Assembly: GCF_013388945.1 (NCBI RefSeq)
Contig: NZ_JACAEH010000002.1
Location: 1-64,000, forward strand
Origin: Nitrososphaera sp.
GTDB taxonomy: Archaea > Thermoproteota > Nitrososphaeria > Nitrososphaerales > Nitrososphaeraceae
Length of the DNA stretch: 64,000 nucleotides
Direction: 5' to 3'
Shown here: piece by piece, positions 1 to 64,000 of the stretch
How the letters are laid out: the number at the start of each line of letters is the position of its first letter
How positions within the stretch are numbered: the first letter of the stretch is position 1
Made by a program: the position numbers and the translations under genes
The notes under the pieces: model-generated
Seen by the model: the letters and a program-made list of their open reading frames with translations, nothing else
Told to the model about the DNA's origin: nothing
The model's database searches: none

Positions 1-4
1 GCAC

Positions 5-412
5 CTAGCTCTCGTGCTTGGGCGGGGCCTCGCAGAATTCCGTGAGGACGCCGTTGAGGGACTTGGGGTGTATGAAGGTTATCCGCCGGCCGTACGAGCC
101 CGTGCGCAGGTCTCCAAGCTTGCGCATGCCCTGCGCCTTTGCGCGCTCGACGTCTTCTACAATGCTGTCGGCAGTTATCGCGATGTGGTGTATGCCCTCG
201 CCCCTGTCCTGCAAGAACTTGGAAATCGGGCTGTCAGGTGCAGTCGGCTCCATGAGCTCTATCCTCGTGTCTTCGAGCATCAGCATCGCTACTTTGACTT
301 TTTCATTTGGGACCTCCTCTATCTCCAGGTGGTCGACCTTCAGGATCTTCTGGTAGTTCTTTAAAGCCTCCTCGACGCTTTTTACCGCAATCGCGATGTG
401 GTCTACTCTCAC
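5..412 (-). CDS. mce: methylmalonyl-CoA epimerase (VOC family)
   Basis: The 135-residue product interconverts the (S) and (R) forms of methylmalonyl-CoA and so feeds the B12-dependent mutase encoded nearby. Two beta-alpha-beta-beta-beta modules of the vicinal-oxygen-chelate fold are visible. Likely metal ligands are H5 (VDHIAIAV), H75/H76 (GIHHIAIT) and E125 (GVLTEFCEAP), with an acidic position in RIELMEP. Length is normal for the family. The start is a GTG at 412. A TATA-like element (attaataaac, about 437-446, read on the minus strand) lies about 25 bases upstream, so the message is probably nearly leaderless. The gene is separated from the mutase genes by a large secreted-protein gene. 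Family assignment is strong; exact substrate is inferred from context. Confidence 0.9.
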   Translation of the reverse strand: MRVDHIAIAVKSVEEALKNYQKILKVDHLEIEEVPNEKVKVAMLMLEDTRIELMEPTAPDSPISKFLQDRGEGIHHIAITADSIVEDVERAKAQGMRKLGDLRTGSYGRRITFIHPKSLNGVLTEFCEAPPKHES

Positions 413-616
413 AGCCTAGCTTTGCCCTCCTCCAGTTTATTAATCATCTTTCGATTTTGCGCATGGCAAGCCGGTGAGCGAGAAGGACGCGGCGCGCCTA
501 GAGATACCTGCAGGAAAACTTTGCCTAAAAAAGGACCCGGCGAGATCTCCCGCAATTCTTTGCATGGCACTGCAGACTGCAACGCTATAACCTTGCGGTC
601 GTCAGCTAGACGCTAG

Positions 617-3289
617 TTGAAATCAGCGGCTTTCGGGTCTTTTTGCTACAGGGCTTCACTGTCAATATCTCTGATGGCGATGCTAGTTGCCTCAACAGGC
701 GCGCTGATAAAGCCTGCCAGTGCCGAGCTTGGAAACTGTATCAACGATCCTCCACAGCCCGAACGTGCCTATCAACCGGCGATATTTAGCATCGGCAACA
801 TTTCCGTGATTGTCCTTGGCGATGACTACGGGACCGGCAGTGTAACTTTCAGGGTATTCGCCGATGGTCAAGAGGTTGCTTCGCATGCAGAGCCTGTGGA
901 TGACGGGATTGCCAACTCTGGTCAGATATTTTTCAGCCTGCCAGAACCGGGTACTTACGCCATTACAGTTCGCTGCGAGCATTCCTCGGGTTCTGTATCT
1001 AATGGTAGCTTTGTAAATTATGTGACTCTGGAGGGATTTAGCTTGGGCGACGATCTTGACGAAGACGGGATACCTGATGATCAGGATCAGTGTATTAACG
1101 TCCCGGAAGACCTCGACGGCTTCCAAGACGATGATGGCTGCCCAGAAGGGCAGACCGAGGAGTGCCCGGAGTTTGTGATTACTCCAACACTCCCGCCGGC
1201 CTCCGATCCACGAGAATTAGCCACACCTTCTGATAGTGTCAGCTACAGGATGTCCGTCGCTTGGAGCGGCAGCGTGCCGGTTCAGGTCTATTTTGGTGTA
1301 CTGGGTGCAGATGACACGACTATTGTACCCGACTTTACATTTAACCCGACGACCATACAGGCAAGCCCACTTAGCGTTCTATTGCATGTAACCACGCAGC
1401 ACGCAGCTCTGGGCACATATCCGCTTACAGTCAACGCGGAGATCGTCGACCCTGACAGCGGCAAGCTCTGTACCACGTCTACAACGGTAACGCTTGTTGT
1501 AAGCGAGGAATCATTTCTGTCATTGATAGACAAACGCAAGGTTGACAATGTGCAGGGAGATGCAGATATAATCGAGAATGATTATGTCTCACCTGCCGAG
1601 GAAGGTCAAGAGATCCGGTCTGGAGTCACGGTTAGGACGGGCCAGAACGGGAACGTCGGACTCTCATCAGATGACGGCCACAAAACAAAAATTGGCAGGT
1701 CCACGACAGTCGGAGTAGCTGGCATTAATTCTACTCCTAGTGGCGGCCTTAGCATCACCCTGCCGCCGGACGCGGAGCTCGATCCCATCGTGAAACCCCC
1801 CATAGACGACTCACAGTTCTGGAAAGACTTGGGCTCGTCTCTGGTTGACGCACACAAAGTACTTGGCCCGCAGATCGCAGAGACCGCACTTGCGTGCGTA
1901 GGTGCTGTGCTTGGAGTTGAAGTTCCTTATGTTAACGTAGTTGCAAGTGCAGAATGCTTCCGGCAGTCTGTTTACCTCCTCTATAATGGACAGGCGTATT
2001 TCACAGGTGAACCTAAAATAGAAGGCACGGAGGTAATAGTGCCAGGCGGTCCTATTGTCATTACGCCTAATGTTACTGTAGTGCCCCTGGCATCCGAGTT
2101 CTCGATCGAGGTGGCCGATGACGGCGCAACTTCAATAGCGGTACTGGAAGGGCCAGTCTGGGTGATGGACGTAAAAAGCAAGGCAGGCGTGTTTGTATAT
2201 TCAAATGAACAGATAGTCATTCCCAACACGAGCGCCGGATTGAGCGACGAGCAGATGAAACAAAGTGTAGCCAAGTTTGGCCCTGGAAAGACAAACATCT
2301 GGTGGGCAAAGCCTGTCACGCAGCAATTCCAGATAGCAGACTATGCCATCGGCAATGCATGGGAGGATACCTCGCCATACAGGCCGATTGAACACACAAC
2401 CACATTCAACGACCAGGACGGGCTTGTCTATGCGTGGATAAAATTCATGAACGTCCTCCCTCCTGAGCACACTGTTGACTTCAAGTGGTACCAGCCAGAC
2501 GGCACGCTTTACATGAATCAAACGCGGACTATTGAAGCCCCCGGACGGGAATACACAGGCTGGACCTATTACGTGGTCAATAACTTCATTTATGTAAAGG
2601 ATAATCCTGCCGCGCTCAAGCCGGGCCTGTGGAAGGTCGATATCTACACTGATGGAGATCTGGTCAAGGAAATTCCATTCACAATCGAACAGAGCAGTGC
2701 TGGCATTCAGAATGTTCCAAGCGAATGTCTGATCGCAACAGCCGCATTTGGCTCCGAACTGACGCCCCAGGTACAATTCCTGAGAGGCTTTAGGGACAAT
2801 CACATTTTATCCACGGCAGCCGGTGCCAGTTTCATGAGCGTCTTTAACTCGTGGTACTATTCATTCAGTCCTTACGTGGCCGACTTTGAGCGTGAGCAGC
2901 CCTGGCTGCAGCAGGTAGTCAAAATAGCAATTTATCCTCTGCTTGGAATCCTGACGGTATCGGAGAAAGCGTACACTTCAATACCGGGAGAGTACGGCGC
3001 AGTGACGGCAGGCATAGTTGCAAGCTCTATGATAGGGGCGGTGTATTTCTGGCCGGCGGCCATCGCGGCGCAGAAATTCCGCAGAGCAGGCAACCGCCTT
3101 GCGATCGTCCTGGCAGGAGTTGCTGCTGTTGCTGCGGTTGTTTCATTGCTGCAAGTCAGCCCGGCCGTCTTGATGGCAACCACCTCACTCCTCGTGCTGG
3201 CAGTTGTTGCTTTTTCAGCGCTATTTTCGGCAAGGCTGATAGGACATCTGGCAAGAAAGCGGCGGGATCTGAATTCACAAAACCATTAA
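617..3289 (+). CDS. secreted CFI-box protein with Ca-binding and FecR-like regions
   Basis: An 890-residue surface protein starting at a TTG. Residues 1-36 form a signal peptide. An Asp-rich stretch at about 150-180 (DEDGIPDDQDQC) resembles thrombospondin type-3 calcium repeats. A stretch around 320-375 (EEGQEIRSGVTVRTGQNGN) resembles FecR domains. Near the C terminus SECLIATAAFGSEL and the following segment match the CFI-box C-terminal region common in thaumarchaea, followed by two to three hydrophobic segments (about 800-880) and a basic tail (ARKRRD), so the protein is anchored with its bulk outside. The N-terminal beta-rich domains (about 45-310) are not identified. It may be an adhesin or envelope component; the function is unknown. 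Confidence 0.75.
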   Translation: MKSAAFGSFCYRASLSISLMAMLVASTGALIKPASAELGNCINDPPQPERAYQPAIFSIGNISVIVLGDDYGTGSVTFRVFADGQEVASHAEPVDDGIANSGQIFFSLPEPGTYAITVRCEHSSGSVSNGSFVNYVTLEGFSLGDDLDEDGIPDDQDQCINVPEDLDGFQDDDGCPEGQTEECPEFVITPTLPPASDPRELATPSDSVSYRMSVAWSGSVPVQVYFGVLGADDTTIVPDFTFNPTTIQASPLSVLLHVTTQHAALGTYPLTVNAEIVDPDSGKLCTTSTTVTLVVSEESFLSLIDKRKVDNVQGDADIIENDYVSPAEEGQEIRSGVTVRTGQNGNVGLSSDDGHKTKIGRSTTVGVAGINSTPSGGLSITLPPDAELDPIVKPPIDDSQFWKDLGSSLVDAHKVLGPQIAETALACVGAVLGVEVPYVNVVASAECFRQSVYLLYNGQAYFTGEPKIEGTEVIVPGGPIVITPNVTVVPLASEFSIEVADDGATSIAVLEGPVWVMDVKSKAGVFVYSNEQIVIPNTSAGLSDEQMKQSVAKFGPGKTNIWWAKPVTQQFQIADYAIGNAWEDTSPYRPIEHTTTFNDQDGLVYAWIKFMNVLPPEHTVDFKWYQPDGTLYMNQTRTIEAPGREYTGWTYYVVNNFIYVKDNPAALKPGLWKVDIYTDGDLVKEIPFTIEQSSAGIQNVPSECLIATAAFGSELTPQVQFLRGFRDNHILSTAAGASFMSVFNSWYYSFSPYVADFEREQPWLQQVVKIAIYPLLGILTVSEKAYTSIPGEYGAVTAGIVASSMIGAVYFWPAAIAAQKFRRAGNRLAIVLAGVAAVAAVVSLLQVSPAVLMATTSLLVLAVVAFSALFSARLIGHLARKRRDLNSQNH

Positions 3290-3418
3290 CTGCATAGTGC
3301 GTTTGCCAATCTCCATCAACGCTGTCGCTGGATCCATAAAGCGATGGATGGAATGTATGATGCCCCGAAAGCAACAGCCAAAAGAGATGCACACGGGAAG
3401 CGATTTCTCACATAATTA

Positions 3419-4993
3419 TCAGAACGAGACCTTGGCCTCGTACTTGCCAAAGACGGAACCCAGCGTGTTGCTTATCTCGCCAAGCGTGGTGTAAGACTTG
3501 ACGCAGGTGATGATGTAGGGCATGAGGTTCTCGTCCTTTTCTGCCGCCCTCTGGAGCGCCGAGAGCGCCCTGTCCACCTGGATTACGTCGCGGCCTGACT
3601 TGAACTCCTTGAGCCTTGCCACCTGCCTCTGCTCTATCTCCAGGTCTATCTTGTTGAGCGCCGGCTCGACGTCGTGCGCGTCCTGGTACTTGTTGACGCC
3701 GACAATCACGCGCTTGTTCTCGTCTATCTCCTTCTTTAGCCTGTACGAGTTGTTGCGTATCTCTTCCTGGAAGTATCCCTTCTCTATTGCGGCCATGGCG
3801 CCTCCCATCCTGTCTATCCGCTTCAGGTACTTCCAGACCTGCTCCTCTATCTCGTCTGTGAGCGACTCGACATAGTACGAGCCTGCAAGCGGGTCTACCG
3901 TCTTTACAACGCCGGTCTCGCTCCCCAATATCTGCTGGGTCCTGAGCGCCACCTTTGCGGACTGCTCTGTCGGGAGCGCCAGAGCCTCGTCGCGCGAGTT
4001 GGTGTGAAGTGATTGGCATCCGCCGAGCACCGCAGACAGCGCCTCTGTCGCGACCCTGACGATGTTGTTGTCCACCTGCTGCGCTGTTAGCGACTCGCCC
4101 GAGGTTTGCACGTGGAAGCGCAGGTGCATCGATTTCTGGCTCCTTGCCTTGAACCTCTCCTTCATTATCTTTGCATAGATGCGCCTTGCCGCCCTGAACT
4201 TGGCAATCTCTTCAAAGAACTCCATCGTACAGCAGAAAAAGAACGAGAGCCTGGGGGCAAAGTCGTCCACCTTGAGGCCCCTGGAGGTGCAAGTCTCTAC
4301 GTATTCGATTGCGTCGGCAAACGTGAACGCAAGCTCCTGCACGGCGTTTGAGCCTGCCTCGCGGATGTGGTAGCCTGATATGCTTATCGGGTACCACTGG
4401 GGCACCTTCTTTGAGCAGTACTCTATCATGTCGCCTATCAGCCGCATGGACGGCTTGGGCGGGTAGATGTAGGTGTTCCGGGCGATGTACTCCTTCAGTA
4501 TGTCGTTCTGGGTCGTCCCGCGCAGCTGGTCAGGTTTTACGCCCTGCGACTCGGCAACCGTGATGTACAACGAAAGCAGGGTCGACGCCGTCGAGTTTAT
4601 CGTCATGGACGAGCTTACCTTGTCAAGCGGTATCCCCTCAAAGCAGGTCATCATGTCCTTTATGGAACTGATGGCGACGCCCGTCCTGCCCACCTCGCCC
4701 TCTGACATCTGGTGGTCGGAATCGCGGCCAGTCTGCGTCGGCAGGTCAAACGCCAATGACAATCCTGTCTGGCCCTTGTCGAGCAGGAACTTGAAGCGCT
4801 TGTTTGTTTCCTCGGCGCTGCCAAAGCCGCTGTACTGGCGCATGGTCCACAGACGCTCCCTGTACATGTTAGGATACAGGCCGCGCGTATACGGGTATTT
4901 TCCCGGGTCTTCGTCCTTGCGGCCTTTGATATCAGATTTTTTGTAGACGCGCTTTACGGGGATGTTTGAATCGGTTACTATCTTGTCTGCCAT
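3419..4993 (-). CDS. mcmA1: methylmalonyl-CoA mutase, large (catalytic) subunit
   Basis: Converts methylmalonyl-CoA to succinyl-CoA together with the separate cobalamin-binding subunit at 6219. The 524-residue chain carries the TIM-barrel signatures YSGFGSAEETNKRF, LSLAFDLPTQTGRDSD and GSYYVESLTDEIE. The ORF is open 38 codons further upstream but that part overlaps meaB. The ATG at 4993 (MADKIVTDSN) is preceded by a good Shine-Dalgarno run (gaggtgg), and starts 10 bases after the meaB stop, so it is chosen. It is the last gene of a minus-strand set: 49-residue ORF, meaB, mutase. In thaumarchaea this enzyme belongs to the 3-hydroxypropionate/4-hydroxybutyrate carbon-fixation cycle (knowledge). 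Confidence 0.95.
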   Translation of the reverse strand: MADKIVTDSNIPVKRVYKKSDIKGRKDEDPGKYPYTRGLYPNMYRERLWTMRQYSGFGSAEETNKRFKFLLDKGQTGLSLAFDLPTQTGRDSDHQMSEGEVGRTGVAISSIKDMMTCFEGIPLDKVSSSMTINSTASTLLSLYITVAESQGVKPDQLRGTTQNDILKEYIARNTYIYPPKPSMRLIGDMIEYCSKKVPQWYPISISGYHIREAGSNAVQELAFTFADAIEYVETCTSRGLKVDDFAPRLSFFFCCTMEFFEEIAKFRAARRIYAKIMKERFKARSQKSMHLRFHVQTSGESLTAQQVDNNIVRVATEALSAVLGGCQSLHTNSRDEALALPTEQSAKVALRTQQILGSETGVVKTVDPLAGSYYVESLTDEIEEQVWKYLKRIDRMGGAMAAIEKGYFQEEIRNNSYRLKKEIDENKRVIVGVNKYQDAHDVEPALNKIDLEIEQRQVARLKEFKSGRDVIQVDRALSALQRAAEKDENLMPYIITCVKSYTTLGEISNTLGSVFGKYEAKVSF

Positions 4994-5003
4994 CCTGTCC
5001 ACC

Positions 5004-5927
5004 TCACTTGAAGAGGCTCTCAGCCACCTGCTCTGCCGCCGTATAGGGGTCCATCTTTTTTGTGGCAAGCTTGTCAAGCACTGCCGAGTGCTTTTTGTCA
5101 CCGGCAAGCATCAGAGCGACCTTTCTCTCGACGATGTCTGAAACCATGTCCTTCAATTCCTCTTCAAGCATTTTCCTTTCCCGTTCTTTATAACTACTGC
5201 TTCTTTCCTTTAGCAACTTGTCAATGGTCTTGGCTAGTTCCCTGACGCCCTTGCCGGTCTTTGCCGACGTCTTCAGGACTGCGGGCTTGCGCTCGGTGTC
5301 GCCTATCAAATCAACAATGATGTTGTAGAGCGGCCCCGCTCCTTCAAGGTCTGCCTTGTTGACCACGTATATGTCGCCGACTTCAGTCAATCCTGCTTTT
5401 ACCGCCTGCACGTTGTCGCCCGTGTTGGGCGTAAACACCACTACTGTCAGGTTCACGACTTTTGTTATCTCTATCTCAAGCTGTCCGGCGCCCACGCTCT
5501 CGACCAGGATGAGGTCGTAGCCTGCAGCGTCAAGCACCCTGATGGCGTTTCGAAGCGATTTTGACACGCCGCCGACTGCGCCCCTTGACGCCATGCTCCT
5601 CATAAAGACGCCCTCGCTCTCCAGGCTTGCTATCATGCGCAGTCTGTCGCCCAGGATTGCACCCCCTGTTATCGGGCTTGTCGGGTCTACTGCGAGCACC
5701 GCGACCTTGTACCCGAGCGCCTGGCACTCGGGTATCAGCTTGCCCAGAAGCGAGCTCTTGCCTGCGCCGCCGGGGCCAGTAAAGCCCACGGTCCTTGCGC
5801 CGCCTGTTTTCTCGAATATCTCCCTTATTATCTGCCTTGATTCGGGCTCTCTGTTATCGACAATGGATATGGCCCTTGCAAGTGACCGCCTGTCGCCCTT
5901 CAAGAGGCCCTCGACTATGGGAAGCAC
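5004..5927 (-). CDS. meaB: MeaB/ArgK-type GTPase, mutase chaperone
   Basis: A 307-residue G3E-family GTPase that loads and protects cobalamin in methylmalonyl-CoA mutase. The P-loop GFTGPGGAGKSS, the switch region AVDPTSPITGGAILGDR, the VESVGAGQLE motif (variant of the G3E ESVGVGQ) and the NKAD base-recognition motif are all present. Translation starts at a GTG (5927). The stop is 10 bases before the mutase ATG, so the two are co-transcribed and probably translationally linked. A TATA-like tttaatatt around 5950-5958 could give it a promoter of its own in addition to the one before the 49-residue ORF. Identification is secure. Confidence 0.94.
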   Translation of the reverse strand: MLPIVEGLLKGDRRSLARAISIVDNREPESRQIIREIFEKTGGARTVGFTGPGGAGKSSLLGKLIPECQALGYKVAVLAVDPTSPITGGAILGDRLRMIASLESEGVFMRSMASRGAVGGVSKSLRNAIRVLDAAGYDLILVESVGAGQLEIEITKVVNLTVVVFTPNTGDNVQAVKAGLTEVGDIYVVNKADLEGAGPLYNIIVDLIGDTERKPAVLKTSAKTGKGVRELAKTIDKLLKERSSSYKERERKMLEEELKDMVSDIVERKVALMLAGDKKHSAVLDKLATKKMDPYTAAEQVAESLFK

Positions 5928-5963
5928 AGTGAGGCTGTAGGAGGGGATATAATATTAAAGCTG

Positions 5964-6113
5964 TCAGGCAGCGACTGTCCTTGCGATGATGTCCGCAAGC
6001 TCTACCTTGCCGTCTTTCCGGTAGCGCTTCATGTCGGCCACCAGCTGCTCTCTCAGCTGCCTGTAGATGTCGACCTGCTTTTTCACGGTCTCTTTTTCGA
6101 CGTCTATTTCCAC
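5964..6113 (-). CDS. 49-residue helical protein upstream of meaB
   Basis: A short GTG-started reading frame of 49 codons begins MEIDVEKETVKKQVDIYRQL and ends ADIIARTVAA. It is charged, predicted all-helical, with no Cys or membrane segment. A clear TATA box (ttatataag, about 6133-6141, minus strand) sits about 25 bases from the start codon, as in leaderless archaeal genes, which argues that it is real. It is 36 bases upstream of meaB in the same direction, so it may assist the mutase complex or simply lead the operon. No family is recognised. Confidence 0.6.
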   Translation of the reverse strand: MEIDVEKETVKKQVDIYRQLREQLVADMKRYRKDGKVELADIIARTVAA

Positions 6114-6129
6114 GTGTAATATTCGCGCT

Positions 6130-6142
6130 TTTCTTATATAAC
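6130..6142 (-). promoter_or_regulatory. TATA box for the 49-residue ORF/meaB/mutase set
   Basis: The minus strand reads cgttatataagaa, a close match to the archaeal TATA consensus. Its centre is about 25 bases from the GTG at 6113, so transcription should begin at or next to the start codon. Confidence 0.65.
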
Positions 6143-6218
6143 GATTCTAAAGCGCGTACGGTATTCGTCGCTTCCGGCCGGAATAAACATTTTAAGAGGA
6201 AATCAAGATACCCGTCCT

Positions 6219-6638
6219 ATGGCAGCAACCGCGCAGCAGCAAAAGCCGATAAGGGTGCTCGTGTCAAAACTGGGCCTTGACGGCCACGACAGGGGCGCGC
6301 TCGTGCTTTGCCGCGCATTCCGTGACGCCGGCATGGAGGTCATCTATTCGGGGCTCTTCTGCACGCCCGAGCAGGTGGCGAGCATGGCAGTCGACGAGGA
6401 CGTGGACGTGGTTGCGATGAGCCTCTTAAACGGCGCCCACCTCACGCTGTTTCCCAAGGTGGCAAGGCTCCTGAAGGAAAAGGGAGCAGGCGACATCCTT
6501 GTAGTGGGCGGGGGCATAATACCCGAGTCTGACAGGAAGGAGCTTGAAAGCAAGGGCGTGACCGGCAACTTTGGGCCCGGCACGCCGCTGTCGGTGATAA
6601 TAAAGCACATCAACGAAAAAGTGAAGAAGGGCCGCTAG
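6219..6638 (+). CDS. mcmA2: methylmalonyl-CoA mutase, cobalamin-binding small subunit
   Basis: The 139-residue protein is the stand-alone B12-binding Rossmann domain of methylmalonyl-CoA mutase. The cobalt-ligand motif DGHDRG (DxHxxG) is at about residues 26-31, followed by SLLNGAH and the GGGIIP loop that hold the nucleotide tail. It is transcribed divergently from the 49-residue ORF/meaB/mutase set, and a TATA-like element (acattttaag, about 6187-6196) lies 25-30 bases before the ATG. Its stop codon shares the tetranucleotide CTAG with the stop of the convergent ilvC gene. With the large subunit and epimerase it completes the propionyl-CoA to succinyl-CoA segment. Confidence 0.94.
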   Translation: MAATAQQQKPIRVLVSKLGLDGHDRGALVLCRAFRDAGMEVIYSGLFCTPEQVASMAVDEDVDVVAMSLLNGAHLTLFPKVARLLKEKGAGDILVVGGGIIPESDRKELESKGVTGNFGPGTPLSVIIKHINEKVKKGR

Positions 6639-7636
6639 GGCTCCTGCTTGGGCCACATCATCTTGCGTAGGTCCCTTCCGACCTTCTCTATCTGGTGGTT
6701 CTCTATCTTGTCCATGTAGCGTGCAAACGAGTTCTTGCCCTCCTTCTTGTAGATGCTGACCCACTCGTCAGCAAACTCGCCTGACTGGATCTCCTTGAGC
6801 ACTTCCTTCATCTTGGCCTTTGCCTCCTTGTCGACCACCCTTGGTCCCCTAGTGAGGCCGCCATAGCGCGCAGTCTCGCTCACGCGGTTGTACATCCCCG
6901 TCAGGCCGTACCTCTGAACCAGGTCTGTTATCAGCTTCAGTTCATGGAGGCACTCGAAATACGCTACTTCTGGCTGGTAGCCGGCCTCGACGAGCGTCTC
7001 AAAGGCGTTCATGACAAGCGCGTGCGTCCCGCCGCACAGGTCGACCTGCTCGCCGAACCAGTCTGTCTCGACCTCTTCTTTAAAGTTGGTCTGCAAGACG
7101 CCCGGCCTCGTGCTCCCTATGCCCTTTGCCATGCCAAGCACGCGGTCCCACGCCTTGCCGGTCGGGTCCTGCTGCACTGCTACAAGCGACGGGATGCCAA
7201 AGCCTTCCTGATACAGCTCGCGGACGCGCTGCCCCGGGCCCTTTGGCGCCACCATTATCACGTCGACGTTCTTTGGAGGCACTATCCACTTCCAGTGAAT
7301 TGCGGCCCCGTGCGAAAAGCTGAGCGCCTTTCCTGCAGTCACGTGCGGCGCGATGTCGCGCTTGTACGTTTCTGCCTGCTCCATGTCTGGGATGAGTATG
7401 TGTATGATGTCGGCGGCCTTGCAGGCGGCCGGCACTTCCATGACCTTGTGGCCGTCTGACTCTGCCTGCTTCCAGGTCTTGCCGCCCTTTCTCAGGCCGA
7501 CTATGACCTTGAGGCCCGAGTCCTTCATGTTGGACGCCTGGGCGCGCCCCTGGATACCGTATCCTATGACTGCAATCGTCTGGTTCTTTATCGGATCAAG
7601 CGATACCTCGCTGTCAAGCCATCTCTTGGCGGGCAT
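6635..7636 (-). CDS. ilvC: ketol-acid reductoisomerase
   Basis: This 333-residue class I enzyme makes 2,3-dihydroxyisovalerate or its homologue in valine, leucine and isoleucine synthesis using NAD(P)H and Mg. The Rossmann motif is IGYGIQGRAQASN. The APKGPG loop and the knotted C-terminal helical domain (ETDWFGEQVDLCGG, with acidic Mg ligands D/E, then YFECLHELKLITDL) are intact. It is a single gene here; other ilv genes are not in the window. It is convergent with the cobalamin subunit gene and shares a 4-base CTAG stop overlap. Confidence 0.96.
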   Translation of the reverse strand: MPAKRWLDSEVSLDPIKNQTIAVIGYGIQGRAQASNMKDSGLKVIVGLRKGGKTWKQAESDGHKVMEVPAACKAADIIHILIPDMEQAETYKRDIAPHVTAGKALSFSHGAAIHWKWIVPPKNVDVIMVAPKGPGQRVRELYQEGFGIPSLVAVQQDPTGKAWDRVLGMAKGIGSTRPGVLQTNFKEEVETDWFGEQVDLCGGTHALVMNAFETLVEAGYQPEVAYFECLHELKLITDLVQRYGLTGMYNRVSETARYGGLTRGPRVVDKEAKAKMKEVLKEIQSGEFADEWVSIYKKEGKNSFARYMDKIENHQIEKVGRDLRKMMWPKQEP

Positions 7637-7737
7637 AGGTCAACATCTTGTGCGCAAGTATATTATTGTATGCGAAGCCCTGTTTTTCGGCAATCGCAGG
7701 ATCAACTTTTTATTGTAAGGGTGTATTTCCCACCCCT

Positions 7738-7941
7738 ATGGGATGGTTTGGGAAGAAGTTCAAGTGCGACGCATGTGGAGCCAAGTTCAAGTCTGAAGCC
7801 GAGTTAGCAGACCACGCCAAGACACACAGGACGGCGGCAAAGGAAAACGACACGGGCAGCGGGCTGTTTCCCTGCGACCAGTGCATGGAAGAGTTTGAGA
7901 GCAATGCCGAGCTGCAGGAGCACATGAAGCAGTTCCACTGA
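7738..7941 (+). CDS. small two-finger C2H2 zinc protein
   Basis: The 67-residue protein starts at the ATG at 7738 (MGWFGKKFKCDACG). It has two C2H2-type fingers: CDACGAKFKSEAELADHAKTH and CDQCMEEFESNAELQEHMKQFH shortened here to their key residues C-x2-C...H-x3/4-H. The reading frame is open 30 codons further upstream, but a TATA-like actttttattg at about 7705-7715 fits leaderless initiation at 7738. It may bind DNA or protein. A similar MGLFGKKK-type single-finger protein is encoded at 22051-22212. Confidence 0.78.
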   Translation: MGWFGKKFKCDACGAKFKSEAELADHAKTHRTAAKENDTGSGLFPCDQCMEEFESNAELQEHMKQFH

Positions 7942-7996
7942 CAGGCGCGTCGCGGGGCAGGGAGCTGCAATCCGGCATCTTTGCGCCGGACTCTAT

Positions 7997-8020
7997 TTTT
8001 AGCAAGCCCTGTCGCTAAAA
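7997..8020. terminator. stem-loop between the zinc-finger gene and the next gene
   Basis: Seven-base arms ttttagc (7997-8003) and gctaaaa (8014-8020) can form a hairpin with a 10-base loop. It lies 56 bases after the zinc-finger stop. No strong T-run follows, so termination is only a guess; it could also be a regulatory hairpin ahead of the gene at 8101. Confidence 0.3.
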
Positions 8021-8100
8021 GAGTTTCAATAGTTTTCTATAGACCCGGAATCCGATTCATTAAACAATCATCGCCGACTGCCTAAGGGCAAAGGGGATGA

Positions 8101-10674
8101 ATGCGGCAGGTGCTGGACAGTTTGGCGGCAAGAAGAGGATTCTTTGCGTTTCTGATGGCCGCCCTGTTCTTTGCGTCGCTTTCAACCATCCTGTTCGAGC
8201 TGGCGCTGACTAGAGTATTTTCCATAATCCTCTGGTACGACTATGCGTTCATGGCAATCTCTGTCGCGTTCTTCGGCCTCGGGATAGGCTCGCTTCTCGT
8301 GCACATCCAAAAAGACCGCGGCGAGCAGCGGGGGGCGGGCAGGCTCGGGCGCCTGCTCTCCGTGCCTCCGATGGAGCCGGCGGCAGTCACCAAAAAGATA
8401 ATCCAGTACTCTGTCGCGTACGCCGTTTCCGTGCCTGTATTCATTTTCGTCATCACGCAGATCCCGCCCGACCCGTCGTTTGTATACCTGTTCTACCTTG
8501 CGTCGTCTGTGCCGTTCTTTTTCGTCGGGTCGATAATGGCGCTGATATTCTTTGCCATGCCAAGGCAGATAAGCAAGCTCTATTTTGCCGACCTTGTAGG
8601 CGCCGCATCTGCTGCATTGCTCCTGGACCCCCTGATGCGCGGGCTCGGAGCCGAGCCGGTGCTCCTCTTTACCGCCCTGCTCGTCGCAGGCTCCTCGATA
8701 ATAGGCGCGCTGGCGCTCTCAAGGAATAGCAGAAAAGCGGGCCCTGCGATTATGACGCGCGGGCAAAAGGCATACTCTGCAGGGATCTTTGCAGGCGTGG
8801 TGGCAATGCTCGTTATGGGAAGCCCTGCAATGGCTGCTGCCATCGCGTCGCCGGGCGCGCTTGGCGCCGACGACTTTTTGAAGGTCGACCCGGGCCCGAA
8901 CAAGGGCCTGTACTGGCAGCTGAAAAACCCGCAGCGGTTTGAGCACCTGTCGACGCAGTGGAACTCTTTTTCAAGGATAGACGTGACAAGGCAGGTCCTG
9001 TTTGACAACGTCGACACTACCGGCGACAGCCCTGTCAGGAACACGAGGGAGCTTGCAAACATCATCATCGACGCAGACGCCGGGACTCCAATCTACGAAT
9101 GGAGCGGCGAAAAGGGCGAGCTTGGATGGATGCGGCAGTACATGGACTACACTCCGTACGAGATAGCAAAGACCGACAAGGCGCTTGTGATTGGAAGCGG
9201 GGGCGGCCAGGACGTGATGATGGCCCTTGCAGGCGGCGCGGACAGGGTCACTGCAGTCGAGATAAACCCGACGATAGTGTCCACAGTGCAGCAGTATGCC
9301 GGCGAGGGTAGCGTGTACGGCAGGGACGACGTCGAGCTGCACGTCGACGACGGCAGGCGCTTCATAGGATCTACGAGCGAGAAATACGACGTGATAACCA
9401 TCAAGCTGGTCGACTCGTGGGCCGCGCAGCTTGCCGGCGGCTACGCGCTTTCAGAAAACTACCTCTACACCACCGAGGCGTTCCAGCACTACATCAATCA
9501 TCTGGACGGGGGCGACAGCATGCTTGCCATGATCCGGTGGAGCTTTGAGCTGCCGAGGCTCATGCCCGTCGTGGCAGACGCGCTGCAAGAAGAGACCGGC
9601 AAGAGCAGGGAGGAGATAGCAAGCCACATCGTGGTGATCGAAGACAGGCCCGGCCTGTACTTTGGCCGGCTTGACGACACGGAGACCTACTATCCGGTGC
9701 TCGTGATGGTCAAGGCCACGCCCTTTACGGAGGAGCAGATAGACCTGATAAGGCAAAAGGTCGAAGACGGCAGGGCGGAGACGATAATGCTCGGGAGCGA
9801 GCAGACAAGCCCGCCTTATGACATGCTGTTCTCAACAGGCAGTATCGACGACTACAACCAGCACGTCTCTTCCGTGATAGGCATAAACCCGGCAGTGACG
9901 ACGGACGACTCGCCGTTTTACTTTGCAAGGGACCTTGTGCCGCAGCAGATGATAATCCTGCTTGCAACAGTCCTTGCGATCTCTGCGGCGCTGTCTGTAG
10001 TTCTGGTGCGCCACGCCAGAAGGATGAAAGACCGATCTAAAGAAAACGGGGACTCGAAGGCGCGCAACGCGGCGTTTGTGATGTTTGCCATCTTTATCGG
10101 CCTCGGATTCATGATACTGGAAATAACGTTCATCCAAAAGTTCCTGCTTTTGCTCGGGACGCCCATCATGGCCCTTACAGTGATACTGTTCTCGATACTG
10201 CTCTCAAGCGGCATAGGCGCCTACGTCAGCGGCAGGCTTTTCAGAGAGAGGTCGCACAAGGCCGTGTTCGTGTCAGTGCCAGTGCTTGCAGGCATGATAC
10301 TGTTCTACCTCTTTTCACTGCCCGGCATAATCGACTCGAGCATAGTGATGGAACTGCCTGCAAGGGCCGCGCTCACGTTTGCCCTCCTGTCGCCGGCAGG
10401 CCTGCTCATGGGGTTCCAGTTCCCGTCGCTCATCAGGATGGCGTCTTTTGGCAACGGCGGCGAAAACAAGACGACGCTGCTGTGGGGCATAAACGTCGTG
10501 GCGTCAATAGTAGGCACTGTCCTGGCCGCGCTCCTGGCAATGCTAATCGGCTTTAACTGGAACCTGATAGTCGGCCTTGCGATGTATGCAGGGGCCGGGG
10601 CGTCGGCGTACGTGGCGTTTGTTGCAAGCAGGAGATACGCAAACCAGGCGCTCCCGGTCGCAGGGCGCAAATGA
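8101..10674 (+). CDS. polytopic membrane protein with spermidine-synthase-like domain
   Basis: An 857-residue three-part protein. Residues 1-250 contain about six membrane segments. Residues about 350-520 form a class I methyltransferase/aminopropyltransferase Rossmann domain: ALVIGSGGGQDVMMAL (nucleotide loop), VTAVEINPTI (acidic ribose ligand), VDDGRRFI and a following aspartate region, as in spermidine synthase. Residues about 645-850 add about six to seven more membrane segments. A run of aaggggatga precedes the ATG. Such fused proteins are widespread but biochemically obscure; polyamine synthesis is possible, but the membrane context suggests modification or transport of another substrate. 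Confidence 0.78.
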   Translation: MRQVLDSLAARRGFFAFLMAALFFASLSTILFELALTRVFSIILWYDYAFMAISVAFFGLGIGSLLVHIQKDRGEQRGAGRLGRLLSVPPMEPAAVTKKIIQYSVAYAVSVPVFIFVITQIPPDPSFVYLFYLASSVPFFFVGSIMALIFFAMPRQISKLYFADLVGAASAALLLDPLMRGLGAEPVLLFTALLVAGSSIIGALALSRNSRKAGPAIMTRGQKAYSAGIFAGVVAMLVMGSPAMAAAIASPGALGADDFLKVDPGPNKGLYWQLKNPQRFEHLSTQWNSFSRIDVTRQVLFDNVDTTGDSPVRNTRELANIIIDADAGTPIYEWSGEKGELGWMRQYMDYTPYEIAKTDKALVIGSGGGQDVMMALAGGADRVTAVEINPTIVSTVQQYAGEGSVYGRDDVELHVDDGRRFIGSTSEKYDVITIKLVDSWAAQLAGGYALSENYLYTTEAFQHYINHLDGGDSMLAMIRWSFELPRLMPVVADALQEETGKSREEIASHIVVIEDRPGLYFGRLDDTETYYPVLVMVKATPFTEEQIDLIRQKVEDGRAETIMLGSEQTSPPYDMLFSTGSIDDYNQHVSSVIGINPAVTTDDSPFYFARDLVPQQMIILLATVLAISAALSVVLVRHARRMKDRSKENGDSKARNAAFVMFAIFIGLGFMILEITFIQKFLLLLGTPIMALTVILFSILLSSGIGAYVSGRLFRERSHKAVFVSVPVLAGMILFYLFSLPGIIDSSIVMELPARAALTFALLSPAGLLMGFQFPSLIRMASFGNGGENKTTLLWGINVVASIVGTVLAALLAMLIGFNWNLIVGLAMYAGAGASAYVAFVASRRYANQALPVAGRK

Positions 10675-10709
10675 CGTAAACGCTCAAAAGCGATGCTGCA
10701 CGCTAGCGT

Positions 10710-12155
10710 CTAGCCAAGGTGTGCTATCGACGAGTAGGGGCGCAGGGTAAGCTCTGCCTTGCCTTCCTTGCCCGGGCCGGCTGTCGCGCCTATGACCCTG
10801 ATTCTGTCGCCGACGCTCAGCCTGCCCACCTGCGGGCTCTGGGCGCGCCAGCCCACCAGGCGTATCTCGCCCGTGTCGTCGCCAAGAAGCGTCGACGAGA
10901 CTGACACGGACTCGCCGGACTTTGTGCTCACGTCGCTGCTCTCAGGCGCCTGCAAGACTATGGCCTCTACAACGACTGGTACCGGCTCGTTTGTCGCCAC
11001 GATGTTCCTTATCTTGCTCTCGAATTTTTCGAGCCTTGGAAAAGAAGAGTCGTCGTCGATTACGCGGATATAGGAATCCTCCTTTGCAAGCGTGACTGCG
11101 TTGCCAAATATCCTTGAAGGCACGCATTCGACCATCGTGCCCGGTTCCAGCGTCTTTGCTGACGCAAGCGAGTTGTCGACTGTCAGCGTCAGAGGCCGGC
11201 CAGCCCTGTCGACAGCAAGGCACAAAAAGCTTCCCCTGCCGGTCTCCTCGCCCACCGATATTATGCGCAGAGGCATCACGTCGACGTCCTGCTGCGAGCC
11301 GGAAAACTCTAGAATCGTGCCCTCGTCGCCGTGGAGCTCAAAGTCGCCGTTTCCATACTGCGGGTTGCCCTGCTTTACGCGCACGCCAATCAGGCGCACC
11401 TTGGTGCCCGTCTTGAAGACCTTGGGTATCCTGGACTCGTCGACGTTCCATATCACGGCACGCAGCGTCCTTGTGCCTGCCTCGTTTGACACCTGCATCT
11501 GGAGCGACTTGCTAGGCTCGCCGCGCTGGTTCACAAACTCGCTTATCCTGGGGTTTGTATTGACAAGCCCTGAAATTACTGCGCTGTCCTGCGTCTCTTT
11601 CACGTCGTCTACAGTCACCGTCACAGAGTCGATGCCGGGGATGTCCTTTTCGTCCTGCAGCACCTCGAGCGCGCTGTAGCTTCCAAGGTTTATGATGGGC
11701 TTGCCGTCAAGGCCCGCCCTGACGTAGCCCTTGATTATTTTGACAAGGTCGCCGGCCTGGAGCCCCATCTCGTCGGGGGCGACTACCTGCTTGTCCCAGA
11801 GCTTTACCCGCACCTTTGCATCCTTGTCAAACACGACTATGGTCCGGGTGGACGACTGCTCGTTGCTGTCTTTTTTCGTAAAGTTGTGGACAGGGTAGAT
11901 GTTCATTATCCTGCCTGTCACCGTTATGTCCTTGGCGCCGACGTACAGGTCCTTCAGGCCTGATTGTGTCTTTGGAGCGCTGTCAAACGACACGCCAAGA
12001 TCTGCAGCTACAAGGAAAAGCGCGCCCTGGTCTGTCAGGTAGCCTGCTCCGACCTTGCGCTTTTTCTCCTCGACCATGTCGCGTACCTGGTCGGACGTAA
12101 GGTCGGGCTTTTGCTTCAGAAGCGAGTTGACCATGTCGATAAAGCTAAGCGACAA
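10710..12155 (-). CDS. rpa: RPA-like single-stranded DNA-binding protein (multiple OB folds)
   Basis: This 481-residue protein resembles the archaeal replication protein A large subunit. After an N-terminal helical domain (1-70) there are about four OB folds: about 75-170 (ITVTGRIMNIYPV...VRVKLWDK), 185-285 (RTLRAVIWNVD...KVRLIGVRVK), 290-370, and 390-480 (PVVVEAIVLQAP...IRLVGWRAQS). No zinc-finger cysteines are seen in the last OB fold, unlike some euryarchaeal RPAs. It would coat single-stranded DNA during replication and repair. A single-OB SSB role is unlikely at this size. Confidence 0.85.
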   Translation of the reverse strand: MSLSFIDMVNSLLKQKPDLTSDQVRDMVEEKKRKVGAGYLTDQGALFLVAADLGVSFDSAPKTQSGLKDLYVGAKDITVTGRIMNIYPVHNFTKKDSNEQSSTRTIVVFDKDAKVRVKLWDKQVVAPDEMGLQAGDLVKIIKGYVRAGLDGKPIINLGSYSALEVLQDEKDIPGIDSVTVTVDDVKETQDSAVISGLVNTNPRISEFVNQRGEPSKSLQMQVSNEAGTRTLRAVIWNVDESRIPKVFKTGTKVRLIGVRVKQGNPQYGNGDFELHGDEGTILEFSGSQQDVDVMPLRIISVGEETGRGSFLCLAVDRAGRPLTLTVDNSLASAKTLEPGTMVECVPSRIFGNAVTLAKEDSYIRVIDDDSSFPRLEKFESKIRNIVATNEPVPVVVEAIVLQAPESSDVSTKSGESVSVSSTLLGDDTGEIRLVGWRAQSPQVGRLSVGDRIRVIGATAGPGKEGKAELTLRPYSSIAHLG

Positions 12156-12229
12156 ATGCAGTTCCCCACTCTCATTGAGAGGGCTTGCTAATATATTTTG
12201 AGAAGCGACGACTCGACGATCGAAAAAAC

Positions 12230-12952
12230 CTAGGAATGAAGCTCCGGAATTCGCAGTATGAGCGCCTGCCAGTCGCTGGGCGCCGCCACTCCGCTCAGCA
12301 TCTTGGTGATGATTGCAAACTTGTTTGCCGGCGCGACCTGCATGAGCGCGCGCAGCAGTTTTTCCCGGTCGTTTATGTTCAGCACCGCAAAAGTCTTTGA
12401 AAGCCAGGGCCCGCTGACTTCGGGCGGGACGTGCTCTGACATCTGCCTGAGTATGCTGGCCTGCTCCTCAGTCGTAAAGTGCTCGTACAGGATGGGGAGT
12501 AGGAGCTCGTTTTCCTTGACGACGTGGAGGTGCATCAGCGTGTTGAAGGCAATCGCGTGGCGGTTCAGCCTGTCGTGAAGTTCGCTGTCGGGGCTCTTGC
12601 GGAGCTCGTTCAGTATGTTCGGGATGCTGTCAAGCACCGTGATGCTCTGGTGGTCGTGGTCAAAGATGTATGACGAAGAGAGGTGCTTGAATTTCGACTC
12701 GAGCGCGGGAAACAGGAAATCCTCTTCACCCTGCTCATGGAAAGTAAGACCTTTTTTGATGAACTCGAAATAGTCTGACAGGGATGCTATCTGGCTCTTT
12801 TCCTTCCTGTTCAGCCTCTTTGCAAGCCTTTCAAACTCGTTTGTCTCCCTGAGGATCTGGCCGTGGATCAAAAGGTAGACCTGCGCCGGGCTCTGCGGGT
12901 GGTTGTACGGCTTGAACTTGGAAGACGGCAATTTGTTTCCGGATGATTTCAA
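12230..12952 (-). CDS. hemerythrin-like HHE domain protein
   Basis: A 240-residue mostly helical protein with a four-helix diiron bundle. Likely ligands lie in LLIHGQILRETNEFE, HEQGEEDFLFP (H-x3-E), FDHDHQSITVL and HLHVVKENELLLPIL (H-x4-E), the spacing typical of HHE domains. It may sense or store oxygen, NO or iron in the cytoplasm; nothing in the neighbourhood fixes the role. A further 60 C-terminal residues (about 180-240) form an additional helical part. It is transcribed divergently from the ABC ATPase gene. Confidence 0.82.
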   Translation of the reverse strand: MKSSGNKLPSSKFKPYNHPQSPAQVYLLIHGQILRETNEFERLAKRLNRKEKSQIASLSDYFEFIKKGLTFHEQGEEDFLFPALESKFKHLSSSYIFDHDHQSITVLDSIPNILNELRKSPDSELHDRLNRHAIAFNTLMHLHVVKENELLLPILYEHFTTEEQASILRQMSEHVPPEVSGPWLSKTFAVLNINDREKLLRALMQVAPANKFAIITKMLSGVAAPSDWQALILRIPELHS

Positions 12953-13003
12953 GTTTCTAAAAAAGGTTTTCCGGTTTTTTGAGCTCAGGGAATATTAGCC
13001 GGC

Positions 13004-13960
13004 TTGGACCCTGTAACAGGGGTGGAGTCCTGCATCAGCGTTTCAGACCTGCGCCTGAGTTACGGGCAGGTGGCCGCAGTCGACGGCGTGTCGTTTGACG
13101 TTGACTATGGCAAGGTCTTTGGCTTTTTGGGGCCAAACGGCGCGGGCAAGACCACGACAATCAAGGTGCTCACGACGCTTGTGCACCCGACGTCTGGAAG
13201 CGTCAGCATATTTGGCAAGGACGTCGTGAGACACGCGAGGGAGATAAAAAAGCGCATAGGAGTCGTCCTGCAGGAGCCAAGCTTTGAGGGCAACCTGACT
13301 GTAGAAAAGGCTCTTGACCTGTACGGCATGATGTGGGGGGTGCCCGGCGAGCGCAGGCGCGACAGGGCGCGGGAGCTATTTGACAGGTTTGACCTTGAAG
13401 AGCTCCGGGGCAAGAAAAACGACGAGCTGTCGATAGGGCAGCGCCGGCGGGTGCAGGTCGCCAGGGAGTTCATGCACGACATGGACCTCTTGTTTCTGGA
13501 CGAGCCGACAGTCGGCCTTGACCCTGCCGCAAGGAGGACTCTTCTTGACTACGTGAAAAAGCACGTGCACAGCGGCCTGACTGTGTTCTTTACTACGCAC
13601 ATCATGGAAGAAGTAGAGTACCTGTGCAACGAGCTGGCAATCATCAACAGGGGCAGGATAATGGCTATAGACACTCCTGCGGGATTGAAGCAAAAGTACG
13701 GAGGGGTAAAGGCAGTCGAGATAAAGCTGCGTGAGGAAAAGGCGCGCTCTGTGCTCCCGATAATCAAGCCGCTTGCCGGCGGCTCTGTCATCGAGATCCC
13801 CGCAGAGGATACGATAAGGATAAGCTCTGCAGACGCCCAGGACATGCTGGTAAAGATGATAGAGGCGCTCGCGAAAAACTCGGTCCAGATGGAGAGCGTG
13901 TCGGTGACCCCGCCCACGCTTGAAGAAGTGTTTTTGACGGTTGTAAACGGCGGCCGCTAG
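13004..13960 (+). CDS. ABC transporter ATPase (DrrA/NodI type)
   Basis: A 318-residue ATP-binding subunit of an ABC-2 exporter. Walker A is GPNGAGKTTT, the signature is LSIGQRRRVQVARE, Walker B is LLFLDEPTVGLDP, and the H-loop is TTHIMEEVEYL. The C-terminal 80 residues (GGVKAVEIKLREEK...TPPTLEEVF) match the DrrA extension. Translation may begin at the TTG at 13004 or at an in-frame GTG at 13022. The stop codon shares CTAG with the permease gene, which is unusually convergent instead of downstream. Substrate unknown; drug or lipid export is typical of the family. Confidence 0.92.
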   Translation: MDPVTGVESCISVSDLRLSYGQVAAVDGVSFDVDYGKVFGFLGPNGAGKTTTIKVLTTLVHPTSGSVSIFGKDVVRHAREIKKRIGVVLQEPSFEGNLTVEKALDLYGMMWGVPGERRRDRARELFDRFDLEELRGKKNDELSIGQRRRVQVAREFMHDMDLLFLDEPTVGLDPAARRTLLDYVKKHVHSGLTVFFTTHIMEEVEYLCNELAIINRGRIMAIDTPAGLKQKYGGVKAVEIKLREEKARSVLPIIKPLAGGSVIEIPAEDTIRISSADAQDMLVKMIEALAKNSVQMESVSVTPPTLEEVFLTVVNGGR

Positions 13961-14724
13961 ATCTTCATCCGCAAAAGCGAAAACGTCGCAAGCATGAAGG
14001 TGCCGGCGGTGACGGCGGTTATCACGCCGACCTCGACGTTTGTAAAGAACGTCACCTGGTTGAATATGCCTGCCCTGGTAATGTCGACTATGTATGTAAG
14101 GGGGTTTGCGTAAAACGCCGCGCCAAGCGGCCCCGGGACTCCCTGCGCGGGGTAGAACGCCGAGCTCACAAATGAAAAGAAAAGGAACACGCTGTTGACA
14201 ATGACGTTAAAGCCCTCGCTGCTCTTGAGGCGAGTCGATATTATCACTGCAATCGAGCCAAAGAATATCGCGCCGATAATGAGCGCATAGACGACGTAGA
14301 GCGAGCCAATCGCGGTGGGCTGGGCGCTTCCGACAAGCGTGGGCGAGCCGGCCAGGAGTATGAGGCCGGCGCTTGCAAGCCCCATGAGCATTATCGTGAG
14401 GATGTTGCCGGCGATGTACTCCATCCTTGCAAAGGGCATTACAAGTATCTGCTTGAACATGCCGTTTTTCTTGTCGTTCCAGATTATGCTGCCTGCAGCA
14501 GTGCTGGAGTTCATCATGTTAAAGCCTATCATGCCGGCGGCAAGGTACGCAGGATAGGACACAGACGCGTCGCCTATCTGGACGCCGCCAGCGCCTATCA
14601 GCGCCGAATAAGCGTATCCGGCGACAAAGATGTAGACTATGGGGAACACTATCTGCCAGATAAGAAACACCTTGTCTATCGACGCCACAAGGTTCCGGTA
14701 CAGAAGCATGGTGACTGCGTTCAA
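13957..14724 (-). CDS. ABC-2 type transporter permease
   Basis: A 255-residue membrane subunit with six predicted membrane segments (about 20-45, 60-75, 100-125, 130-160, 170-190, 230-250) and the ABC-2 signature region ANPLTYIVDITRAGIF. It begins MNAVTMLLYRNLVASID, a typical cytoplasmic lead-in. It almost certainly pairs with the convergent ATPase at 13004, with which it shares a 4-base stop overlap. Confidence 0.9.
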   Translation of the reverse strand: MNAVTMLLYRNLVASIDKVFLIWQIVFPIVYIFVAGYAYSALIGAGGVQIGDASVSYPAYLAAGMIGFNMMNSSTAAGSIIWNDKKNGMFKQILVMPFARMEYIAGNILTIMLMGLASAGLILLAGSPTLVGSAQPTAIGSLYVVYALIIGAIFFGSIAVIISTRLKSSEGFNVIVNSVFLFFSFVSSAFYPAQGVPGPLGAAFYANPLTYIVDITRAGIFNQVTFFTNVEVGVITAVTAGTFMLATFSLLRMKI

Positions 14725-14790
14725 GCGCGCGGGAAAATGGGCGGTTTTGGTATATTAATCATCAAGCACAAAAAATAGGAAGATGGGGGC

Positions 14791-14877
14791 CTAGCAGCAG
14801 CCGCAGTCGCACGGTTCTGACTTGCAGCAGCCGTCGACACAGCACTTCTCTGCCTCCCTGCTTTCGTCTCGTGTCAT
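14791..14877 (-). CDS. 28-residue cysteine-rich peptide (metallothionein-like)
   Basis: The minus strand encodes a 28-residue peptide starting MTRDESREAEKCC and ending CDCGCC. Eight of the last 17 residues are cysteine (CC-x3-CC-x4-C-x-C-x-CC), a density typical of metal-chelating peptides. The ATG at 14877 is preceded by gaggtgaaaagg, a strong ribosome-binding site. A TATA-like cttaaata (about 14913-14920) and a 21-base inverted repeat (14894-14914) lie upstream. It is too short for usual gene calling. A metallothionein or copper/zinc chelator is the best guess. Confidence 0.65.
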   Translation of the reverse strand: MTRDESREAEKCCVDGCCKSEPCDCGCC

Positions 14878-14893
14878 CCTTTTCACCTCTGCA

Positions 14894-14914
14894 ATAGTTT
14901 ACTTGGGAAACTAT
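14894..14914. promoter_or_regulatory. inverted-repeat operator before the Cys-rich peptide
   Basis: Perfect seven-base arms atagttt and aaactat flank a seven-base centre (acttggg). The repeat lies between the TATA-like element (about 14913-14920, minus strand) and the expected transcription start near 14890, where archaeal repressors usually bind. A metal-responsive repressor is a reasonable inference. Confidence 0.5.
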
Positions 14915-15003
14915 TTAAGCAGTCGAGTATCCGCCGCTAAAGTTACGGTACTTGCGGAAACTGGTCAGTACGCCCGACCATCACCTTTAATTGTGCCAGA
15001 TGT

Positions 15004-15981
15004 GTGAAAACCTATGTGGTAGACGTAATTTACGGCCGGGGCATCACAGACCTTGCCAGAGAAATGCCCTTTTACATTAGCATCTTCAAAAAGATGATTG
15101 CATACAGGCTGTTCAAGAGCAAGCAGCCGATGTACGCTTCTGTCGACGTCAACAACGTCTGCAACCTGCACTGCACCCACTGCTACTGGTGGCTCAACCG
15201 CAAGGAGGGAGAGGACATGTCTGCAGAGGACTGGCGCAAGATAATCAGAGAAAAGATAAACAAGAACCACCTCTTCGTCGTGACGCTTGTCGGAGGCGAG
15301 CCGACGATGCGCCCGGACGTCATCCAGACCTTCTGCGAGGAGATGCCTCACAGGGTCTGCATCGTCACAAACGGAACGTTCCCGCTAAAGAGGTACGACA
15401 ACCTTTACTTCTACTGGGTCTCAATGGACGGCACCGAGGAGACGCACGACAGGATCCGCGGGCCGGGCTCCTACGCCAAGACAAAGAAGAACATCCTGGA
15501 CTACATAGCAGGCCCTCCAAGGCGCGGCAAGCCAGCGTACAAGGACATCTGGATAACCATGACGATAAACTCCCAGAACTACCACACAGTCGAAGCGCTT
15601 GCAGAGGAGTGGCGGGGCAAGGTGAACAAGATAGGCTTCCAGTTCCACACGCCCTTTGCCAAGGGCGACCCGCTCTTCATGCCCTTTGGTGACAAGAGGA
15701 GCGAGGTGGTGGACAAGATAATCGCCATGAAGAAAAAGTATCCCGACTATGTCATAAACAGCGTCAAGCAGGTGTCCCTCATGAAGGGCAACTGGGGCGG
15801 CGTCGGCACGACGCCCGTCGACTGCCCGTCTTGGGCAATCCTGTCGTTTGACCACATGGGCAGGATAAAGCAGCCATGCTGCATAGGGAGCGCGGACCCC
15901 AAGGCGCAAAAGCCGCTGTGCGAAGAGTGCGGCCTTGGGTGCTATTCCATACTTGTCGCGCAGGGAATCGCCGGCAACTAG
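15004..15981 (+). CDS. radical SAM protein with C-terminal cysteine cluster
   Basis: The 325-residue protein has the radical SAM motif CNLHCTHC at about residues 53-60 (C-x3-C-x2-C, binding a 4Fe-4S cluster), the GGEP motif (VTLVGGEPTMR) and the SMDG motif. C-terminal cysteines (CPSWAILS, PCCIGSADP, CEECGLGCYS) suggest an auxiliary SPASM-like cluster. The start is a GTG at 15004 with ctttaattg about 20 bases ahead. It is loosely like HpnH/MoaA-type enzymes, but the substrate cannot be deduced. It shares a CTAG stop overlap with the following convergent gene. Confidence 0.85.
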   Translation: MKTYVVDVIYGRGITDLAREMPFYISIFKKMIAYRLFKSKQPMYASVDVNNVCNLHCTHCYWWLNRKEGEDMSAEDWRKIIREKINKNHLFVVTLVGGEPTMRPDVIQTFCEEMPHRVCIVTNGTFPLKRYDNLYFYWVSMDGTEETHDRIRGPGSYAKTKKNILDYIAGPPRRGKPAYKDIWITMTINSQNYHTVEALAEEWRGKVNKIGFQFHTPFAKGDPLFMPFGDKRSEVVDKIIAMKKKYPDYVINSVKQVSLMKGNWGGVGTTPVDCPSWAILSFDHMGRIKQPCCIGSADPKAQKPLCEECGLGCYSILVAQGIAGN

Positions 15982-16607
15982 ACGAGCGCAAGCGCCCTGA
16001 CAGGCGAGCCGGTCGCGCCGGCAAGATTGAGCGGAGCGACGACAAGTGTGAACTTCTTTTTCTTTATCTTTTGCAGATTGCAGAGGTTTTCTACCGCAAG
16101 CACGCCTGCAGGCAAAAGAATGTTGTGCGCGCCAAACCTGGCGTCGCGGCCCTGGTCGATGCTCGGCCCGTCGATTCCGACGAGGCTGACCTTCTTTCTC
16201 GCAAGGTATCTTGCAGCGGCCTTTGAGAGGCCGGGGTTTTCAGTCATGTAGTCTTTATGTGAATAATGCTTTTCCCAGCCTGTCGCAAGCACGACCGCGT
16301 CGCCCCGGCGTATATCCTCCCCTTCAATGTCTGCAACGCCGATGGTCTGGCCTGCCTTCTTGGGCAGCCTTACCAGCAGCGCGTCGCACACGAGCCTTGA
16401 CGGCGGTATTTCGTCGATTGCCTTTTTGCCGCGGGCAAAATGCGACGGCGCGTCCATGTGCGTGCCAGTGTGGGTGCTCATAGTCATGACTTCCGAGTCG
16501 TAGCCGTGCACGTCAAGCCGCGACCACTGGATGAAGAACGGCTGCGGCGAGCCCGGGAAAACCTTGATCTCCGGCGACACTCTCATCGTCAAGTCCAGCA
16601 CTCTCAT
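15978..16607 (-). CDS. cyclase/kynurenine formamidase-like hydrolase
   Basis: A 209-residue metal-dependent hydrolase of the cyclase family (PF04199 type). The metal-binding motif HTGTHMDAPSHF is at about residues 47-58, with a later histidine/glutamate region (ARFGAHNILL, LAVENLCNL) completing the site. Family members hydrolyse N-formylkynurenine, isatin or similar amides. No tryptophan-degradation genes lie nearby, so substrate is open. Confidence 0.86.
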   Translation of the reverse strand: MRVLDLTMRVSPEIKVFPGSPQPFFIQWSRLDVHGYDSEVMTMSTHTGTHMDAPSHFARGKKAIDEIPPSRLVCDALLVRLPKKAGQTIGVADIEGEDIRRGDAVVLATGWEKHYSHKDYMTENPGLSKAAARYLARKKVSLVGIDGPSIDQGRDARFGAHNILLPAGVLAVENLCNLQKIKKKKFTLVVAPLNLAGATGSPVRALALV

Positions 16608-16680
16608 GGCACAGGATCGGGAATTCTGCTTAATAAGCAGGCTACGATTTGTTTAATAACTTAGAAGACGATATAGAGCC

Positions 16681-16932
16681 ATGCCAACAGCGTACGTCCT
16701 TATCAACTGCGACCTCGGTTCTGAAGACGACATCATCCGCGAGCTGAAAAAACTCCCAGAGGCCGTAGAAGTGAGCGGCGTCTACGGCGTGTACGACATC
16801 ATCGCCAAGATACGCTCAGACAGTATGGACAAGCTGAGGGAGACAATCACCTGGCACGTCAGAAAGATAGACAAGGTGCGCTCGACTCTGACGATGATAG
16901 TGATAGAGGGTCAGGGCGAAAAGAAGGTCTAG
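16681..16932 (+). CDS. stand-alone Lrp/AsnC ligand-binding (RAM) protein
   Basis: An 83-residue protein consisting only of the alpha-beta RAM domain of Lrp/AsnC regulators, without the N-terminal helix-turn-helix. It begins MPTAYVLINCDLGSEDDIIR, with the typical GVYGVYDIIAKI and STLTMIVIE strands. Such proteins form oligomers that bind amino acids. A close paralogue is encoded at 22255-22485. It is convergent with the aminotransferase gene and overlaps its stop by CTAG. Confidence 0.9.
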   Translation: MPTAYVLINCDLGSEDDIIRELKKLPEAVEVSGVYGVYDIIAKIRSDSMDKLRETITWHVRKIDKVRSTLTMIVIEGQGEKKV

Positions 16933-18101
16933 AGCAGGCGCTTTATCTCAGCCGCCACGGTTGCGGCCTCGTCCTCTGTATTGAAAAAGTGCGGCGACGC
17001 CCTTACGGCTTTTCTGCCACCAATATCGCGCTCTGCAAGCACGATGTTGCTTTCAGCAAGCTTTCTCACCACAAACCCGGCTTCCTTTGGGAGGGTGAAC
17101 GTGACTATGGATGTGCGCAAGTTTTCGTCGTCCGGCCCGATTATGCGCGCGCCTTTTATCTTTGACACTTCCTGCCTGAGCGCGTTTGCCACCTTGATGT
17201 TTGCGCCCCGGATGTTATCGATGCCAAGGCGCAAAATGTAGCGCAGCGCTGCTTCAAGGCCTGCCGCGCCGGGGTAGTTGCGGAAGCCGGCCTGAAACCT
17301 GTTTGGCATTTCATTGTAGGCAAGCGTGTCTCCTGAAAGCGTCGCAGACTCGCCGCCGATGGAAGGCGGCCTCAACTGTTCTGAGACGTCTTTTCTGCAG
17401 TAAAAGGCGCCGATGCCTGTAGGCCCGCACAGCCACTTGAACCCGGGAAAGGCCATAAAGTGGCAGCCTATCTCCTTCACGTCGATTCTTATAGTGCCGG
17501 CAGACTGCGCCGCGTCGATGCAGAAAAGCGCGCCGTTTTCCTCCGCTATCCTGCCTGCTTCTTTGACCGGCATTATTGCGCCGGTGTTGTATAGCGCATG
17601 GCTCATGGCTATCAGCCTGCTCCCCCTTGCCTGCTTTTCAAGGTCTGACATTTCAAAAAAGCCGTTTGCGTCGATTGCAAGCTCGCGAAGCGACACCCCT
17701 CTTTCGTTTGCAAGCCTGAGCCACTGGAAGTAGTTGGCATAGTGCTCGTGGCTCCCGCCCCTGACAACAATCGCGTCGCCCCTGTTCCACCTAAGGCCGT
17801 TTGCCACAAGGTTGATGCCGTCAGTCGTGCTCTGGGTCAACACCACCTCGTCCCGGTTGCAGTTTATGAGGTGAGAAATGCGCGTCCTGAGTTCATTCAA
17901 TAGAGACGTCGTGTACTCTGACACGCTCTGCGAGTCGGGCCCCTCGTCCGCGCACTTGACCATATAGTCTGTCACGGCTTTTATGACTGACATTGGCGTG
18001 GGCGCCACCGCGCCGTTGTTCATGTAGACTATCTTTTTTGAAAGCGGAAAGTCGCGCCTGACGTCCGGGCTTGTCATCGTTATATTGAACCTCCGCATCA
18101 T
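16929..18101 (-). CDS. class V aminotransferase / cysteine-desulfurase-like
   Basis: A PLP enzyme of about 390 residues. The PLP lysine is in FPGFKWLCGPTG, with DAAQSAG (PLP-binding Asp) and SHALYNTG upstream, and TQSTTDGINLVANGL near the N terminus. The ORF is open 15 codons beyond 18101, but a TATA box (gttatattg, about 18117-18125 minus strand) is centred about 20-25 bases from the ATG pair at 18101/18098, favouring leaderless initiation there. It may be a cysteine desulfurase or isopenicillin-N-epimerase-type enzyme; no conserved catalytic Cys loop is obvious, so sulfur transfer is not certain. Confidence 0.85.
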   Translation of the reverse strand: MMRRFNITMTSPDVRRDFPLSKKIVYMNNGAVAPTPMSVIKAVTDYMVKCADEGPDSQSVSEYTTSLLNELRTRISHLINCNRDEVVLTQSTTDGINLVANGLRWNRGDAIVVRGGSHEHYANYFQWLRLANERGVSLRELAIDANGFFEMSDLEKQARGSRLIAMSHALYNTGAIMPVKEAGRIAEENGALFCIDAAQSAGTIRIDVKEIGCHFMAFPGFKWLCGPTGIGAFYCRKDVSEQLRPPSIGGESATLSGDTLAYNEMPNRFQAGFRNYPGAAGLEAALRYILRLGIDNIRGANIKVANALRQEVSKIKGARIIGPDDENLRTSIVTFTLPKEAGFVVRKLAESNIVLAERDIGGRKAVRASPHFFNTEDEAATVAAEIKRLL

Positions 18102-18125
18102 GATTGCAGTTGGAGCAATATAACC
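18079..18125. promoter_or_regulatory. face-to-face overlapping promoters
   Basis: The element gttatattg occurs on the plus strand at 18079-18087 and on the minus strand at about 18117-18125. Each lies about 25 bases before the start codon of the gene it serves, so the two transcripts begin inside each other's promoter and their 5' ends overlap by roughly ten bases. Confidence 0.5.
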
Positions 18126-18715
18126 CTGCGAGCCTGCTGAGCGCAAGGGGCCTCAACACCCTGCTGTTTTCAGACCCGTATGCCAAGCTGTGCTTCACGG
18201 CGTCGCTTGCGTCGTCTGCAAGGACGCTTTACATCGACCTTGACACCGCCTTTTCGGCATACCTTTCTGCCGGGATGATAGGCGCAAAAAGTGTGGACGT
18301 CTACCTGCCGTCGGAGGGCCGCTTCCTTCCAATGTTCCAGGAAGCACTGGCGCAGGTGCCGCGCTCGTCAGTTGTGATACTTGACTCGATAAACAGCTTT
18401 TACTCTGTGTATTACGGCTATTACCGCAGGCACGAGAGGCGCGCCGGCGGAAGCATAAACCACCTGCTCTCGGTGCTCTTGATGCTCCTTGTCCGGCAGG
18501 GCGTGACCCACGGCGTCCCGGTGCTTGTGACCAGCATGCTGCGCTTCCGCAAAGAGGGCGGCTGGAAGCAGTCGCCTGCAAGCCGGCGGCTCTTGCAGAA
18601 AAAGAGCGCCTGCAGGCTGCAGGTGGAAAACGCAGACGACAAAATAGTGGTAAAGGTGCTCGAGCACGACGCCATAAAGGCAGGCTCGTCCTACCCTGTC
18701 ACACCTTTACGTTGA
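18104..18715 (+). CDS. RecA-fold protein lacking Walker A
   Basis: A 203-residue protein with the pattern of a RadB/KaiC-type RecA core: a strand LLFSDPYAK in place of the P-loop, TLYIDLDTAF, a Walker-B-like strand VVILDSINSFY, and PVLVTSMLRF. The phosphate-binding GxxxxGKT/S motif is absent, so it probably does not hydrolyse ATP. It starts at TTG 18104 or in-frame TTG 18110; the TATA at 18079 suits either. It may be a non-catalytic partner of a recombinase or a signalling scaffold. It overlaps the end of the next gene by 17 bases. Confidence 0.65.
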   Translation: MQLEQYNPASLLSARGLNTLLFSDPYAKLCFTASLASSARTLYIDLDTAFSAYLSAGMIGAKSVDVYLPSEGRFLPMFQEALAQVPRSSVVILDSINSFYSVYYGYYRRHERRAGGSINHLLSVLLMLLVRQGVTHGVPVLVTSMLRFRKEGGWKQSPASRRLLQKKSACRLQVENADDKIVVKVLEHDAIKAGSSYPVTPLR

Positions 18716-19049
18716 CAAGTATGTAGCCGAGCATCATCGCGATGCCAATCACGCCAAAGCCGCCAGCCAGAAACGCGTTCTGCGTCCTTGTGGCAAACAC
18801 CTTGCCGGCCCTGTAGAGCAAGAACGCGCCTGCAAAGCCGATGAAAAGTATCATGGTTATAGCCACGGTCTCGCCCATCGACTGGACTCCCCTGGTGGGT
18901 ATTATGAACGACCTGGCGCCTGCGCCCTCTATGGACGCGTTGACCACGCCTGAGGAAAGGACGAAGAATGTGATGAGGTACGCGCCTGCGACTATGAACA
19001 CGACCTTTGACCTGCCGGAGAGCATCGCCATTGCAAGGCTTAAACCCAT
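18699..19049 (-). CDS. small membrane protein, three segments
   Basis: A 116-residue hydrophobic protein with segments at about 16-36, 58-82 and 92-114. An extracellular loop SSGVVNASIEGAGARSFIIPTRG separates the first two. No enzymatic motif is visible. It lies convergent to the RecA-fold gene and divergent to the small zinc protein. Function unknown. Confidence 0.65.
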   Translation of the reverse strand: MGLSLAMAMLSGRSKVVFIVAGAYLITFFVLSSGVVNASIEGAGARSFIIPTRGVQSMGETVAITMILFIGFAGAFLLYRAGKVFATRTQNAFLAGGFGVIGIAMMLGYILVNVKV

Positions 19050-19071
19050 CCGTCTATAAATAAACCTTGCA

Positions 19072-19278
19072 ATGGAGTGCCCCGCCTGCGGCAGGCAAGT
19101 ACAAGACCGCTACTGCAAGTACCATGAACAGGCCTTTTCGAGCCTGAAGGCACACCACGAGGCATGGGTGCGCGCCTACGGCAGTATCACCTGGCAAGAG
19201 TTCTTGGAAAGACTTCACGAAATGAAGGAAACGGGGCAGTGGGTCAGAGAAGTGATAAAGGTGGAATTGAAAAAGTAG
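19072..19278 (+). CDS. small zinc-ribbon protein
   Basis: A 68-residue protein with MECPACGRQ (C-x2-C) and YCKYHEQ (C-x2-H) forming a single zinc site, followed by a charged helical tail. The ATG is about 20-25 bases after a clear TATA box (tctataaataaa, about 19051-19062), so the transcript is probably leaderless. No known function; similar mini zinc proteins are common in thaumarchaea. Confidence 0.75.
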   Translation: MECPACGRQVQDRYCKYHEQAFSSLKAHHEAWVRAYGSITWQEFLERLHEMKETGQWVREVIKVELKK

Positions 19279-19290
19279 TGGGCAGGACAC

Positions 19291-20946
19291 TCACATGTCC
19301 ATTCCGCCCATGCCACCCATACCTCCGGGTGGCATCGGTGGGCCGCCGCCTCCAGACTTGCTCGAGGCGATGACGTCGTCTATCCTCAGGATCATCGACG
19401 CGGCCTCGGTTGCAGACTTGATTATCTGCTCCTTGACTGCAAGGGGCTCCACCACGTCCAGCTTGGACATGTCGGCCACCTTGGCGTTGCGGGCGTCGAC
19501 CCCGGTCCACTTGGCTCCCTTGCTCTGCCTTGAGCGCAGTTCCGTTATCGTGTCTATCGGGTCCATGCCTGCGTTCTCTGCAAGCGCAAGCGGTATGACT
19601 TCAAGCGCCTCTGCAAACTTTTCAGCTGCAAGCTGCTCGCGGCCTGAAAGCGTGTTTGCCCACTCCCTGAGCTTGCTTGCCGCATAGGCCTCTGGCGCGC
19701 CGCCGCCTGCGACTATGGCCGGCTTTTCAAGCACGTCCTTTGATACCATGAGCGCGTCGTGGACCGACCTGTCGGCCTCGTCGACCACCCTCTGCGAGCC
19801 TCCGCGGATGAGTATCGTGACTGACTTGGGGTGCTTGCACCCTTCGACGAACACCCACTTGTCTGTCTCGACCTTGCGTTCCTCGACAAGCTCTGCAGCG
19901 CCTAGGTCCTTTGCGCTCAGGTCGTCGAGGTTGTTAACTATCCTTGCGCCGGTCGCCCTTGCCATCTTGCCCATGTCGCTCTCCTTTACTCTGCGCACGG
20001 CAAGTATGCCTGCCTTTGCAAGGTAGTGCTGGGCGATGTCGTCGATGCCCTTCTGGCACACAACCACATTGGCACCCGCGTCGACTATTTTGTCGACCAT
20101 CGACTTCAACATCTTGTTCTCTTCTTCCAGGAACATCTTCATCTGGTCAGGCGAGCTGATGTTTATCTTGGCGTCAAATTCGGTCTTTTCGATTTCGAGT
20201 GCCGCGTTGATGAGCGCTATCTTGGCCTTCTCTATCTTCTTTGGCATGCCGCCGTGCACTACTTCCTTGTCAAGCACGATGCCCTTGATGAGCTTGGTGT
20301 CGCGGATAGAGCCTCCAGCCTTCTTTTCCACCTTGATGTCGTCGACGTCCATCCTGTAGCCTGCGTCTGTCTTGTCGGCGACTGCGAGCGCGGCGTTTAC
20401 CACTATCTTGGCAAGGTCCTCTGCCTCCCTCGAGACTATCTTTGTCTGCATCGAGGTCATGGCCACCCTCGAGAGCTCGCCCTTTTCGTTGCCCTCTATC
20501 TTTTGCGCGATGCTGTTCAGGATCTCGATGGTCTTGGCCGCGCTCTTGCGGTAGCCATCCACAATGATTGTGGGGTGGACGTCCTTGTTTATCAGCTCCT
20601 CCGCCTTCTCTATCAGCGCGCCTGCCAGAACGACCACCGACGTGGTGCCGTCGCCCACTTCGTTGTCTGTGGCCTTGCTGATTTCCACCATCATCTTGGC
20701 GGCAGGGTGCTGCACGTCTATTTCCTTCAGGATGGTGGCGCCGTCGTTTGTAATCGTCACGTCGCCAAGCGTGTCCACGAGCTTCTTGTCCATGCCCCTG
20801 GGTCCAAGCGACGTCCTCACTATCTCTGCTATCAGCTTTGCAGCTGTAATGTTATTCTTCTGGGCGTCGCGGCCTTTGGTCTGCGACGCGCCTTCCTTCA
20901 GTATCAGGACCGGCATTCCGCCGGCGCTTCCTTGCTGTATAGACAT
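19291..20946 (-). CDS. thsB: thermosome subunit (group II chaperonin)
   Basis: A 551-residue chaperonin that folds proteins in a double-ring cage. The ATP-site signatures [27 protein letters not shown] and [14 protein letters not shown] are present, and the tail ends in the flexible [11 protein letters not shown] repeat typical of thermosomes. It follows the rhomboid-Hsp20 gene by 52 bases on the same strand, suggesting a proteostasis operon. Confidence 0.97.
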
Positions 20947-20998
20947 TTCTCATATTCCTCCTAAAAGCGGTGAAATAATTTGGTGATTTTGGGATATT

Positions 20999-22006
20999 TT
21001 AAACTTGCCCTGTTTCTTTGGACAGCCTTATCCTGGCAATCCCGTTGAGGTACTGTATGTATTCCACCCTGGGGCTCACCGCGCCCTGCGGGAGCGTGGC
21101 GGACATCTCGTAGCGCCTCGAGCCCCTTGCCTCTATCCTCACAGAGTTGGTGGCAGGGTCGTACTCGGCAGATATCTCTGACGCGTCGCGCACGCCCCTC
21201 ACCTCGGCGATTATCTCGTAATAGCCGGGACCCTCGATGACTTCGGGCGGCGCCTCGCTCACCACGTCCTCTATCTTGGGGCGCACCCTCCTTGCAGGCG
21301 GCGTGTACTTTTTGCCTGTGCCTGCAAGCTTTGCCAGTGCCGGCATCATGAATGTCCTGGCCACAAGGCCCGTGGCCGCGCCGGCGACAAACCCGCCTAT
21401 GTGAGCCATGTACGCGACGCCGCCTGACTGGCCGATGAGCGCAAAGACAAGCTGGAGTATGAACCAGAACGGAATGTACGCGATGACCGGTATTCGCACC
21501 GTGTAGATGAAGAACGCGGCGATTATCGTGAACACCTTTGCGCGGGGGAACATCACCAGGTACGCGCCAAGAATCCCTGAAATCGCACCCGACGCCCCGA
21601 CTGCCGGCACCGCGCTGTCGCCGGTAGACATCGCGTAAAAGCTGTGCGCAAGGGCCGCCGCGGCGCCCCAGCCGAGGTAGATGAGGATGTACTTGACCCG
21701 CCCAAACTTGTCCTCGATGTTGTCGCCAAAAACCCACAAAAAGACCATGTTGCCGATTATGTGGGCGATGCCGGCGTGCATGAACATCGAAGTCACTATG
21801 TTAAAGCCGCTTGCAGGCCAGTTCGCAAAGAGTGCTTCAGGCACCGTGCCATAGGTGAAGAAAAGTTCCGCGACTGCGCGCTCGTCGGTGAAAAAGCCCG
21901 TGGCTACTGCTTCCCAGACAAACACGGCCACGTTGATTGCGATGAGCGTATAGTTCAGGTATGGCCTGCCGTGCATGCGCTCCGTGTCGTCATGTATTGG
22001 AAACAT
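20999..22006 (-). CDS. rhomboid protease fused to an Hsp20-like domain
   Basis: A 335-residue intramembrane serine protease. Six membrane segments span about 18-220. The catalytic Ser is S139 in GASGAISG and the catalytic His is H202 in MAHIGGF; the oxyanion Asn/His region is HIIGNMVFLWVFG. After a basic linker (about 224-255), residues about 258-330 form a beta-rich domain like alpha-crystallin/Hsp20 (YYEIIAEVRGVRD, VRIEARG, YLNGIARIRLSKE). The combination suggests a membrane protease with its own substrate-holding domain, located directly upstream of the thermosome. Confidence 0.82.
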   Translation of the reverse strand: MFPIHDDTERMHGRPYLNYTLIAINVAVFVWEAVATGFFTDERAVAELFFTYGTVPEALFANWPASGFNIVTSMFMHAGIAHIIGNMVFLWVFGDNIEDKFGRVKYILIYLGWGAAAALAHSFYAMSTGDSAVPAVGASGAISGILGAYLVMFPRAKVFTIIAAFFIYTVRIPVIAYIPFWFILQLVFALIGQSGGVAYMAHIGGFVAGAATGLVARTFMMPALAKLAGTGKKYTPPARRVRPKIEDVVSEAPPEVIEGPGYYEIIAEVRGVRDASEISAEYDPATNSVRIEARGSRRYEMSATLPQGAVSPRVEYIQYLNGIARIRLSKETGQV

Positions 22007-22050
22007 CCGCCAGCTTTCAGTTCTACTGAAATCCGACTGGAAATAAGTCT

Positions 22051-22212
22051 TTAGCCAAATCCAAAGGGGTTCATGTTGGGCATGTCGCCGCCCCTCTCGC
22101 TGTGGGCCTTTTTCTCGTGACGCTTCCTGCGCTCGTCGCTGTCAAACTTCATGTTGCAGTACTGGCACTTGAACGAGCCGTCGTCGCCCTTTTTCTTGCC
22201 GAAAAGTCCCAA
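22051..22212 (-). CDS. 53-residue C2H2 zinc-finger protein
   Basis: The minus strand encodes a 53-residue protein starting at a TTG: MGLFGKKKGDDGSFKCQYC, with the single finger C-x2-C at 16/19 and H-x4-H at 32/37, ending NPFGFG. A TATA-like ctttaatg (about 22238-22246) lies about 25 bases upstream, so it is probably leaderless. It resembles the two-finger protein at 7738 in its MGxFGKK start. Confidence 0.65.
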   Translation of the reverse strand: MGLFGKKKGDDGSFKCQYCNMKFDSDERRKRHEKKAHSERGGDMPNMNPFGFG

Positions 22213-22254
22213 CGGAAATAGTTGAAACCCGCTCTCACATTAAAGTTGCGCTCA

Positions 22255-22485
22255 TCATTCCATGACTATCATGGTCAGCGTCGACTTGACGCCGTTCAGC
22301 TTGCGCAGCTTCCACGTGACTGCCTCCTTCACCTTCTCCATCGTGTCGGCCTCCACCATGGCAACAATGTCGTAGACGCCGTACACCTGGTACACTTCTT
22401 TTACGCCGTCCATCTTTTTCAGCTCGCCAACAAGCGCATCCTCGCTTCCTAGCTCGGCGTTCATCAAAACGAAGGCTTTGGGCAT
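22255..22485 (-). CDS. stand-alone Lrp/AsnC ligand-binding (RAM) protein
   Basis: A 76-residue RAM-domain protein beginning MPKAFVLMNAELGSEDALVG and ending KSTLTMIVME, clearly paralogous to the protein at 16681. The open frame continues 27 codons upstream, but the conserved start is the ATG at 22485. No DNA-binding domain is present. It may bind amino acids and act on another Lrp protein. Confidence 0.88.
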   Translation of the reverse strand: MPKAFVLMNAELGSEDALVGELKKMDGVKEVYQVYGVYDIVAMVEADTMEKVKEAVTWKLRKLNGVKSTLTMIVME

Positions 22486-22534
22486 GGCCGATAATGTCCT
22501 CCGGCGTATAAAAACTTGGTGTACTTTTCTCCGG

Positions 22535-23344
22535 CTATACTTCGTGCTTGAGCCTGCCCTCGTCAAACGGGCCGGCTATCTTCCACTGGTAGTCGAAAAA
22601 GTCAGAGCACCACTCCAAAAACTCTGGAATCTCGCCGTAAAACATGACGTTGAGGTCCGGCTCGCCCTTCAGGTTGGGGAACATGACGCAGCCCTGCTTT
22701 TCGTTGAAAATAGCCATCACCTTGACGTCGGCAAGCATCCTGCGCTCCACCATGCCCTTGCTTATCAGGTTGCGCCAACCGACTTTTTGTAACAGCTGCG
22801 TCCTGCCCTTTGGCACGACGGCGTTTGCCGAAAATATGTACGAGAATTTCACTCCCTTTTCCACCCTGCCAGATATGGTCTCTATGAGGTCAAGCGGCAC
22901 CTGCGCCATTATCTCTTTTATGAACTCGCCAGACTCGCTGTAGAGCGCCTTCCAGCGCTGCAAGATAGCCATCACGCCGTGCACGGTCTCGCAGCCGCGG
23001 AACGCTCCAAGCCTCTGCACAAATTTCACTGGCAGGTCGCCGAGGCTGTGGTCGGCAAAGAATTCTCTATTTTTGTAAAGAAAGTCGTAGCTTGGAATGA
23101 GCGACACGACAGTCCTGCCGTACGACGTCAGCACGAGCTCGCCCTCCCTGCCCTTTGCGACAAGGCCTGACTCTATCAGCCTGGTCATGTTCCTGTGCGC
23201 CTCCTGCATGGTCGCGTCAAGCTCTGACGCAAGCTGCGACAGGCGGTAGTCTTTTTCGCCAAGTCTGGCAAGCATCGAGAGGCGCAAGTCGCCTGCAAGC
23301 TCGAAGAACAACGACCCGACGCCTTCTGCAGGCTGCTCTGACAT
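22535..23344 (-). CDS. ArsR-like regulator with FilR1-type C-terminal domain
   Basis: A protein of 269 residues. The N-terminal 75 residues form a winged helix-turn-helix (RLSQLASELDATMQEAHRNM, recognition helix NMTRLIESGLVAKG). The remaining 190 residues match the DUF1724/FilR1 ligand-binding domain of archaeal transcription factors (AMAILQRWKALYSESGEF-like core, KVMAIFNEKQGCVMFPN). The ORF is open to 23389, but a TATA-like tttttaaag (about 23366-23374) predicts leaderless start at the ATG at 23344 (MSEQPAEG). Its target is unknown. Confidence 0.82.
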   Translation of the reverse strand: MSEQPAEGVGSLFFELAGDLRLSMLARLGEKDYRLSQLASELDATMQEAHRNMTRLIESGLVAKGREGELVLTSYGRTVVSLIPSYDFLYKNREFFADHSLGDLPVKFVQRLGAFRGCETVHGVMAILQRWKALYSESGEFIKEIMAQVPLDLIETISGRVEKGVKFSYIFSANAVVPKGRTQLLQKVGWRNLISKGMVERRMLADVKVMAIFNEKQGCVMFPNLKGEPDLNVMFYGEIPEFLEWCSDFFDYQWKIAGPFDEGRLKHEV

Positions 23345-23425
23345 GACCAACTCTACAAGCCACATCTTTAAAAATCTGAAGGAAAGCAACGATTATAATT
23401 TGGATGTACCCACACGCAGGGCGTA

Positions 23426-23908
23426 ATGGGCGACAAGAAGTCTATATCCGCGCTCGTCACGGGTGGCGAGGCAAACGCAGGCCCCCCTCTCGGTCCTGCT
23501 CTGGGCCCCATGGGCGTGAACGTGCTCCAGGTGGTCAATACCATTAACGAGAAGACCAAGGATTTCCCCGGCATGAAGGTGCCCGTGAAGGTAGAGGTCG
23601 ACAGCGAGACCAAAAAGTTCACAGTTGAAGTCGGCATCCCGCCAACAGCAGCGCTTGTCGCCAAGGAAGCAGGCATCCCCAAGGGATCAGGCACCCCGGG
23701 CAAGGACTACACAGGCGACCTTTCGATGGCTGCGGCAGCCAAGATAGCCAAGATGAAGCTTGACGGCTCGTACGCCAAGGATGTCAAGGGAGCCACAAAG
23801 GAAGTAATCGGCTCGTGCGTGAGCATGGGAGTCAAGGTCGAGGGCAAGCCGGCAAAGGAAGCGTACGCCGACCTGAAAGCAGGCAAGCACGACGACCTGT
23901 TCAAGTGA
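23426..23908 (+). CDS. rpl11: 50S ribosomal protein L11
   Basis: A 160-residue ribosomal protein of the GTPase-associated stalk base. The N-terminal domain has GGEANAGPPLGPALGPMGVN, and the rRNA-binding C-terminal domain runs from about 75 to 150. A TATA-like gattataattt at about 23391-23401 is about 30 bases upstream. A run of seven T follows the stop directly, serving as likely terminator. Archaeal L11 is often with L1/L10, but here it stands alone. Confidence 0.97.
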   Translation: MGDKKSISALVTGGEANAGPPLGPALGPMGVNVLQVVNTINEKTKDFPGMKVPVKVEVDSETKKFTVEVGIPPTAALVAKEAGIPKGSGTPGKDYTGDLSMAAAAKIAKMKLDGSYAKDVKGATKEVIGSCVSMGVKVEGKPAKEAYADLKAGKHDDLFK

Positions 23909-23915
23909 TTTTTTT
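23909..23915 (+). terminator. oligo-T terminator after rpl11
   Basis: Seven consecutive T residues immediately follow the rpl11 stop codon. Oligo-T in the non-template strand is enough to end archaeal transcription. Confidence 0.5.
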
Positions 23916-23967
23916 CTCAGGTCGAAATCATAATAACCTAGAAAGGCCCTCCGGTATCTCGTAATAT

Positions 23968-26900
23968 TTGATTCGTATACTGCCGGTCGTTCTCGCCGCG
24001 GTGCTGGTGGCGTCACTTGCAGCTCCGGCGTATTCGCTTCCAGTCAGCCCTGCCGCCATATCGTCAGGCGCGGCCGAGTCAAGGCCGCTAACCTCGCTTC
24101 CACCCACGCAGCTGCCGGCGGCTGACACGGTTGACATCTTTGGCTACACTGTTCCAAGGAGCACCATACGGACCGACTTTGGGGCCATCGACCTCGGCGG
24201 GCTTGCCTACAACGGCAACATTGGCAGGAGCCTTGTGTTTGGCAACGGCGACCTGCTGCCGCTTGCGGCAAGCGCACGCGTGGTGGGGCTCGGAAAGGGC
24301 GCAGACTCGTTCCTTGGCGTGGCGTATTCGCAGAACCCACTGCCGCCTGGGACAGGATTCACATACTCGCCCGATCCCCGGCTCACATTTGACTCTACGA
24401 TAAGCGACATACTTGACAACTACACCGGGCCTGTCGACCCCGGCAGGTTCTCGGGCTCTTCTATAATCGGCGCCGACAGGGCTGCGGCAGACTATGGCGT
24501 GACTGGCAACGGCACGACTGTGGCAATAGTCGACACGGGAACCGACTTTTCAAACGAGGACATGCAGCACGCAATCGCAAGGGACGCAAAGGGCATACCC
24601 GTAATGCTTGACGCAGACGGGCAGGGCATCGTGCTGACAAAAGCCAAGTACATTGCAAACATTGACTCGCGCACCGGCAGGATAATGAACTACACCGGAC
24701 AGCTGCCTGAAAACGTCACGTCTTCTGTCTATGTCAGCAAGTCCGGCGTCTACCTGAAGACAAGCCAGGGCACGATACCAATCTACAACTCGCTCTATCC
24801 TCTCCTTGGCTCCCCTGTGCTTGAAGGCGTGGCAAACGTCGACTGGAAGATTGGCAACAGCCCTGACGACTACATCCGGTCCAAGAGCGGCATGTACCGC
24901 TTTGGCGCCGCGTACCAGATAAGCTTCCAGTTCGGGGTGATAACTCTGGTGCTGATGCCCGTGCTCCTGGTGGACTCGCAAGAGCCGGGAGTCTATGACA
25001 CCATAGTCCCTGACATGTCCTACGCCTGGTACACGTTCACCATCACCATTGCAGGGGCCTACCCCCAGACGAACTACCTGATACCAAGAGACATCACCTT
25101 TGACTTTACGGATGAAAAACCGTTCAAGCTGGGTGACGGAAACGAGCATCTCGTATACGACTACAACAGCGATGGCTCGCCGGACTTTTCAGCAGGCACC
25201 GCCGGCGCCCGGGTGCTTGACATCTGGCGCGTGACTGACAACAGGACCAGCATACAGCTTGTGGACAGGCAGGGCTACGGCGGGGTGTCGATGGCCCGGC
25301 TTCTTGAGCCTCTCGACCCTGCAGGCGACTATTTCGGGCTGATGTACGACTTTTCAGGGCACGGCACGAGCACCGCGGCAACGGTGGCGTCAAAGGGCAG
25401 GGCGCAGTACGGGCTTTACAGCAACTCGACCACGTACGCGCTTGCCGGGATGGCGCCTGACGCCAAGATACTGCCCGTAAAGGCACTCTGGGCCGGCGAC
25501 GCGGTCTTTGGCTGGCTTTATGCCTCGGGATTTGATCAGGTAGAAGGAAAATGGAAGTATACCGGCGAGCACAAGGCCGACATTATCAGCAACAGCTGGG
25601 GCATCTCGAACTTTCCGCTTTTGAGGTACGGGCCCGGCTACGACGTCCTGAGCGTGTTCTCGTCGCTTCTGGTGGTTCCAGGGCTCCTTGCGCCGGACTA
25701 TCCGGGGACAATGATGATAAACAGCGCCGGCAACAACGGGCTTGGGTACGGCAGCGTCGGGACTCCAAACGTCGCTCCCTTCAACCTTGCAGTAGGGGCG
25801 ACGAGCAACAACGTGCACCTGCAGTACAGCGCGTTTGCCGGCGTCACGCGCTTTGGCTCGTCTGCGGCGTCGTACGATGAAATCGCAGAATTTTCAAGCA
25901 GGGGGCCAGGAGTCTTTGGGGACCCCAAGCCCGAGCTGGTGGCGGTAGGCTCGTACGGGTTCACGCCTTCTGCTGTCACCGTAAAGATTTTCGAGTCAAA
26001 GCGCGACGATCCAAACAACGACGGCGCGTTTGCCCTTTTTGGCGGGACCAGCATGGCGGCGCCAATGACGGCCGGCGCGGCGGCTCTTGTGATGTCCGAC
26101 CTCAAAGAGAGGGGCAAGGCCGCAGACCCGTTCAGGGTCAAGAACATCCTGATGTCCTCTGCCAAGGACCTTGGCAACGACCCGTTTGTGCAGGGCGCAG
26201 GCAGGGTGGACGCGCTTGCGGCTGTCCAGCTTGCCCGGGCGTCAGGCGGCAAGTTCCTGGCCTACACTGACAGCACGTCGAAAAACATAATGGCCGCGCT
26301 TGCGCCTGCCATCAAATCCTATGAAAGCACGCTTGGCATCATAGATCCGGGCTACGTACAGGACGCGGCGCTTGAAGCTGCCGGCGAAAACCTTCCAGAA
26401 TCACGGTGGTTTGCAGGGCAGATAGTGCAGGGGCAGTCGGCGTCAACCCAGATAACCGTGGAAAACCCGACCGGCAAAAAGATGGAAGTGCAGGCCGCAA
26501 GCAAGATAGAAAGGCTGGTCGCAAGATACGAGGTCAAAAACACCACCAGACTCTTTGAAGTTGACCCGACGCACGCGCTGAAGCAGCATGGCTTTGCGCC
26601 AAACTACCACAACCTGACCTCTATAATCGGCGGAGAAATCCCTGAATCAGACCTGATGGTTGCCAGGGTGAACTTTCCATTTAGCAGCTTTTTGAACTCT
26701 ACCGAGGCGTTCGGGGATCACCTCCGCATCGCCTCTCTTTACAGCTACGACTGGCGGGACTCTGACAAGGACGACAAGGTGGCTTTTGGCGAGATAAACA
26801 TGGTGGCGCGGGGCGGCTCGTGGGGGACGACACAGGAGCTCAGGGTGGGCGACCCTGCCTCCAAGTTCAAGGGCACCCCTGTCCTCGGGGTCTACCCTGT

Positions 26901-28626
26901 CCCGACCATATTCTCATTCTGGCGCGGCGACAGGCTTGTCAATTCGACTTCGATGGACTACACGCTCACAGTCGAGTTTTACAAGCGCCAGCCAAACCTG
27001 TCCATCCAGTTTGACGGATCAGGCGACCAGACGGTGCTGACAGTGCCTGCAAGGGGCACGGCAAAGCTTGGCGCCACCATCTTTACGGGCGACGATACGA
27101 TGACTGGCAACTATTACGGCGAGATACTGCTCACAAACCCCGTCTCAAAGCATAGGGTGCTCATGCCTGTCAGCTACGTCGTGACCACAAAGCCTGTTCC
27201 AAAAGACGTGCCGGTTGTCATCGTGCCGGAAAAGGGGCGGGGCGAGCAGGACCTGGGCCTTCGGCCAAACGGCTACGTCGGCGGGCTTTCGGACATGACA
27301 TCGCGCTATTCTGCGGGCGACTGGCGCTCCTACTATTTTACGGTGCAGGACCCCACGATAACTTCGATAAACCTGAAGGTGTCGTGGCCGCACAACTCGA
27401 CAAGCGTAAACGCGATGGCGTTTGCGCCTGACGGCAGGACGGTGGCGTCAAGCGTGCCGTCGGGAGTGTTCCAGGAGTTTGCGAGCTGGCCGAGCAACGA
27501 CTGGCTTGGCACCTCGCCTGTAAGCGAGGGCGGGTTCTTTTACTTCAGCCAGAACGCCGGCGACAATGCGACGGTGCTCTCGGTGCCCGTGAACGGGACG
27601 GGCACATACTCGGTGCTTTTGCACAACACGCTGTTCCACGGAGAAAGCCTGTACGAGCCGCTGGAGGTGGAGGCAAAGTTCTCTACCATCCTGCCAGACG
27701 ACAGGCCGCCTGCGATAAACGCGGACCCGCCTATGTTTTCGACCGGGAGGCTAAAGATTCCGGTGCAGATAGACGACCAGAACCCCGCCGGGCTTTCGTA
27801 CTCTATCGACGGCGCGGATCCCGTGAACGTCGGCACCAGATCTGCCACGCAAAAGGCGTTTGTGATAAACGCAAACACTACGGGCCTTGCCGACGGGCGG
27901 CACAGCATAAGGATCGAGTCTGCAGACACGGTGGGCCACTCGTCGGCGCTATTACACGAGTTCATAGTCGACACCACGCCGCCTTCTTCAGACATCACCG
28001 TGCGCCTGCAAAGCGGCACTGAAACAAAGGTCGGCGACACAATGGTGGTCGGGGGCAACGCGACGATCCTGTGGGACGTGACTGACGCAAACGGGGTCAA
28101 GGACGTCGTCCTTGTGACCCTGCCTGATTCCCGGCCTGCAAGGCACCCGGCGTCCTCGTCGGTGCAGTTTGACTCTACAGGGTTTGAGGACGGTGAGTAC
28201 GAGTTTGTCCTGAGGTCAGACGACCTGCCCGGAAACAGGGCAACCCGCACGGTTCAGCTGGTGGTAGACAACACGCCTCCAGACGCAAAAGTATCTGTGA
28301 ATGGAGGAGGGCAGAGGGGCGCAATCCCTGTCATACTTTCAGTGTCAGACGCGCACGTCGCAAGCGCCATTCTGGAGGTGGGCAACACCGTCGCAAACGT
28401 GACCGGCCTTGGAGAATACACACTTGACACGACTTTTCTACCAGATGGAAAGCACGAGGTCAAGCTTACAGTCACGGACGCGGCAGGCAACGTTTCGGTG
28501 GCCGCGTCGACACTTGAAGTCGCAAACGTTGTGCCCGTGATACAGGCGACCGCTGCCATTGGCGTCGCAGGCGGCGTCGCGGCCGGCATAGCCGTTGCAT
28601 GGTTTGTACTGAAACGCAGGCGCTAA
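23968..28626 (+). CDS. giant secreted, membrane-anchored subtilase (S8)
   Basis: A 1552-residue extracellular serine protease starting at a TTG. Signal peptide about 1-20. The catalytic triad is Asp in VAIVDTGTDFS (about 190), His in SGHGTSTAATVAS (about 470) and Ser in FGGTSMAAPMTAGAA (about 700). A 200-residue insertion separates Asp and His. Residues 780-1240 form beta-sandwich domains, 1240-1530 carry repeated Ig-like modules (DGRHSIRIESADTVGH, DGEYEFVLRSDD, DGKHEVKLTVTDAAGN), and the chain ends in a membrane segment (about 1525-1548) with KRRR. It is likely anchored outside the cell, perhaps processing S-layer or scavenging protein. Confidence 0.9.
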   Translation: MIRILPVVLAAVLVASLAAPAYSLPVSPAAISSGAAESRPLTSLPPTQLPAADTVDIFGYTVPRSTIRTDFGAIDLGGLAYNGNIGRSLVFGNGDLLPLAASARVVGLGKGADSFLGVAYSQNPLPPGTGFTYSPDPRLTFDSTISDILDNYTGPVDPGRFSGSSIIGADRAAADYGVTGNGTTVAIVDTGTDFSNEDMQHAIARDAKGIPVMLDADGQGIVLTKAKYIANIDSRTGRIMNYTGQLPENVTSSVYVSKSGVYLKTSQGTIPIYNSLYPLLGSPVLEGVANVDWKIGNSPDDYIRSKSGMYRFGAAYQISFQFGVITLVLMPVLLVDSQEPGVYDTIVPDMSYAWYTFTITIAGAYPQTNYLIPRDITFDFTDEKPFKLGDGNEHLVYDYNSDGSPDFSAGTAGARVLDIWRVTDNRTSIQLVDRQGYGGVSMARLLEPLDPAGDYFGLMYDFSGHGTSTAATVASKGRAQYGLYSNSTTYALAGMAPDAKILPVKALWAGDAVFGWLYASGFDQVEGKWKYTGEHKADIISNSWGISNFPLLRYGPGYDVLSVFSSLLVVPGLLAPDYPGTMMINSAGNNGLGYGSVGTPNVAPFNLAVGATSNNVHLQYSAFAGVTRFGSSAASYDEIAEFSSRGPGVFGDPKPELVAVGSYGFTPSAVTVKIFESKRDDPNNDGAFALFGGTSMAAPMTAGAAALVMSDLKERGKAADPFRVKNILMSSAKDLGNDPFVQGAGRVDALAAVQLARASGGKFLAYTDSTSKNIMAALAPAIKSYESTLGIIDPGYVQDAALEAAGENLPESRWFAGQIVQGQSASTQITVENPTGKKMEVQAASKIERLVARYEVKNTTRLFEVDPTHALKQHGFAPNYHNLTSIIGGEIPESDLMVARVNFPFSSFLNSTEAFGDHLRIASLYSYDWRDSDKDDKVAFGEINMVARGGSWGTTQELRVGDPASKFKGTPVLGVYPVPTIFSFWRGDRLVNSTSMDYTLTVEFYKRQPNLSIQFDGSGDQTVLTVPARGTAKLGATIFTGDDTMTGNYYGEILLTNPVSKHRVLMPVSYVVTTKPVPKDVPVVIVPEKGRGEQDLGLRPNGYVGGLSDMTSRYSAGDWRSYYFTVQDPTITSINLKVSWPHNSTSVNAMAFAPDGRTVASSVPSGVFQEFASWPSNDWLGTSPVSEGGFFYFSQNAGDNATVLSVPVNGTGTYSVLLHNTLFHGESLYEPLEVEAKFSTILPDDRPPAINADPPMFSTGRLKIPVQIDDQNPAGLSYSIDGADPVNVGTRSATQKAFVINANTTGLADGRHSIRIESADTVGHSSALLHEFIVDTTPPSSDITVRLQSGTETKVGDTMVVGGNATILWDVTDANGVKDVVLVTLPDSRPARHPASSSVQFDSTGFEDGEYEFVLRSDDLPGNRATRTVQLVVDNTPPDAKVSVNGGGQRGAIPVILSVSDAHVASAILEVGNTVANVTGLGEYTLDTTFLPDGKHEVKLTVTDAAGNVSVAASTLEVANVVPVIQATAAIGVAGGVAAGIAVAWFVLKRRR

Positions 28627-28669
28627 TCCAAGAAATCTTAAATAGCGAGTTGGTTAAATTTCCAATTGC

Positions 28670-29011
28670 ATGAGTGAGAAACACGCCTCGAACCCGAACC
28701 TTGTAGAGCTTGCAGAAAAGAACTTTGATGAGGTGGTAAACGGCGCCAAGCCCACCCTCGTGGACTTTTGGGCCACCTGGTGCGGCCCGTGCCAGTTCAT
28801 GCTGCCTATATTTGACAAGCTGGCCAAGAAGTACGGGGACAAGGTGACCTTTGGAAGGCTCAACGTGGACGACAACCAGAGCGTCGCCATGCGCTACGAT
28901 GTCTACGCGATCCCGACGTTCATCATCTTCATGAACGGCAAGGCGGTTGACAGGGCTGTAGGCGCAGTCGGCGAGAAGGGCCTCGAAGGGCTGCTGCAGA
29001 AATACCAGTGA
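28670..29011 (+). CDS. trxA: thioredoxin
   Basis: A 113-residue thiol-disulfide oxidoreductase. The active site is WCGPC (about residues 39-43), followed by the cis-proline loop (YAIPTFIIF). It reduces disulfides in cytoplasmic proteins. The extended N terminus (MSEKHASNPNLVELAEKN) is a little longer than in bacterial thioredoxin. Stops of this gene and the convergent IF2 gene abut (tgatca). Confidence 0.96.
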   Translation: MSEKHASNPNLVELAEKNFDEVVNGAKPTLVDFWATWCGPCQFMLPIFDKLAKKYGDKVTFGRLNVDDNQSVAMRYDVYAIPTFIIFMNGKAVDRAVGAVGEKGLEGLLQKYQ

Positions 29012-30802
29012 TCAGAGGTACCCGAAGGCCGGGTCCTCCTTCCTCTTTAGCCCGATAACGAAGTTCAGGATCTCCTTTTCGGCGTCGTTTAAGCGGTGGA
29101 TGAACCTCTGCGTCAACTCTTTTGCCTGCCTGCTGTTGAGGTCGGTGTAAAACACGTCGCCCTCGTTTATCTGCCTGCCGATGGTGGGCTCTTTGAGCGA
29201 GACTGCGACCTGCATGCCTGTCTTTGCCTCTTCCATGGCTTTTCCGCTGTCCTGTATCTGGTGGACGGTGCCGACCTTCTTGCCTTCTTCGTTTATCACC
29301 TGCACCTTCTGCCTGAGCCTGCCGACCTGGATCTCGGCGCCAAACACTGCAGGGTCATTCCGGCGGAACACAAAGCCCTTCATGAACTGGAACTTGCACA
29401 CCGGCGGGAGCTCGTTGAACAGTATCGACTCTTCGTGCTCCTTCTGGTACGCGACCCAGTCGACGTAGCTCCTGACCAGGTTGTAGATTATGCGCTCGTT
29501 GAATATCTTGACGCCCCTGTCCTGCGACTCTGACTCGGCGTCGTCGAGCACCTTTACGTTGAAGCCCAGGACAACGCCGCGGTACCTGTCAGACTCTTTT
29601 ACCGCCGCCGCTTCGACGACGTCGCGCCGGGTTATGTTGCCAATGTCTGCCGTCCTTATGGGCACGCCGTCTTTCTTCAAGAGGTCGATGATGGCCTCAA
29701 GCGAGCCTATCGTGTCGCACTTTAGCATGACGCCGGTGGCTTCCATGTTGCTTATGATGGCGTTTTTCACCTCGCCTTCCACAAGCGATTTCAGGCGCTC
29801 GACTTCTGCCTTGTCGTCCTTGCCCGCCACGTAAAGCGGGCTTCCGGCAAGAACCCCTTCAAGGTCCGGCGACGTTATCTTTAGTCCCGCGGCTGCGACG
29901 ACCTGGCTCACCGGCTTGAACTTGTCCCGCGGGTCGCGCATCTCATCAAGCGGCTTTGGCAGGAGCAGCGCCTTTATCCTTGTCACGACAGCACTATCCC
30001 TCTTTGCCACCACAACGCTGTCGCCCTGCCTCAGCGTCCCGTCAAGCAGTATCACGTTTGCAGAAGGTCCAAGGCCCGGCTCCTCGTTTATCTCTAGCAC
30101 TATCCCCCTTGCGCCTTCTGCGTGCCTTTCAAGCCTCTTTGCCATGTACTGCTGGGTAAGGCCGACAAGCACCGCAAGGAGCTCGGGTATCCCGACGCCG
30201 GTCCTGGCGCTGACAGGCACGATTGCTATTTCTTTTGTAAAGTCCTTGACGCGCCAGAAAGCCTCCGACGGAAAGCCAAGGCGCGAAAGCGAGCCCACCA
30301 CGGTGTAGAGCTTTTCGTCAAGCATGGTCTGGACGGTTGCATCCTGCTTCTTTGCCTCTTCGGTGATAAAGCGCGAGTGCGGCCGCCAGCCGGTCACCAT
30401 GTCGACCTTGTTGAGCGCGACCACAAACGGCACCTTCCTCTTCTTCAGTATCTCTATGCTCTCAAGGGTCTGCGCCTCCACTCCCTTGTTCACGTCTGCG
30501 ACGACGATTGCAATGTCTGCCGCCGAGCCGCCCCTTGCGCGCAGGTTTGCAAACACCTCGTGGCCCGGCGTGTCTATGACAAGCAGGCCGGGGATGGGCG
30601 TCTCTGCCTTGGCAAGCTTGGCATACAGAGGCCCGGTGACTTCCTTTATGGTCTCAATTGGGAAAAAGCTCGCACCGATATGCTGCGTGATGCCGCCCAC
30701 CTCGCGGGCCTGGACTGCAGTCCCGCGTATCTTGTCCAGTAGGGATGTCTTACCCGAGTCCACATGGCCCAAAACTACTACTACAGGCTGCCGAAGCTCC
30801 AA
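29012..30802 (-). CDS. infB: translation initiation factor aIF5B (IF2-like)
   Basis: A 596-residue GTPase that promotes subunit joining. G motifs: GHVDSGKTSLLDKI (P-loop), DTPGHE, NKVD. Domain II, the linker helix and the C-terminal domain (about 330-590) are present as in archaeal/eukaryotic IF5B. It begins at a TTG (30802); a TATA-like aaataaac is around 30833-30840. It is the last gene of the L7Ae-S28e-L24e-NDK-IF5B cluster, a conserved archaeal order. Confidence 0.96.
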   Translation of the reverse strand: MELRQPVVVVLGHVDSGKTSLLDKIRGTAVQAREVGGITQHIGASFFPIETIKEVTGPLYAKLAKAETPIPGLLVIDTPGHEVFANLRARGGSAADIAIVVADVNKGVEAQTLESIEILKKRKVPFVVALNKVDMVTGWRPHSRFITEEAKKQDATVQTMLDEKLYTVVGSLSRLGFPSEAFWRVKDFTKEIAIVPVSARTGVGIPELLAVLVGLTQQYMAKRLERHAEGARGIVLEINEEPGLGPSANVILLDGTLRQGDSVVVAKRDSAVVTRIKALLLPKPLDEMRDPRDKFKPVSQVVAAAGLKITSPDLEGVLAGSPLYVAGKDDKAEVERLKSLVEGEVKNAIISNMEATGVMLKCDTIGSLEAIIDLLKKDGVPIRTADIGNITRRDVVEAAAVKESDRYRGVVLGFNVKVLDDAESESQDRGVKIFNERIIYNLVRSYVDWVAYQKEHEESILFNELPPVCKFQFMKGFVFRRNDPAVFGAEIQVGRLRQKVQVINEEGKKVGTVHQIQDSGKAMEEAKTGMQVAVSLKEPTIGRQINEGDVFYTDLNSRQAKELTQRFIHRLNDAEKEILNFVIGLKRKEDPAFGYL

Positions 30803-30862
30803 GGATTGCCAGTCGGAAATGACCCGCGACTCGTTTATTTGTCTTTGTTCTGGCTTGCAGAA

Positions 30863-31267
30863 TTAGCCGAAAATGACCTTGCTTTCCTTGGCAAAGCTCT
30901 CAGGCGAGTCCGACGCGTGGATGATGTTGTCCGTAAAGCCAAGCCCAAAGTCGCCCCTTATAGTCCCGGGGGCCGCCTCAAACGACTTTGTCGAGCCTAT
31001 CATTATCCTCGTGGTTGCGACGGCATTGTTGCCTTCAAGTATGCACGCTACGACCGGCCCGGAAGTTATGAACGACACGAGCTCGCCAAAGAACGGCTTG
31101 TCCTTGTGGACAGAGTAGAACTCCTGCGCCTTTTCCTTTGTGAAGTTGTAGTACCTGAGGTTCTTTATCGCAAAGCCCTTTTCCTCAAAGCGCGCAAGCA
31201 CCTTGCCGGTTAGGCCGCGCCTGAACCCGTCTGGCTTGACAACGATAAGTGTCTGCTCTACTGCCAT
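30863..31267 (-). CDS. ndk: nucleoside diphosphate kinase
   Basis: A 134-residue enzyme that equalises NTP pools. The usual catalytic-histidine motif [12 protein letters not shown] (H about 115) and the [15 protein letters not shown] start region are intact. It is the fourth gene of the ribosomal cluster; 8 bases separate it from the L24e stop. Confidence 0.97.
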
Positions 31268-31274
31268 TGCGCTG

Positions 31275-31487
31275 TCACTTCTTTGTGCGCAGGCCGCCCT
31301 TGGCGTACTTGGCAGTCCATTTCAGCTTTCTCGGGTCTCGGGAAAGCACGCGCAGGTTCTTCTTGCACTTGCTCGAGCACGTCCACTGCACCTGGCCGTC
31401 GTTTCTGACAAGCATGATGCCGTGGCCGACTGTAATGTGCCTGCCGCAGAAAAAGCAGTTTCGGAGAGATGATGCTGTCTTGCTCAT
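31275..31487 (-). CDS. rpl24e: 50S ribosomal protein L24e
   Basis: A 70-residue zinc-ribbon ribosomal protein. Zinc ligands are C11/C14 in NCFFCGRHI and C37/C41 in [10 protein letters not shown]. It lies between S28e and NDK with very short gaps, in the standard archaeal order. Confidence 0.96.
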
Positions 31488-31492
31488 CTAGA

Positions 31493-31708
31493 TCACCTTA
31501 TCTTGCGGGCCTCCCGCTCCGTCTCTCTCAGCATCAGGACGTCCTTCATCCTGACCGCGCCCTTGACGTTTCGCGTCAAGATGCGGCCCCTGTCCTTGCC
31601 CTCGAGAACCTTTACCCTTACCTGGATGACCTCGCCGGCTATGCCTGTCCTGCCCACTATCTGAATGACTTCGGCGGGGACGACCTTCTCTTCAGCTGCC
31701 TTGCTCAT
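31493..31708 (-). CDS. rps28e: 30S ribosomal protein S28e
   Basis: A 71-residue OB-fold protein of the small subunit. It contains the typical [18 protein letters not shown] and ends with [12 protein letters not shown]. The stop is 5 bases before the L24e start, implying one transcript. Confidence 0.96.
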
Positions 31709-31723
31709 CCAGAATCAGCCCCA

Positions 31724-32104
31724 TTATTCCTTTTTGCCCTTCAGGCCTGCGATGGAGGTAACGACCTGCTCAACGATGTGCTGGGCCTCACCTGCTTCAA
31801 CGATGGTCGCGGCGGCCGAGCCTACGTCGATTCCAAGCGACATGCCCAGCTGCTGCTTGCTTGGGACAAATATGTAAGGAGCGTTCCTTTCCTCGCACAG
31901 TATCGGGAGGTGTGCTACTACTTCCGGCGGCTCGACGTCCTCTGCTATTACCACGAGCTTGGAGATTCCGCGCTCGATGGCCTTTGTGGTCTCGTTCGTG
32001 CCCTTGCGCACCTTGCCGCTCTGCTTTGCCACGCGGACTGCCTCGTAGGCCGCGTTCGCGAGGTCCTTTGAAACTTCAAACTTGACGAAATATGGTTTGC
32101 TCAT
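31724..32104 (-). CDS. rpl7ae: 50S ribosomal protein L7Ae
   Basis: A 126-residue kink-turn-binding protein that also belongs to box C/D and H/ACA RNPs and RNase P. Signature region GTNETTKAIERGISKLVVI and AEDVEPPEVVAHLP. It opens the five-gene cluster; S28e starts 15 bases after its stop. Confidence 0.97.
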   Translation of the reverse strand: MSKPYFVKFEVSKDLANAAYEAVRVAKQSGKVRKGTNETTKAIERGISKLVVIAEDVEPPEVVAHLPILCEERNAPYIFVPSKQQLGMSLGIDVGSAAATIVEAGEAQHIVEQVVTSIAGLKGKKE

Positions 32105-32167
32105 TTTCTCACCCTATGGGATCATCCGATTGGATTTCTAGTGATTAGGAAGCGTATTAAAAACGTT

Positions 32168-33526
32168 TCAAATGCTAGCCTTCACTATCCTGCTGTACTC
32201 TTCCACCTTGGAGTCAAGGAGCAACTTGTCCGTTGATTCTGCATACATGCGAATCAGTGGCTCGGTGCCCGACGGCCTGACCATCAACCAGGTCTCGTCG
32301 TCTATCCATATCTTTGCCCCGTCCATCGTCTCTATCCTCTTGGGGCTGCCGTGGTCGATGCAAGCTTTGATGACCTTGCTCACCGCGTCGCGGGAGCCGA
32401 GCGAGAACTTGGTCTTTATTTTAAACGTCCTTGGAAGCTCTTCGACAAGGCCGGAAAAAGTCTTGCGGGCACCAGCGAGCATGTCAAGCACCAGCGCAGT
32501 CGTCATGGCGCCGTCCCTGACCTCGTTTATCGGGCCGTACATGAACCCGCCGTTTTCTTCAAGCCCTAATGGCGCGTTTCTTTCCACCATCTCCCTTGAC
32601 ACTTCCACACTGCCGACCTTTGTGTAGACAACATTCAGGCCTGCCTGCTCTGCCACCTTTTCAAGCACGATAGAGGTGTTGACAGGGCAGACTATCTCTG
32701 CCCCATGGTGTTTTTGCGCAAGAAGGTTTTTTGCTAGGAGCGCTCCTGTCACGTCGCCCCAGTATATCGTGCCACTATCGTCGCAGAATATGCTCCTGTC
32801 GCCGTCGCCGTCAAACGCGACGCCAAAGTCCGCCTTGCCAGACCGCACCACTTCAGAAAGGACGCCGAGGTTGTCCGGCGTCGGCTCGGAGCCGCGGCTG
32901 GGAAAGTCACTGTCGATGTTGCCGTTGACGACTATGACCTTGCAGCCGAGCCTTTGCGCTATCATGGGCGCGCACACCGCCTGCGCGCCGTTGCCAACGT
33001 CCATCGCCACTGTCAGTCGCTTTGAGCGTATCTTCTCTGCGTCGACAAGCGAGAGCACCTTCTCTGCATAAGAGGGGATGACGTTTTCGTCAGCAAACTC
33101 CCTGCCGTGCCCAGACGTCGTGGCAAAGCGCCTTTCGTAGTAGATTTCTTCCACTTTGAGCTCGTCTTCCCTTGAGATCTCGACGCCGTCGGCGGCCGCG
33201 GGCTTGATGCCGTTGTACTCGGGCGGGTTGTGCGACGCAGTTATCATTATGCCTCCATTGTATCTGCCACTTTTTGCGGCAAACTGAAGGCACGGGGTCG
33301 GCACAAGGCCGGCATCGCCGACGTCAAGGCCGGCAGAGTTGAGCGCCGAGCACACAAGCCGCGATATCGCCGGGCTGGACCTGCGCCCGTCGTAGCCGAC
33401 AGCGATTGGCCCGCTTCCATAGTAGGTGGCAATCGCGTACGTGAGGTCGATAACAAGATCGTTTGTGAGGTCCTTTCCATAGACGCCGCGGACTCCGTTT
33501 GTTCCAAAAAGCCTCTGCCTCTGCAT
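32168..33526 (-). CDS. glmM: phosphoglucosamine mutase/phosphomannomutase-type phosphohexomutase
   Basis: A 452-residue alpha-D-phosphohexomutase. The catalytic serine loop is MITASHNPPEYNG, the Mg-binding loop is DGDGDRS, the sugar-binding loop is GLEENGGFMYG and the phosphate-binding loop is RPSGTEPLIRMYAES. The start is taken as the ATG at 33526 (MQRQRLFGTNGVRG) because a TATA-like aatttatcta (about 33551-33560) suits leaderless start there. It supplies sugar phosphates for glycans; the GlmM or ManB choice is uncertain. Confidence 0.9.
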   Translation of the reverse strand: MQRQRLFGTNGVRGVYGKDLTNDLVIDLTYAIATYYGSGPIAVGYDGRRSSPAISRLVCSALNSAGLDVGDAGLVPTPCLQFAAKSGRYNGGIMITASHNPPEYNGIKPAAADGVEISREDELKVEEIYYERRFATTSGHGREFADENVIPSYAEKVLSLVDAEKIRSKRLTVAMDVGNGAQAVCAPMIAQRLGCKVIVVNGNIDSDFPSRGSEPTPDNLGVLSEVVRSGKADFGVAFDGDGDRSIFCDDSGTIYWGDVTGALLAKNLLAQKHHGAEIVCPVNTSIVLEKVAEQAGLNVVYTKVGSVEVSREMVERNAPLGLEENGGFMYGPINEVRDGAMTTALVLDMLAGARKTFSGLVEELPRTFKIKTKFSLGSRDAVSKVIKACIDHGSPKRIETMDGAKIWIDDETWLMVRPSGTEPLIRMYAESTDKLLLDSKVEEYSRIVKASI

Positions 33527-33584
33527 TTCACAGCTTTTAGAATGTAACAATAGATAAATTTGGCTACACACCGGTGCTGTTGAT

Positions 33585-33688
33585 GCGGGGGTCGCCAAGC
33601 CCGGTCAACGGCGCAGGGCTTAGAAATGGCAACCGCCACTACAACCCTGTTCCTTAGGGATTCGTGGGTTCAAATCCCACCCCCCGCA
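33585..33688 (+). tRNA. tRNA-Leu (anticodon UAG) with a 19-nt intron
   Basis: The acceptor stem gcgggg-g (33585-33591) pairs perfectly with cccccgc (33681-33687), with discriminator A at 33688. The anticodon stem caggg/ccctg (33614-33618 and 33645-33649) encloses the loop cttaga, interrupted by a 19-base intron (33625-33643) at the usual position between bases 37 and 38. The anticodon is tag at 33621-33623. A long variable arm (tcc/gga) marks a class II leucine tRNA. The T arm is gtggg-ttcaaat-cccac. CCA is not encoded. The 3' end is the attachment site of the integrated element. Confidence 0.9.
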
Positions 33689-33689
33689 C
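33672..33689 (+). repeat. left attachment site (attL)
   Basis: Eighteen bases at the tRNA-Leu 3' end (aaatcccaccccccgcac) recur exactly in the same orientation at 51503-51520. The integrase gene starts 560 bases to the right. This is the usual arrangement for tRNA-targeted tyrosine recombinases. Confidence 0.8.
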
Positions 33690-33733
33690 CCTTTTACTAG
33701 TAACGCTTTATAAGCTCGGGTTCCTAGACCATT

Positions 33734-34261
33734 GTGATGGTGGTCAAGAGCAAACAACTGACCGACCGGTCGATCTACGTCTACCTGCCTACTTTAGAGA
33801 TGGCCAAAGAATGGAAAGGGCTTGCCGAAAAGTCCAAGCTCCCGATTTCGCGTTTCGTAATAGAGCACGTAGAAAACTCGCTAAAGCAAGAGCAAAAGAA
33901 AGCATACGAGTCCCGCGCAGAACTTCTAAAGCAGCTGAAGGAGAAAGACGAGGAGATTGCCAAGCTGAGAAAGCAAATTCGGATGTACGAAATGCTCTCA
34001 GAGAACCAGGAAAAAGAGCTGAAAAAGTACAGGGCAAAGCCCTTCCAGCAAGACAAGTTTGAAGGGGTCAGGGAGTTTGACAAGGACCTCATCCATGTGC
34101 TAAAGAAAGAAGGCACGGTAGACAGCGACAAGATACTAAAGCTGCTTGATGTCGACCCCAAAGACACAGATATCGTCAAGGCTATCAACCGCCAACTTCA
34201 TCTGTTTCAAGCCTACGAACTTGTAGAACCTACCCCTAGGGGCTGGAGATGGGTAGGTTGA
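33734..34261 (+). CDS. coiled-coil DNA-binding regulator coupled to the integrase
   Basis: A 175-residue protein. Residues 10-50 resemble a ribbon-helix-helix domain (DRSIYVYLPTLEMAKEWKGL, then FVIEHVENSL). A charged coiled coil spans about 55-110. The C-terminal 60 residues (DKDLIHVLKKEG to GWRWVG) form a winged-helix-like domain. The GTG at 33734 or ATG at 33737 is about 25 bases after a TATA box (gctttataag). It overlaps the integrase start by 13 bases, so the two are translationally coupled. It may be the recombination directionality factor or a repressor of the integrase. Confidence 0.65.
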   Translation: MMVVKSKQLTDRSIYVYLPTLEMAKEWKGLAEKSKLPISRFVIEHVENSLKQEQKKAYESRAELLKQLKEKDEEIAKLRKQIRMYEMLSENQEKELKKYRAKPFQQDKFEGVREFDKDLIHVLKKEGTVDSDKILKLLDVDPKDTDIVKAINRQLHLFQAYELVEPTPRGWRWVG

Positions 34262-35250
34262 CCGCCGTTGAGCTCAAGCCCGCCGTTGATATCGCCAAAC
34301 TGATGCAAGAGTTCGTAGAGGACTGCAAGGTCCGCCACCTAACAGACGAGACGATAGGCCGGTACAAGTCCCCTCTCAAACTTTTCTTCAAGTTTGTGGC
34401 TGAGAAAGACAAGTCTGTCTATGAAGTCGACAAGTTTGTCCTCAAGGACTTTATCCAGTATCGCAGAGGGCAGGACATCGACCAAAAGACCATCGAGAAC
34501 AACTTTACGGCTTTATCGACCTTCTATGAGTTTTTATGCTTTGAAGGCTACACCTACGCCAACCCTGTCTTGCCTGTCAGAAAGCGCTACTTGAAGCGGT
34601 ACAAGGACGACGATGATGGAGGAGATAACTTTGACGAGTCTGCTAGAAAGCTTGCTACTGTAGAGCAGATGGCCATGCTTGTCAACTCTATTCTGAGCGT
34701 GCGCGACCAGGCTGTTGTGCTGACCCTGGCAAAGACCGGCCTTAGGAGAAGCGAATTAGCGTCAATCGACATAGAGGACGACAATGGCGGGACAGGAAAC
34801 GTCAACTGGGTTGAGCAGAGCATTACGTTGACAAGAAAGAAGTTCAAAAAGAGAAGCGGCAGGACCGTGTTCGTTGACGGCGAGACAGCCCGCGTTTTGA
34901 AGAGGTGGGATGCTCAGCGCAAGAAGCTTTATCCAAAGACAAAGGCGCTTTTTGTCAACGAATACGGCGAGCGCCTTGGCCGAAACGGCATCTACAACCT
35001 TGTAACAAAGTATGCACACGCAGTGGGTCTACATGAGCCCAAGTCAGATAGGATTGAAGACCATTTCAGCGCACACAACTGCCGGCACTGGTTCACCACT
35101 TGGCTTCGCAGAAATGGGATGCCCAGAGAGTTCATCAAGGCGCTGAGGGGAGACAAGCGCAAGGACGCTATCGACATCTATGACCACATCGATAGGGAAG
35201 AGCTGAGGAAGGCATACCTAGCTTTCATACCTCAGCTGGGCCTCGAATAA
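34249..35250 (+). CDS. tyrosine recombinase (integrase)
   Basis: A 333-residue XerD-like site-specific recombinase. Residues 15-105 are the SAM-like core-binding domain. The catalytic domain carries R in TGLRRSEL (about 166), a lysine in TRKKFKK, H276-x2-R279 in AHNCRHWFTTW and the nucleophilic tyrosine Y311 in DIYDHI. The second usual His (LGH) is replaced by Gly-Asp. The gene is intact. It likely catalysed insertion at the tRNA-Leu gene 560 bases away, which is not split because the attachment site is at the tRNA 3' end. Confidence 0.92.
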   Translation: MGRLTAVELKPAVDIAKLMQEFVEDCKVRHLTDETIGRYKSPLKLFFKFVAEKDKSVYEVDKFVLKDFIQYRRGQDIDQKTIENNFTALSTFYEFLCFEGYTYANPVLPVRKRYLKRYKDDDDGGDNFDESARKLATVEQMAMLVNSILSVRDQAVVLTLAKTGLRRSELASIDIEDDNGGTGNVNWVEQSITLTRKKFKKRSGRTVFVDGETARVLKRWDAQRKKLYPKTKALFVNEYGERLGRNGIYNLVTKYAHAVGLHEPKSDRIEDHFSAHNCRHWFTTWLRRNGMPREFIKALRGDKRKDAIDIYDHIDREELRKAYLAFIPQLGLE

Positions 35251-35313
35251 TCCACACTATAAAATAAAGAAATGTGCAAGAAGTTTGCTACTGTGGACAA
35301 AATGTTAAATATA

Positions 35314-35339
35314 TTGTACATGCAATACTGTTGTGCATG
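35314..35339 (+). promoter_or_regulatory. direct-repeat operator over the start of the next gene
   Basis: The sequences ttgtacatg (35314-35322) and ttgtgcatg (35331-35339) differ at one base and lie 17 bases apart. They follow a TATA box (gttaaatat, about 35304-35312) and span the start codon at 35337, a place where a repressor would block transcription. Confidence 0.35.
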
Positions 35340-35687
35340 AATAACAACGCCGAATCCCAACGGAAGCCCGAAGATCCTCTGGATATGCTTACGAGGCACA
35401 CCAACGAAGTCGCACAGGTGGTTGTAATGAGCATTGACAATTTCTTGGATGGAGAACTCCACAATGCAACAGGCAGGCCATTGGATGGGCTAGTTCAAAG
35501 ATTTAGAGAGCACGAGTACGTGCAGCAAATTCGTCAAGGCTCGTTCCTTGCGTTGCCGTCAGAAAAAAGAGGCTCGAAATCCATCAAAATTAATGATGGT
35601 GGTCCGAAAAGGGCCAGCACACCTGAGGAGGAAAAAAGAGAAGCCCTTCGGTGGCTGGTGAATACTCTCTGTAGAAAGAAGTCTTAA
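35337..35687 (+). CDS. element protein of unknown function
   Basis: A 116-residue hydrophilic protein starting MNNNAESQRKPEDPLDML. It contains an amphipathic helix (EVAQVVVMSIDNFLDGEL) and a charged C terminus. The ATG at 35337 is chosen because the TATA box at about 35304 predicts leaderless start; the open frame extends 21 codons upstream. No family is recognised. Confidence 0.6.
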   Translation: MNNNAESQRKPEDPLDMLTRHTNEVAQVVVMSIDNFLDGELHNATGRPLDGLVQRFREHEYVQQIRQGSFLALPSEKRGSKSIKINDGGPKRASTPEEEKREALRWLVNTLCRKKS

Positions 35688-35785
35688 GCCCTGATCGATC
35701 TTCGCTACAACTGTCCATACGATTTGGCAGCATACTTTCGGATTGGTTTCTAACCTACCGTGCATATGGTCCACATCGCATACAG

Positions 35786-36352
35786 CTAGGAACGATGATA
35801 TCCGCCATCAACAAGATTTTGTAGGCCCCACAGCTCTACGGCTGAAGTGTCTATTGGGAGCAGGAGTATCCTTTTGCACTTGCTCCCTGCTCCATAATTT
35901 TGATGGGCGATGAAGCCTTTGTCCTCCCGTCGTGCGATTTCAATAAAGAGTATGTCGTCCTTGTCTGGTGGAATCTGCCTTACTGCCAGAATGTCCGGCT
36001 TTCCTCTTCCTCCCAGCATGGCAAGCATTCTGGATATCTCGCTTGGTTCCGTGCATACTTGGTACCCCATTTGCTGTAGTTTCTTTTTGCATGCAATGAC
36101 CATGTTCTCGTAGAGGCTGTCTGCACCCTTTCGCATAATCTCGTTCTTGCAGGTATTGTTGCTCTCAAATGCCCCGGCAATCCACCATGCTGTGGCGTAA
36201 TCTACTGAAGGATACTTTTCGCTGACCTTTGTGGCCGCCTCACCGATCGCAGAGCCAGTTTCAAGCAGCTTTTCCAACTTCTCACTTATCTCTTCCCAAG
36301 ATATGGTCATCTGTTTCCGTCCGCGCCTTGACCTGTTGGGCATTAACGGCAC
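35786..36352 (-). CDS. possible PD-(D/E)XK nuclease-like protein
   Basis: A 188-residue protein starting at GTG 36352 or ATG 36343; a TATA-like gttaaataat at about 36370-36380 supports this. After a helical N half, KPDILAVRQIPP and DDILFIEIARRE resemble the PD...(D/E)xK nuclease core, although the last lysine is replaced (EIAR). An alternative is a general DNA-binding role. The gene is alone in its orientation within the left part of the element. Confidence 0.45.
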   Translation of the reverse strand: MPLMPNRSRRGRKQMTISWEEISEKLEKLLETGSAIGEAATKVSEKYPSVDYATAWWIAGAFESNNTCKNEIMRKGADSLYENMVIACKKKLQQMGYQVCTEPSEISRMLAMLGGRGKPDILAVRQIPPDKDDILFIEIARREDKGFIAHQNYGAGSKCKRILLLPIDTSAVELWGLQNLVDGGYHRS

Positions 36353-36717
36353 GGTATCATTTGTTGATTATTTAACAAGAGTAATATCAGAAGTTGCACC
36401 AAATACGCGATTTGCTGTTTCTGAAATGAGACATGCACTGTTGGATATGTAGGTGGCCATTAGTGATATCGCAAAGGAAAAGTTGGCAAAAGATCACGAT
36501 ACAACGAAGTAATAATGTCATGAACTTACATCATTGAAGCCTTTTGAATTCATAGGTCTTTTGAAATTGAAAGGAAACCGGAGTGAGGAACAAAATTATG
36601 CTGATATCCCACTATATTTGTTCATGCAATTTACGTAAAAACGCCACGAATAGATATAAAATAGCTATAGAAACCAATATCAGCTCTAATTAATACTTGT
36701 TGCCATAAAACGATACT
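36353..36717. other. 365-base intergenic stretch
   Basis: Non-coding, AT-rich. It holds the minus-strand TATA of the preceding gene (about 36370-36380) and, near its right end, aattaatact (about 36689-36698), a promoter about 25 bases before the ATG at 36718. Nothing else with clear structure is seen. Confidence 0.5.
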
Positions 36718-37953
36718 ATGGTTGGTCTTGGAAAAGGCAAAGTTTGGGCGATCTCTGCTGCAGCCGTCTTTTCGTTAGTGTTACTGACTGGCATGATGTT
36801 GCCAGCCATGAACGTATCAGCTCAAAACACCGAAGAAATGGACAGTGCGACAAGAGTTGCGCTGAACAAAAAATACCTAAGTGAAGCGCGTGAAGCATGG
36901 CTCCAGAAAACGGATGAAGCGGAGAAGATAACACAATATGAAGATCAGAAAAAGGATGCAGTTAGCGAAGCAGACAGGTTAGCATTGGACGCAAAAATCC
37001 AGGAAAGTTTGGCAAAAATCGAACAGCTTAGCGCGCAAATACAAGCTCTGGAAGAGCTGAACAAAAAACTATACGTGATGGATCCTGATCTCAGAAGTAG
37101 ATTATTTGCCGCATCAAACTTGCTATACAACAAGTACGTCAATCAGTCTTCGACGAGCTACATAGGCGAAAACCCTGTTGAAGATGTCTCGCCACTTCTC
37201 CTAACTAGGACCTTGGAGATTTTAGTCAATCCTGAAAAACTAGCTGTCGACAAGAGTAATCTTCCAGAGGAAACTGAAGTGGATGGATTCCCGGTAACCA
37301 TAGAGTATGGAACACTCCAAGAGACTTCATGTGTTAGCGGCAGACAGAGTGAATGCAGACCTCTCGTAGCTGGAATTTCGGTTGCTGACCAAAGCTTGGC
37401 GCCTGATTTAAACACAATGGGATACAAGGCAGTGAGAAATGGTTACGTCGGGTTTGTGATCGCGGGACATACATCTACTGGTGTCCTGGCAAACATCGTG
37501 CAACCCCATAACGATAGCACGAAAACGGTAGGCGTTGTAGTGGTAGACGATCCAAACGTGCTTGACGCGGCCTTCGTAAAAGCGAATCCCGGCATCACCG
37601 TGACTGATGACATCTGCGCGGGGACAACGTCTTGTTCAACGTATTATGATGCAGTTAGCAAGAGACCCGACTCGCAGCAGACAGAGGGCACCTTCATAAT
37701 CAAAGCTGGAGCTTCTGGCGGTAGTGACTTGGGTGAGGTATCCGTCAATTATCCTGACAGAAACAACATTAAGGCGTATGTCTGTGGTTGGGCGGGCGGA
37801 GATAGTGGATCAACGATATTCCATGAATCAGGCGGTAGCGGTGCAGACATATTTGGAATGATGCACCTCGCTTCTCCGACTACCTGCTACGTGTACTACT
37901 ATCCACAAGACATCATCTATTCAAAAATAGGAGCCAACCCTGCCCTTTCGTAA
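36718..37953 (+). CDS. secreted chymotrypsin-fold (S1) serine protease
   Basis: A 411-residue secreted protein. Signal peptide about 1-35 (cleavage near NVSAQ). A coiled-coil pro-region covers about 45-120. The catalytic triad fits the S1 streptogrisin/alpha-lytic type: His251 in IAGHTST, Asp283 in VLDAAFV and Ser363 in GDSGSTIF. Cysteine pairs (C205/C213, C300/C306, C356/C390) may form disulfides. It is leaderless by its TATA box. It is unusual as cargo; it may act on host surface proteins or be self-processing. Confidence 0.8.
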   Translation: MVGLGKGKVWAISAAAVFSLVLLTGMMLPAMNVSAQNTEEMDSATRVALNKKYLSEAREAWLQKTDEAEKITQYEDQKKDAVSEADRLALDAKIQESLAKIEQLSAQIQALEELNKKLYVMDPDLRSRLFAASNLLYNKYVNQSSTSYIGENPVEDVSPLLLTRTLEILVNPEKLAVDKSNLPEETEVDGFPVTIEYGTLQETSCVSGRQSECRPLVAGISVADQSLAPDLNTMGYKAVRNGYVGFVIAGHTSTGVLANIVQPHNDSTKTVGVVVVDDPNVLDAAFVKANPGITVTDDICAGTTSCSTYYDAVSKRPDSQQTEGTFIIKAGASGGSDLGEVSVNYPDRNNIKAYVCGWAGGDSGSTIFHESGGSGADIFGMMHLASPTTCYVYYYPQDIIYSKIGANPALS

Positions 37954-37965
37954 AATGGTGATGAA

Positions 37966-37990
37966 GTGGCACTCCACAACTTTTTTTTAT
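37966..37990 (+). terminator. hairpin plus T-run terminator
   Basis: A GTGG/CCAC stem with a 4-base loop (37966-37977) is followed after three bases by eight T residues (37981-37988). It lies 13 bases after the protease stop. Confidence 0.6.
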
Positions 37991-38009
37991 TACTAATCAG
38001 ATTCTGGAG

Positions 38010-38747
38010 ATGATGGTTACATTGTTACATTTTCAGGCGTTTTTCATGCTGACTTTTGTCTTGTTTGGATCTACAGCATTAATTGCAAATGCATCTGTCA
38101 GCAGCGACGATCAAGAAGGCTGGCAAACAAAACATGTGGTAGGAAGATTCTATAACGCAGACCCGCCAAAAGAGGACGAGATTTTCAAGTTCCAGTACAG
38201 AGTTATTAATGGAACGGTAGATGAATTCAAGATTGTACGAGGATCGGATCCTATTGTATTAGGCCAATCGTTTGATATCAAAGTGAGCAGCACCGCCGAC
38301 GACGCGGTTTTTGAGGTCATGGTTCCGCGGAACTTTCCCTATACCAACTTCCCTTCTGATACTCCTTCTGGCATCGATAACTTTGATTTCTTTCCCAAGG
38401 GCGATGGAACTATAGAGTATACTAGGAATACAACTGATTGCTTCTTTGTTTTCTCAGTTCCGGTCACCAGCAGCATAGAGATGAGCCTAGCGATGACAGC
38501 CATACTTAATAAGTCTCCATATCATGGCGACGAAATTCCTGATGAGTGCACGCCAGAGACAGTGGTAGAAAACGTGTCAACAAAACCCGATGGCACTATT
38601 CGTCCTTCTCATCAAGTCGGTGCCGGCGTCGCGCCTGAAGATGTTATGTGTCCAAGTAGTCTTGAGCTTATTCTTAATCCAAAAGGAAAGCCATATTGCG
38701 CAACTGAAGCAGCAATCGAATTTCTCGATAGGGTCTGGAACAGGTAG
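38010..38747 (+). CDS. secreted protein of unknown function
   Basis: A 245-residue protein with an N-terminal signal/anchor segment (about 8-28), a beta-rich domain (about 40-165; FEVMVPRNFPYTNFPSD) and a C-terminal motif CPSSLELILNPKGKPYC with a following helix (EAAIEFLDRVWNR). A similar C-x-LELI-K-PxC tail is common in Nitrososphaera surface proteins (recollection, not searched). It follows the protease in the same direction, possibly as its partner or substrate. Confidence 0.55.
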   Translation: MMVTLLHFQAFFMLTFVLFGSTALIANASVSSDDQEGWQTKHVVGRFYNADPPKEDEIFKFQYRVINGTVDEFKIVRGSDPIVLGQSFDIKVSSTADDAVFEVMVPRNFPYTNFPSDTPSGIDNFDFFPKGDGTIEYTRNTTDCFFVFSVPVTSSIEMSLAMTAILNKSPYHGDEIPDECTPETVVENVSTKPDGTIRPSHQVGAGVAPEDVMCPSSLELILNPKGKPYCATEAAIEFLDRVWNR

Positions 38748-39533
38748 AAGAGATTATGCTTTTGGTTTTGCCTGCATATTGAATTTAGAAATCAGATAGT
38801 GTAGCCTGCTCTGCTACTTTTGTTCGACGGCGAGCAAAAAGGCGTTGGCCCAAAGGAACCCGCTCACATATGAGATAATGAAGTCAGTTAGCCAAGAAGG
38901 TCCCTATTTGCAATATTCAAGAATATAGTTGCCTATACTATTACTCTCGGTCTGACTACCTCTTGCTATGCAACGAAATCAAAAGATAATTAATACTTGG
39001 CAAAAACCTGATTTTAATCGAAATCGGTCTAGACCGATTTCGTGGTTTCCTTCTAGTGAAGCAGCTCGTATTCTGGTGTTAGTACGATGTCTGTCTATAG
39101 AATCTACAATCGGGAGCGTCAAGAAGGCGTCGGCGGACGGCTAACCGACTATGGAGGCCACTGAACCGAACAAAACCGCGCTAAAACACCTTCATCTTAG
39201 CCAATTAGCCATTCACCGGCTAAGGAAGGCCTTGTAGGTAGATTGTTGCTTTTTTGACAAATAGTTTCATGCAGTCTCTTGAATGCCCGAGCTGGCGCAT
39301 CTGACGGCGAAGGTGTCGAGAGCGATATAGGATATCCCCAGGGGAGATTGCACGTCCTCCTGGTCATGCAACTGCCCCTTCAGACGAACCTCATGCACTG
39401 TCGCTGGAAATTCATGTACTCAAATACAGGGCACTTTCAAGGGCAGGCAGACCAGATTAAAACCAAGAACTGCTCCCTTTGGCCATTGGCAAAAAATGAT
39501 CAGTCTGTGATAGTCATGATTGCAAAAATCACT
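38748..39533. other. 786-base non-coding stretch with a long palindrome
   Basis: No convincing gene is seen. It contains a promoter-like agataattaatacttgg (about 38984-39000), closely matching that before 36718, and a perfect 24-bp palindrome at 39019-39042. A small RNA or a replication/partition site are possible. The long frame at 39279 lacks any supporting features. Confidence 0.4.
39019..39042. repeat. perfect 24-bp palindrome
   Basis: The half-site cgaaatcggtct is followed immediately by its exact reverse complement. It sits about 20 bases after a TATA-like aattaatac. It could be a strong dimeric operator, a hairpin terminator, or a recombination or partition site for the element. Confidence 0.6.
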
Positions 39534-40499
39534 CTAGTCTTTGAGAAACTCTTCTGCAAGCTTTTTTCGTATCTCTTTGTCGCTGAGCCCTTGACGCTTT
39601 AGCTGCATTGACCTTTTTCTTAACAGTCTGGCCAGCTTTTGCTCTACAGGCCGGCTGATCCTTTCCGCCTGTTCTGTCTCTCTGAGCTCTTGGAGGAAAC
39701 CTGCAGGTACGTTCTCTTTGAGCTTTTTCTCGACTATTCGGAGTAGCGTCCTTGGTGGGAGCGACTCTACCTCCCATGCCCGGTTGCCGAACTTTTCTAC
39801 ATACCCTTTGGATCTGCTGTCTTTTCTTTTTGTCCTGATGGCAGGCAGCCTGTATCTCTTTACCTGCTGCATGGTAAGCGCAATCCTCTCAATTTCAAGG
39901 CCAAGAGACTCCATTTCATGGCGTGTCACCTCGTCTATCCTCAATCCTGACGGGTCGTGGTCTCCAAGAAGGAGCACCTTTCTTACTCCCCTTTTTCTGG
40001 CTCTTTGGAGTGCCTTTCTGAACATTGTCAGCGAGCCAAAGCCCCTTTGCGCAAGTATTGGAACATGGTACTTGGCTGCAAGCTTTTCCAAGAAATGCTC
40101 CAGGCTTGACTTTTCAACCCACAGCTCTATTTTTGCGTCCGGCATCTCTGGCATCCTTACCTGCCTTGTAGGATCGTCAAACTTTTCTTCAATGTCTGGA
40201 AAAAGTCTTCGAAGTTTCTTGAGCGAGTACCCAAGCCGTTTATAGAATTTCCGGTCATTGGGATACCTGTACAGAGACACCAGCCTGTAAAATAACATCC
40301 TTACTGTTATCGACGAATAGTGGCGCAGCGTGTCCAGAACTCTGAGCCTTAAGAGGAGCACTCCTGCAGTTTTAGATATGCCTGCGACTGACTGTTTTTT
40401 GTGCTCGTCTAGCTTTGGTAATTTTGACAGTATGTCTTTAACGGCAGCCGAATGATGGCCGTCCTCTCTTCCTCGTGCTCTGGGTCTCTTGCTTTTCAA
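39534..40499 (-). CDS. TopoVI-A/Spo11-like protein (Mini-A candidate)
   Basis: A 321-residue protein starting at a TTG whose last two bases overlap the upstream gene's stop (TTGA). Residues about 45-110 form a winged helix with ITVRMLFYRLV, placing a tyrosine (about Y71) where TopoVI-A/Spo11 carries the DNA-cleaving Tyr. The TOPRIM domain (about 120-210) has Glu in ELWVEK and the DxD-like GDHDPSG. A 381-residue frame continues upstream but overlaps the previous gene. No B subunit is encoded nearby, as with the Mini-A proteins described from mobile elements (published family). It may cleave DNA during element replication or integration. Confidence 0.72.
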   Translation of the reverse strand: MKSKRPRARGREDGHHSAAVKDILSKLPKLDEHKKQSVAGISKTAGVLLLRLRVLDTLRHYSSITVRMLFYRLVSLYRYPNDRKFYKRLGYSLKKLRRLFPDIEEKFDDPTRQVRMPEMPDAKIELWVEKSSLEHFLEKLAAKYHVPILAQRGFGSLTMFRKALQRARKRGVRKVLLLGDHDPSGLRIDEVTRHEMESLGLEIERIALTMQQVKRYRLPAIRTKRKDSRSKGYVEKFGNRAWEVESLPPRTLLRIVEKKLKENVPAGFLQELRETEQAERISRPVEQKLARLLRKRSMQLKRQGLSDKEIRKKLAEEFLKD

Positions 40500-40849
40500 T
40501 GGACGATGCCCTCCCCAGCCTGCCTTCTGCGCTTGGACGCCGATACTGTGGGACTGGAATTGGTATCTGTGTAGCGCCTTGTCGTTATTTTCCGCTCGCC
40601 ACGTCGTCTGACTCTGATAGTTCCGTCTTCCAGAATCAGCACTCCAACATGCGAGCCTTTGACAAGCGCACTCTTCCATTTCAAAATCTGTTCTTTAGAA
40701 GTGCGGACAATGAAAGAAGCAACTAGCGTGATAGACTGCTCCTCAACTTTTTCTACCCTGCCGGTGACCTCAGTCCACGGCTCTATTTCGCGGCTTGAAT
40801 TGAAACTGTCTGAATCCGTCGTTTCTGGCTGGATCGAGTCAGTCATCAT
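40496..40849 (-). CDS. small beta-rich partner of the Mini-A-like protein
   Basis: A 117-residue protein starting at ATG 40849 or 40846. The core TEVTGRVEKVEEQSITLVAS and HVGVLILEDGTIRVRRRGER looks like a small beta-barrel (OB or SH3-like), with a basic tail. Its stop overlaps the TTG of the Mini-A gene, so their synthesis is coupled 1:1. A DNA-binding or regulatory subunit is likely. No known family. Confidence 0.6.
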   Translation of the reverse strand: MMTDSIQPETTDSDSFNSSREIEPWTEVTGRVEKVEEQSITLVASFIVRTSKEQILKWKSALVKGSHVGVLILEDGTIRVRRRGERKITTRRYTDTNSSPTVSASKRRRQAGEGIVH

Positions 40850-40971
40850 CAGACAACCTAGCGCCGTGCCAATCGCATATGCTCATGGCAAAGTTTTGCG
40901 CGCACCCATTAGCCAGCCAGATGACAGAAAACAATAATGCAGAGCCTGCTTCTATCCCGAGTTAGCGAGCA

Positions 40972-41781
40972 ATGGATCTGGACTCGATTTCAAGGTACAC
41001 GCTAAGAGACTTCACTGGCATCGCCGTATTGAGGACGCTTCTTTGGAAGGAAAGGCCTCTTTCTGTCGCAGAAATGGTGGATTCCTATGAGCATATGTAT
41101 CCAGATTCTGCTGAAAGGAGGAAGAACAGGAAGTCAAGAGAAGGGGAATACCGCCGTGCCCTGAACGGCAACAAAAAGTATCCCGGTCTTTTGAAGAGAA
41201 AGTTTGCGGTGCGAGTCAACAGTGCTCCAGGGCATGACGATACTTTTCAGATAACAAAAGATGGTATCCAAGCACTTACAGTTACCGAGACGATATCGTA
41301 TTTCATGAATATGGCTGAAAAGCTGTTCCTCACAGAGAAAACAGCACAGCAGCTATTCAACCTCGTTGAAAGACGTAGATACGTTCCAACTGAGCAGTTC
41401 GGCATGGGAGTGAGCAGCATAAGCTTTGGAGATCCTAATCCTGCAGATTGGGAAGAGATTGTGAGGGAGCAGCTAGACCTTGAGAGGGAGCTATCGGAAA
41501 GCTATCCCGAAGTATTCAAGATGTGGAAGAAGGGCAATCTAACTTTCGAAATGGCAAGGAGCATGAGAGAATCGACTCTCTCGGCGTTGAAGAAAAAGTT
41601 TCCTCGTGCCTTCAGCTCTTGGATTGTGGGTCTCCCGGGAGGTCTGAGGGATGAGCTCAAAGAAAAGAGACTTCGATGGGAAGGAAGCGATGATGCCCAG
41701 AACGTGGCACAGTATACGACTGCCGTACGCAGGATTTGGCAGGAATCAAAATTACGACAGAAGGATTTTCTGAACTTGTAA
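40972..41781 (+). CDS. element protein with N-terminal winged helix
   Basis: A 269-residue protein beginning MDLDSISRYTLRDFTGIAVL. Residues 1-105 look like a winged helix (AVLRTLLWKERPLSVAEMVD, TFQITKDGIQAL). The rest is charged and helical (REQLDLERELSESYPEVF, AVRRIWQESKLRQKDF). No enzymatic motif is visible. Divergent from the Mini-A operon; may regulate it. Confidence 0.55.
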   Translation: MDLDSISRYTLRDFTGIAVLRTLLWKERPLSVAEMVDSYEHMYPDSAERRKNRKSREGEYRRALNGNKKYPGLLKRKFAVRVNSAPGHDDTFQITKDGIQALTVTETISYFMNMAEKLFLTEKTAQQLFNLVERRRYVPTEQFGMGVSSISFGDPNPADWEEIVREQLDLERELSESYPEVFKMWKKGNLTFEMARSMRESTLSALKKKFPRAFSSWIVGLPGGLRDELKEKRLRWEGSDDAQNVAQYTTAVRRIWQESKLRQKDFLNL

Positions 41782-41882
41782 CGTCCTCCCACCTTGGCCA
41801 TAAGTTAGGCATTCTCGTTTTTCAATTTGATACAATCAATCCTTAGCTTAATGAAGGAGTAACACCTAATCTGAATTTCCCT

Positions 41883-42269
41883 ATGTTCAAGGTCACTGAT
41901 ACCCTTGCCACCCACGGTCTTGGAGAGACCACGTATCCAGCCAAGGGCCTGCAGGAAGGTTTCTTGGGCGAGACAGACTTTTGGATAGTCGACGTGAGGG
42001 ACATGCTAGACGAAAGCCAACCAGTTGATGTCTACAGGCAAAAGATAGACTACGCCATTTCATGCCTTGAAAAACACGGCAGGATTGTGGTATGCTGCGG
42101 AGCGGGCCAGAGCAGGAGCCCTGCCATAGCCATAGGCGTCCTTATGAAGCGCTACAGCATGGACTTTTACGATGCGTACAATCTGGTTAGAGAAAATGTG
42201 CCAGTGGCGCAGATAGAGCCGTCACACATCAGAAGGCTAAAAGAGCTGTTTGATGTCGGGCTGCCTTAG
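41883..42269 (+). CDS. dual-specificity protein phosphatase-like protein
   Basis: A 128-residue protein with the cysteine phosphatase loop C-x5-R in VVCCGAGQSRSPAIA (around residues 70-78) and the upstream general acid region (DFWIVDVRDMLDES). Size and motif match DSP/PTP-like phosphatases. It might act on proteins, nucleotides or RNA 5' ends. It is unusual within an archaeal mobile element. Confidence 0.75.
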   Translation: MFKVTDTLATHGLGETTYPAKGLQEGFLGETDFWIVDVRDMLDESQPVDVYRQKIDYAISCLEKHGRIVVCCGAGQSRSPAIAIGVLMKRYSMDFYDAYNLVRENVPVAQIEPSHIRRLKELFDVGLP

Positions 42270-42287
42270 CAAGGAATCGGTGAGAAC

Positions 42288-43382
42288 CTACCACGATTCC
42301 ATGTCCGAAACATTCCTGACCTTTCTGATGCTGCCTGCTATCATCCGCCTGCACAGACTGAGCAGCTCGGCCTTTTTACCTAGCTCAAAGGTTTTCGATG
42401 CGGCGTATCTGCCGTGCATCATGCCCTGTGCGTCCCATGTCATCAGGAGAAAATCGTCTCTCCGGCGCTGACCGTACACGAGGCTTTCATCGCCCGGCCT
42501 TGGTGTAAGATCATACTCTCTTCTTGGACAGACAAGCATGCCTGCGTCAAAATATCCGCTCGGCGCGTACCTCTCAAGCTGATCGTATCCTCCCGAGCCT
42601 TCTGGGGCGGTATCTTCAACTTCTACGTATACGGATAGCTCGTCGAAGGTTGCCCTCTTATCGGTTGTGCCTCCATGAAGTCCGCCCAAGAAAGCCGACA
42701 ATTCGATTTCGTGCAACCACCCTCCGTATCGTATCAGACCTTCTCGCATAAGCCGGTTCTGAAAGTCGCCAAGCTTGACTGCCACCAAATCAGGCACACC
42801 TCTTATGGGAAGGAAGTTGTTGGTTACGCCAAAGTCGTATTCGGGAAATATGATGTAACCCCGCTCTGCAAGGACAAAGCCGGCCAGAATGCCGTACAGT
42901 TCTTCTCCGCCCGTACAGCAGATGATTATTTCTGAAGGGTCATAGCCGTCTCCTTTTGCGTCACCAGCGGCATTTTTCATGTACATTGCGAGCTTTTCCT
43001 CTTCCGATTTCTTGCCGGCGCTAAAACTGTCATAGTCATGCTGTGGAAGCAGCATCACTGCCTTGCGTCCAGAAAGCGTCGGTTCATACTCCTTCAGAGA
43101 GTAAGCGCCCGTCCAGAACCTGATACCGTAATGCAGCGGCGTCGTGACTCGCCCGTCCCTTTCTGGAAACGCACTCCTACTTACACACAGTCCAAAGAGA
43201 AGCGCCAAATGATCCTGTTTAAACTTCAGGTAGATTCTGTCGTAGTCCCCCCTGATGTCGACTGCTTCCGGCTGCAGGCCAAGCGCAGAGGTGTTCAGCA
43301 GGCACTTTGCCTCGTATTTCCATATCGCATGCGAGTGAGGTATATTCCTGTATGGATAATGGATAGACCATACGTTATCCAA
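42288..43382 (-). CDS. unknown protein with PD-(D/E)XK-like motif
   Basis: A 364-residue protein starting at a TTG (43382). The central part IRGVPDLVAVKLG followed later by LSVYVEVEDTA suggests a PD-(D/E)XK nuclease fold with its lysine altered. The flanks are unassigned. It is convergent with the phosphatase gene and divergent from a ribbon-helix-helix gene that overlaps its 5' end. Confidence 0.5.
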   Translation of the reverse strand: MDNVWSIHYPYRNIPHSHAIWKYEAKCLLNTSALGLQPEAVDIRGDYDRIYLKFKQDHLALLFGLCVSRSAFPERDGRVTTPLHYGIRFWTGAYSLKEYEPTLSGRKAVMLLPQHDYDSFSAGKKSEEEKLAMYMKNAAGDAKGDGYDPSEIIICCTGGEELYGILAGFVLAERGYIIFPEYDFGVTNNFLPIRGVPDLVAVKLGDFQNRLMREGLIRYGGWLHEIELSAFLGGLHGGTTDKRATFDELSVYVEVEDTAPEGSGGYDQLERYAPSGYFDAGMLVCPRREYDLTPRPGDESLVYGQRRRDDFLLMTWDAQGMMHGRYAASKTFELGKKAELLSLCRRMIAGSIRKVRNVSDMESW

Positions 43383-43427
43383 TTATCTAATAAACTTTCT
43401 TGGTTTTCTGACGCTTGTCTTCAGCCC

Positions 43428-43601
43428 TTGTCGGATAATCAGGAAGGTCCAAAACAGTATGTGAACGTCAAGATACCGCAGGAGCTTGTGGAAGAGATTG
43501 AAAGGCTCATCAAGAAGAAAAAGCTGGGCTACAGGAGCAGGGCTGAGTTTGTCATCGAAGCCTGCCGGGAAAGGATTCTGCGGATAAGAGAAGCCCCGTA
43601 A
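43428..43601 (+). CDS. small ribbon-helix-helix regulator
   Basis: A 57-residue CopG/RHH-type DNA-binding protein: beta strand KQYVNVKIPQELVEEIERL, then GYRSRAEFVIEACRERIL. The start is uncertain: the open frame extends to 43038 and an ATG lies at 43359, but a TATA-like tctaataaac (about 43386-43395) favours the TTG at 43428. It may control the divergent 364-residue protein. Confidence 0.65.
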   Translation: MSDNQEGPKQYVNVKIPQELVEEIERLIKKKKLGYRSRAEFVIEACRERILRIREAP

Positions 43602-43637
43602 AATTGTTACATATCCTAATATTCACCTAGTACCTAT

Positions 43638-44579
43638 ATGACCCATGTACGGACCATGCTCACGAAGGCAAGACTCTTGTCTGCGGTGGCAGTGGCGCTA
43701 CTTGTTGAATCCGCCGGGGCATATTGGGATATTTCCTACCATTCTCTCAATGAAGTTGATACGTTCTTCCAGCCCGCCCACATGCTCATCTATTCAGGAG
43801 CGGCAGGTGCTCTGGCCTTCGGGCTTGTCATGGCTGTAGTCCACAAGGTAAAGCGCTTTGCAATCCTTTCAGCAGTCATTCTGGCCGCAGGCTATGCGGA
43901 CATGCAGTGGCATGAAACCTTCGGGTTTGACGGCCTCTTGTCTCCTGTGCACGTGGCGCTGATGGGAGCCACCGCCGGACAGGCAGTCGCCGTTTTCCGC
44001 ATGGCCTCTACGGCAAGAGCAAAGACCTTTGCACTTTCAGCCGTGTGGCTGTCGTTTGCCTTTGCGCTGTTCATGTTCTCTCTTCCTGCCAGCAAGACCG
44101 AGGCATTTGACTTTAATCCGCCGGCCCTGTTCACCCTCGGTTTGGGCATAGTAGCCTTTCCTCTGCTATCGCTTCTGGTCATGGGGCAGGCAAAGGCCAA
44201 CGGTATCCGGCCGGTGATCGTGACTGCAATCTACACCGGCATCATATCAATTGCGACGCTTGCATTCAACCCGCACGTCAGCTGGATAGTGCCGCTTTTC
44301 CTGCTTAACGTGGCAGGCGCGTACGCCATAGAGCGGTGGGAAGTAGCCAAGCTCTTTGCTGGAGCCGGCTGGCTTTTGACCTATGCACCTTTTTCCGCGT
44401 TCGTAGTTGGCTATGGTCTGTATGGTCAGGTGGCAGGAGTCGAGCAATTCACTGACATGGCCATCAAGACCCAGTGGGCTATCCCTCTCATGGTGTCGGC
44501 CGGAGGGTTGGTTGGTCTCTTGTTATCGGTAAGAACTGGACTGGCGTCAAAGTCATTCTGCTCGATTGTCCGCAGATAA
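43638..44579 (+). CDS. polytopic membrane protein of unknown function
   Basis: A 313-residue protein with about nine membrane segments. Conserved-looking polar residues lie in or near membranes: WDISYHSLNEVDTFFQPAH and DMQWHETFGFDGLLSPVH, which could bind metal or haem. It starts at ATG 43638 with a TATA-like catatcctaat about 25-30 bases ahead. The base composition is nearer to the core genome than its neighbours. Confidence 0.65.
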   Translation: MTHVRTMLTKARLLSAVAVALLVESAGAYWDISYHSLNEVDTFFQPAHMLIYSGAAGALAFGLVMAVVHKVKRFAILSAVILAAGYADMQWHETFGFDGLLSPVHVALMGATAGQAVAVFRMASTARAKTFALSAVWLSFAFALFMFSLPASKTEAFDFNPPALFTLGLGIVAFPLLSLLVMGQAKANGIRPVIVTAIYTGIISIATLAFNPHVSWIVPLFLLNVAGAYAIERWEVAKLFAGAGWLLTYAPFSAFVVGYGLYGQVAGVEQFTDMAIKTQWAIPLMVSAGGLVGLLLSVRTGLASKSFCSIVRR

Positions 44580-44585
44580 CTCTGC

Positions 44586-45254
44586 TTAGAAACACGATCT
44601 TACCACGGATTTCAGCTTCCTGACTGCATTCTGCCGTTCCCTTCTGGTAAATCCTCGTTTGTTCAGCAGGGCATCATAATACTCGAAAACATCGCGTATC
44701 TTGGCTCCTTCCTTGCCCAGGGCGTATGATGCCCAAGTATCAGGATTCCCGACCCTGTATCTGCTGAAAGGGGTCCGCATCACAAAGAACCTCGTACTCT
44801 CGTGATTTGCGATCCTGACAGGCCGGTATCCAACAAGTGGCAGGTCTACAGTGACTACTCTGACCTTCTTTCCGTTATCAAGCAGTCTCTCAAATTCAGC
44901 CACTTCGTGAGCAGTCCTCTCGTGACCTTCGTATATCACTGTGGCATCTGACACGTCATAGCTGAAGTAATCGGCACAGTAAAGCTCAGTCCGGTCAAGC
45001 TGTTTCCTTGTCAACTTTCTCCTTGCTTCATTTACGGAACGACTGAATCTGGCAAAGTCCATCTCGATTCCCACTGCCTTCTTTGCTCTTGTTTTGCGTA
45101 CTACATCAAATACAAGATAACCGTGGCCTGACCCAAAGTCATAAAAGGTATCATTTTTTGTTATCTTGGCAAGCTCTATCAGAGTGTTTCTTTCCTGCGG
45201 ATTAAGTGCAGTCGCCGGCCCGATATCATCAGGTCTCCTTCCGATGATGTCCAA
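44586..45254 (-). CDS. DOT1-like class I SAM methyltransferase
   Basis: A 222-residue methyltransferase. Motif I is FYDFGSGHGYLVFDV, and motif II is AVGIEMDFARFS, a pattern resembling the DOT1 and related methylases. Motif IV region is ADYFSYDVSDATVIY. It starts at a TTG (45254), with TATA-like gatattatag (about 45281-45290). Protein lysine methylation is a possibility, but RNA or DNA could also be the target. Confidence 0.68.
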   Translation of the reverse strand: MDIIGRRPDDIGPATALNPQERNTLIELAKITKNDTFYDFGSGHGYLVFDVVRKTRAKKAVGIEMDFARFSRSVNEARRKLTRKQLDRTELYCADYFSYDVSDATVIYEGHERTAHEVAEFERLLDNGKKVRVVTVDLPLVGYRPVRIANHESTRFFVMRTPFSRYRVGNPDTWASYALGKEGAKIRDVFEYYDALLNKRGFTRRERQNAVRKLKSVVRSCF

Positions 45255-45307
45255 TTACCATGTCGACAACTGTCTCCGAGTCTATAATATCTTGTGTCGC
45301 CGGTCCA

Positions 45308-45622
45308 TCAGCCAAGAAGCCACGACAGGAAGTCGTCATCACAGCCCTTCTTACCACGGGTGTTACCCGGCGGGCAGTGCCTTGATATCATCTTCTTCTC
45401 AACATCATAGGTATCTAGGTTGCTCATAGTATATCCACTGATGAAGCACGCTCCAAGCGCATCGCCTTCATGCAGATGTTCTCGAGTTCTGCGTCGGAGG
45501 TCATTGGTTCGACCCACGTACCGCGTGGAGCCGTCGCAGTCTACTATCCTGTACACTCCGGGATTGTCTGGTATATGGCCCAGCGAGTCGCGAGAGTAGC
45601 CTGCTCGGAATCTCTTCAACAA
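45308..45622 (-). CDS. GIY-YIG domain protein
   Basis: A 104-residue single-domain nuclease-like protein. NPGVYRIVDCDGSTRYVGRT is a GIY-YIG motif variant, followed by R in LRRRTREHL (catalytic Arg) and a later Glu region (TYDVEKKM). It begins at a TTG 4 bases after the stop of the upstream regulator gene, in one transcript. It may nick DNA or join the defence module. Confidence 0.75.
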   Translation of the reverse strand: MLKRFRAGYSRDSLGHIPDNPGVYRIVDCDGSTRYVGRTNDLRRRTREHLHEGDALGACFISGYTMSNLDTYDVEKKMISRHCPPGNTRGKKGCDDDFLSWLLG

Positions 45623-45626
45623 ATCA

Positions 45627-45983
45627 TCACCGTGAGAGCACCTTTCTTACCTCCGGCAAGGCTAGTGCAAATCCAACATGCGCGCAATCAGAACTATTCT
45701 TGTCGGTTATGCATCTGAGCTTTTTGTTCCTTATCTGAACTTCAAAGAATCTGCCCCCCTTGCGTTCATCCTTTAGAGTGAGAATATCCTCATTGAAACC
45801 AACGACGGAGATAAACTGCGCAGCGGTCAACATGTCCCTACGTTCGAGCTCCATCAAGGCAGATTCAGAGATGAAGGCTGCAAACGAGATTGCGCGTTTC
45901 TGCTTTTCAGTTTCATGCTTTTGCTCAAGCTGTCGTAATGACTCGCCGCTCATAGTGACGGTTTTTTGACCTCGCTTTGGCAA
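45627..45983 (-). CDS. small regulator upstream of the GIY-YIG gene
   Basis: A 118-residue protein starting at TTG 45983. The N terminus (KTVTMSGESLRQLEQKHET) resembles a ribbon-helix-helix domain; the remainder (EVQIRNKKLRCITDKNSS) is beta-rich. A TATA-like gttattaag (about 46006-46014) and a perfect 14-bp palindrome at 45987-46000 fit autoregulation. Divergent from the ubiquitin-like operon. Confidence 0.55.
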   Translation of the reverse strand: MPKRGQKTVTMSGESLRQLEQKHETEKQKRAISFAAFISESALMELERRDMLTAAQFISVVGFNEDILTLKDERKGGRFFEVQIRNKKLRCITDKNSSDCAHVGFALALPEVRKVLSR

Positions 45984-45986
45984 CTA

Positions 45987-46000
45987 TTTTCTTAAGAAAA
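45987..46000. promoter_or_regulatory. 14-bp palindromic operator
   Basis: The sequence ttttcttaagaaaa is a perfect palindrome placed between the TATA of the minus-strand regulator and its start codon. A dimeric repressor binding here would block transcription. Confidence 0.5.
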
Positions 46001-46031
46001 AAGCTCGCTTAATAACTTTGTGCACGCCGCG

Positions 46032-46088
46032 ACCGTTAGAAACCATAGGTAACCGTTACTAACCATGCCCTCGCCGCGGCCTTTTTAT
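46032..46088 (+). promoter_or_regulatory. promoter region of the Ubl operon with two direct repeats
   Basis: Fifteen-base repeats accgttagaaaccat (46032-46046) and accgttactaaccat (46052-46066) lie 20 bases apart, about two helix turns. They are followed by a TATA-like tttttatcc (about 46080-46088). The position upstream of TATA suits an activator of the ubiquitin-like operon. Confidence 0.5.
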
Positions 46089-46122
46089 CCTACCCTCTCT
46101 ATCAAGCTTGCCGGTAGGGTCG

Positions 46123-46410
46123 ATGAGCAGTCAATCATCAAACCAGGACACGAGAGGAAACACGCCGCGCTTTCAGGTAATTTTTGTGATCCAAGGCCGA
46201 GAGTTTCCTGTAACTGTGAACGCAAACCAAGCAATACGGGGTGCAGTGCAACAGGCACTACATGATTCGGGGAACCAAGGGTCTGCAGATGGCTGGCAGT
46301 TACGAACTGAAGACGGCCATCTACTTGACTTGCAGCAAAGCTTTGAGAGCCAGGGCATAACATCCACAGTCAAGCTGTTTCTGAGCAAGGGTGCTGGCCG
46401 CGGCGGATGA
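46123..46410 (+). CDS. ubiquitin-like modifier with exposed C-terminal Gly-Gly
   Basis: A 95-residue beta-grasp protein starting MSSQSSNQDTRGNTPRF; start taken at ATG 46123. The core runs FQVIFVIQGREFPVTVNANQ, an alpha helix (GAVQQALHDSG) and SFESQGITSTVKLFLSKG. It ends GAGRGG followed directly by the stop, so no protease is needed to expose Gly-Gly. It overlaps the E2-like gene by four bases (ATGA). It is predicted to be adenylated by the E1 at 47409 and passed to targets. Confidence 0.8.
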   Translation: MSSQSSNQDTRGNTPRFQVIFVIQGREFPVTVNANQAIRGAVQQALHDSGNQGSADGWQLRTEDGHLLDLQQSFESQGITSTVKLFLSKGAGRGG

Positions 46411-46886
46411 AAGTGAGACGACTCCTTGACCCTTTAGTGGCTAGGGTCAAGTATGCAGGAGCCCTTGGTGAGCTTCAATCTGTCGAAGACACATACAAAG
46501 AGATATGGAGAATAAGGCAAGCAGAGTACCCAATAATTCTCATAGATATCATATCAGCTAAGAGCCGAAATCCTTGTCTTACACTGTATCTGGACCTGCG
46601 TAACTATGATTTCGCGCCTCCGAGTGCAACGCTGCTAACGATGGATTTGAGAAAGCGGCTGCTGCCGGAGAACGTGCCGGCGGTAGTTGAAGGTTCCGAG
46701 TCAGCCAAAGGGCATCTTGCGGGCACTCCGCAGACTGGGCTTTGGTTCTGCAGCCCTGGTTTTTACGAGTACCATGATTTTTACTATCCGATGGACAGGT
46801 GGGAATTGATAAGGGGAACAGATATGGGGCAGCTGACTTGGATTGTAAATCAAGCTTGCAATCTTGTCGATCGCCAGAAGATTTAG
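46407..46886 (+). CDS. E2-like conjugating protein
   Basis: A 159-residue protein. LTLYLDLRNYDFAPPSATLL parallels the E2 strand with the YP/PP loop. The segment GLWFCSPGFYEYHDFYYPMD has C115 as the candidate catalytic cysteine with a nearby histidine, and is followed by W and a C-terminal helix (QLTWIVNQACNL). The protein is small and divergent. A related metal-binding family in such operons (CEHH type, as I recall) is an alternative. It sits between Ubl and JAMM genes. Confidence 0.65.
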   Translation: MKVRRLLDPLVARVKYAGALGELQSVEDTYKEIWRIRQAEYPIILIDIISAKSRNPCLTLYLDLRNYDFAPPSATLLTMDLRKRLLPENVPAVVEGSESAKGHLAGTPQTGLWFCSPGFYEYHDFYYPMDRWELIRGTDMGQLTWIVNQACNLVDRQKI

Positions 46887-46899
46887 GGAGTCGAGCATT

Positions 46900-47370
46900 T
46901 TGAGTATTCAGACTATCGAAATAACACGATCGATTCTCTCCAAGACGTTTAATTTTTTGAGAATGCACGGTAAACAGGGTAATGAATCGCATGCTTTGTG
47001 GGTTGGAGACACAGGTGAGGGTGTCTTGAAAGTAAGCGATGTATGGTTTCCACAACAGTACAACTCGCCTATCGAGTATGTTGTGCCTGAAGAAGAAATC
47101 CATCGTCTGAACGTAAAGTTGAACCAATCTGGACTAGCCGCGCTCGCCCAGATTCATACACACCCCGGAGAGGCATTTCACAGCTCAGTTGACAATGATG
47201 GCTCTGCACTTCTAGTCCTTCCCGGAGCGCTTAGCATAGTCATACCAGACTATGGCTTCGTTAAGGAGGACGACCCCGGAATATGGGCGCTATACCAGTA
47301 TGACGGGCGCAGATGGAAAGAAACCTCTGACGACAAGGAGGCGAAGAGGAGATTATTCAGAATAATCTAG
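46900..47370 (+). CDS. JAMM/JAB deconjugating metalloprotease
   Basis: A 156-residue protein starting at TTG 46900 (MSIQTIEITRS), preceded by agggag. The zinc site is Glu near NESHALWVG and H86-T-H88-P in LAQIHTHPGEAFHSSVDND, with a serine and aspartate after it, as in Rpn11-type proteases. It would remove the Ubl from targets. The open frame continues to 46864 but that overlaps the E2-like gene. Confidence 0.85.
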   Translation: MSIQTIEITRSILSKTFNFLRMHGKQGNESHALWVGDTGEGVLKVSDVWFPQQYNSPIEYVVPEEEIHRLNVKLNQSGLAALAQIHTHPGEAFHSSVDNDGSALLVLPGALSIVIPDYGFVKEDDPGIWALYQYDGRRWKETSDDKEAKRRLFRII

Positions 47371-47408
47371 GATTCAATATTGATCCTGCATCGGCTAAGA
47401 ACATCGAA

Positions 47409-48902
47409 GTGATGTCAGCCGTATCCAGCATTGAAAAAGTGGGAGACTTGAGGAGAATCGCAGACTCTTTTAGAGTAGATGTGGTGTTTCAGGACGGTTC
47501 AAAAAATGACCCGAATATGGTCATGTCCTGCTTCATTGCACTGAACCTGCTCCCCCGATTTCTAAAAATGGTTCGTTACAAGGGCGACACGGGCATACTA
47601 GGTAACTTCCCACCGTCTCATACCGCGAAAATCAATCTAGGCAACGATGATAGCGGCTGGAAACCACACGTTACTCTAGTTTTTGGAAAGGATCCAGTTG
47701 TTGCTCAGAACCGCGTAATTTACGTCGGCTCTGCAGGCTGGAGCATTTGCCTGTCTACAAAAAAGCCCTGTGGCTGGGATTCCGCAGCCAACGTTAATCG
47801 TATTGCGGCAATGTATGCAGGAACTCTTGCGGTAGGCGAAGTCTTCAAGATGCTTTTGTCTTCTCTGAATGTGAAATCAGAGTTGGTCGACACACTGGAG
47901 TACGACCTAGTCACACACGGAACGACAAAGAACCACCCAGTCATCGAACCTAAGATACCCTCCATTATGCATTTAGAAGATCTCACTATCGTGGGCTGCG
48001 GAGCAATCGGACAAGCTTTGATAGTGGCACTTGCGAATTCAACGTATCTTTCTGGCCACATAACACTGGTGGATCAGGACAAGTTAGAGCCCTCGAATGA
48101 ACAGCGCTACATCCTCGGGTACGAGGAAAAGAGAGGCCAGATGAAAGTGAACGTTGCACAGGGAGTTCTTAGTGAGAACAATAACTTGCTGTCTGTGACC
48201 GTATTACCTATGAAGTATGAAGACGCCATGTCTGCTTTCGAGTATTCGCCCCTAGGTTCTGAGATAGTCGCGTCAGTCGATAACGAGAGGACTAGAATCA
48301 ACATTCAAGCAGCCATCCCAAGACTGCTATGGAATGTATGGACCGATGTCTCCGAGGGAAGTGTGAGGTACGGAGTAGGCCGACACGTTCTCGATACCGA
48401 TCTCGAATGTGCTGCGTGCTCATATTTTCCAAAGGAGAAAGCCCCTTCCTCACAGCTTGCGATGAATGCGATTCGGACCGGGATTCCAGAAGCGGAACTG
48501 CAAGACAGGATTGCAAAAGGAGATGTATGCAAGCCAGAGGATGTGGAAAGAATCGCAAAAACTCATAATCTTGTCGTCGATGGGTTGCGTGGACTTGTAG
48601 GCATGCGCCTGAAAGAGGTCCTGCACGGAGAATGCGGTGTATTCAGCATAAGAATGCCTGAAAAGCATGAAACTACTCCTGCACCACACGCGCCAGTGAT
48701 GGCAGGTACCATACTGGCCTCCCAGATAATCCTGTCTCGCTTGCCGTTACCTGAAGGCGCAAGACTGGTAGAATCAGTCGCAGAATTTGAGTCATTTTCT
48801 ATTCCTAGTTCCAACTGCTTGATGAGGAAGAGAAAAAATACGTCGTGTTTCTGTAACGACCCCGTATATGTCGAAGCGTATCGTATAAAGTGGAAGAAAT
48901 AG
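47409..48902 (+). CDS. E1-like ubiquitin-activating (ThiF-fold) enzyme
   Basis: A 497-residue protein starting at GTG 47409 or ATG 47412. Residues 1-185 form a divergent domain (VIYVGSAGWSICL, RIAAMYAGTLAVGEVFK). The adenylation domain (about 190-450) has DLTIVGCGAIGQAL, Asp in LVDQDKLEPSNEQRYILG, K246 (QMKVNVA) and Asp in VASVDNERTR. Cys pairs C334/C337 (ECAACSY) and C480/C482 may bind zinc. It should adenylate the Ubl C terminus; C374 or C409 could carry the thioester. It closes the operon. Confidence 0.88.
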   Translation: MMSAVSSIEKVGDLRRIADSFRVDVVFQDGSKNDPNMVMSCFIALNLLPRFLKMVRYKGDTGILGNFPPSHTAKINLGNDDSGWKPHVTLVFGKDPVVAQNRVIYVGSAGWSICLSTKKPCGWDSAANVNRIAAMYAGTLAVGEVFKMLLSSLNVKSELVDTLEYDLVTHGTTKNHPVIEPKIPSIMHLEDLTIVGCGAIGQALIVALANSTYLSGHITLVDQDKLEPSNEQRYILGYEEKRGQMKVNVAQGVLSENNNLLSVTVLPMKYEDAMSAFEYSPLGSEIVASVDNERTRINIQAAIPRLLWNVWTDVSEGSVRYGVGRHVLDTDLECAACSYFPKEKAPSSQLAMNAIRTGIPEAELQDRIAKGDVCKPEDVERIAKTHNLVVDGLRGLVGMRLKEVLHGECGVFSIRMPEKHETTPAPHAPVMAGTILASQIILSRLPLPEGARLVESVAEFESFSIPSSNCLMRKRKNTSCFCNDPVYVEAYRIKWKK

Positions 48903-48973
48903 AATCGAAGGTGCAGATTGAATAACTACCACGTCAACATGTTTATCATATAGAAAATTGCTCTAATTGTTCC

Positions 48974-50011
48974 TTGAATACGGATCAGTTTTTCGAAGAA
49001 TTCATAAAGGCTTACAAGTTGATATGCAAGCAATTCGGCTTAGAGAGTCTCCTGCATGAAGTAAGAAGACTGGAGACAAAGCATGTAGGTCTAGACTACA
49101 TATCATACGCCCAATCCCAAGATTGTTCCATTAACTTTAGTGTTAGAAGCAACAGTGATGATTCAGATATTATTGGAGACAGTGTGACAGTTTCACTAGA
49201 GATAGAAACTCCTAAGCTCTTCCGCTCAAAGCATTTGCAGGCGGAACTAACCAGATCGAAATTCAAGAAGGGATTTCTGCAAAGGTGGAGCCTCACCAGG
49301 ATCAGACAATTCGGGCGATGGCTCGAGGCAGAACCTATTGATGTCATTTTCCACGACATGGATGTACGGGTGTACGGTCTTCCAGGAAGTACAAGACCAA
49401 CGGTTGCAGAGTTTGTTACAGTCATTGCAGGTCTCGAAAAGCGACAGCAACCGAGGAAGCTGCTTGTTTACAGATTTCACCACCATGAAAAGTACAGTGA
49501 AGCGGAATTTTTTAGCTATGCTCTTTGGATATGCGTTACCGATTACGATTTCTGGATTGTCTTTCCTAATGCCGCCGGGCTGAGCGGAGGTGAGAACTTT
49601 AGGGATTATTGTTTCATTGAAGAGTTGTTGGAAAACGCCAGCAGGAAGCTTAAGCCTGATATCCGCGATCTGGACGTGGATTATGAAGACTTGGAAGGAT
49701 ATTTGCTGCAACATGCAGTAACATTTGGAAGTAGGGAAAGCGAAGTCAACCGGCTCAAGGCAATACTAAAGATAATCTCAGAGGGAATCTACTTTGTCCT
49801 ACTTATCGAGGGAGATGATGATGAGGCAGCTGCATACATGCTATTTTCCTTCAGCTTGGTATATGCCATACTTATCGGAATCCCGATCGCAATCGTGAGT
49901 CTGTTCTATGCATACTGGATAGAATCCAAGGTTCAATCTCAACTATCTGACTACCTTTATTCCGACTTGGGAATTCCTTACGGCAGCCTAGGCGATCTCA
50001 AGCTGCTGTGA
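48974..50011 (+). CDS. membrane-anchored protein of unknown function
   Basis: A 345-residue protein starting at a TTG (48974) about 25 bases after a TATA-like gtttatcatatag. Residues 1-270 form a soluble alpha-beta domain (DVIFHDMDVRVYGLPGS, LWICVTDYDFWIVFPN). One to two membrane segments lie near 290-320 (AYMLFSFSLVYAILIGIPIAIVSLFYAYW cut to its first residues AYMLFSFSL). It follows the E1 gene closely and may be the effector or sensor of the module; no family is recognised. Confidence 0.55.
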   Translation: MNTDQFFEEFIKAYKLICKQFGLESLLHEVRRLETKHVGLDYISYAQSQDCSINFSVRSNSDDSDIIGDSVTVSLEIETPKLFRSKHLQAELTRSKFKKGFLQRWSLTRIRQFGRWLEAEPIDVIFHDMDVRVYGLPGSTRPTVAEFVTVIAGLEKRQQPRKLLVYRFHHHEKYSEAEFFSYALWICVTDYDFWIVFPNAAGLSGGENFRDYCFIEELLENASRKLKPDIRDLDVDYEDLEGYLLQHAVTFGSRESEVNRLKAILKIISEGIYFVLLIEGDDDEAAAYMLFSFSLVYAILIGIPIAIVSLFYAYWIESKVQSQLSDYLYSDLGIPYGSLGDLKLL

Positions 50012-50102
50012 CTGCGAGTTTACAACTTCTAAGGAAGTTAATGTTCTCAATAGTAAGCTTTCTTCAATAAAGTTCATCTAGTCAGATACTTAGACAAGGT
50101 CA

Positions 50103-51281
50103 TTGAGTGGAAAAAACTCTGAGGAAGAACGCATCGTTAAGCTCTTTCACACAGCCATCTCTGAACCTGATGACAGGCAAGGGTTTGAAAGTATTAAGGA
50201 AATAACTACTCTTGTAGAACGTTCTAAGAAATATTCTGACCTTATTTTGCGACCTGACTTGGTCGATGCTTATTATATATTCAAACGGGAAAACATCGCC
50301 GTTAAAGCTTCTGTTGCGGAGGTAGAAAAGTTCCTGAAGGATAGTCTATTCAAGACAGCAGACTATGACTTTTACTTTCCCATCTACAGGGCGAAGAGAT
50401 ATCCCGATGGTTACAAGATTGGAAATTGTGTCGCACTGGCGTTTGAAAAGCTTCCTCAAAAGGTTCAAGAAATATTCCTGAAGGATTGGGATTCAGAATA
50501 CACACTTCAAGGAAGTGGTATGAGTAAAGAGCACTTCATAGTGTTGCACAAAGAATCCCTTTTCCTAAGCTGCAATTTGAAAGCAAATGGTCAGGGTGGT
50601 GCAACGACTAAGGCAAGAATGCAATGCGAACAAGCACTAGATCTCTTGAGAATCGTCCATGGCACATCATTTAAGATCAATGACTTTTGCTTCGTGGTAG
50701 ACAAGAGTTCAGAGGTCTTTCATCGTCTTCCGATTATGGAATTGCTCGAAGAAAAGGCAAGTGTACTATATTCCTCAGGTAGTGACTCTTTCATTTGCAC
50801 ACTGAACGATATTATGATTGCTCAAAGCCCGACGGAGTTGGAGCAAAAAATAAAAAATGCTGTCCATTTATTTGCAGTCGCTACTTCTGTTTCGTATCCG
50901 GAGGTAAAATTTGTCATTTTGTGCTCAGCCATGGAAGCAATGTTGCTTTCTAGTGGTGACAAAGACTATTTGGGATGGAAGCTTGCTGAGAGAGCAGCAT
51001 TTTTGCTAGAACCAAAAGCAAAACGGGAGAGCACTGCAAAAGAGGTTGCAGACTTGTATAATATGAGATCCAGATTCGTGCATCAGGATGCAAAAGATGA
51101 ACCTATAACAAGTGCAGATTATAGCTCGATTGAGAATGTCATGCTAAATGTTCTTCTTCGCCTAATTGAAATGAGAAAAAGAGGATATACACGAGTTTCA
51201 AAGTGCAAGAATGCGCAATTATCCATAGCAGACTACGTAGATATGGTAAAATATTCAGGAGTGGGCGATATAATTCTGTAG
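50103..51281 (+). CDS. ApeA-like HEPN protein
   Basis: A 392-residue protein. Residues 30-250 are beta-rich and resemble ApeA N-terminal domains; residues 265-365 form an ApeA-like HEPN (FVILCSAMEAMLL...LYNMRSRFVHQDAKD) with the RNase motif R322-x4-H327. HEPN RNases of this type cause abortive anti-phage defence. It starts at a TTG and is the last gene before the right end of the element. Confidence 0.75.
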   Translation: MSGKNSEEERIVKLFHTAISEPDDRQGFESIKEITTLVERSKKYSDLILRPDLVDAYYIFKRENIAVKASVAEVEKFLKDSLFKTADYDFYFPIYRAKRYPDGYKIGNCVALAFEKLPQKVQEIFLKDWDSEYTLQGSGMSKEHFIVLHKESLFLSCNLKANGQGGATTKARMQCEQALDLLRIVHGTSFKINDFCFVVDKSSEVFHRLPIMELLEEKASVLYSSGSDSFICTLNDIMIAQSPTELEQKIKNAVHLFAVATSVSYPEVKFVILCSAMEAMLLSSGDKDYLGWKLAERAAFLLEPKAKRESTAKEVADLYNMRSRFVHQDAKDEPITSADYSSIENVMLNVLLRLIEMRKRGYTRVSKCKNAQLSIADYVDMVKYSGVGDIIL

Positions 51282-51381
51282 ATACTGGTTTTGCTATTTG
51301 TGCAACTTTACGTAATAGTGGTTTCTTGACCCGCTACCACCACAACGTATGTAACGACTAGGTTTGCTGTCTTCACATGCG

Positions 51382-51402
51382 TAAAGCTTAAAGCTTAAAG
51401 CT
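51382..51402 (+). repeat. tandem heptamer (taaagct) x3
   Basis: Three exact copies of taaagct, followed by ta. It lies about 100 bases inside attR and may bind the integrase or an accessory factor. Confidence 0.5.
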
Positions 51403-51449
51403 TAGGCCGTCTAATCACAATTGGAACCCTCTTACTAGAACTAAGGTTA

Positions 51450-51480
51450 TGGCGGGCCCGTCGGGATTCGAACCCCCTCG
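51450..51480 (-). pseudogene. tRNA 3'-end fragment
   Basis: On the minus strand, ggttcgaatcccga-cgggcccg-cca resembles a T-loop, acceptor strand and CCA. No 5' half (gggcccg) is found upstream, and one side of the T stem is damaged, so it is a remnant, perhaps carried by another integration. Confidence 0.5.
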
Positions 51481-51482
51481 AG

Positions 51483-51511
51483 TTACCGGTAAAAACAAGC
51501 GTAAATCCCAC
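51483..51511 (+). repeat. right-end direct repeat, copy 1 (overlaps attR)
   Basis: A 29-base unit starting ttaccggtaaaaacaagcgt and ending in aaatcccac. It matches 51572-51600 at 27 of 29 positions. Integrase arm sites or leftovers of repeated integration are possible. Confidence 0.6.
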
Positions 51512-51520
51512 CCCCCGCAC
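51503..51520 (+). repeat. right attachment site (attR)
   Basis: Exact 18-bp copy (aaatcccaccccccgcac) of the tRNA-Leu 3' end at 33672-33689, in the same orientation. It marks the right end of the element. Confidence 0.8.
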
Positions 51521-51571
51521 TTTTTCAACTATCTCATGTACTGTTGACAGAAATTTGACCCCCGCTCGTTA

Positions 51572-51600
51572 TTACCGGTAAAAGCAAGCGCAAATCCCAC
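51572..51600 (+). repeat. right-end direct repeat, copy 2
   Basis: Second copy of the 29-base unit, starting ttaccggtaaaagcaagcgc. Its last nine bases (aaatcccac) equal the start of the att core, but the tRNA-like part then stops. Confidence 0.6.
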
Positions 51601-51690
51601 ATGTAACGAGGCGTTACGAGTTCGACATCTTGCCTCGCGTTACAGTGCATACGCCCTGTTTATTACTAAATTGCGATCGTTAATTCTCGA

Positions 51691-52203
51691 ATGCCTCCAA
51701 GGAATGTCAGAACCATAAGGGACCTGATATACTGGGAGTACGCTAAACTGATAGCGGGCAGTGCCGTAGGCGATAGGAAGAATTACGGCTTCATAATGCA
51801 TACCTACAATAATTTAAAAACCAAGAAACTTCCTCCTTCCACAATCCTGCGAGAAAACCAAAAGCTGGTCAAAGAAGCTTCTAACATTTGTTCCTACTGT
51901 GGATTTAATCAGGACCTTCAATGGGAACATATCATCCCCAAATCGCGCGGTGGACCCGATACCATAGACAACATGGTTCTCAGCTGCAAGAAATGTAACT
52001 TGTCGAAGGGTGATAGAGATCCGTTTGAATGGTACGGCAAGGAAAGAAGGTACGAGGTACCAAGGTTGGTGCTAGGAAAATACCTGAAGCTTGCCTACGA
52101 GGCTCATGAAAAGTCTGGTACTCTTGATTCGCAGGACCTTAATGCAGACGAGACCCTGGATGTGTTTGATTTGGGGGTCGTCTTCAAGAAAGCTACCCCA
52201 TGA
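51691..52203 (+). CDS. HNH endonuclease
   Basis: A 170-residue protein with a zinc-bound HNH domain: CSYCGFNQDLQWEHIIPKSR, then NMVLSCKKCNLSKGD. The C-x2-C pairs bind structural zinc, and H and N residues are the catalytic core. It is leaderless from a TATA at about 51655-51666. It lies outside attR but inside a further tRNA-like remnant, so it may belong to an older element. Confidence 0.85.
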   Translation: MPPRNVRTIRDLIYWEYAKLIAGSAVGDRKNYGFIMHTYNNLKTKKLPPSTILRENQKLVKEASNICSYCGFNQDLQWEHIIPKSRGGPDTIDNMVLSCKKCNLSKGDRDPFEWYGKERRYEVPRLVLGKYLKLAYEAHEKSGTLDSQDLNADETLDVFDLGVVFKKATP

Positions 52204-52329
52204 AGGTATCGACATTCGTTCTAGAAAAGAACCTAAACCCCTGCACCTTATTCGAGATGAAGATATGATGAGGTCCCATGGAGTAAAGAGGAAAGACTAA
52301 ACCCTTTCTCATTGCCACAAATACAGAGC

Positions 52330-52347
52330 GGGTTCAAATCCTTCGCA
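52330..52347 (+). repeat. tRNA-like remnant / possible outer att site
   Basis: gggttcaaatcc equals the T-loop segment of the tRNA-Leu gene and is followed by ttcgcac, which resembles its 3' end. The intervening bases are shortened. It may mark the outer edge of older insertions. Confidence 0.4.
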
Positions 52348-52376
52348 CTTTTTTACCATGTTCCACGCGAACACTT

Positions 52377-53177
52377 ATGGCAGACTCCATATCTACATGT
52401 CCCATGCCAGAGGTCCGCAAGGAGTACAGGGTTGCAAAGGACACGCCTGTCAGCATTTCGGAAATAAAGGACGGCATATACAGAATATCGGGCTTTGTGA
52501 AGGAATTTGGGATCACATTCAACCAGTTTCTCATAGACGACGAAAAGCCAACCCTCATACACACCGGCCCCATAGGAATGTACGAGCGCATCGAAGAAAA
52601 AGTCAAGGAAGTGATGCCCCTGGACAAGCTGTCGTACGTTGCATTCCTGCACTTTGAAAGCGACGAGTGGGGCGGCATGGACTTTTTAAAGTCTCCCGGG
52701 GTGAAGCTGCTGTGCAGCGACCTCAGTTCCAAGCTAAACCTCGTCGGGTGGAATGGCGTGCCTGTCGACCACATTTCATTCTGGGACAACGAGACTCTGA
52801 AAACAGGGAGGAGGACGCTGAGATTCCTGATGACGCCGCACGTCCATCACTGGGACAGCATGATGGTTTTCGAGGACACCACCAAGTCGCTCTTTCCCTC
52901 GGACCTCTTTATCCAGCCAGGCGAGAACAGGCCGGTGGCGTCCGACGACCTGTCAGAAAGCATGATCAAGCTTTACAGAGGCGCAGGGATTTTTGCAAGT
53001 GAAAATCCGGTGCGCCAGACTGCAAAGCGGCTTGCAAAGTTGGGACCCGAAATGGTGTTTCCCATGCACGGCCCGTGCATAGAAAAAGGCGTATTTCCAA
53101 AGTACGTCGATGCACTGATGAAAAACGAATTTGCTTATTCCGGCGTCCTGCTTGGACAAAAGCTGGAAGCGGGCTAA
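52377..53177 (+). CDS. metallo-beta-lactamase-fold (ODP/FprA-like) protein
   Basis: A 266-residue protein of the flavo-diiron beta-lactamase group. Metal-site regions: LHFESDEWGGMD (in place of HxExDH), TPHVHHWDSMMVFED, LFPSDLFIQPGE and MVFPMHGPC. The flavodoxin half of FprA is absent. It may reduce oxygen or NO with a separate flavoprotein, or hydrolyse another substrate. The start is ATG 52377 with the TATA-like actttttta at 52347-52355, next to the tRNA-like remnant. Confidence 0.8.
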   Translation: MADSISTCPMPEVRKEYRVAKDTPVSISEIKDGIYRISGFVKEFGITFNQFLIDDEKPTLIHTGPIGMYERIEEKVKEVMPLDKLSYVAFLHFESDEWGGMDFLKSPGVKLLCSDLSSKLNLVGWNGVPVDHISFWDNETLKTGRRTLRFLMTPHVHHWDSMMVFEDTTKSLFPSDLFIQPGENRPVASDDLSESMIKLYRGAGIFASENPVRQTAKRLAKLGPEMVFPMHGPCIEKGVFPKYVDALMKNEFAYSGVLLGQKLEAG

Positions 53178-53214
53178 TCGTACTGGCACCGGACCTTAAA
53201 CCGCGCCGGGCGAA

Positions 53215-53655
53215 TCAATGCCCTTCTGCCACTGCCGACACATCCCTGTGCTTTGTGACGGTGACTGCGCCTTCGTTTGCAGTGGCAGTGACTGTCGTAA
53301 AGTCAAGGTCCTCCTCGTCAGGCGTCAAGAGCCTGCCCTGAAACGGCCCAAGGTCGCCAAGCTCGATGGCCCTGCCGCCGTCAAACTGGACAGCCACATC
53401 GCGCATTGTCTCGAGGCTGTTGTTTGTGATGCTGACCCTGACTGTCTGCATGGTGCCTATGACCTCGCTCCTCTGGATTATCTCTAAGTAGAGGCCAGCG
53501 CGCGGGATAAAGAACGCCGTCATTACCGCTGCCAGCACCACGAAACCTCCTATTATGGCAAACTTGGCTATCCTTGCCCAGTTGCGCCTCTTTCTTCCCC
53601 TGTAGCCTGCGCCGTACTGGTCGTCCCATCCGCTCAATGCCCGCTTTTCGTGCAC
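53215..53655 (-). CDS. single-span membrane protein of unknown function
   Basis: A 146-residue protein: basic N-terminal cytoplasmic tail (RGRKRRN), membrane segment about 32-50 and an extracellular beta-sandwich-like domain (TVRVSITNNSLETMRDVAVQ). Next to the NSS transporter gene, transcribed in the same direction. No family recognised. Confidence 0.6.
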   Translation of the reverse strand: MHEKRALSGWDDQYGAGYRGRKRRNWARIAKFAIIGGFVVLAAVMTAFFIPRAGLYLEIIQRSEVIGTMQTVRVSITNNSLETMRDVAVQFDGGRAIELGDLGPFQGRLLTPDEEDLDFTTVTATANEGAVTVTKHRDVSAVAEGH

Positions 53656-53673
53656 ATCAGAGAAAAACGTTGC

Positions 53674-54978
53674 TCAGCCTACAAGCTGCGTGAGAAGGGT
53701 GACCACGATGAGCAGGGGCACGGCGACCCTTGCAACTGAGATCAGGCCTGCAGGAACCTTGACGCGGCTGTAGAGGTTCACCTGCTCTGTCAGGATCTTC
53801 TTGTCTAAAAACCAGGTCGCGACTATGGCAAACACGGCGCCAACAATCGGCAGGCCATAGTCGCCCAGCGCGTCGTTGACGACGTCAAGCACGGCCGCGC
53901 CATTTACGCGCAGGTCCACCGTGCTGTAGCTTAGGGCCGACGGCAGTCCTGCGACAAACGCCGCGATTCCGATAATGCTTGCAGCTTTTCGCCTGCTAAA
54001 CCCGAGCGAGTCTTCAAGCGCCGAGACCGGAAGCTGGAACATCGAGATGGACGACGTTATGCCTGCAAGCAGGAGCAGGACAAAGAACAGCGGCGCAATG
54101 ACGGCGCCAAGCTCTATCGTGGAGAACACCTGCGGCAGCACCTTGAATACAAGCGTCGTCCCTTCGGCCGGGTTTGCGTCATTTGAAAAAACAAAGGAAA
54201 AGATCATCAGGCCGGCGACAAAGGAGACTGCCAGGTCTGCCCCGATGATCACAAGAGACGACGAGACCACCGGGCGCTTCTGGCCCAGGTAGCTTCCGTA
54301 GGTCAAAAGCACGCCCATGCCTATCGAAAGCGAAAAGAACGCCTGTCCAAACGCCGCCGCCCAGACCTGCGGGTCAGAAAAAACCGTCGCGTCGGGCGTG
54401 AGATAAAACGTGACTCCCTCGCCAGCGCCGGGAAGCGTCAATCCAATGGCAGTGAGGGGCACCATTATGCCCACAAAGAGCAGTATGCCGTACTTGCTCA
54501 CCTTTTCTATGCCGCTGCGCACGCCGGTCCTTACTATCAGATAGTTGACTGCTGCGATGACTGCAAACGACAGCAGTGGATACCATGACTGCGAGTATTC
54601 CTCAAAAGATACCGCCATGCCTGTCGCATACATGGCAAAATACGACAGTATCCACCCAAGTATCGCCATGTAGTAGCTCAGCACGCCAAACGTGACTGCG
54701 ACCATGGCAGCGCCTGCCCACGCAAAGCGCTTCCTTATCTTTTGCAGGGCGACAATCACCGACGTCTGGTAGTACCGGCCAAGCGTAAACTCGAGCACCA
54801 TGAACGAGAGCCCGAACGTAAAGACGACTACGAGGTATATCCCGAGAAACGCCCCTCCCCCGTTCTCGCCTGCGACGTAGGGAAAGCGCCAGATGTTGCC
54901 GACGCCCACCGCAGAGCCTATGGCTGCAAACAAAAACCCGCCATACGAGCCCCACTTTTCACGCCCGGTGACCTGCAC
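53674..54978 (-). CDS. sodium-dependent NSS-family transporter
   Basis: A 434-residue transporter of the neurotransmitter:sodium symporter family, twelve-segment LeuT fold. The signature GFLFAAIGSAVGVGNIWRFPYVAGENGGGAF (segment 1, cut here to its key GSAVGVGNIWRFPY) and QAFFSLSIGMGVLL (segment 6-7) are intact. It probably imports an amino acid or similar compound with Na+. Slightly short at the C terminus for the family. Confidence 0.93.
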   Translation of the reverse strand: MQVTGREKWGSYGGFLFAAIGSAVGVGNIWRFPYVAGENGGGAFLGIYLVVVFTFGLSFMVLEFTLGRYYQTSVIVALQKIRKRFAWAGAAMVAVTFGVLSYYMAILGWILSYFAMYATGMAVSFEEYSQSWYPLLSFAVIAAVNYLIVRTGVRSGIEKVSKYGILLFVGIMVPLTAIGLTLPGAGEGVTFYLTPDATVFSDPQVWAAAFGQAFFSLSIGMGVLLTYGSYLGQKRPVVSSSLVIIGADLAVSFVAGLMIFSFVFSNDANPAEGTTLVFKVLPQVFSTIELGAVIAPLFFVLLLLAGITSSISMFQLPVSALEDSLGFSRRKAASIIGIAAFVAGLPSALSYSTVDLRVNGAAVLDVVNDALGDYGLPIVGAVFAIVATWFLDKKILTEQVNLYSRVKVPAGLISVARVAVPLLIVVTLLTQLVG

Positions 54979-55027
54979 GGCAGCGCTATGTATCGAATGC
55001 TATTAAGCTGCGCGCCTGCAGTGCAAT

Positions 55028-55660
55028 CTACTTGGCGCGCCTGTAGTCGAGGACCATCTTCAAAAACTGCCTGTGCATGCGCGCGTCGCCGGCAAGCTCA
55101 GGGTGGAAGGCCGTGCCGATTATGTTCTTCTGCCTGACAGCCACTATCCTGCCTGCATGCCTTGCTATCACCTCGACGTCCTTGCCGGCCTCGCTCACCG
55201 CCGGCGCCCTGATAAAGACGCCTTTGAACGGGCTCTTGCCAAGCGCGTCTATCTTCAGGTCCGCCTCAAACGAGTCGTTCTGCCTGCCAAACGCGTTGCG
55301 CTCTATCACGATGTCGAGGTTGCCTATCGTCTTTTGCCTCGTCTCTCCCACCACGCGGTCATAAGCCCTCTTTGAAAGCATTATCATGCCCGCGCATGTT
55401 CCAAGCACAGGCATCCCGTCTGCTATGCGCTTTTTCATGACAGGAAGCGAGCGCTGGATTGCGGCAAGCGCGCTCTGGACCGTGCTCTCGCCGCCCGGGA
55501 GTATCAGCCCGTCGACCCTCTCCATTTCCTCCGGGTAGCGCACGAGCTCAACGCTTCCGTTTACGCTCATCTCCTCCATCGCCTGCCTTGTCGCGGCGAC
55601 GTTTTCTTCAATGTCGCCCTGAAAGCCAAGGACTCCTATCGTCAGCTGCTTTTTTGTCAA
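55028..55660 (-). CDS. pdxT: pyridoxal phosphate synthase glutaminase subunit
   Basis: A 210-residue class I glutaminase that supplies ammonia to PdxS. The oxyanion and nucleophile motifs LPGGESTVQ and [11 protein letters not shown] (catalytic Cys in GTCAG) and the His-Glu pair ([11 protein letters not shown]) are present. It overlaps the pdxS stop by four bases, ensuring coupled translation. Confidence 0.96.
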
Positions 55661-56622
55661 GCCGACTGACCCCTTTCCTGCATCCTGAGCTCCAGGTTCT
55701 TGGTGTCAAGCCCGAGGAGCGCCTTTTTCTCGTCGACCATCTTTTGCGCCTCCCTCACTATCTTGGCGTCGTCGTAGAACGTGGTCGCAAGCACCACTGC
55801 GCGCGCACGCTGCGCGGGATCGTCTGACTTGAATATGCCCGAGCCGACAAAGACGCCGTCGCAGCCAAGGTTCATCAGAAACGCCGCGTCAGCCGGGGTC
55901 GTAATGCCGCCTGCAGCGAAATTGACGACAGGAAGCCTGCCAAGGCGCGCCGTCTCTTCCACTATTGCAAACGAGACCTTGTACTCGCGCGCAGCCTTCA
56001 TCAGTTCTTGTTTATCGCCGTCCTGGTAGTGCGACTTTATCCTCCTTATCTCGTTGTTGACCATGCGGATGTGCGTGACTGCCTCTGCGACGTTGCCGGT
56101 CCCCGGCTCGCCCTTTGTGCGTATCATTGCCGCGCCCTCCTCTATCCTCCTGAGCGCCTCGCCTAGGTTCTTGGCGCCGTTGACAAACGGGGTCGTGAAA
56201 TCCCACTTCCAGATGTGGCGCTCCTCGTCTGCCGGCGTCAGCACCTCGCTTTCGTCTATCATGTCCGCGCCTGTTATTTCCAGGACGCGCGCCTCGTCTG
56301 TGTGGCCTATCCTGCACTTTGCCATTATCGGGATGGTGACTGCGTCCATTATCTCTTCGATGACCTTGATGCTTGCGGTCCTTGCCACGCCTCCTGCCTT
56401 CCTTACGTCATAGGGGAGCTTGTCAAGGACCATGACTGCGACTGCGCCGGCCTCCTCCGCTATCTGGGCCTGCTCGACGTTTGTCACGTCCATCACGACG
56501 CCGTGCTTTTGCATGTGCGCAAAGCCGCGCTTTAAAAGAGTGGTCCCCCGGACCGTCCCAGCCTGCTCGTCGGCCTTGACGCCCTTTGCGCCCGGCTCGC
56601 TGGAAACAAGCGATATGGTCAT
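55657..56622 (-). CDS. pdxS: pyridoxal phosphate synthase subunit
   Basis: A 321-residue TIM-barrel enzyme that builds PLP from ribose 5-phosphate, glyceraldehyde 3-phosphate and ammonia. The active-site lysine region [11 protein letters not shown] and the conserved Asp region GVVMDVTN are present, along with [17 protein letters not shown]. Length is normal. It is the first gene of pdxST. Confidence 0.97.
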
Positions 56623-56664
56623 TTACAGCCAATCTGCGCCGAAACGCTCTATATAGATATTGGC

Positions 56665-57141
56665 TCATCTGTCCATTATGGCGTCAAGCTGAGAGCCGAC
56701 GTTTGTGATTATGGGCGGTATGACGCCCCCGTGCGCCCCGGGGCTGACCCAGTTGAACGTCTTCTGCCCCTCGTCGGTGCTTACGCGCAGCGTGTATTTC
56801 GTAAAGTCAGTAGCATTGTCCGACTGCGGGTAGTTGGTCGCAGATATCTGCATGAATCCTGTTTCAAGGATGAGCCCCCTTATCCTGCCAAGCTCCTCGC
56901 CTGAAAGCGGTATGCGCCTCTCCTGCCCGCCCGCCTGCGTGTATGTTGCAGAGCCGTCCTGCGCTATGCTCAAAAGTTCCGCGCTCTGCGTGACAAGCCC
57001 CTGGTCTGTTCTTGTTACGTTCTGCCGGCTGTACTCGATGCTCAGCGCCTCCTGCGGCGGCTGGTTCAGGCTCGGGATGGCGATGAGCGCGGCCATGGCT
57101 GCGACGACGCCTGCGAGCGCAAGGACGAACTTTCTTGCCAA
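56665..57141 (-). CDS. secreted/anchored protein of unknown function
   Basis: A 158-residue protein with an N-terminal membrane anchor (MARKFVLALAGVVAAMAAL) and a beta-rich domain. Residues 60-150 (TYTQAGGQERRIPLSGEEL and TLRVSTDEGQKTFNWVSPG) look like a small lipocalin-like or DUF-type sheet. No function recognised. Confidence 0.6.
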   Translation of the reverse strand: MARKFVLALAGVVAAMAALIAIPSLNQPPQEALSIEYSRQNVTRTDQGLVTQSAELLSIAQDGSATYTQAGGQERRIPLSGEELGRIRGLILETGFMQISATNYPQSDNATDFTKYTLRVSTDEGQKTFNWVSPGAHGGVIPPIITNVGSQLDAIMDR

Positions 57142-57214
57142 CCGGCTCTCTGCGGCGGCCGGTGGTTATTAAAGCATAAGGAAAAAGAGATATTGGACAA
57201 AACCGCCGGTTCTC

Positions 57215-59488
57215 ATGCAGATGGTAGCGATAGAGACGACTCCTGCGCTTGTTGAAAAGGTGTACGAAAAGCTTGCCAAGAATATTTCCGCTTATCGGCA
57301 GATGGTCAAAAGGCCACTGACTCTTTCTGAAAAGATACTGGTGGGACACCTTGATGGGCAGGTGCACGAGCCGGAGAGGGGCAAGAGCTACGTCTTTTTG
57401 AACCCGGACAGGGTCGCCCTGCAGGACGTGACGGGCCAGATGACTATTCTGCAGTTCATGCAGGCAGACCTGAAGCGGGTGAAACTTCCGACGACGGTGC
57501 ACTGCGACCACCTGATACAGGCCAAAGTCGACAGCGCGACTGACACGCGCTTTGCGCTTGTACAGAACAACGAAGTCTATCAATTCCTAGAGTCTGCGTG
57601 CCGCAAGTACGGCATCGGCTTCTGGAAGCCTGGCGCCGGCATAATCCACCAGGTGGTCCTTGAAAACTATGCGTTCCCCGGCGGCCTCATGATAGGCACC
57701 GACTCTCACACGCCAAACGCCGGCGGGCTTGGCATGGTGGCAATAGGCGTGGGCGGCCTGGACGCGGCGGAGGTGATGGCCGGCATGCCCTGGGAGCTCC
57801 TTTACCCTAAAAGGATCGGTGTTTATTTGAAGGGCGAACTGAGCGGCTGGGCGGCACCTAAAGACATCATACTCTACGTCGCGTCAAAGCTGACGGTGTC
57901 CGGCGGCACAAACGCAATAATAGAGTATTTCGGCCCCGGCGCAAGGTCGATATCGTGCACCGGCAAGGCCACGATAACAAACATGGGCGCAGAGATTGGA
58001 GCCACGTGCTCGATATTTGCATACGACGAGCGCATGGACGCGTACCTGCGGGCAACCGGCAGGCCGGAGCTTGCCGAGCTTGCAAACAGGCACAGGGACC
58101 TGCTGACAGAAGACCTGGAAATCGAAAGCGAGCCTGCCCGGTTCTTTGACCAGCTTGTTGAAATTGATTTGTCAAAGCTGGAGCCACACATTGTCGGCCC
58201 TCACACGCCCGACCTTGCAAGGCCCGTCTCAAAGATGGCAGACGACGTCGGCAAGAACCACTACCTTGACAATATCTCCGTCGCCCTGATAGGGAGCTGC
58301 ACAAACTCTTCTTACGAGGACATGTCCCGCGCTGCAGACATTGCAGAGCAGGCCAAAAAGCACGGCATAAAGACAAAGGTGCCGCTGCAGGTGACGCCCG
58401 GCTCGGAGATGATCCGCGCAACCATAGAGCGCGACGGCCAGATGCAGACGCTCAAGGAGATAGGCGCAAACGTGCTTGCAAACGCCTGCGGCCCTTGCAT
58501 CGGGCAGTGGAGCAGGCCGGAGCTGAAAAAGGGCGAGCCCAACACCATTGTCACGTCATACAACCGCAACTTTCCGGGCAGAAACGACGGCAGGCGGGAG
58601 ACCATGAACTTTATCGGGAGCCCAGAGCTTGTGATAGCGCTTGCCCTCAGCGGCAGGCTGTCCTTCAACCCGCTGAAAGATGAACTGACGGCGTCTGACG
58701 GCACCCGGTTCAAGCTGCAGCCACCCAAGCCCGCGCCCGAAGTGCCAAAGAGGGGCTTTGCCGAAGCCCGGGACGTTTACGTTCCGCCGTCTGAAAACCC
58801 AGATGCCATAGAAGTAGTTATAGACCCTGCAAGCGATCGCTTGCAGAAGCTGACGCCCTTTGCAAAGTGGGACGGCAGGGACTTTGAGAAACTGCCGGTG
58901 CTTGCCAAGACAAAGGGCAAGACTACGACTGACCACATCTCGCCGGCAGGCGCCTGGCTCAGCCTCCGCGGGCACCTTGACAGGATAAGCGACAACCTGC
59001 TCCTTGGCGGCGTAAACGCGTTCCGCGACGGGCAGGTCGGGGCAGGCAAGAACCAGCTCACGGGTCAGGTGGAGCCGTACCCGCAAATAGCGCGCGCCTA
59101 CAAGTCAAAGGGCCTCCGCTGGGTAATAATCGGCGACAGCAACTACGGCGAAGGCTCTAGCCGCGAGCACGCCGCGATGACTCCAAGATATCTGGGCTGC
59201 GCAGCGGTGATAGCAAGGTCGTTTGCAAGGATACACGAGACGAACCTGAAAAAGCAGGGAGTGCTTGCGCTCACGTTTGAAAACCCTGCCGACTACGACA
59301 GGATAAGAGAAGACGACAGGATAAGCATAACAGGCCTCGCGGACATGCAGCAGGGCAAACCCGTCAAGTGCGTCGTCACGCACGCCGACGGCAAGTCGGA
59401 GGAGATATCACTGAAGCACTCGTACAACACTGCGCAGATTGGCTGGTTCAAGGCGGGGTCTGCACTGAACCTGATGAGGGCGCAGTAG
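57215..59488 (+). CDS. acnA: aconitate hydratase
   Basis: A 757-residue iron-sulfur enzyme interconverting citrate and isocitrate. The 4Fe-4S ligands lie in SCTNSSYEDM and CGPCIGQW, with NRNFPGRNDG and the swivel-domain GDSNYGEGSSREH motif all intact. It is of the mitochondrial-type length and works in the TCA pathway with the 2-oxoacid oxidoreductase encoded nearby. Confidence 0.96.
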   Translation: MQMVAIETTPALVEKVYEKLAKNISAYRQMVKRPLTLSEKILVGHLDGQVHEPERGKSYVFLNPDRVALQDVTGQMTILQFMQADLKRVKLPTTVHCDHLIQAKVDSATDTRFALVQNNEVYQFLESACRKYGIGFWKPGAGIIHQVVLENYAFPGGLMIGTDSHTPNAGGLGMVAIGVGGLDAAEVMAGMPWELLYPKRIGVYLKGELSGWAAPKDIILYVASKLTVSGGTNAIIEYFGPGARSISCTGKATITNMGAEIGATCSIFAYDERMDAYLRATGRPELAELANRHRDLLTEDLEIESEPARFFDQLVEIDLSKLEPHIVGPHTPDLARPVSKMADDVGKNHYLDNISVALIGSCTNSSYEDMSRAADIAEQAKKHGIKTKVPLQVTPGSEMIRATIERDGQMQTLKEIGANVLANACGPCIGQWSRPELKKGEPNTIVTSYNRNFPGRNDGRRETMNFIGSPELVIALALSGRLSFNPLKDELTASDGTRFKLQPPKPAPEVPKRGFAEARDVYVPPSENPDAIEVVIDPASDRLQKLTPFAKWDGRDFEKLPVLAKTKGKTTTDHISPAGAWLSLRGHLDRISDNLLLGGVNAFRDGQVGAGKNQLTGQVEPYPQIARAYKSKGLRWVIIGDSNYGEGSSREHAAMTPRYLGCAAVIARSFARIHETNLKKQGVLALTFENPADYDRIREDDRISITGLADMQQGKPVKCVVTHADGKSEEISLKHSYNTAQIGWFKAGSALNLMRAQ

Positions 59489-59489
59489 C

Positions 59490-59876
59490 TCACTGGCGGA
59501 TGAGAATCTCGACAGAATCGGCGTCTATCGTTCCTACGACGTCATAGTTCCTGTAGTCGCCGTAGGTGAAGGTGCCGGAAATCACGAATTCCTGAGCGCC
59601 GCCTACCGACTGTTCCAGCAGCGGCTCCTCTTTTGAAATTTCTTCGAGATTGCCTATCTGGTAGTGCTCGCCGTTCTGGCCGCGGAATCCAAACGCGCAT
59701 TCCATAGTTTCAGGTCCGGGGAAAAGCCCTTGTTCGTGGGGCAGGCAGACCATCCTTCCGGCAACGCTGATCTCGTTGCCGTCCTGCATCCTGTACGGGA
59801 TCTCGCCAAAGAGCACCGCCCATGCTATTATCCCTGCAGCGGCCGCAGCGGCTATTGCGATTGCGTAGCGTGACAC
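59490..59876 (-). CDS. small membrane-anchored OB-like protein
   Basis: A 128-residue protein starting at GTG 59876 (MSRYAIAIAAAAAAGIIAWA). After the anchor, ISVAGRMVCLPHEQGLFPGP, CAFGFRGQNGEHYQI and FVISGTFTYGD suggest a small OB-like periplasmic domain. The frame extends to 59984, but the conserved start is likely the GTG. Function unknown. Confidence 0.6.
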   Translation of the reverse strand: MSRYAIAIAAAAAAGIIAWAVLFGEIPYRMQDGNEISVAGRMVCLPHEQGLFPGPETMECAFGFRGQNGEHYQIGNLEEISKEEPLLEQSVGGAQEFVISGTFTYGDYRNYDVVGTIDADSVEILIRQ

Positions 59877-59961
59877 CGCGTACTGTAATGGACAAGATGA
59901 TACTTTAGCCTTCACCCCGGCCTCAACAAAGTATAAAAACTTTGGATACGGTGAGAGAGCA

Positions 59962-60096
59962 ATGGCAGGCGACGAGGCAGTCACGTGCGACTACTGCGGC
60001 AACCCGATAGAGTCGTGCATGTGCGTCTGCCCGTATTGCGGCCAAAAGGACTCGTGCGAGTGCTGCATACTTGACGCGGCGACAGGCGGCGGTTGA
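59962..60096 (+). CDS. 44-residue cysteine-rich protein
   Basis: Starts at ATG 59962 (MAGDEAVTCDYCGNPIESC) and carries nine cysteines (CDYC, C-x-C-x-CPYC, CECC), enough for two zinc or metal sites. A TATA box (agtataaaaac, about 59930-59940) sits about 25 bases upstream, so it is leaderless. It is too short for routine calling. Metal storage or a mini zinc ribbon is likely. Confidence 0.65.
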   Translation: MAGDEAVTCDYCGNPIESCMCVCPYCGQKDSCECCILDAATGGG

Positions 60097-60131
60097 CCGC
60101 TTTTGAACTTGTAAAGTATTAAAAGCAAGAA

Positions 60132-64000
<3,869 letters not shown>

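Follow-up and report, generated by a model that had tools for sequence, protein, structure and literature searches.

A predicted BilABCD operon on a tRNA-integrated element of an ammonia-oxidising archaeon

The locus and its setting

The stretch of DNA we analysed, which we call the window, is 64,000 nucleotides long and comes from a Nitrososphaera sp. contig (NZ_JACAEH010000002.1). The host genome is 99% complete, belongs to the order Nitrososphaerales and encodes archaeal AmoA, the mark of an ammonia-oxidising archaeon. Toward the end of the window lie four genes for the parts of a ubiquitin-like conjugation pathway:

46123..46410, + strand: BilA-like ubiquitin-like modifier (Ubl), 95 aa, one beta-grasp domain, mature C-terminus ...AGRGG
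46407..46886, + strand: BilB-like E2, 159 aa, Cys115 in WFCSPGFYEYH
46900..47370, + strand: BilC-like JAMM/MPN+ isopeptidase, 156 aa, TTG start; E29, H86xH88, S95, D98
47412..48902, + strand: BilD-like E1, 496 aa; GxGxxG at 195-200, D221, R232, K245, Cys408

The original prediction was of a four-gene operon, Ubl-E2-JAMM-E1, at 46123-48902, and the open reading frames are indeed there, all on the forward strand. The four frames are open and closely packed (the E2 start overlaps the Ubl stop by 4 nt) and are collinear with BilABCD. No ORF for a RING protein occurs within the operon, judged by the ORF list and Pfam. A TTTTTATCC box about 40 nt 5' of bilA could, by eye, be an archaeal TATA box. 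Scans for sigma-70 promoters and terminators found no excess over shuffled sequences.

The operon lies between two repeats, together with an integrase and two further ORFs:

33585..33688, + strand: integration-site tRNA gene (Rfam RF00005, 43 bits; missed by ARAGORN)
33672..33694, + strand: attL-like direct repeat at the tRNA 3' end, 18-nt core AAATCCCACCCCCCGCAC
34249..35250, + strand: tyrosine integrase of the element (Phage_integrase, 5.8e-21; phrog_1, 5.3e-36)
48974..50011, + strand: ORF with a C-terminal transmembrane segment (our own reading), TTG start, no family match
50103..51281, + strand: candidate ORF with a HEPN-like RSRFVH (R-x4-H) motif, no Pfam or PDB match
51503..51525, + strand: attR-like direct repeat, 18-nt core identical to the attL-like copy

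The tRNA is, on our reading, a tRNA-Leu(UAG) with an intron in its anticodon loop. The integrase gene sits just inside the left, tRNA-side repeat, and the operon falls in a low-GC stretch (42-51% versus about 57% outside). In genomes of the same genus the left landmark (the tRNA and the gene upstream of it) and the right one (pdxT, downstream) are conserved, 2.7, 5.3 or 9.8 kb apart, and the DNA between them is unrelated. This marks the site as a hotspot of integration, occupied here by a 17.8-kb element that carries the Bil operon as cargo. None of the same-genus genomes examined showed an exact empty site, the tRNA-pdxT stretch differing in each. The archaeal host and mobile setting proposed at the outset are borne out by the AmoA gene, the integrase and the att-like repeats at a tRNA.

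The same proposal had a HEPN protein next door, and here only a part survives. The R-x4-H motif is present, but the protein has no Pfam or PDB match and the ORF at 48974-50011 intervenes before the operon. The two nearest archaeal operons have no counterpart of either flanking ORF beside them, so a link between the HEPN-like gene and the operon is unsupported. We considered both ORFs as effectors and rejected them, finding no match near other archaeal Bil operons. The HEPN-like ORF is element cargo, as is its transmembrane neighbour, which has no evident part in the Bil system.

Other features were noted along the way. The element gene at 39534-40679 on the reverse strand has no Pfam match, but its product matches a PHROG topoisomerase family (phrog_6247, 8.6e-35) and could be one that serves in the element's replication. 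The surroundings of the right att repeat (51438-51610) hold a second fragment, on the reverse strand, resembling a tRNA 3' end, and also a repeated TACCGGTAAAARCAAGCGYAAATCCCAC motif, a possible remnant of another integration. Just beyond the right att repeat, at 51691-52203 on the forward strand, is an HNH protein locally like the HNH of Cas9d/IscB (NCBIfam 1.4e-17, below the family cut-off).

Four proteins, one family

Profile and structure searches gave a consistent answer for every gene. The PADLOC models for BilB, BilC and BilD match their counterparts here, and the best PDB sequence matches of the four proteins are BilA to BilD. The modifier belongs to Pfam DUF2604 (2.4e-16) and is nearest to BilA (8tyx_A, E 8.4e-10). 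Its AlphaFold model is a beta-grasp (pLDDT 82), for which Foldseek again returns 8tyx_A as best match (3.9e-8). The protein ends ...GAGRGG*, so the beta-grasp modifier with a Gly-Gly terminus that had been described stands as described. Several bacterial Ubl forms end with one extra residue, whereas this one terminates directly in Gly-Gly, and processing by BilC would therefore be unnecessary for its maturation.

The isopeptidase has a weak Pfam match (Prok-JAB, 0.007) alongside strong ones to PADLOC BilC (5.2e-12) and to the BilC chain 8tyx_B (E 5.6e-21). Its ligands Glu29, His86, His88, Ser95 and Asp98 are invariant across 11 aligned homologues, as expected of a BilC and of the JAMM metalloprotease first proposed. 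The E1 matches Pfam ThiF (1.4e-15), PADLOC BilD (2.1e-14) and, in the PDB, BilD 8tyz_A (E 4.1e-28); other solved proteins trail far behind (MccB at 5.5e-6 and MoeB at 0.0045, against 4e-28 for BilD). Here too the claim of adenylation motifs and Cys pairs was sound, with GxGxxG, Asp221, Arg232 and Lys245 kept. The zinc cysteines Cys333/336/479/481 are present, the Cys pairs invariant in the alignments, and Cys408 aligns with the catalytic Cys417 of BilD. The adenylation site, catalytic cysteine and zinc pairs of a BilABCD-type E1 are thus complete.

It is the E2 that gives pause. Its family is clear enough: Pfam Metal_CEHH (5.8e-11), PADLOC BilB (2.5e-6), BilB 8tyz_C as best PDB sequence match (E 5e-5), and an AlphaFold model with an E2 fold (pLDDT 84) whose best Foldseek match is BilB 8tz0_C (7e-9, TM 0.76-0.83). 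The predicted folds of Ubl and E2 match BilA and BilB best, so the reading of the operon could not be refuted on the ground that its 95- and 159-residue proteins lack a beta-grasp and an E2 fold. Cys115 is invariant in the family comparison, and Glu121 and His123 are kept. The earlier description, a divergent E2-like protein with a candidate catalytic cysteine, was right in this, but overlooked the loss of the second His of the CEHH motif (DFYYPMDRW). The window loop reads EYHDFYYPMDRW, compared with EYHHHYPEDRW in Nitrosopumilus sp. PfA, EYHQHYKLDRW in genome G598 and PAHSGD-type loops in bacteria. Among the examined relatives with a readable motif, only the window E2 has lost this His; the others have a loop His. 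We took a complete CEHH motif to be typical of BilABCD rather than strictly required, the form of the loop varying among relatives. The second His is described as catalytic in BilB (PMC11354881), and its loss means that the window E2 may work slowly, work differently or not work at all. Of the doubts about the mechanism we propose, this loss weighs most.

Relatives in archaea and bacteria

Homologues of the E1 are present in 8 of 400 genomes of the order, or about 2%, the window genome included (protein search, E <= 1e-12). The full A-B-C-D order also occurs in Nitrosopumilus sp. PfA, which shares an order with our host (48% E1 identity), and in G598 (40%). Five others (G530, G419, G606, G629 and G450) have divergent or partial Bil operons, some at contig ends. 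In a survey of the phylum with PF14455 the window genome alone rose above the family cut-off, the E1 protein search being more sensitive. One locus from that survey (L005) was rejected, being below the cut-off and without Bil neighbours.

The same gene order is found in dozens of bacteria. Bacterial operons are plentiful in Rhizobiales, with scattered cases in Bacteroidota, Actinomycetota, Gemmatimonadota and Bacillota, and many are plasmid-borne. A tree of the E1 groups the window, PfA and G598 as a clade (100/100), while a single branch divides archaeal from bacterial rows (94/97). The archaeal branches are very long, which leaves the deeper order unsure. The tree argues against recent transfer from Rhizobiales.

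Neighbourhoods differ among the archaeal operons. The G598 operon is chromosomal and lies between an MvaI/BcnI-type restriction enzyme with its methylase and a type I HsdRSM locus; this is a defence island. Up to about 14 kb from the PfA locus are genes for a DNA adenine methylase and a NucS-like nuclease, and the G530 operon adjoins an integrase. No relatives of the E1 were found in viral contigs, in two scans, or in phage records, which suggests that the Bil operon is not typical virus cargo.

Some of the relatives have oddities of their own. In G530 (contig C2; L021:8246-11845) a gene for a proteasome-fold peptidase (PF00227, E 1.1e-5) sits between Ubl and E2, all co-directional. Of 349 genomes of the order no other was found to have the peptidase, and the G530 genome is only 48% complete; its operon is possibly a conjugation cassette carrying its own protease. 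A plasmid of Natrinema zhouii has a divergent four-gene Bil-like operon (L008:4336-7098), and plasmids of Haloferacaceae XH8 and Halomarina PSR21 have a divergent Bil-like operon too. In Natrinema the E1 is without the catalytic Cys domain and the Ubl terminates in GKGASE; conjugation may therefore differ there. In PfA the E2 frame (L006:15109-15283) runs from the stop of the Ubl to its conserved ILDERV beginning with no ATG, GTG or TTG on the way, which would point to a non-standard start, coupling or a sequence error.

Comparison with known systems

The nearest well-described system is bacterial, ISG15-like BilABCD, as in Collimonas and in PDB 8tyx/8tyy/8tyz/8tz0, which shares with the window gene order, homologous folds, the E1 catalytic and zinc cysteines, the E2 cysteine, the JAMM ligands and the absence of an E3. 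The window operon differs in its archaeal host and mobile element, in its identity of about 20-33%, in the missing E2 His, and in a Ubl that needs no trimming to end in Gly-Gly. This Ubl has a single domain, as do the 8tyx and NGR234 forms and unlike the two-domain BilA. The pNGR234a operon, type of class 6c in Iyer et al. 2006 (DUF2604, metal-binding protein, JAB, E1), is collinear with and homologous to ours; in the table of that paper the class is confined to alpha-proteobacteria. Judged by sequence and modelled fold, then, the window operon is a BilABCD homologue, a known Bil system of operon class 6c. What had been put forward as a resemblance to bacterial anti-phage Ubl systems is a matter of homology and not of analogy.

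Other conjugation systems are further away. The Caldiarchaeum ubiquitin-E1-E2-RING-Rpn11 cluster is also archaeal and has a Ubl of similar fold (6fno_D, rank 3), but the window E1 and JAMM are much nearer to Bil, its E2 is of the Metal_CEHH type rather than eukaryote-like, and no RING E3 was found in the operon. CBASS type II Cap2/Cap3 and the 6A-MBL E1-E2 fusions have ThiF domains similar to our E1. The window operon, unlike those systems, encodes its E1 and E2 separately and brings a Ubl of its own. It has no metallo-beta-lactamase partner, and the neighbours that we scanned include no CD-NTase.

What the operon may do

We think it probable that this is a BilABCD conjugation system, carried by a tRNA-integrated element of an ammonia-oxidising archaeon, which tags virion proteins of archaeal viruses. 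Enzymatic activity, antiviral role and target are all inferred from homology to Bil, whose biochemistry (PMC11354881) underlies each proposed step. BilD would adenylate the exposed Gly-Gly of BilA and load it onto Cys408; BilA would pass to Cys115 of BilB, which would attach it to target lysines without an E3; and BilC would take BilA off again and police mis-conjugation. Homology with Collimonas Bil points to viral structural proteins as the substrates, and their tagging during infection would leave the progeny poorly infectious. The element would gain by protecting its host and excluding rival viruses. Bacterial Bil stops phage by tagging the central tail fibre (Hor et al. 2024, as described in PMC11364771 and PMC12948488). 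The antiviral reading draws on these bacterial systems, on the mobile setting and on the G598 relative in its defence island. No viral contig or phage record gave a matching hint of a target. With its E1 only about 25% identical to characterised bacterial Bil, the archaeal system may differ in its substrates.

The absent E2 His invites another reading, namely that the Bil system has degenerated or diverged, the operon being inactive or its E1 passing BilA straight to targets as in E2-less SAMP systems. The window E2 stands alone in this loss among relatives with a readable motif, and its codons suggest that a single transition would suffice to turn His into Tyr. Still, four open, packed frames with every other catalytic residue of the four proteins intact do not look like decay, and in the shortened loop shared by the archaeal trio another residue may take the role of the His. 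We regard this reading as unlikely.

Nor does a role in regulation or housekeeping, through SAMP- or Urm1-like tagging for turnover by the proteasome or through sulfur transfer, sit well with the evidence, and we hold it to be quite improbable. SAMP and Urm1 conjugation does serve turnover in archaea (PMC4895103, PMC4569737), and the window Ubl has the Gly-Gly end. But among solved proteins the Bil chains are by far the best matches of the E1 and JAMM, no sulfurtransferase genes were found among the scanned neighbours, and a patchy gene set on a mobile element is unlike housekeeping genes. Since the operon travels on an integrated element, and many bacterial relatives ride on plasmids, one might instead picture an offensive or anti-defence tool, tagging proteins of the host or of rival elements for the element's own gain in plasmid or virus competition. 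Against this are the chromosomal G598 relative amid restriction-modification genes and the demonstrably antiviral bacterial Bil; we consider an offensive role decidedly unlikely. The original call of a new archaeal defence module thus divides in two: a defence role is likely, but the module is not new, being the known Bil, whose bacterial members are experimentally antiviral.

Significance

The kind of system was known already, as class 6c (Iyer 2006) and later as Bil. Its occurrence in archaea may be new, as none of the papers open to our search reports it. A survey of 7747 archaeal genomes names neither Bil nor ubiquitin in its main text (PMC12988326).

A complete Bil kit in an archaeal mobile element suggests that eukaryote-like antiviral tagging also acts on archaeal viruses. 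More tentatively, and with considerable doubt, archaea may hold old Bil-type branches of their own: an E2 lacking its second catalytic His, haloarchaeal E1s devoid of a Cys domain and an operon that includes a dedicated proteasome-like peptidase. If so, archaea would have a tag-and-destroy antiviral route independent of eukaryotic ubiquitin. Eukaryotic ubiquitin signalling is thought to descend from archaeal and bacterial precursors, and an element-borne Bil would place such genes physically within reach of archaeal lineages. The defence repertoire of Nitrososphaerales is little known, and Bil would add to it a system that can be tested. If ammonia-oxidising archaea have a bona fide antiviral operon of E1, E2, DUB and Ubl, ISG15-like immunity would gain a third setting.
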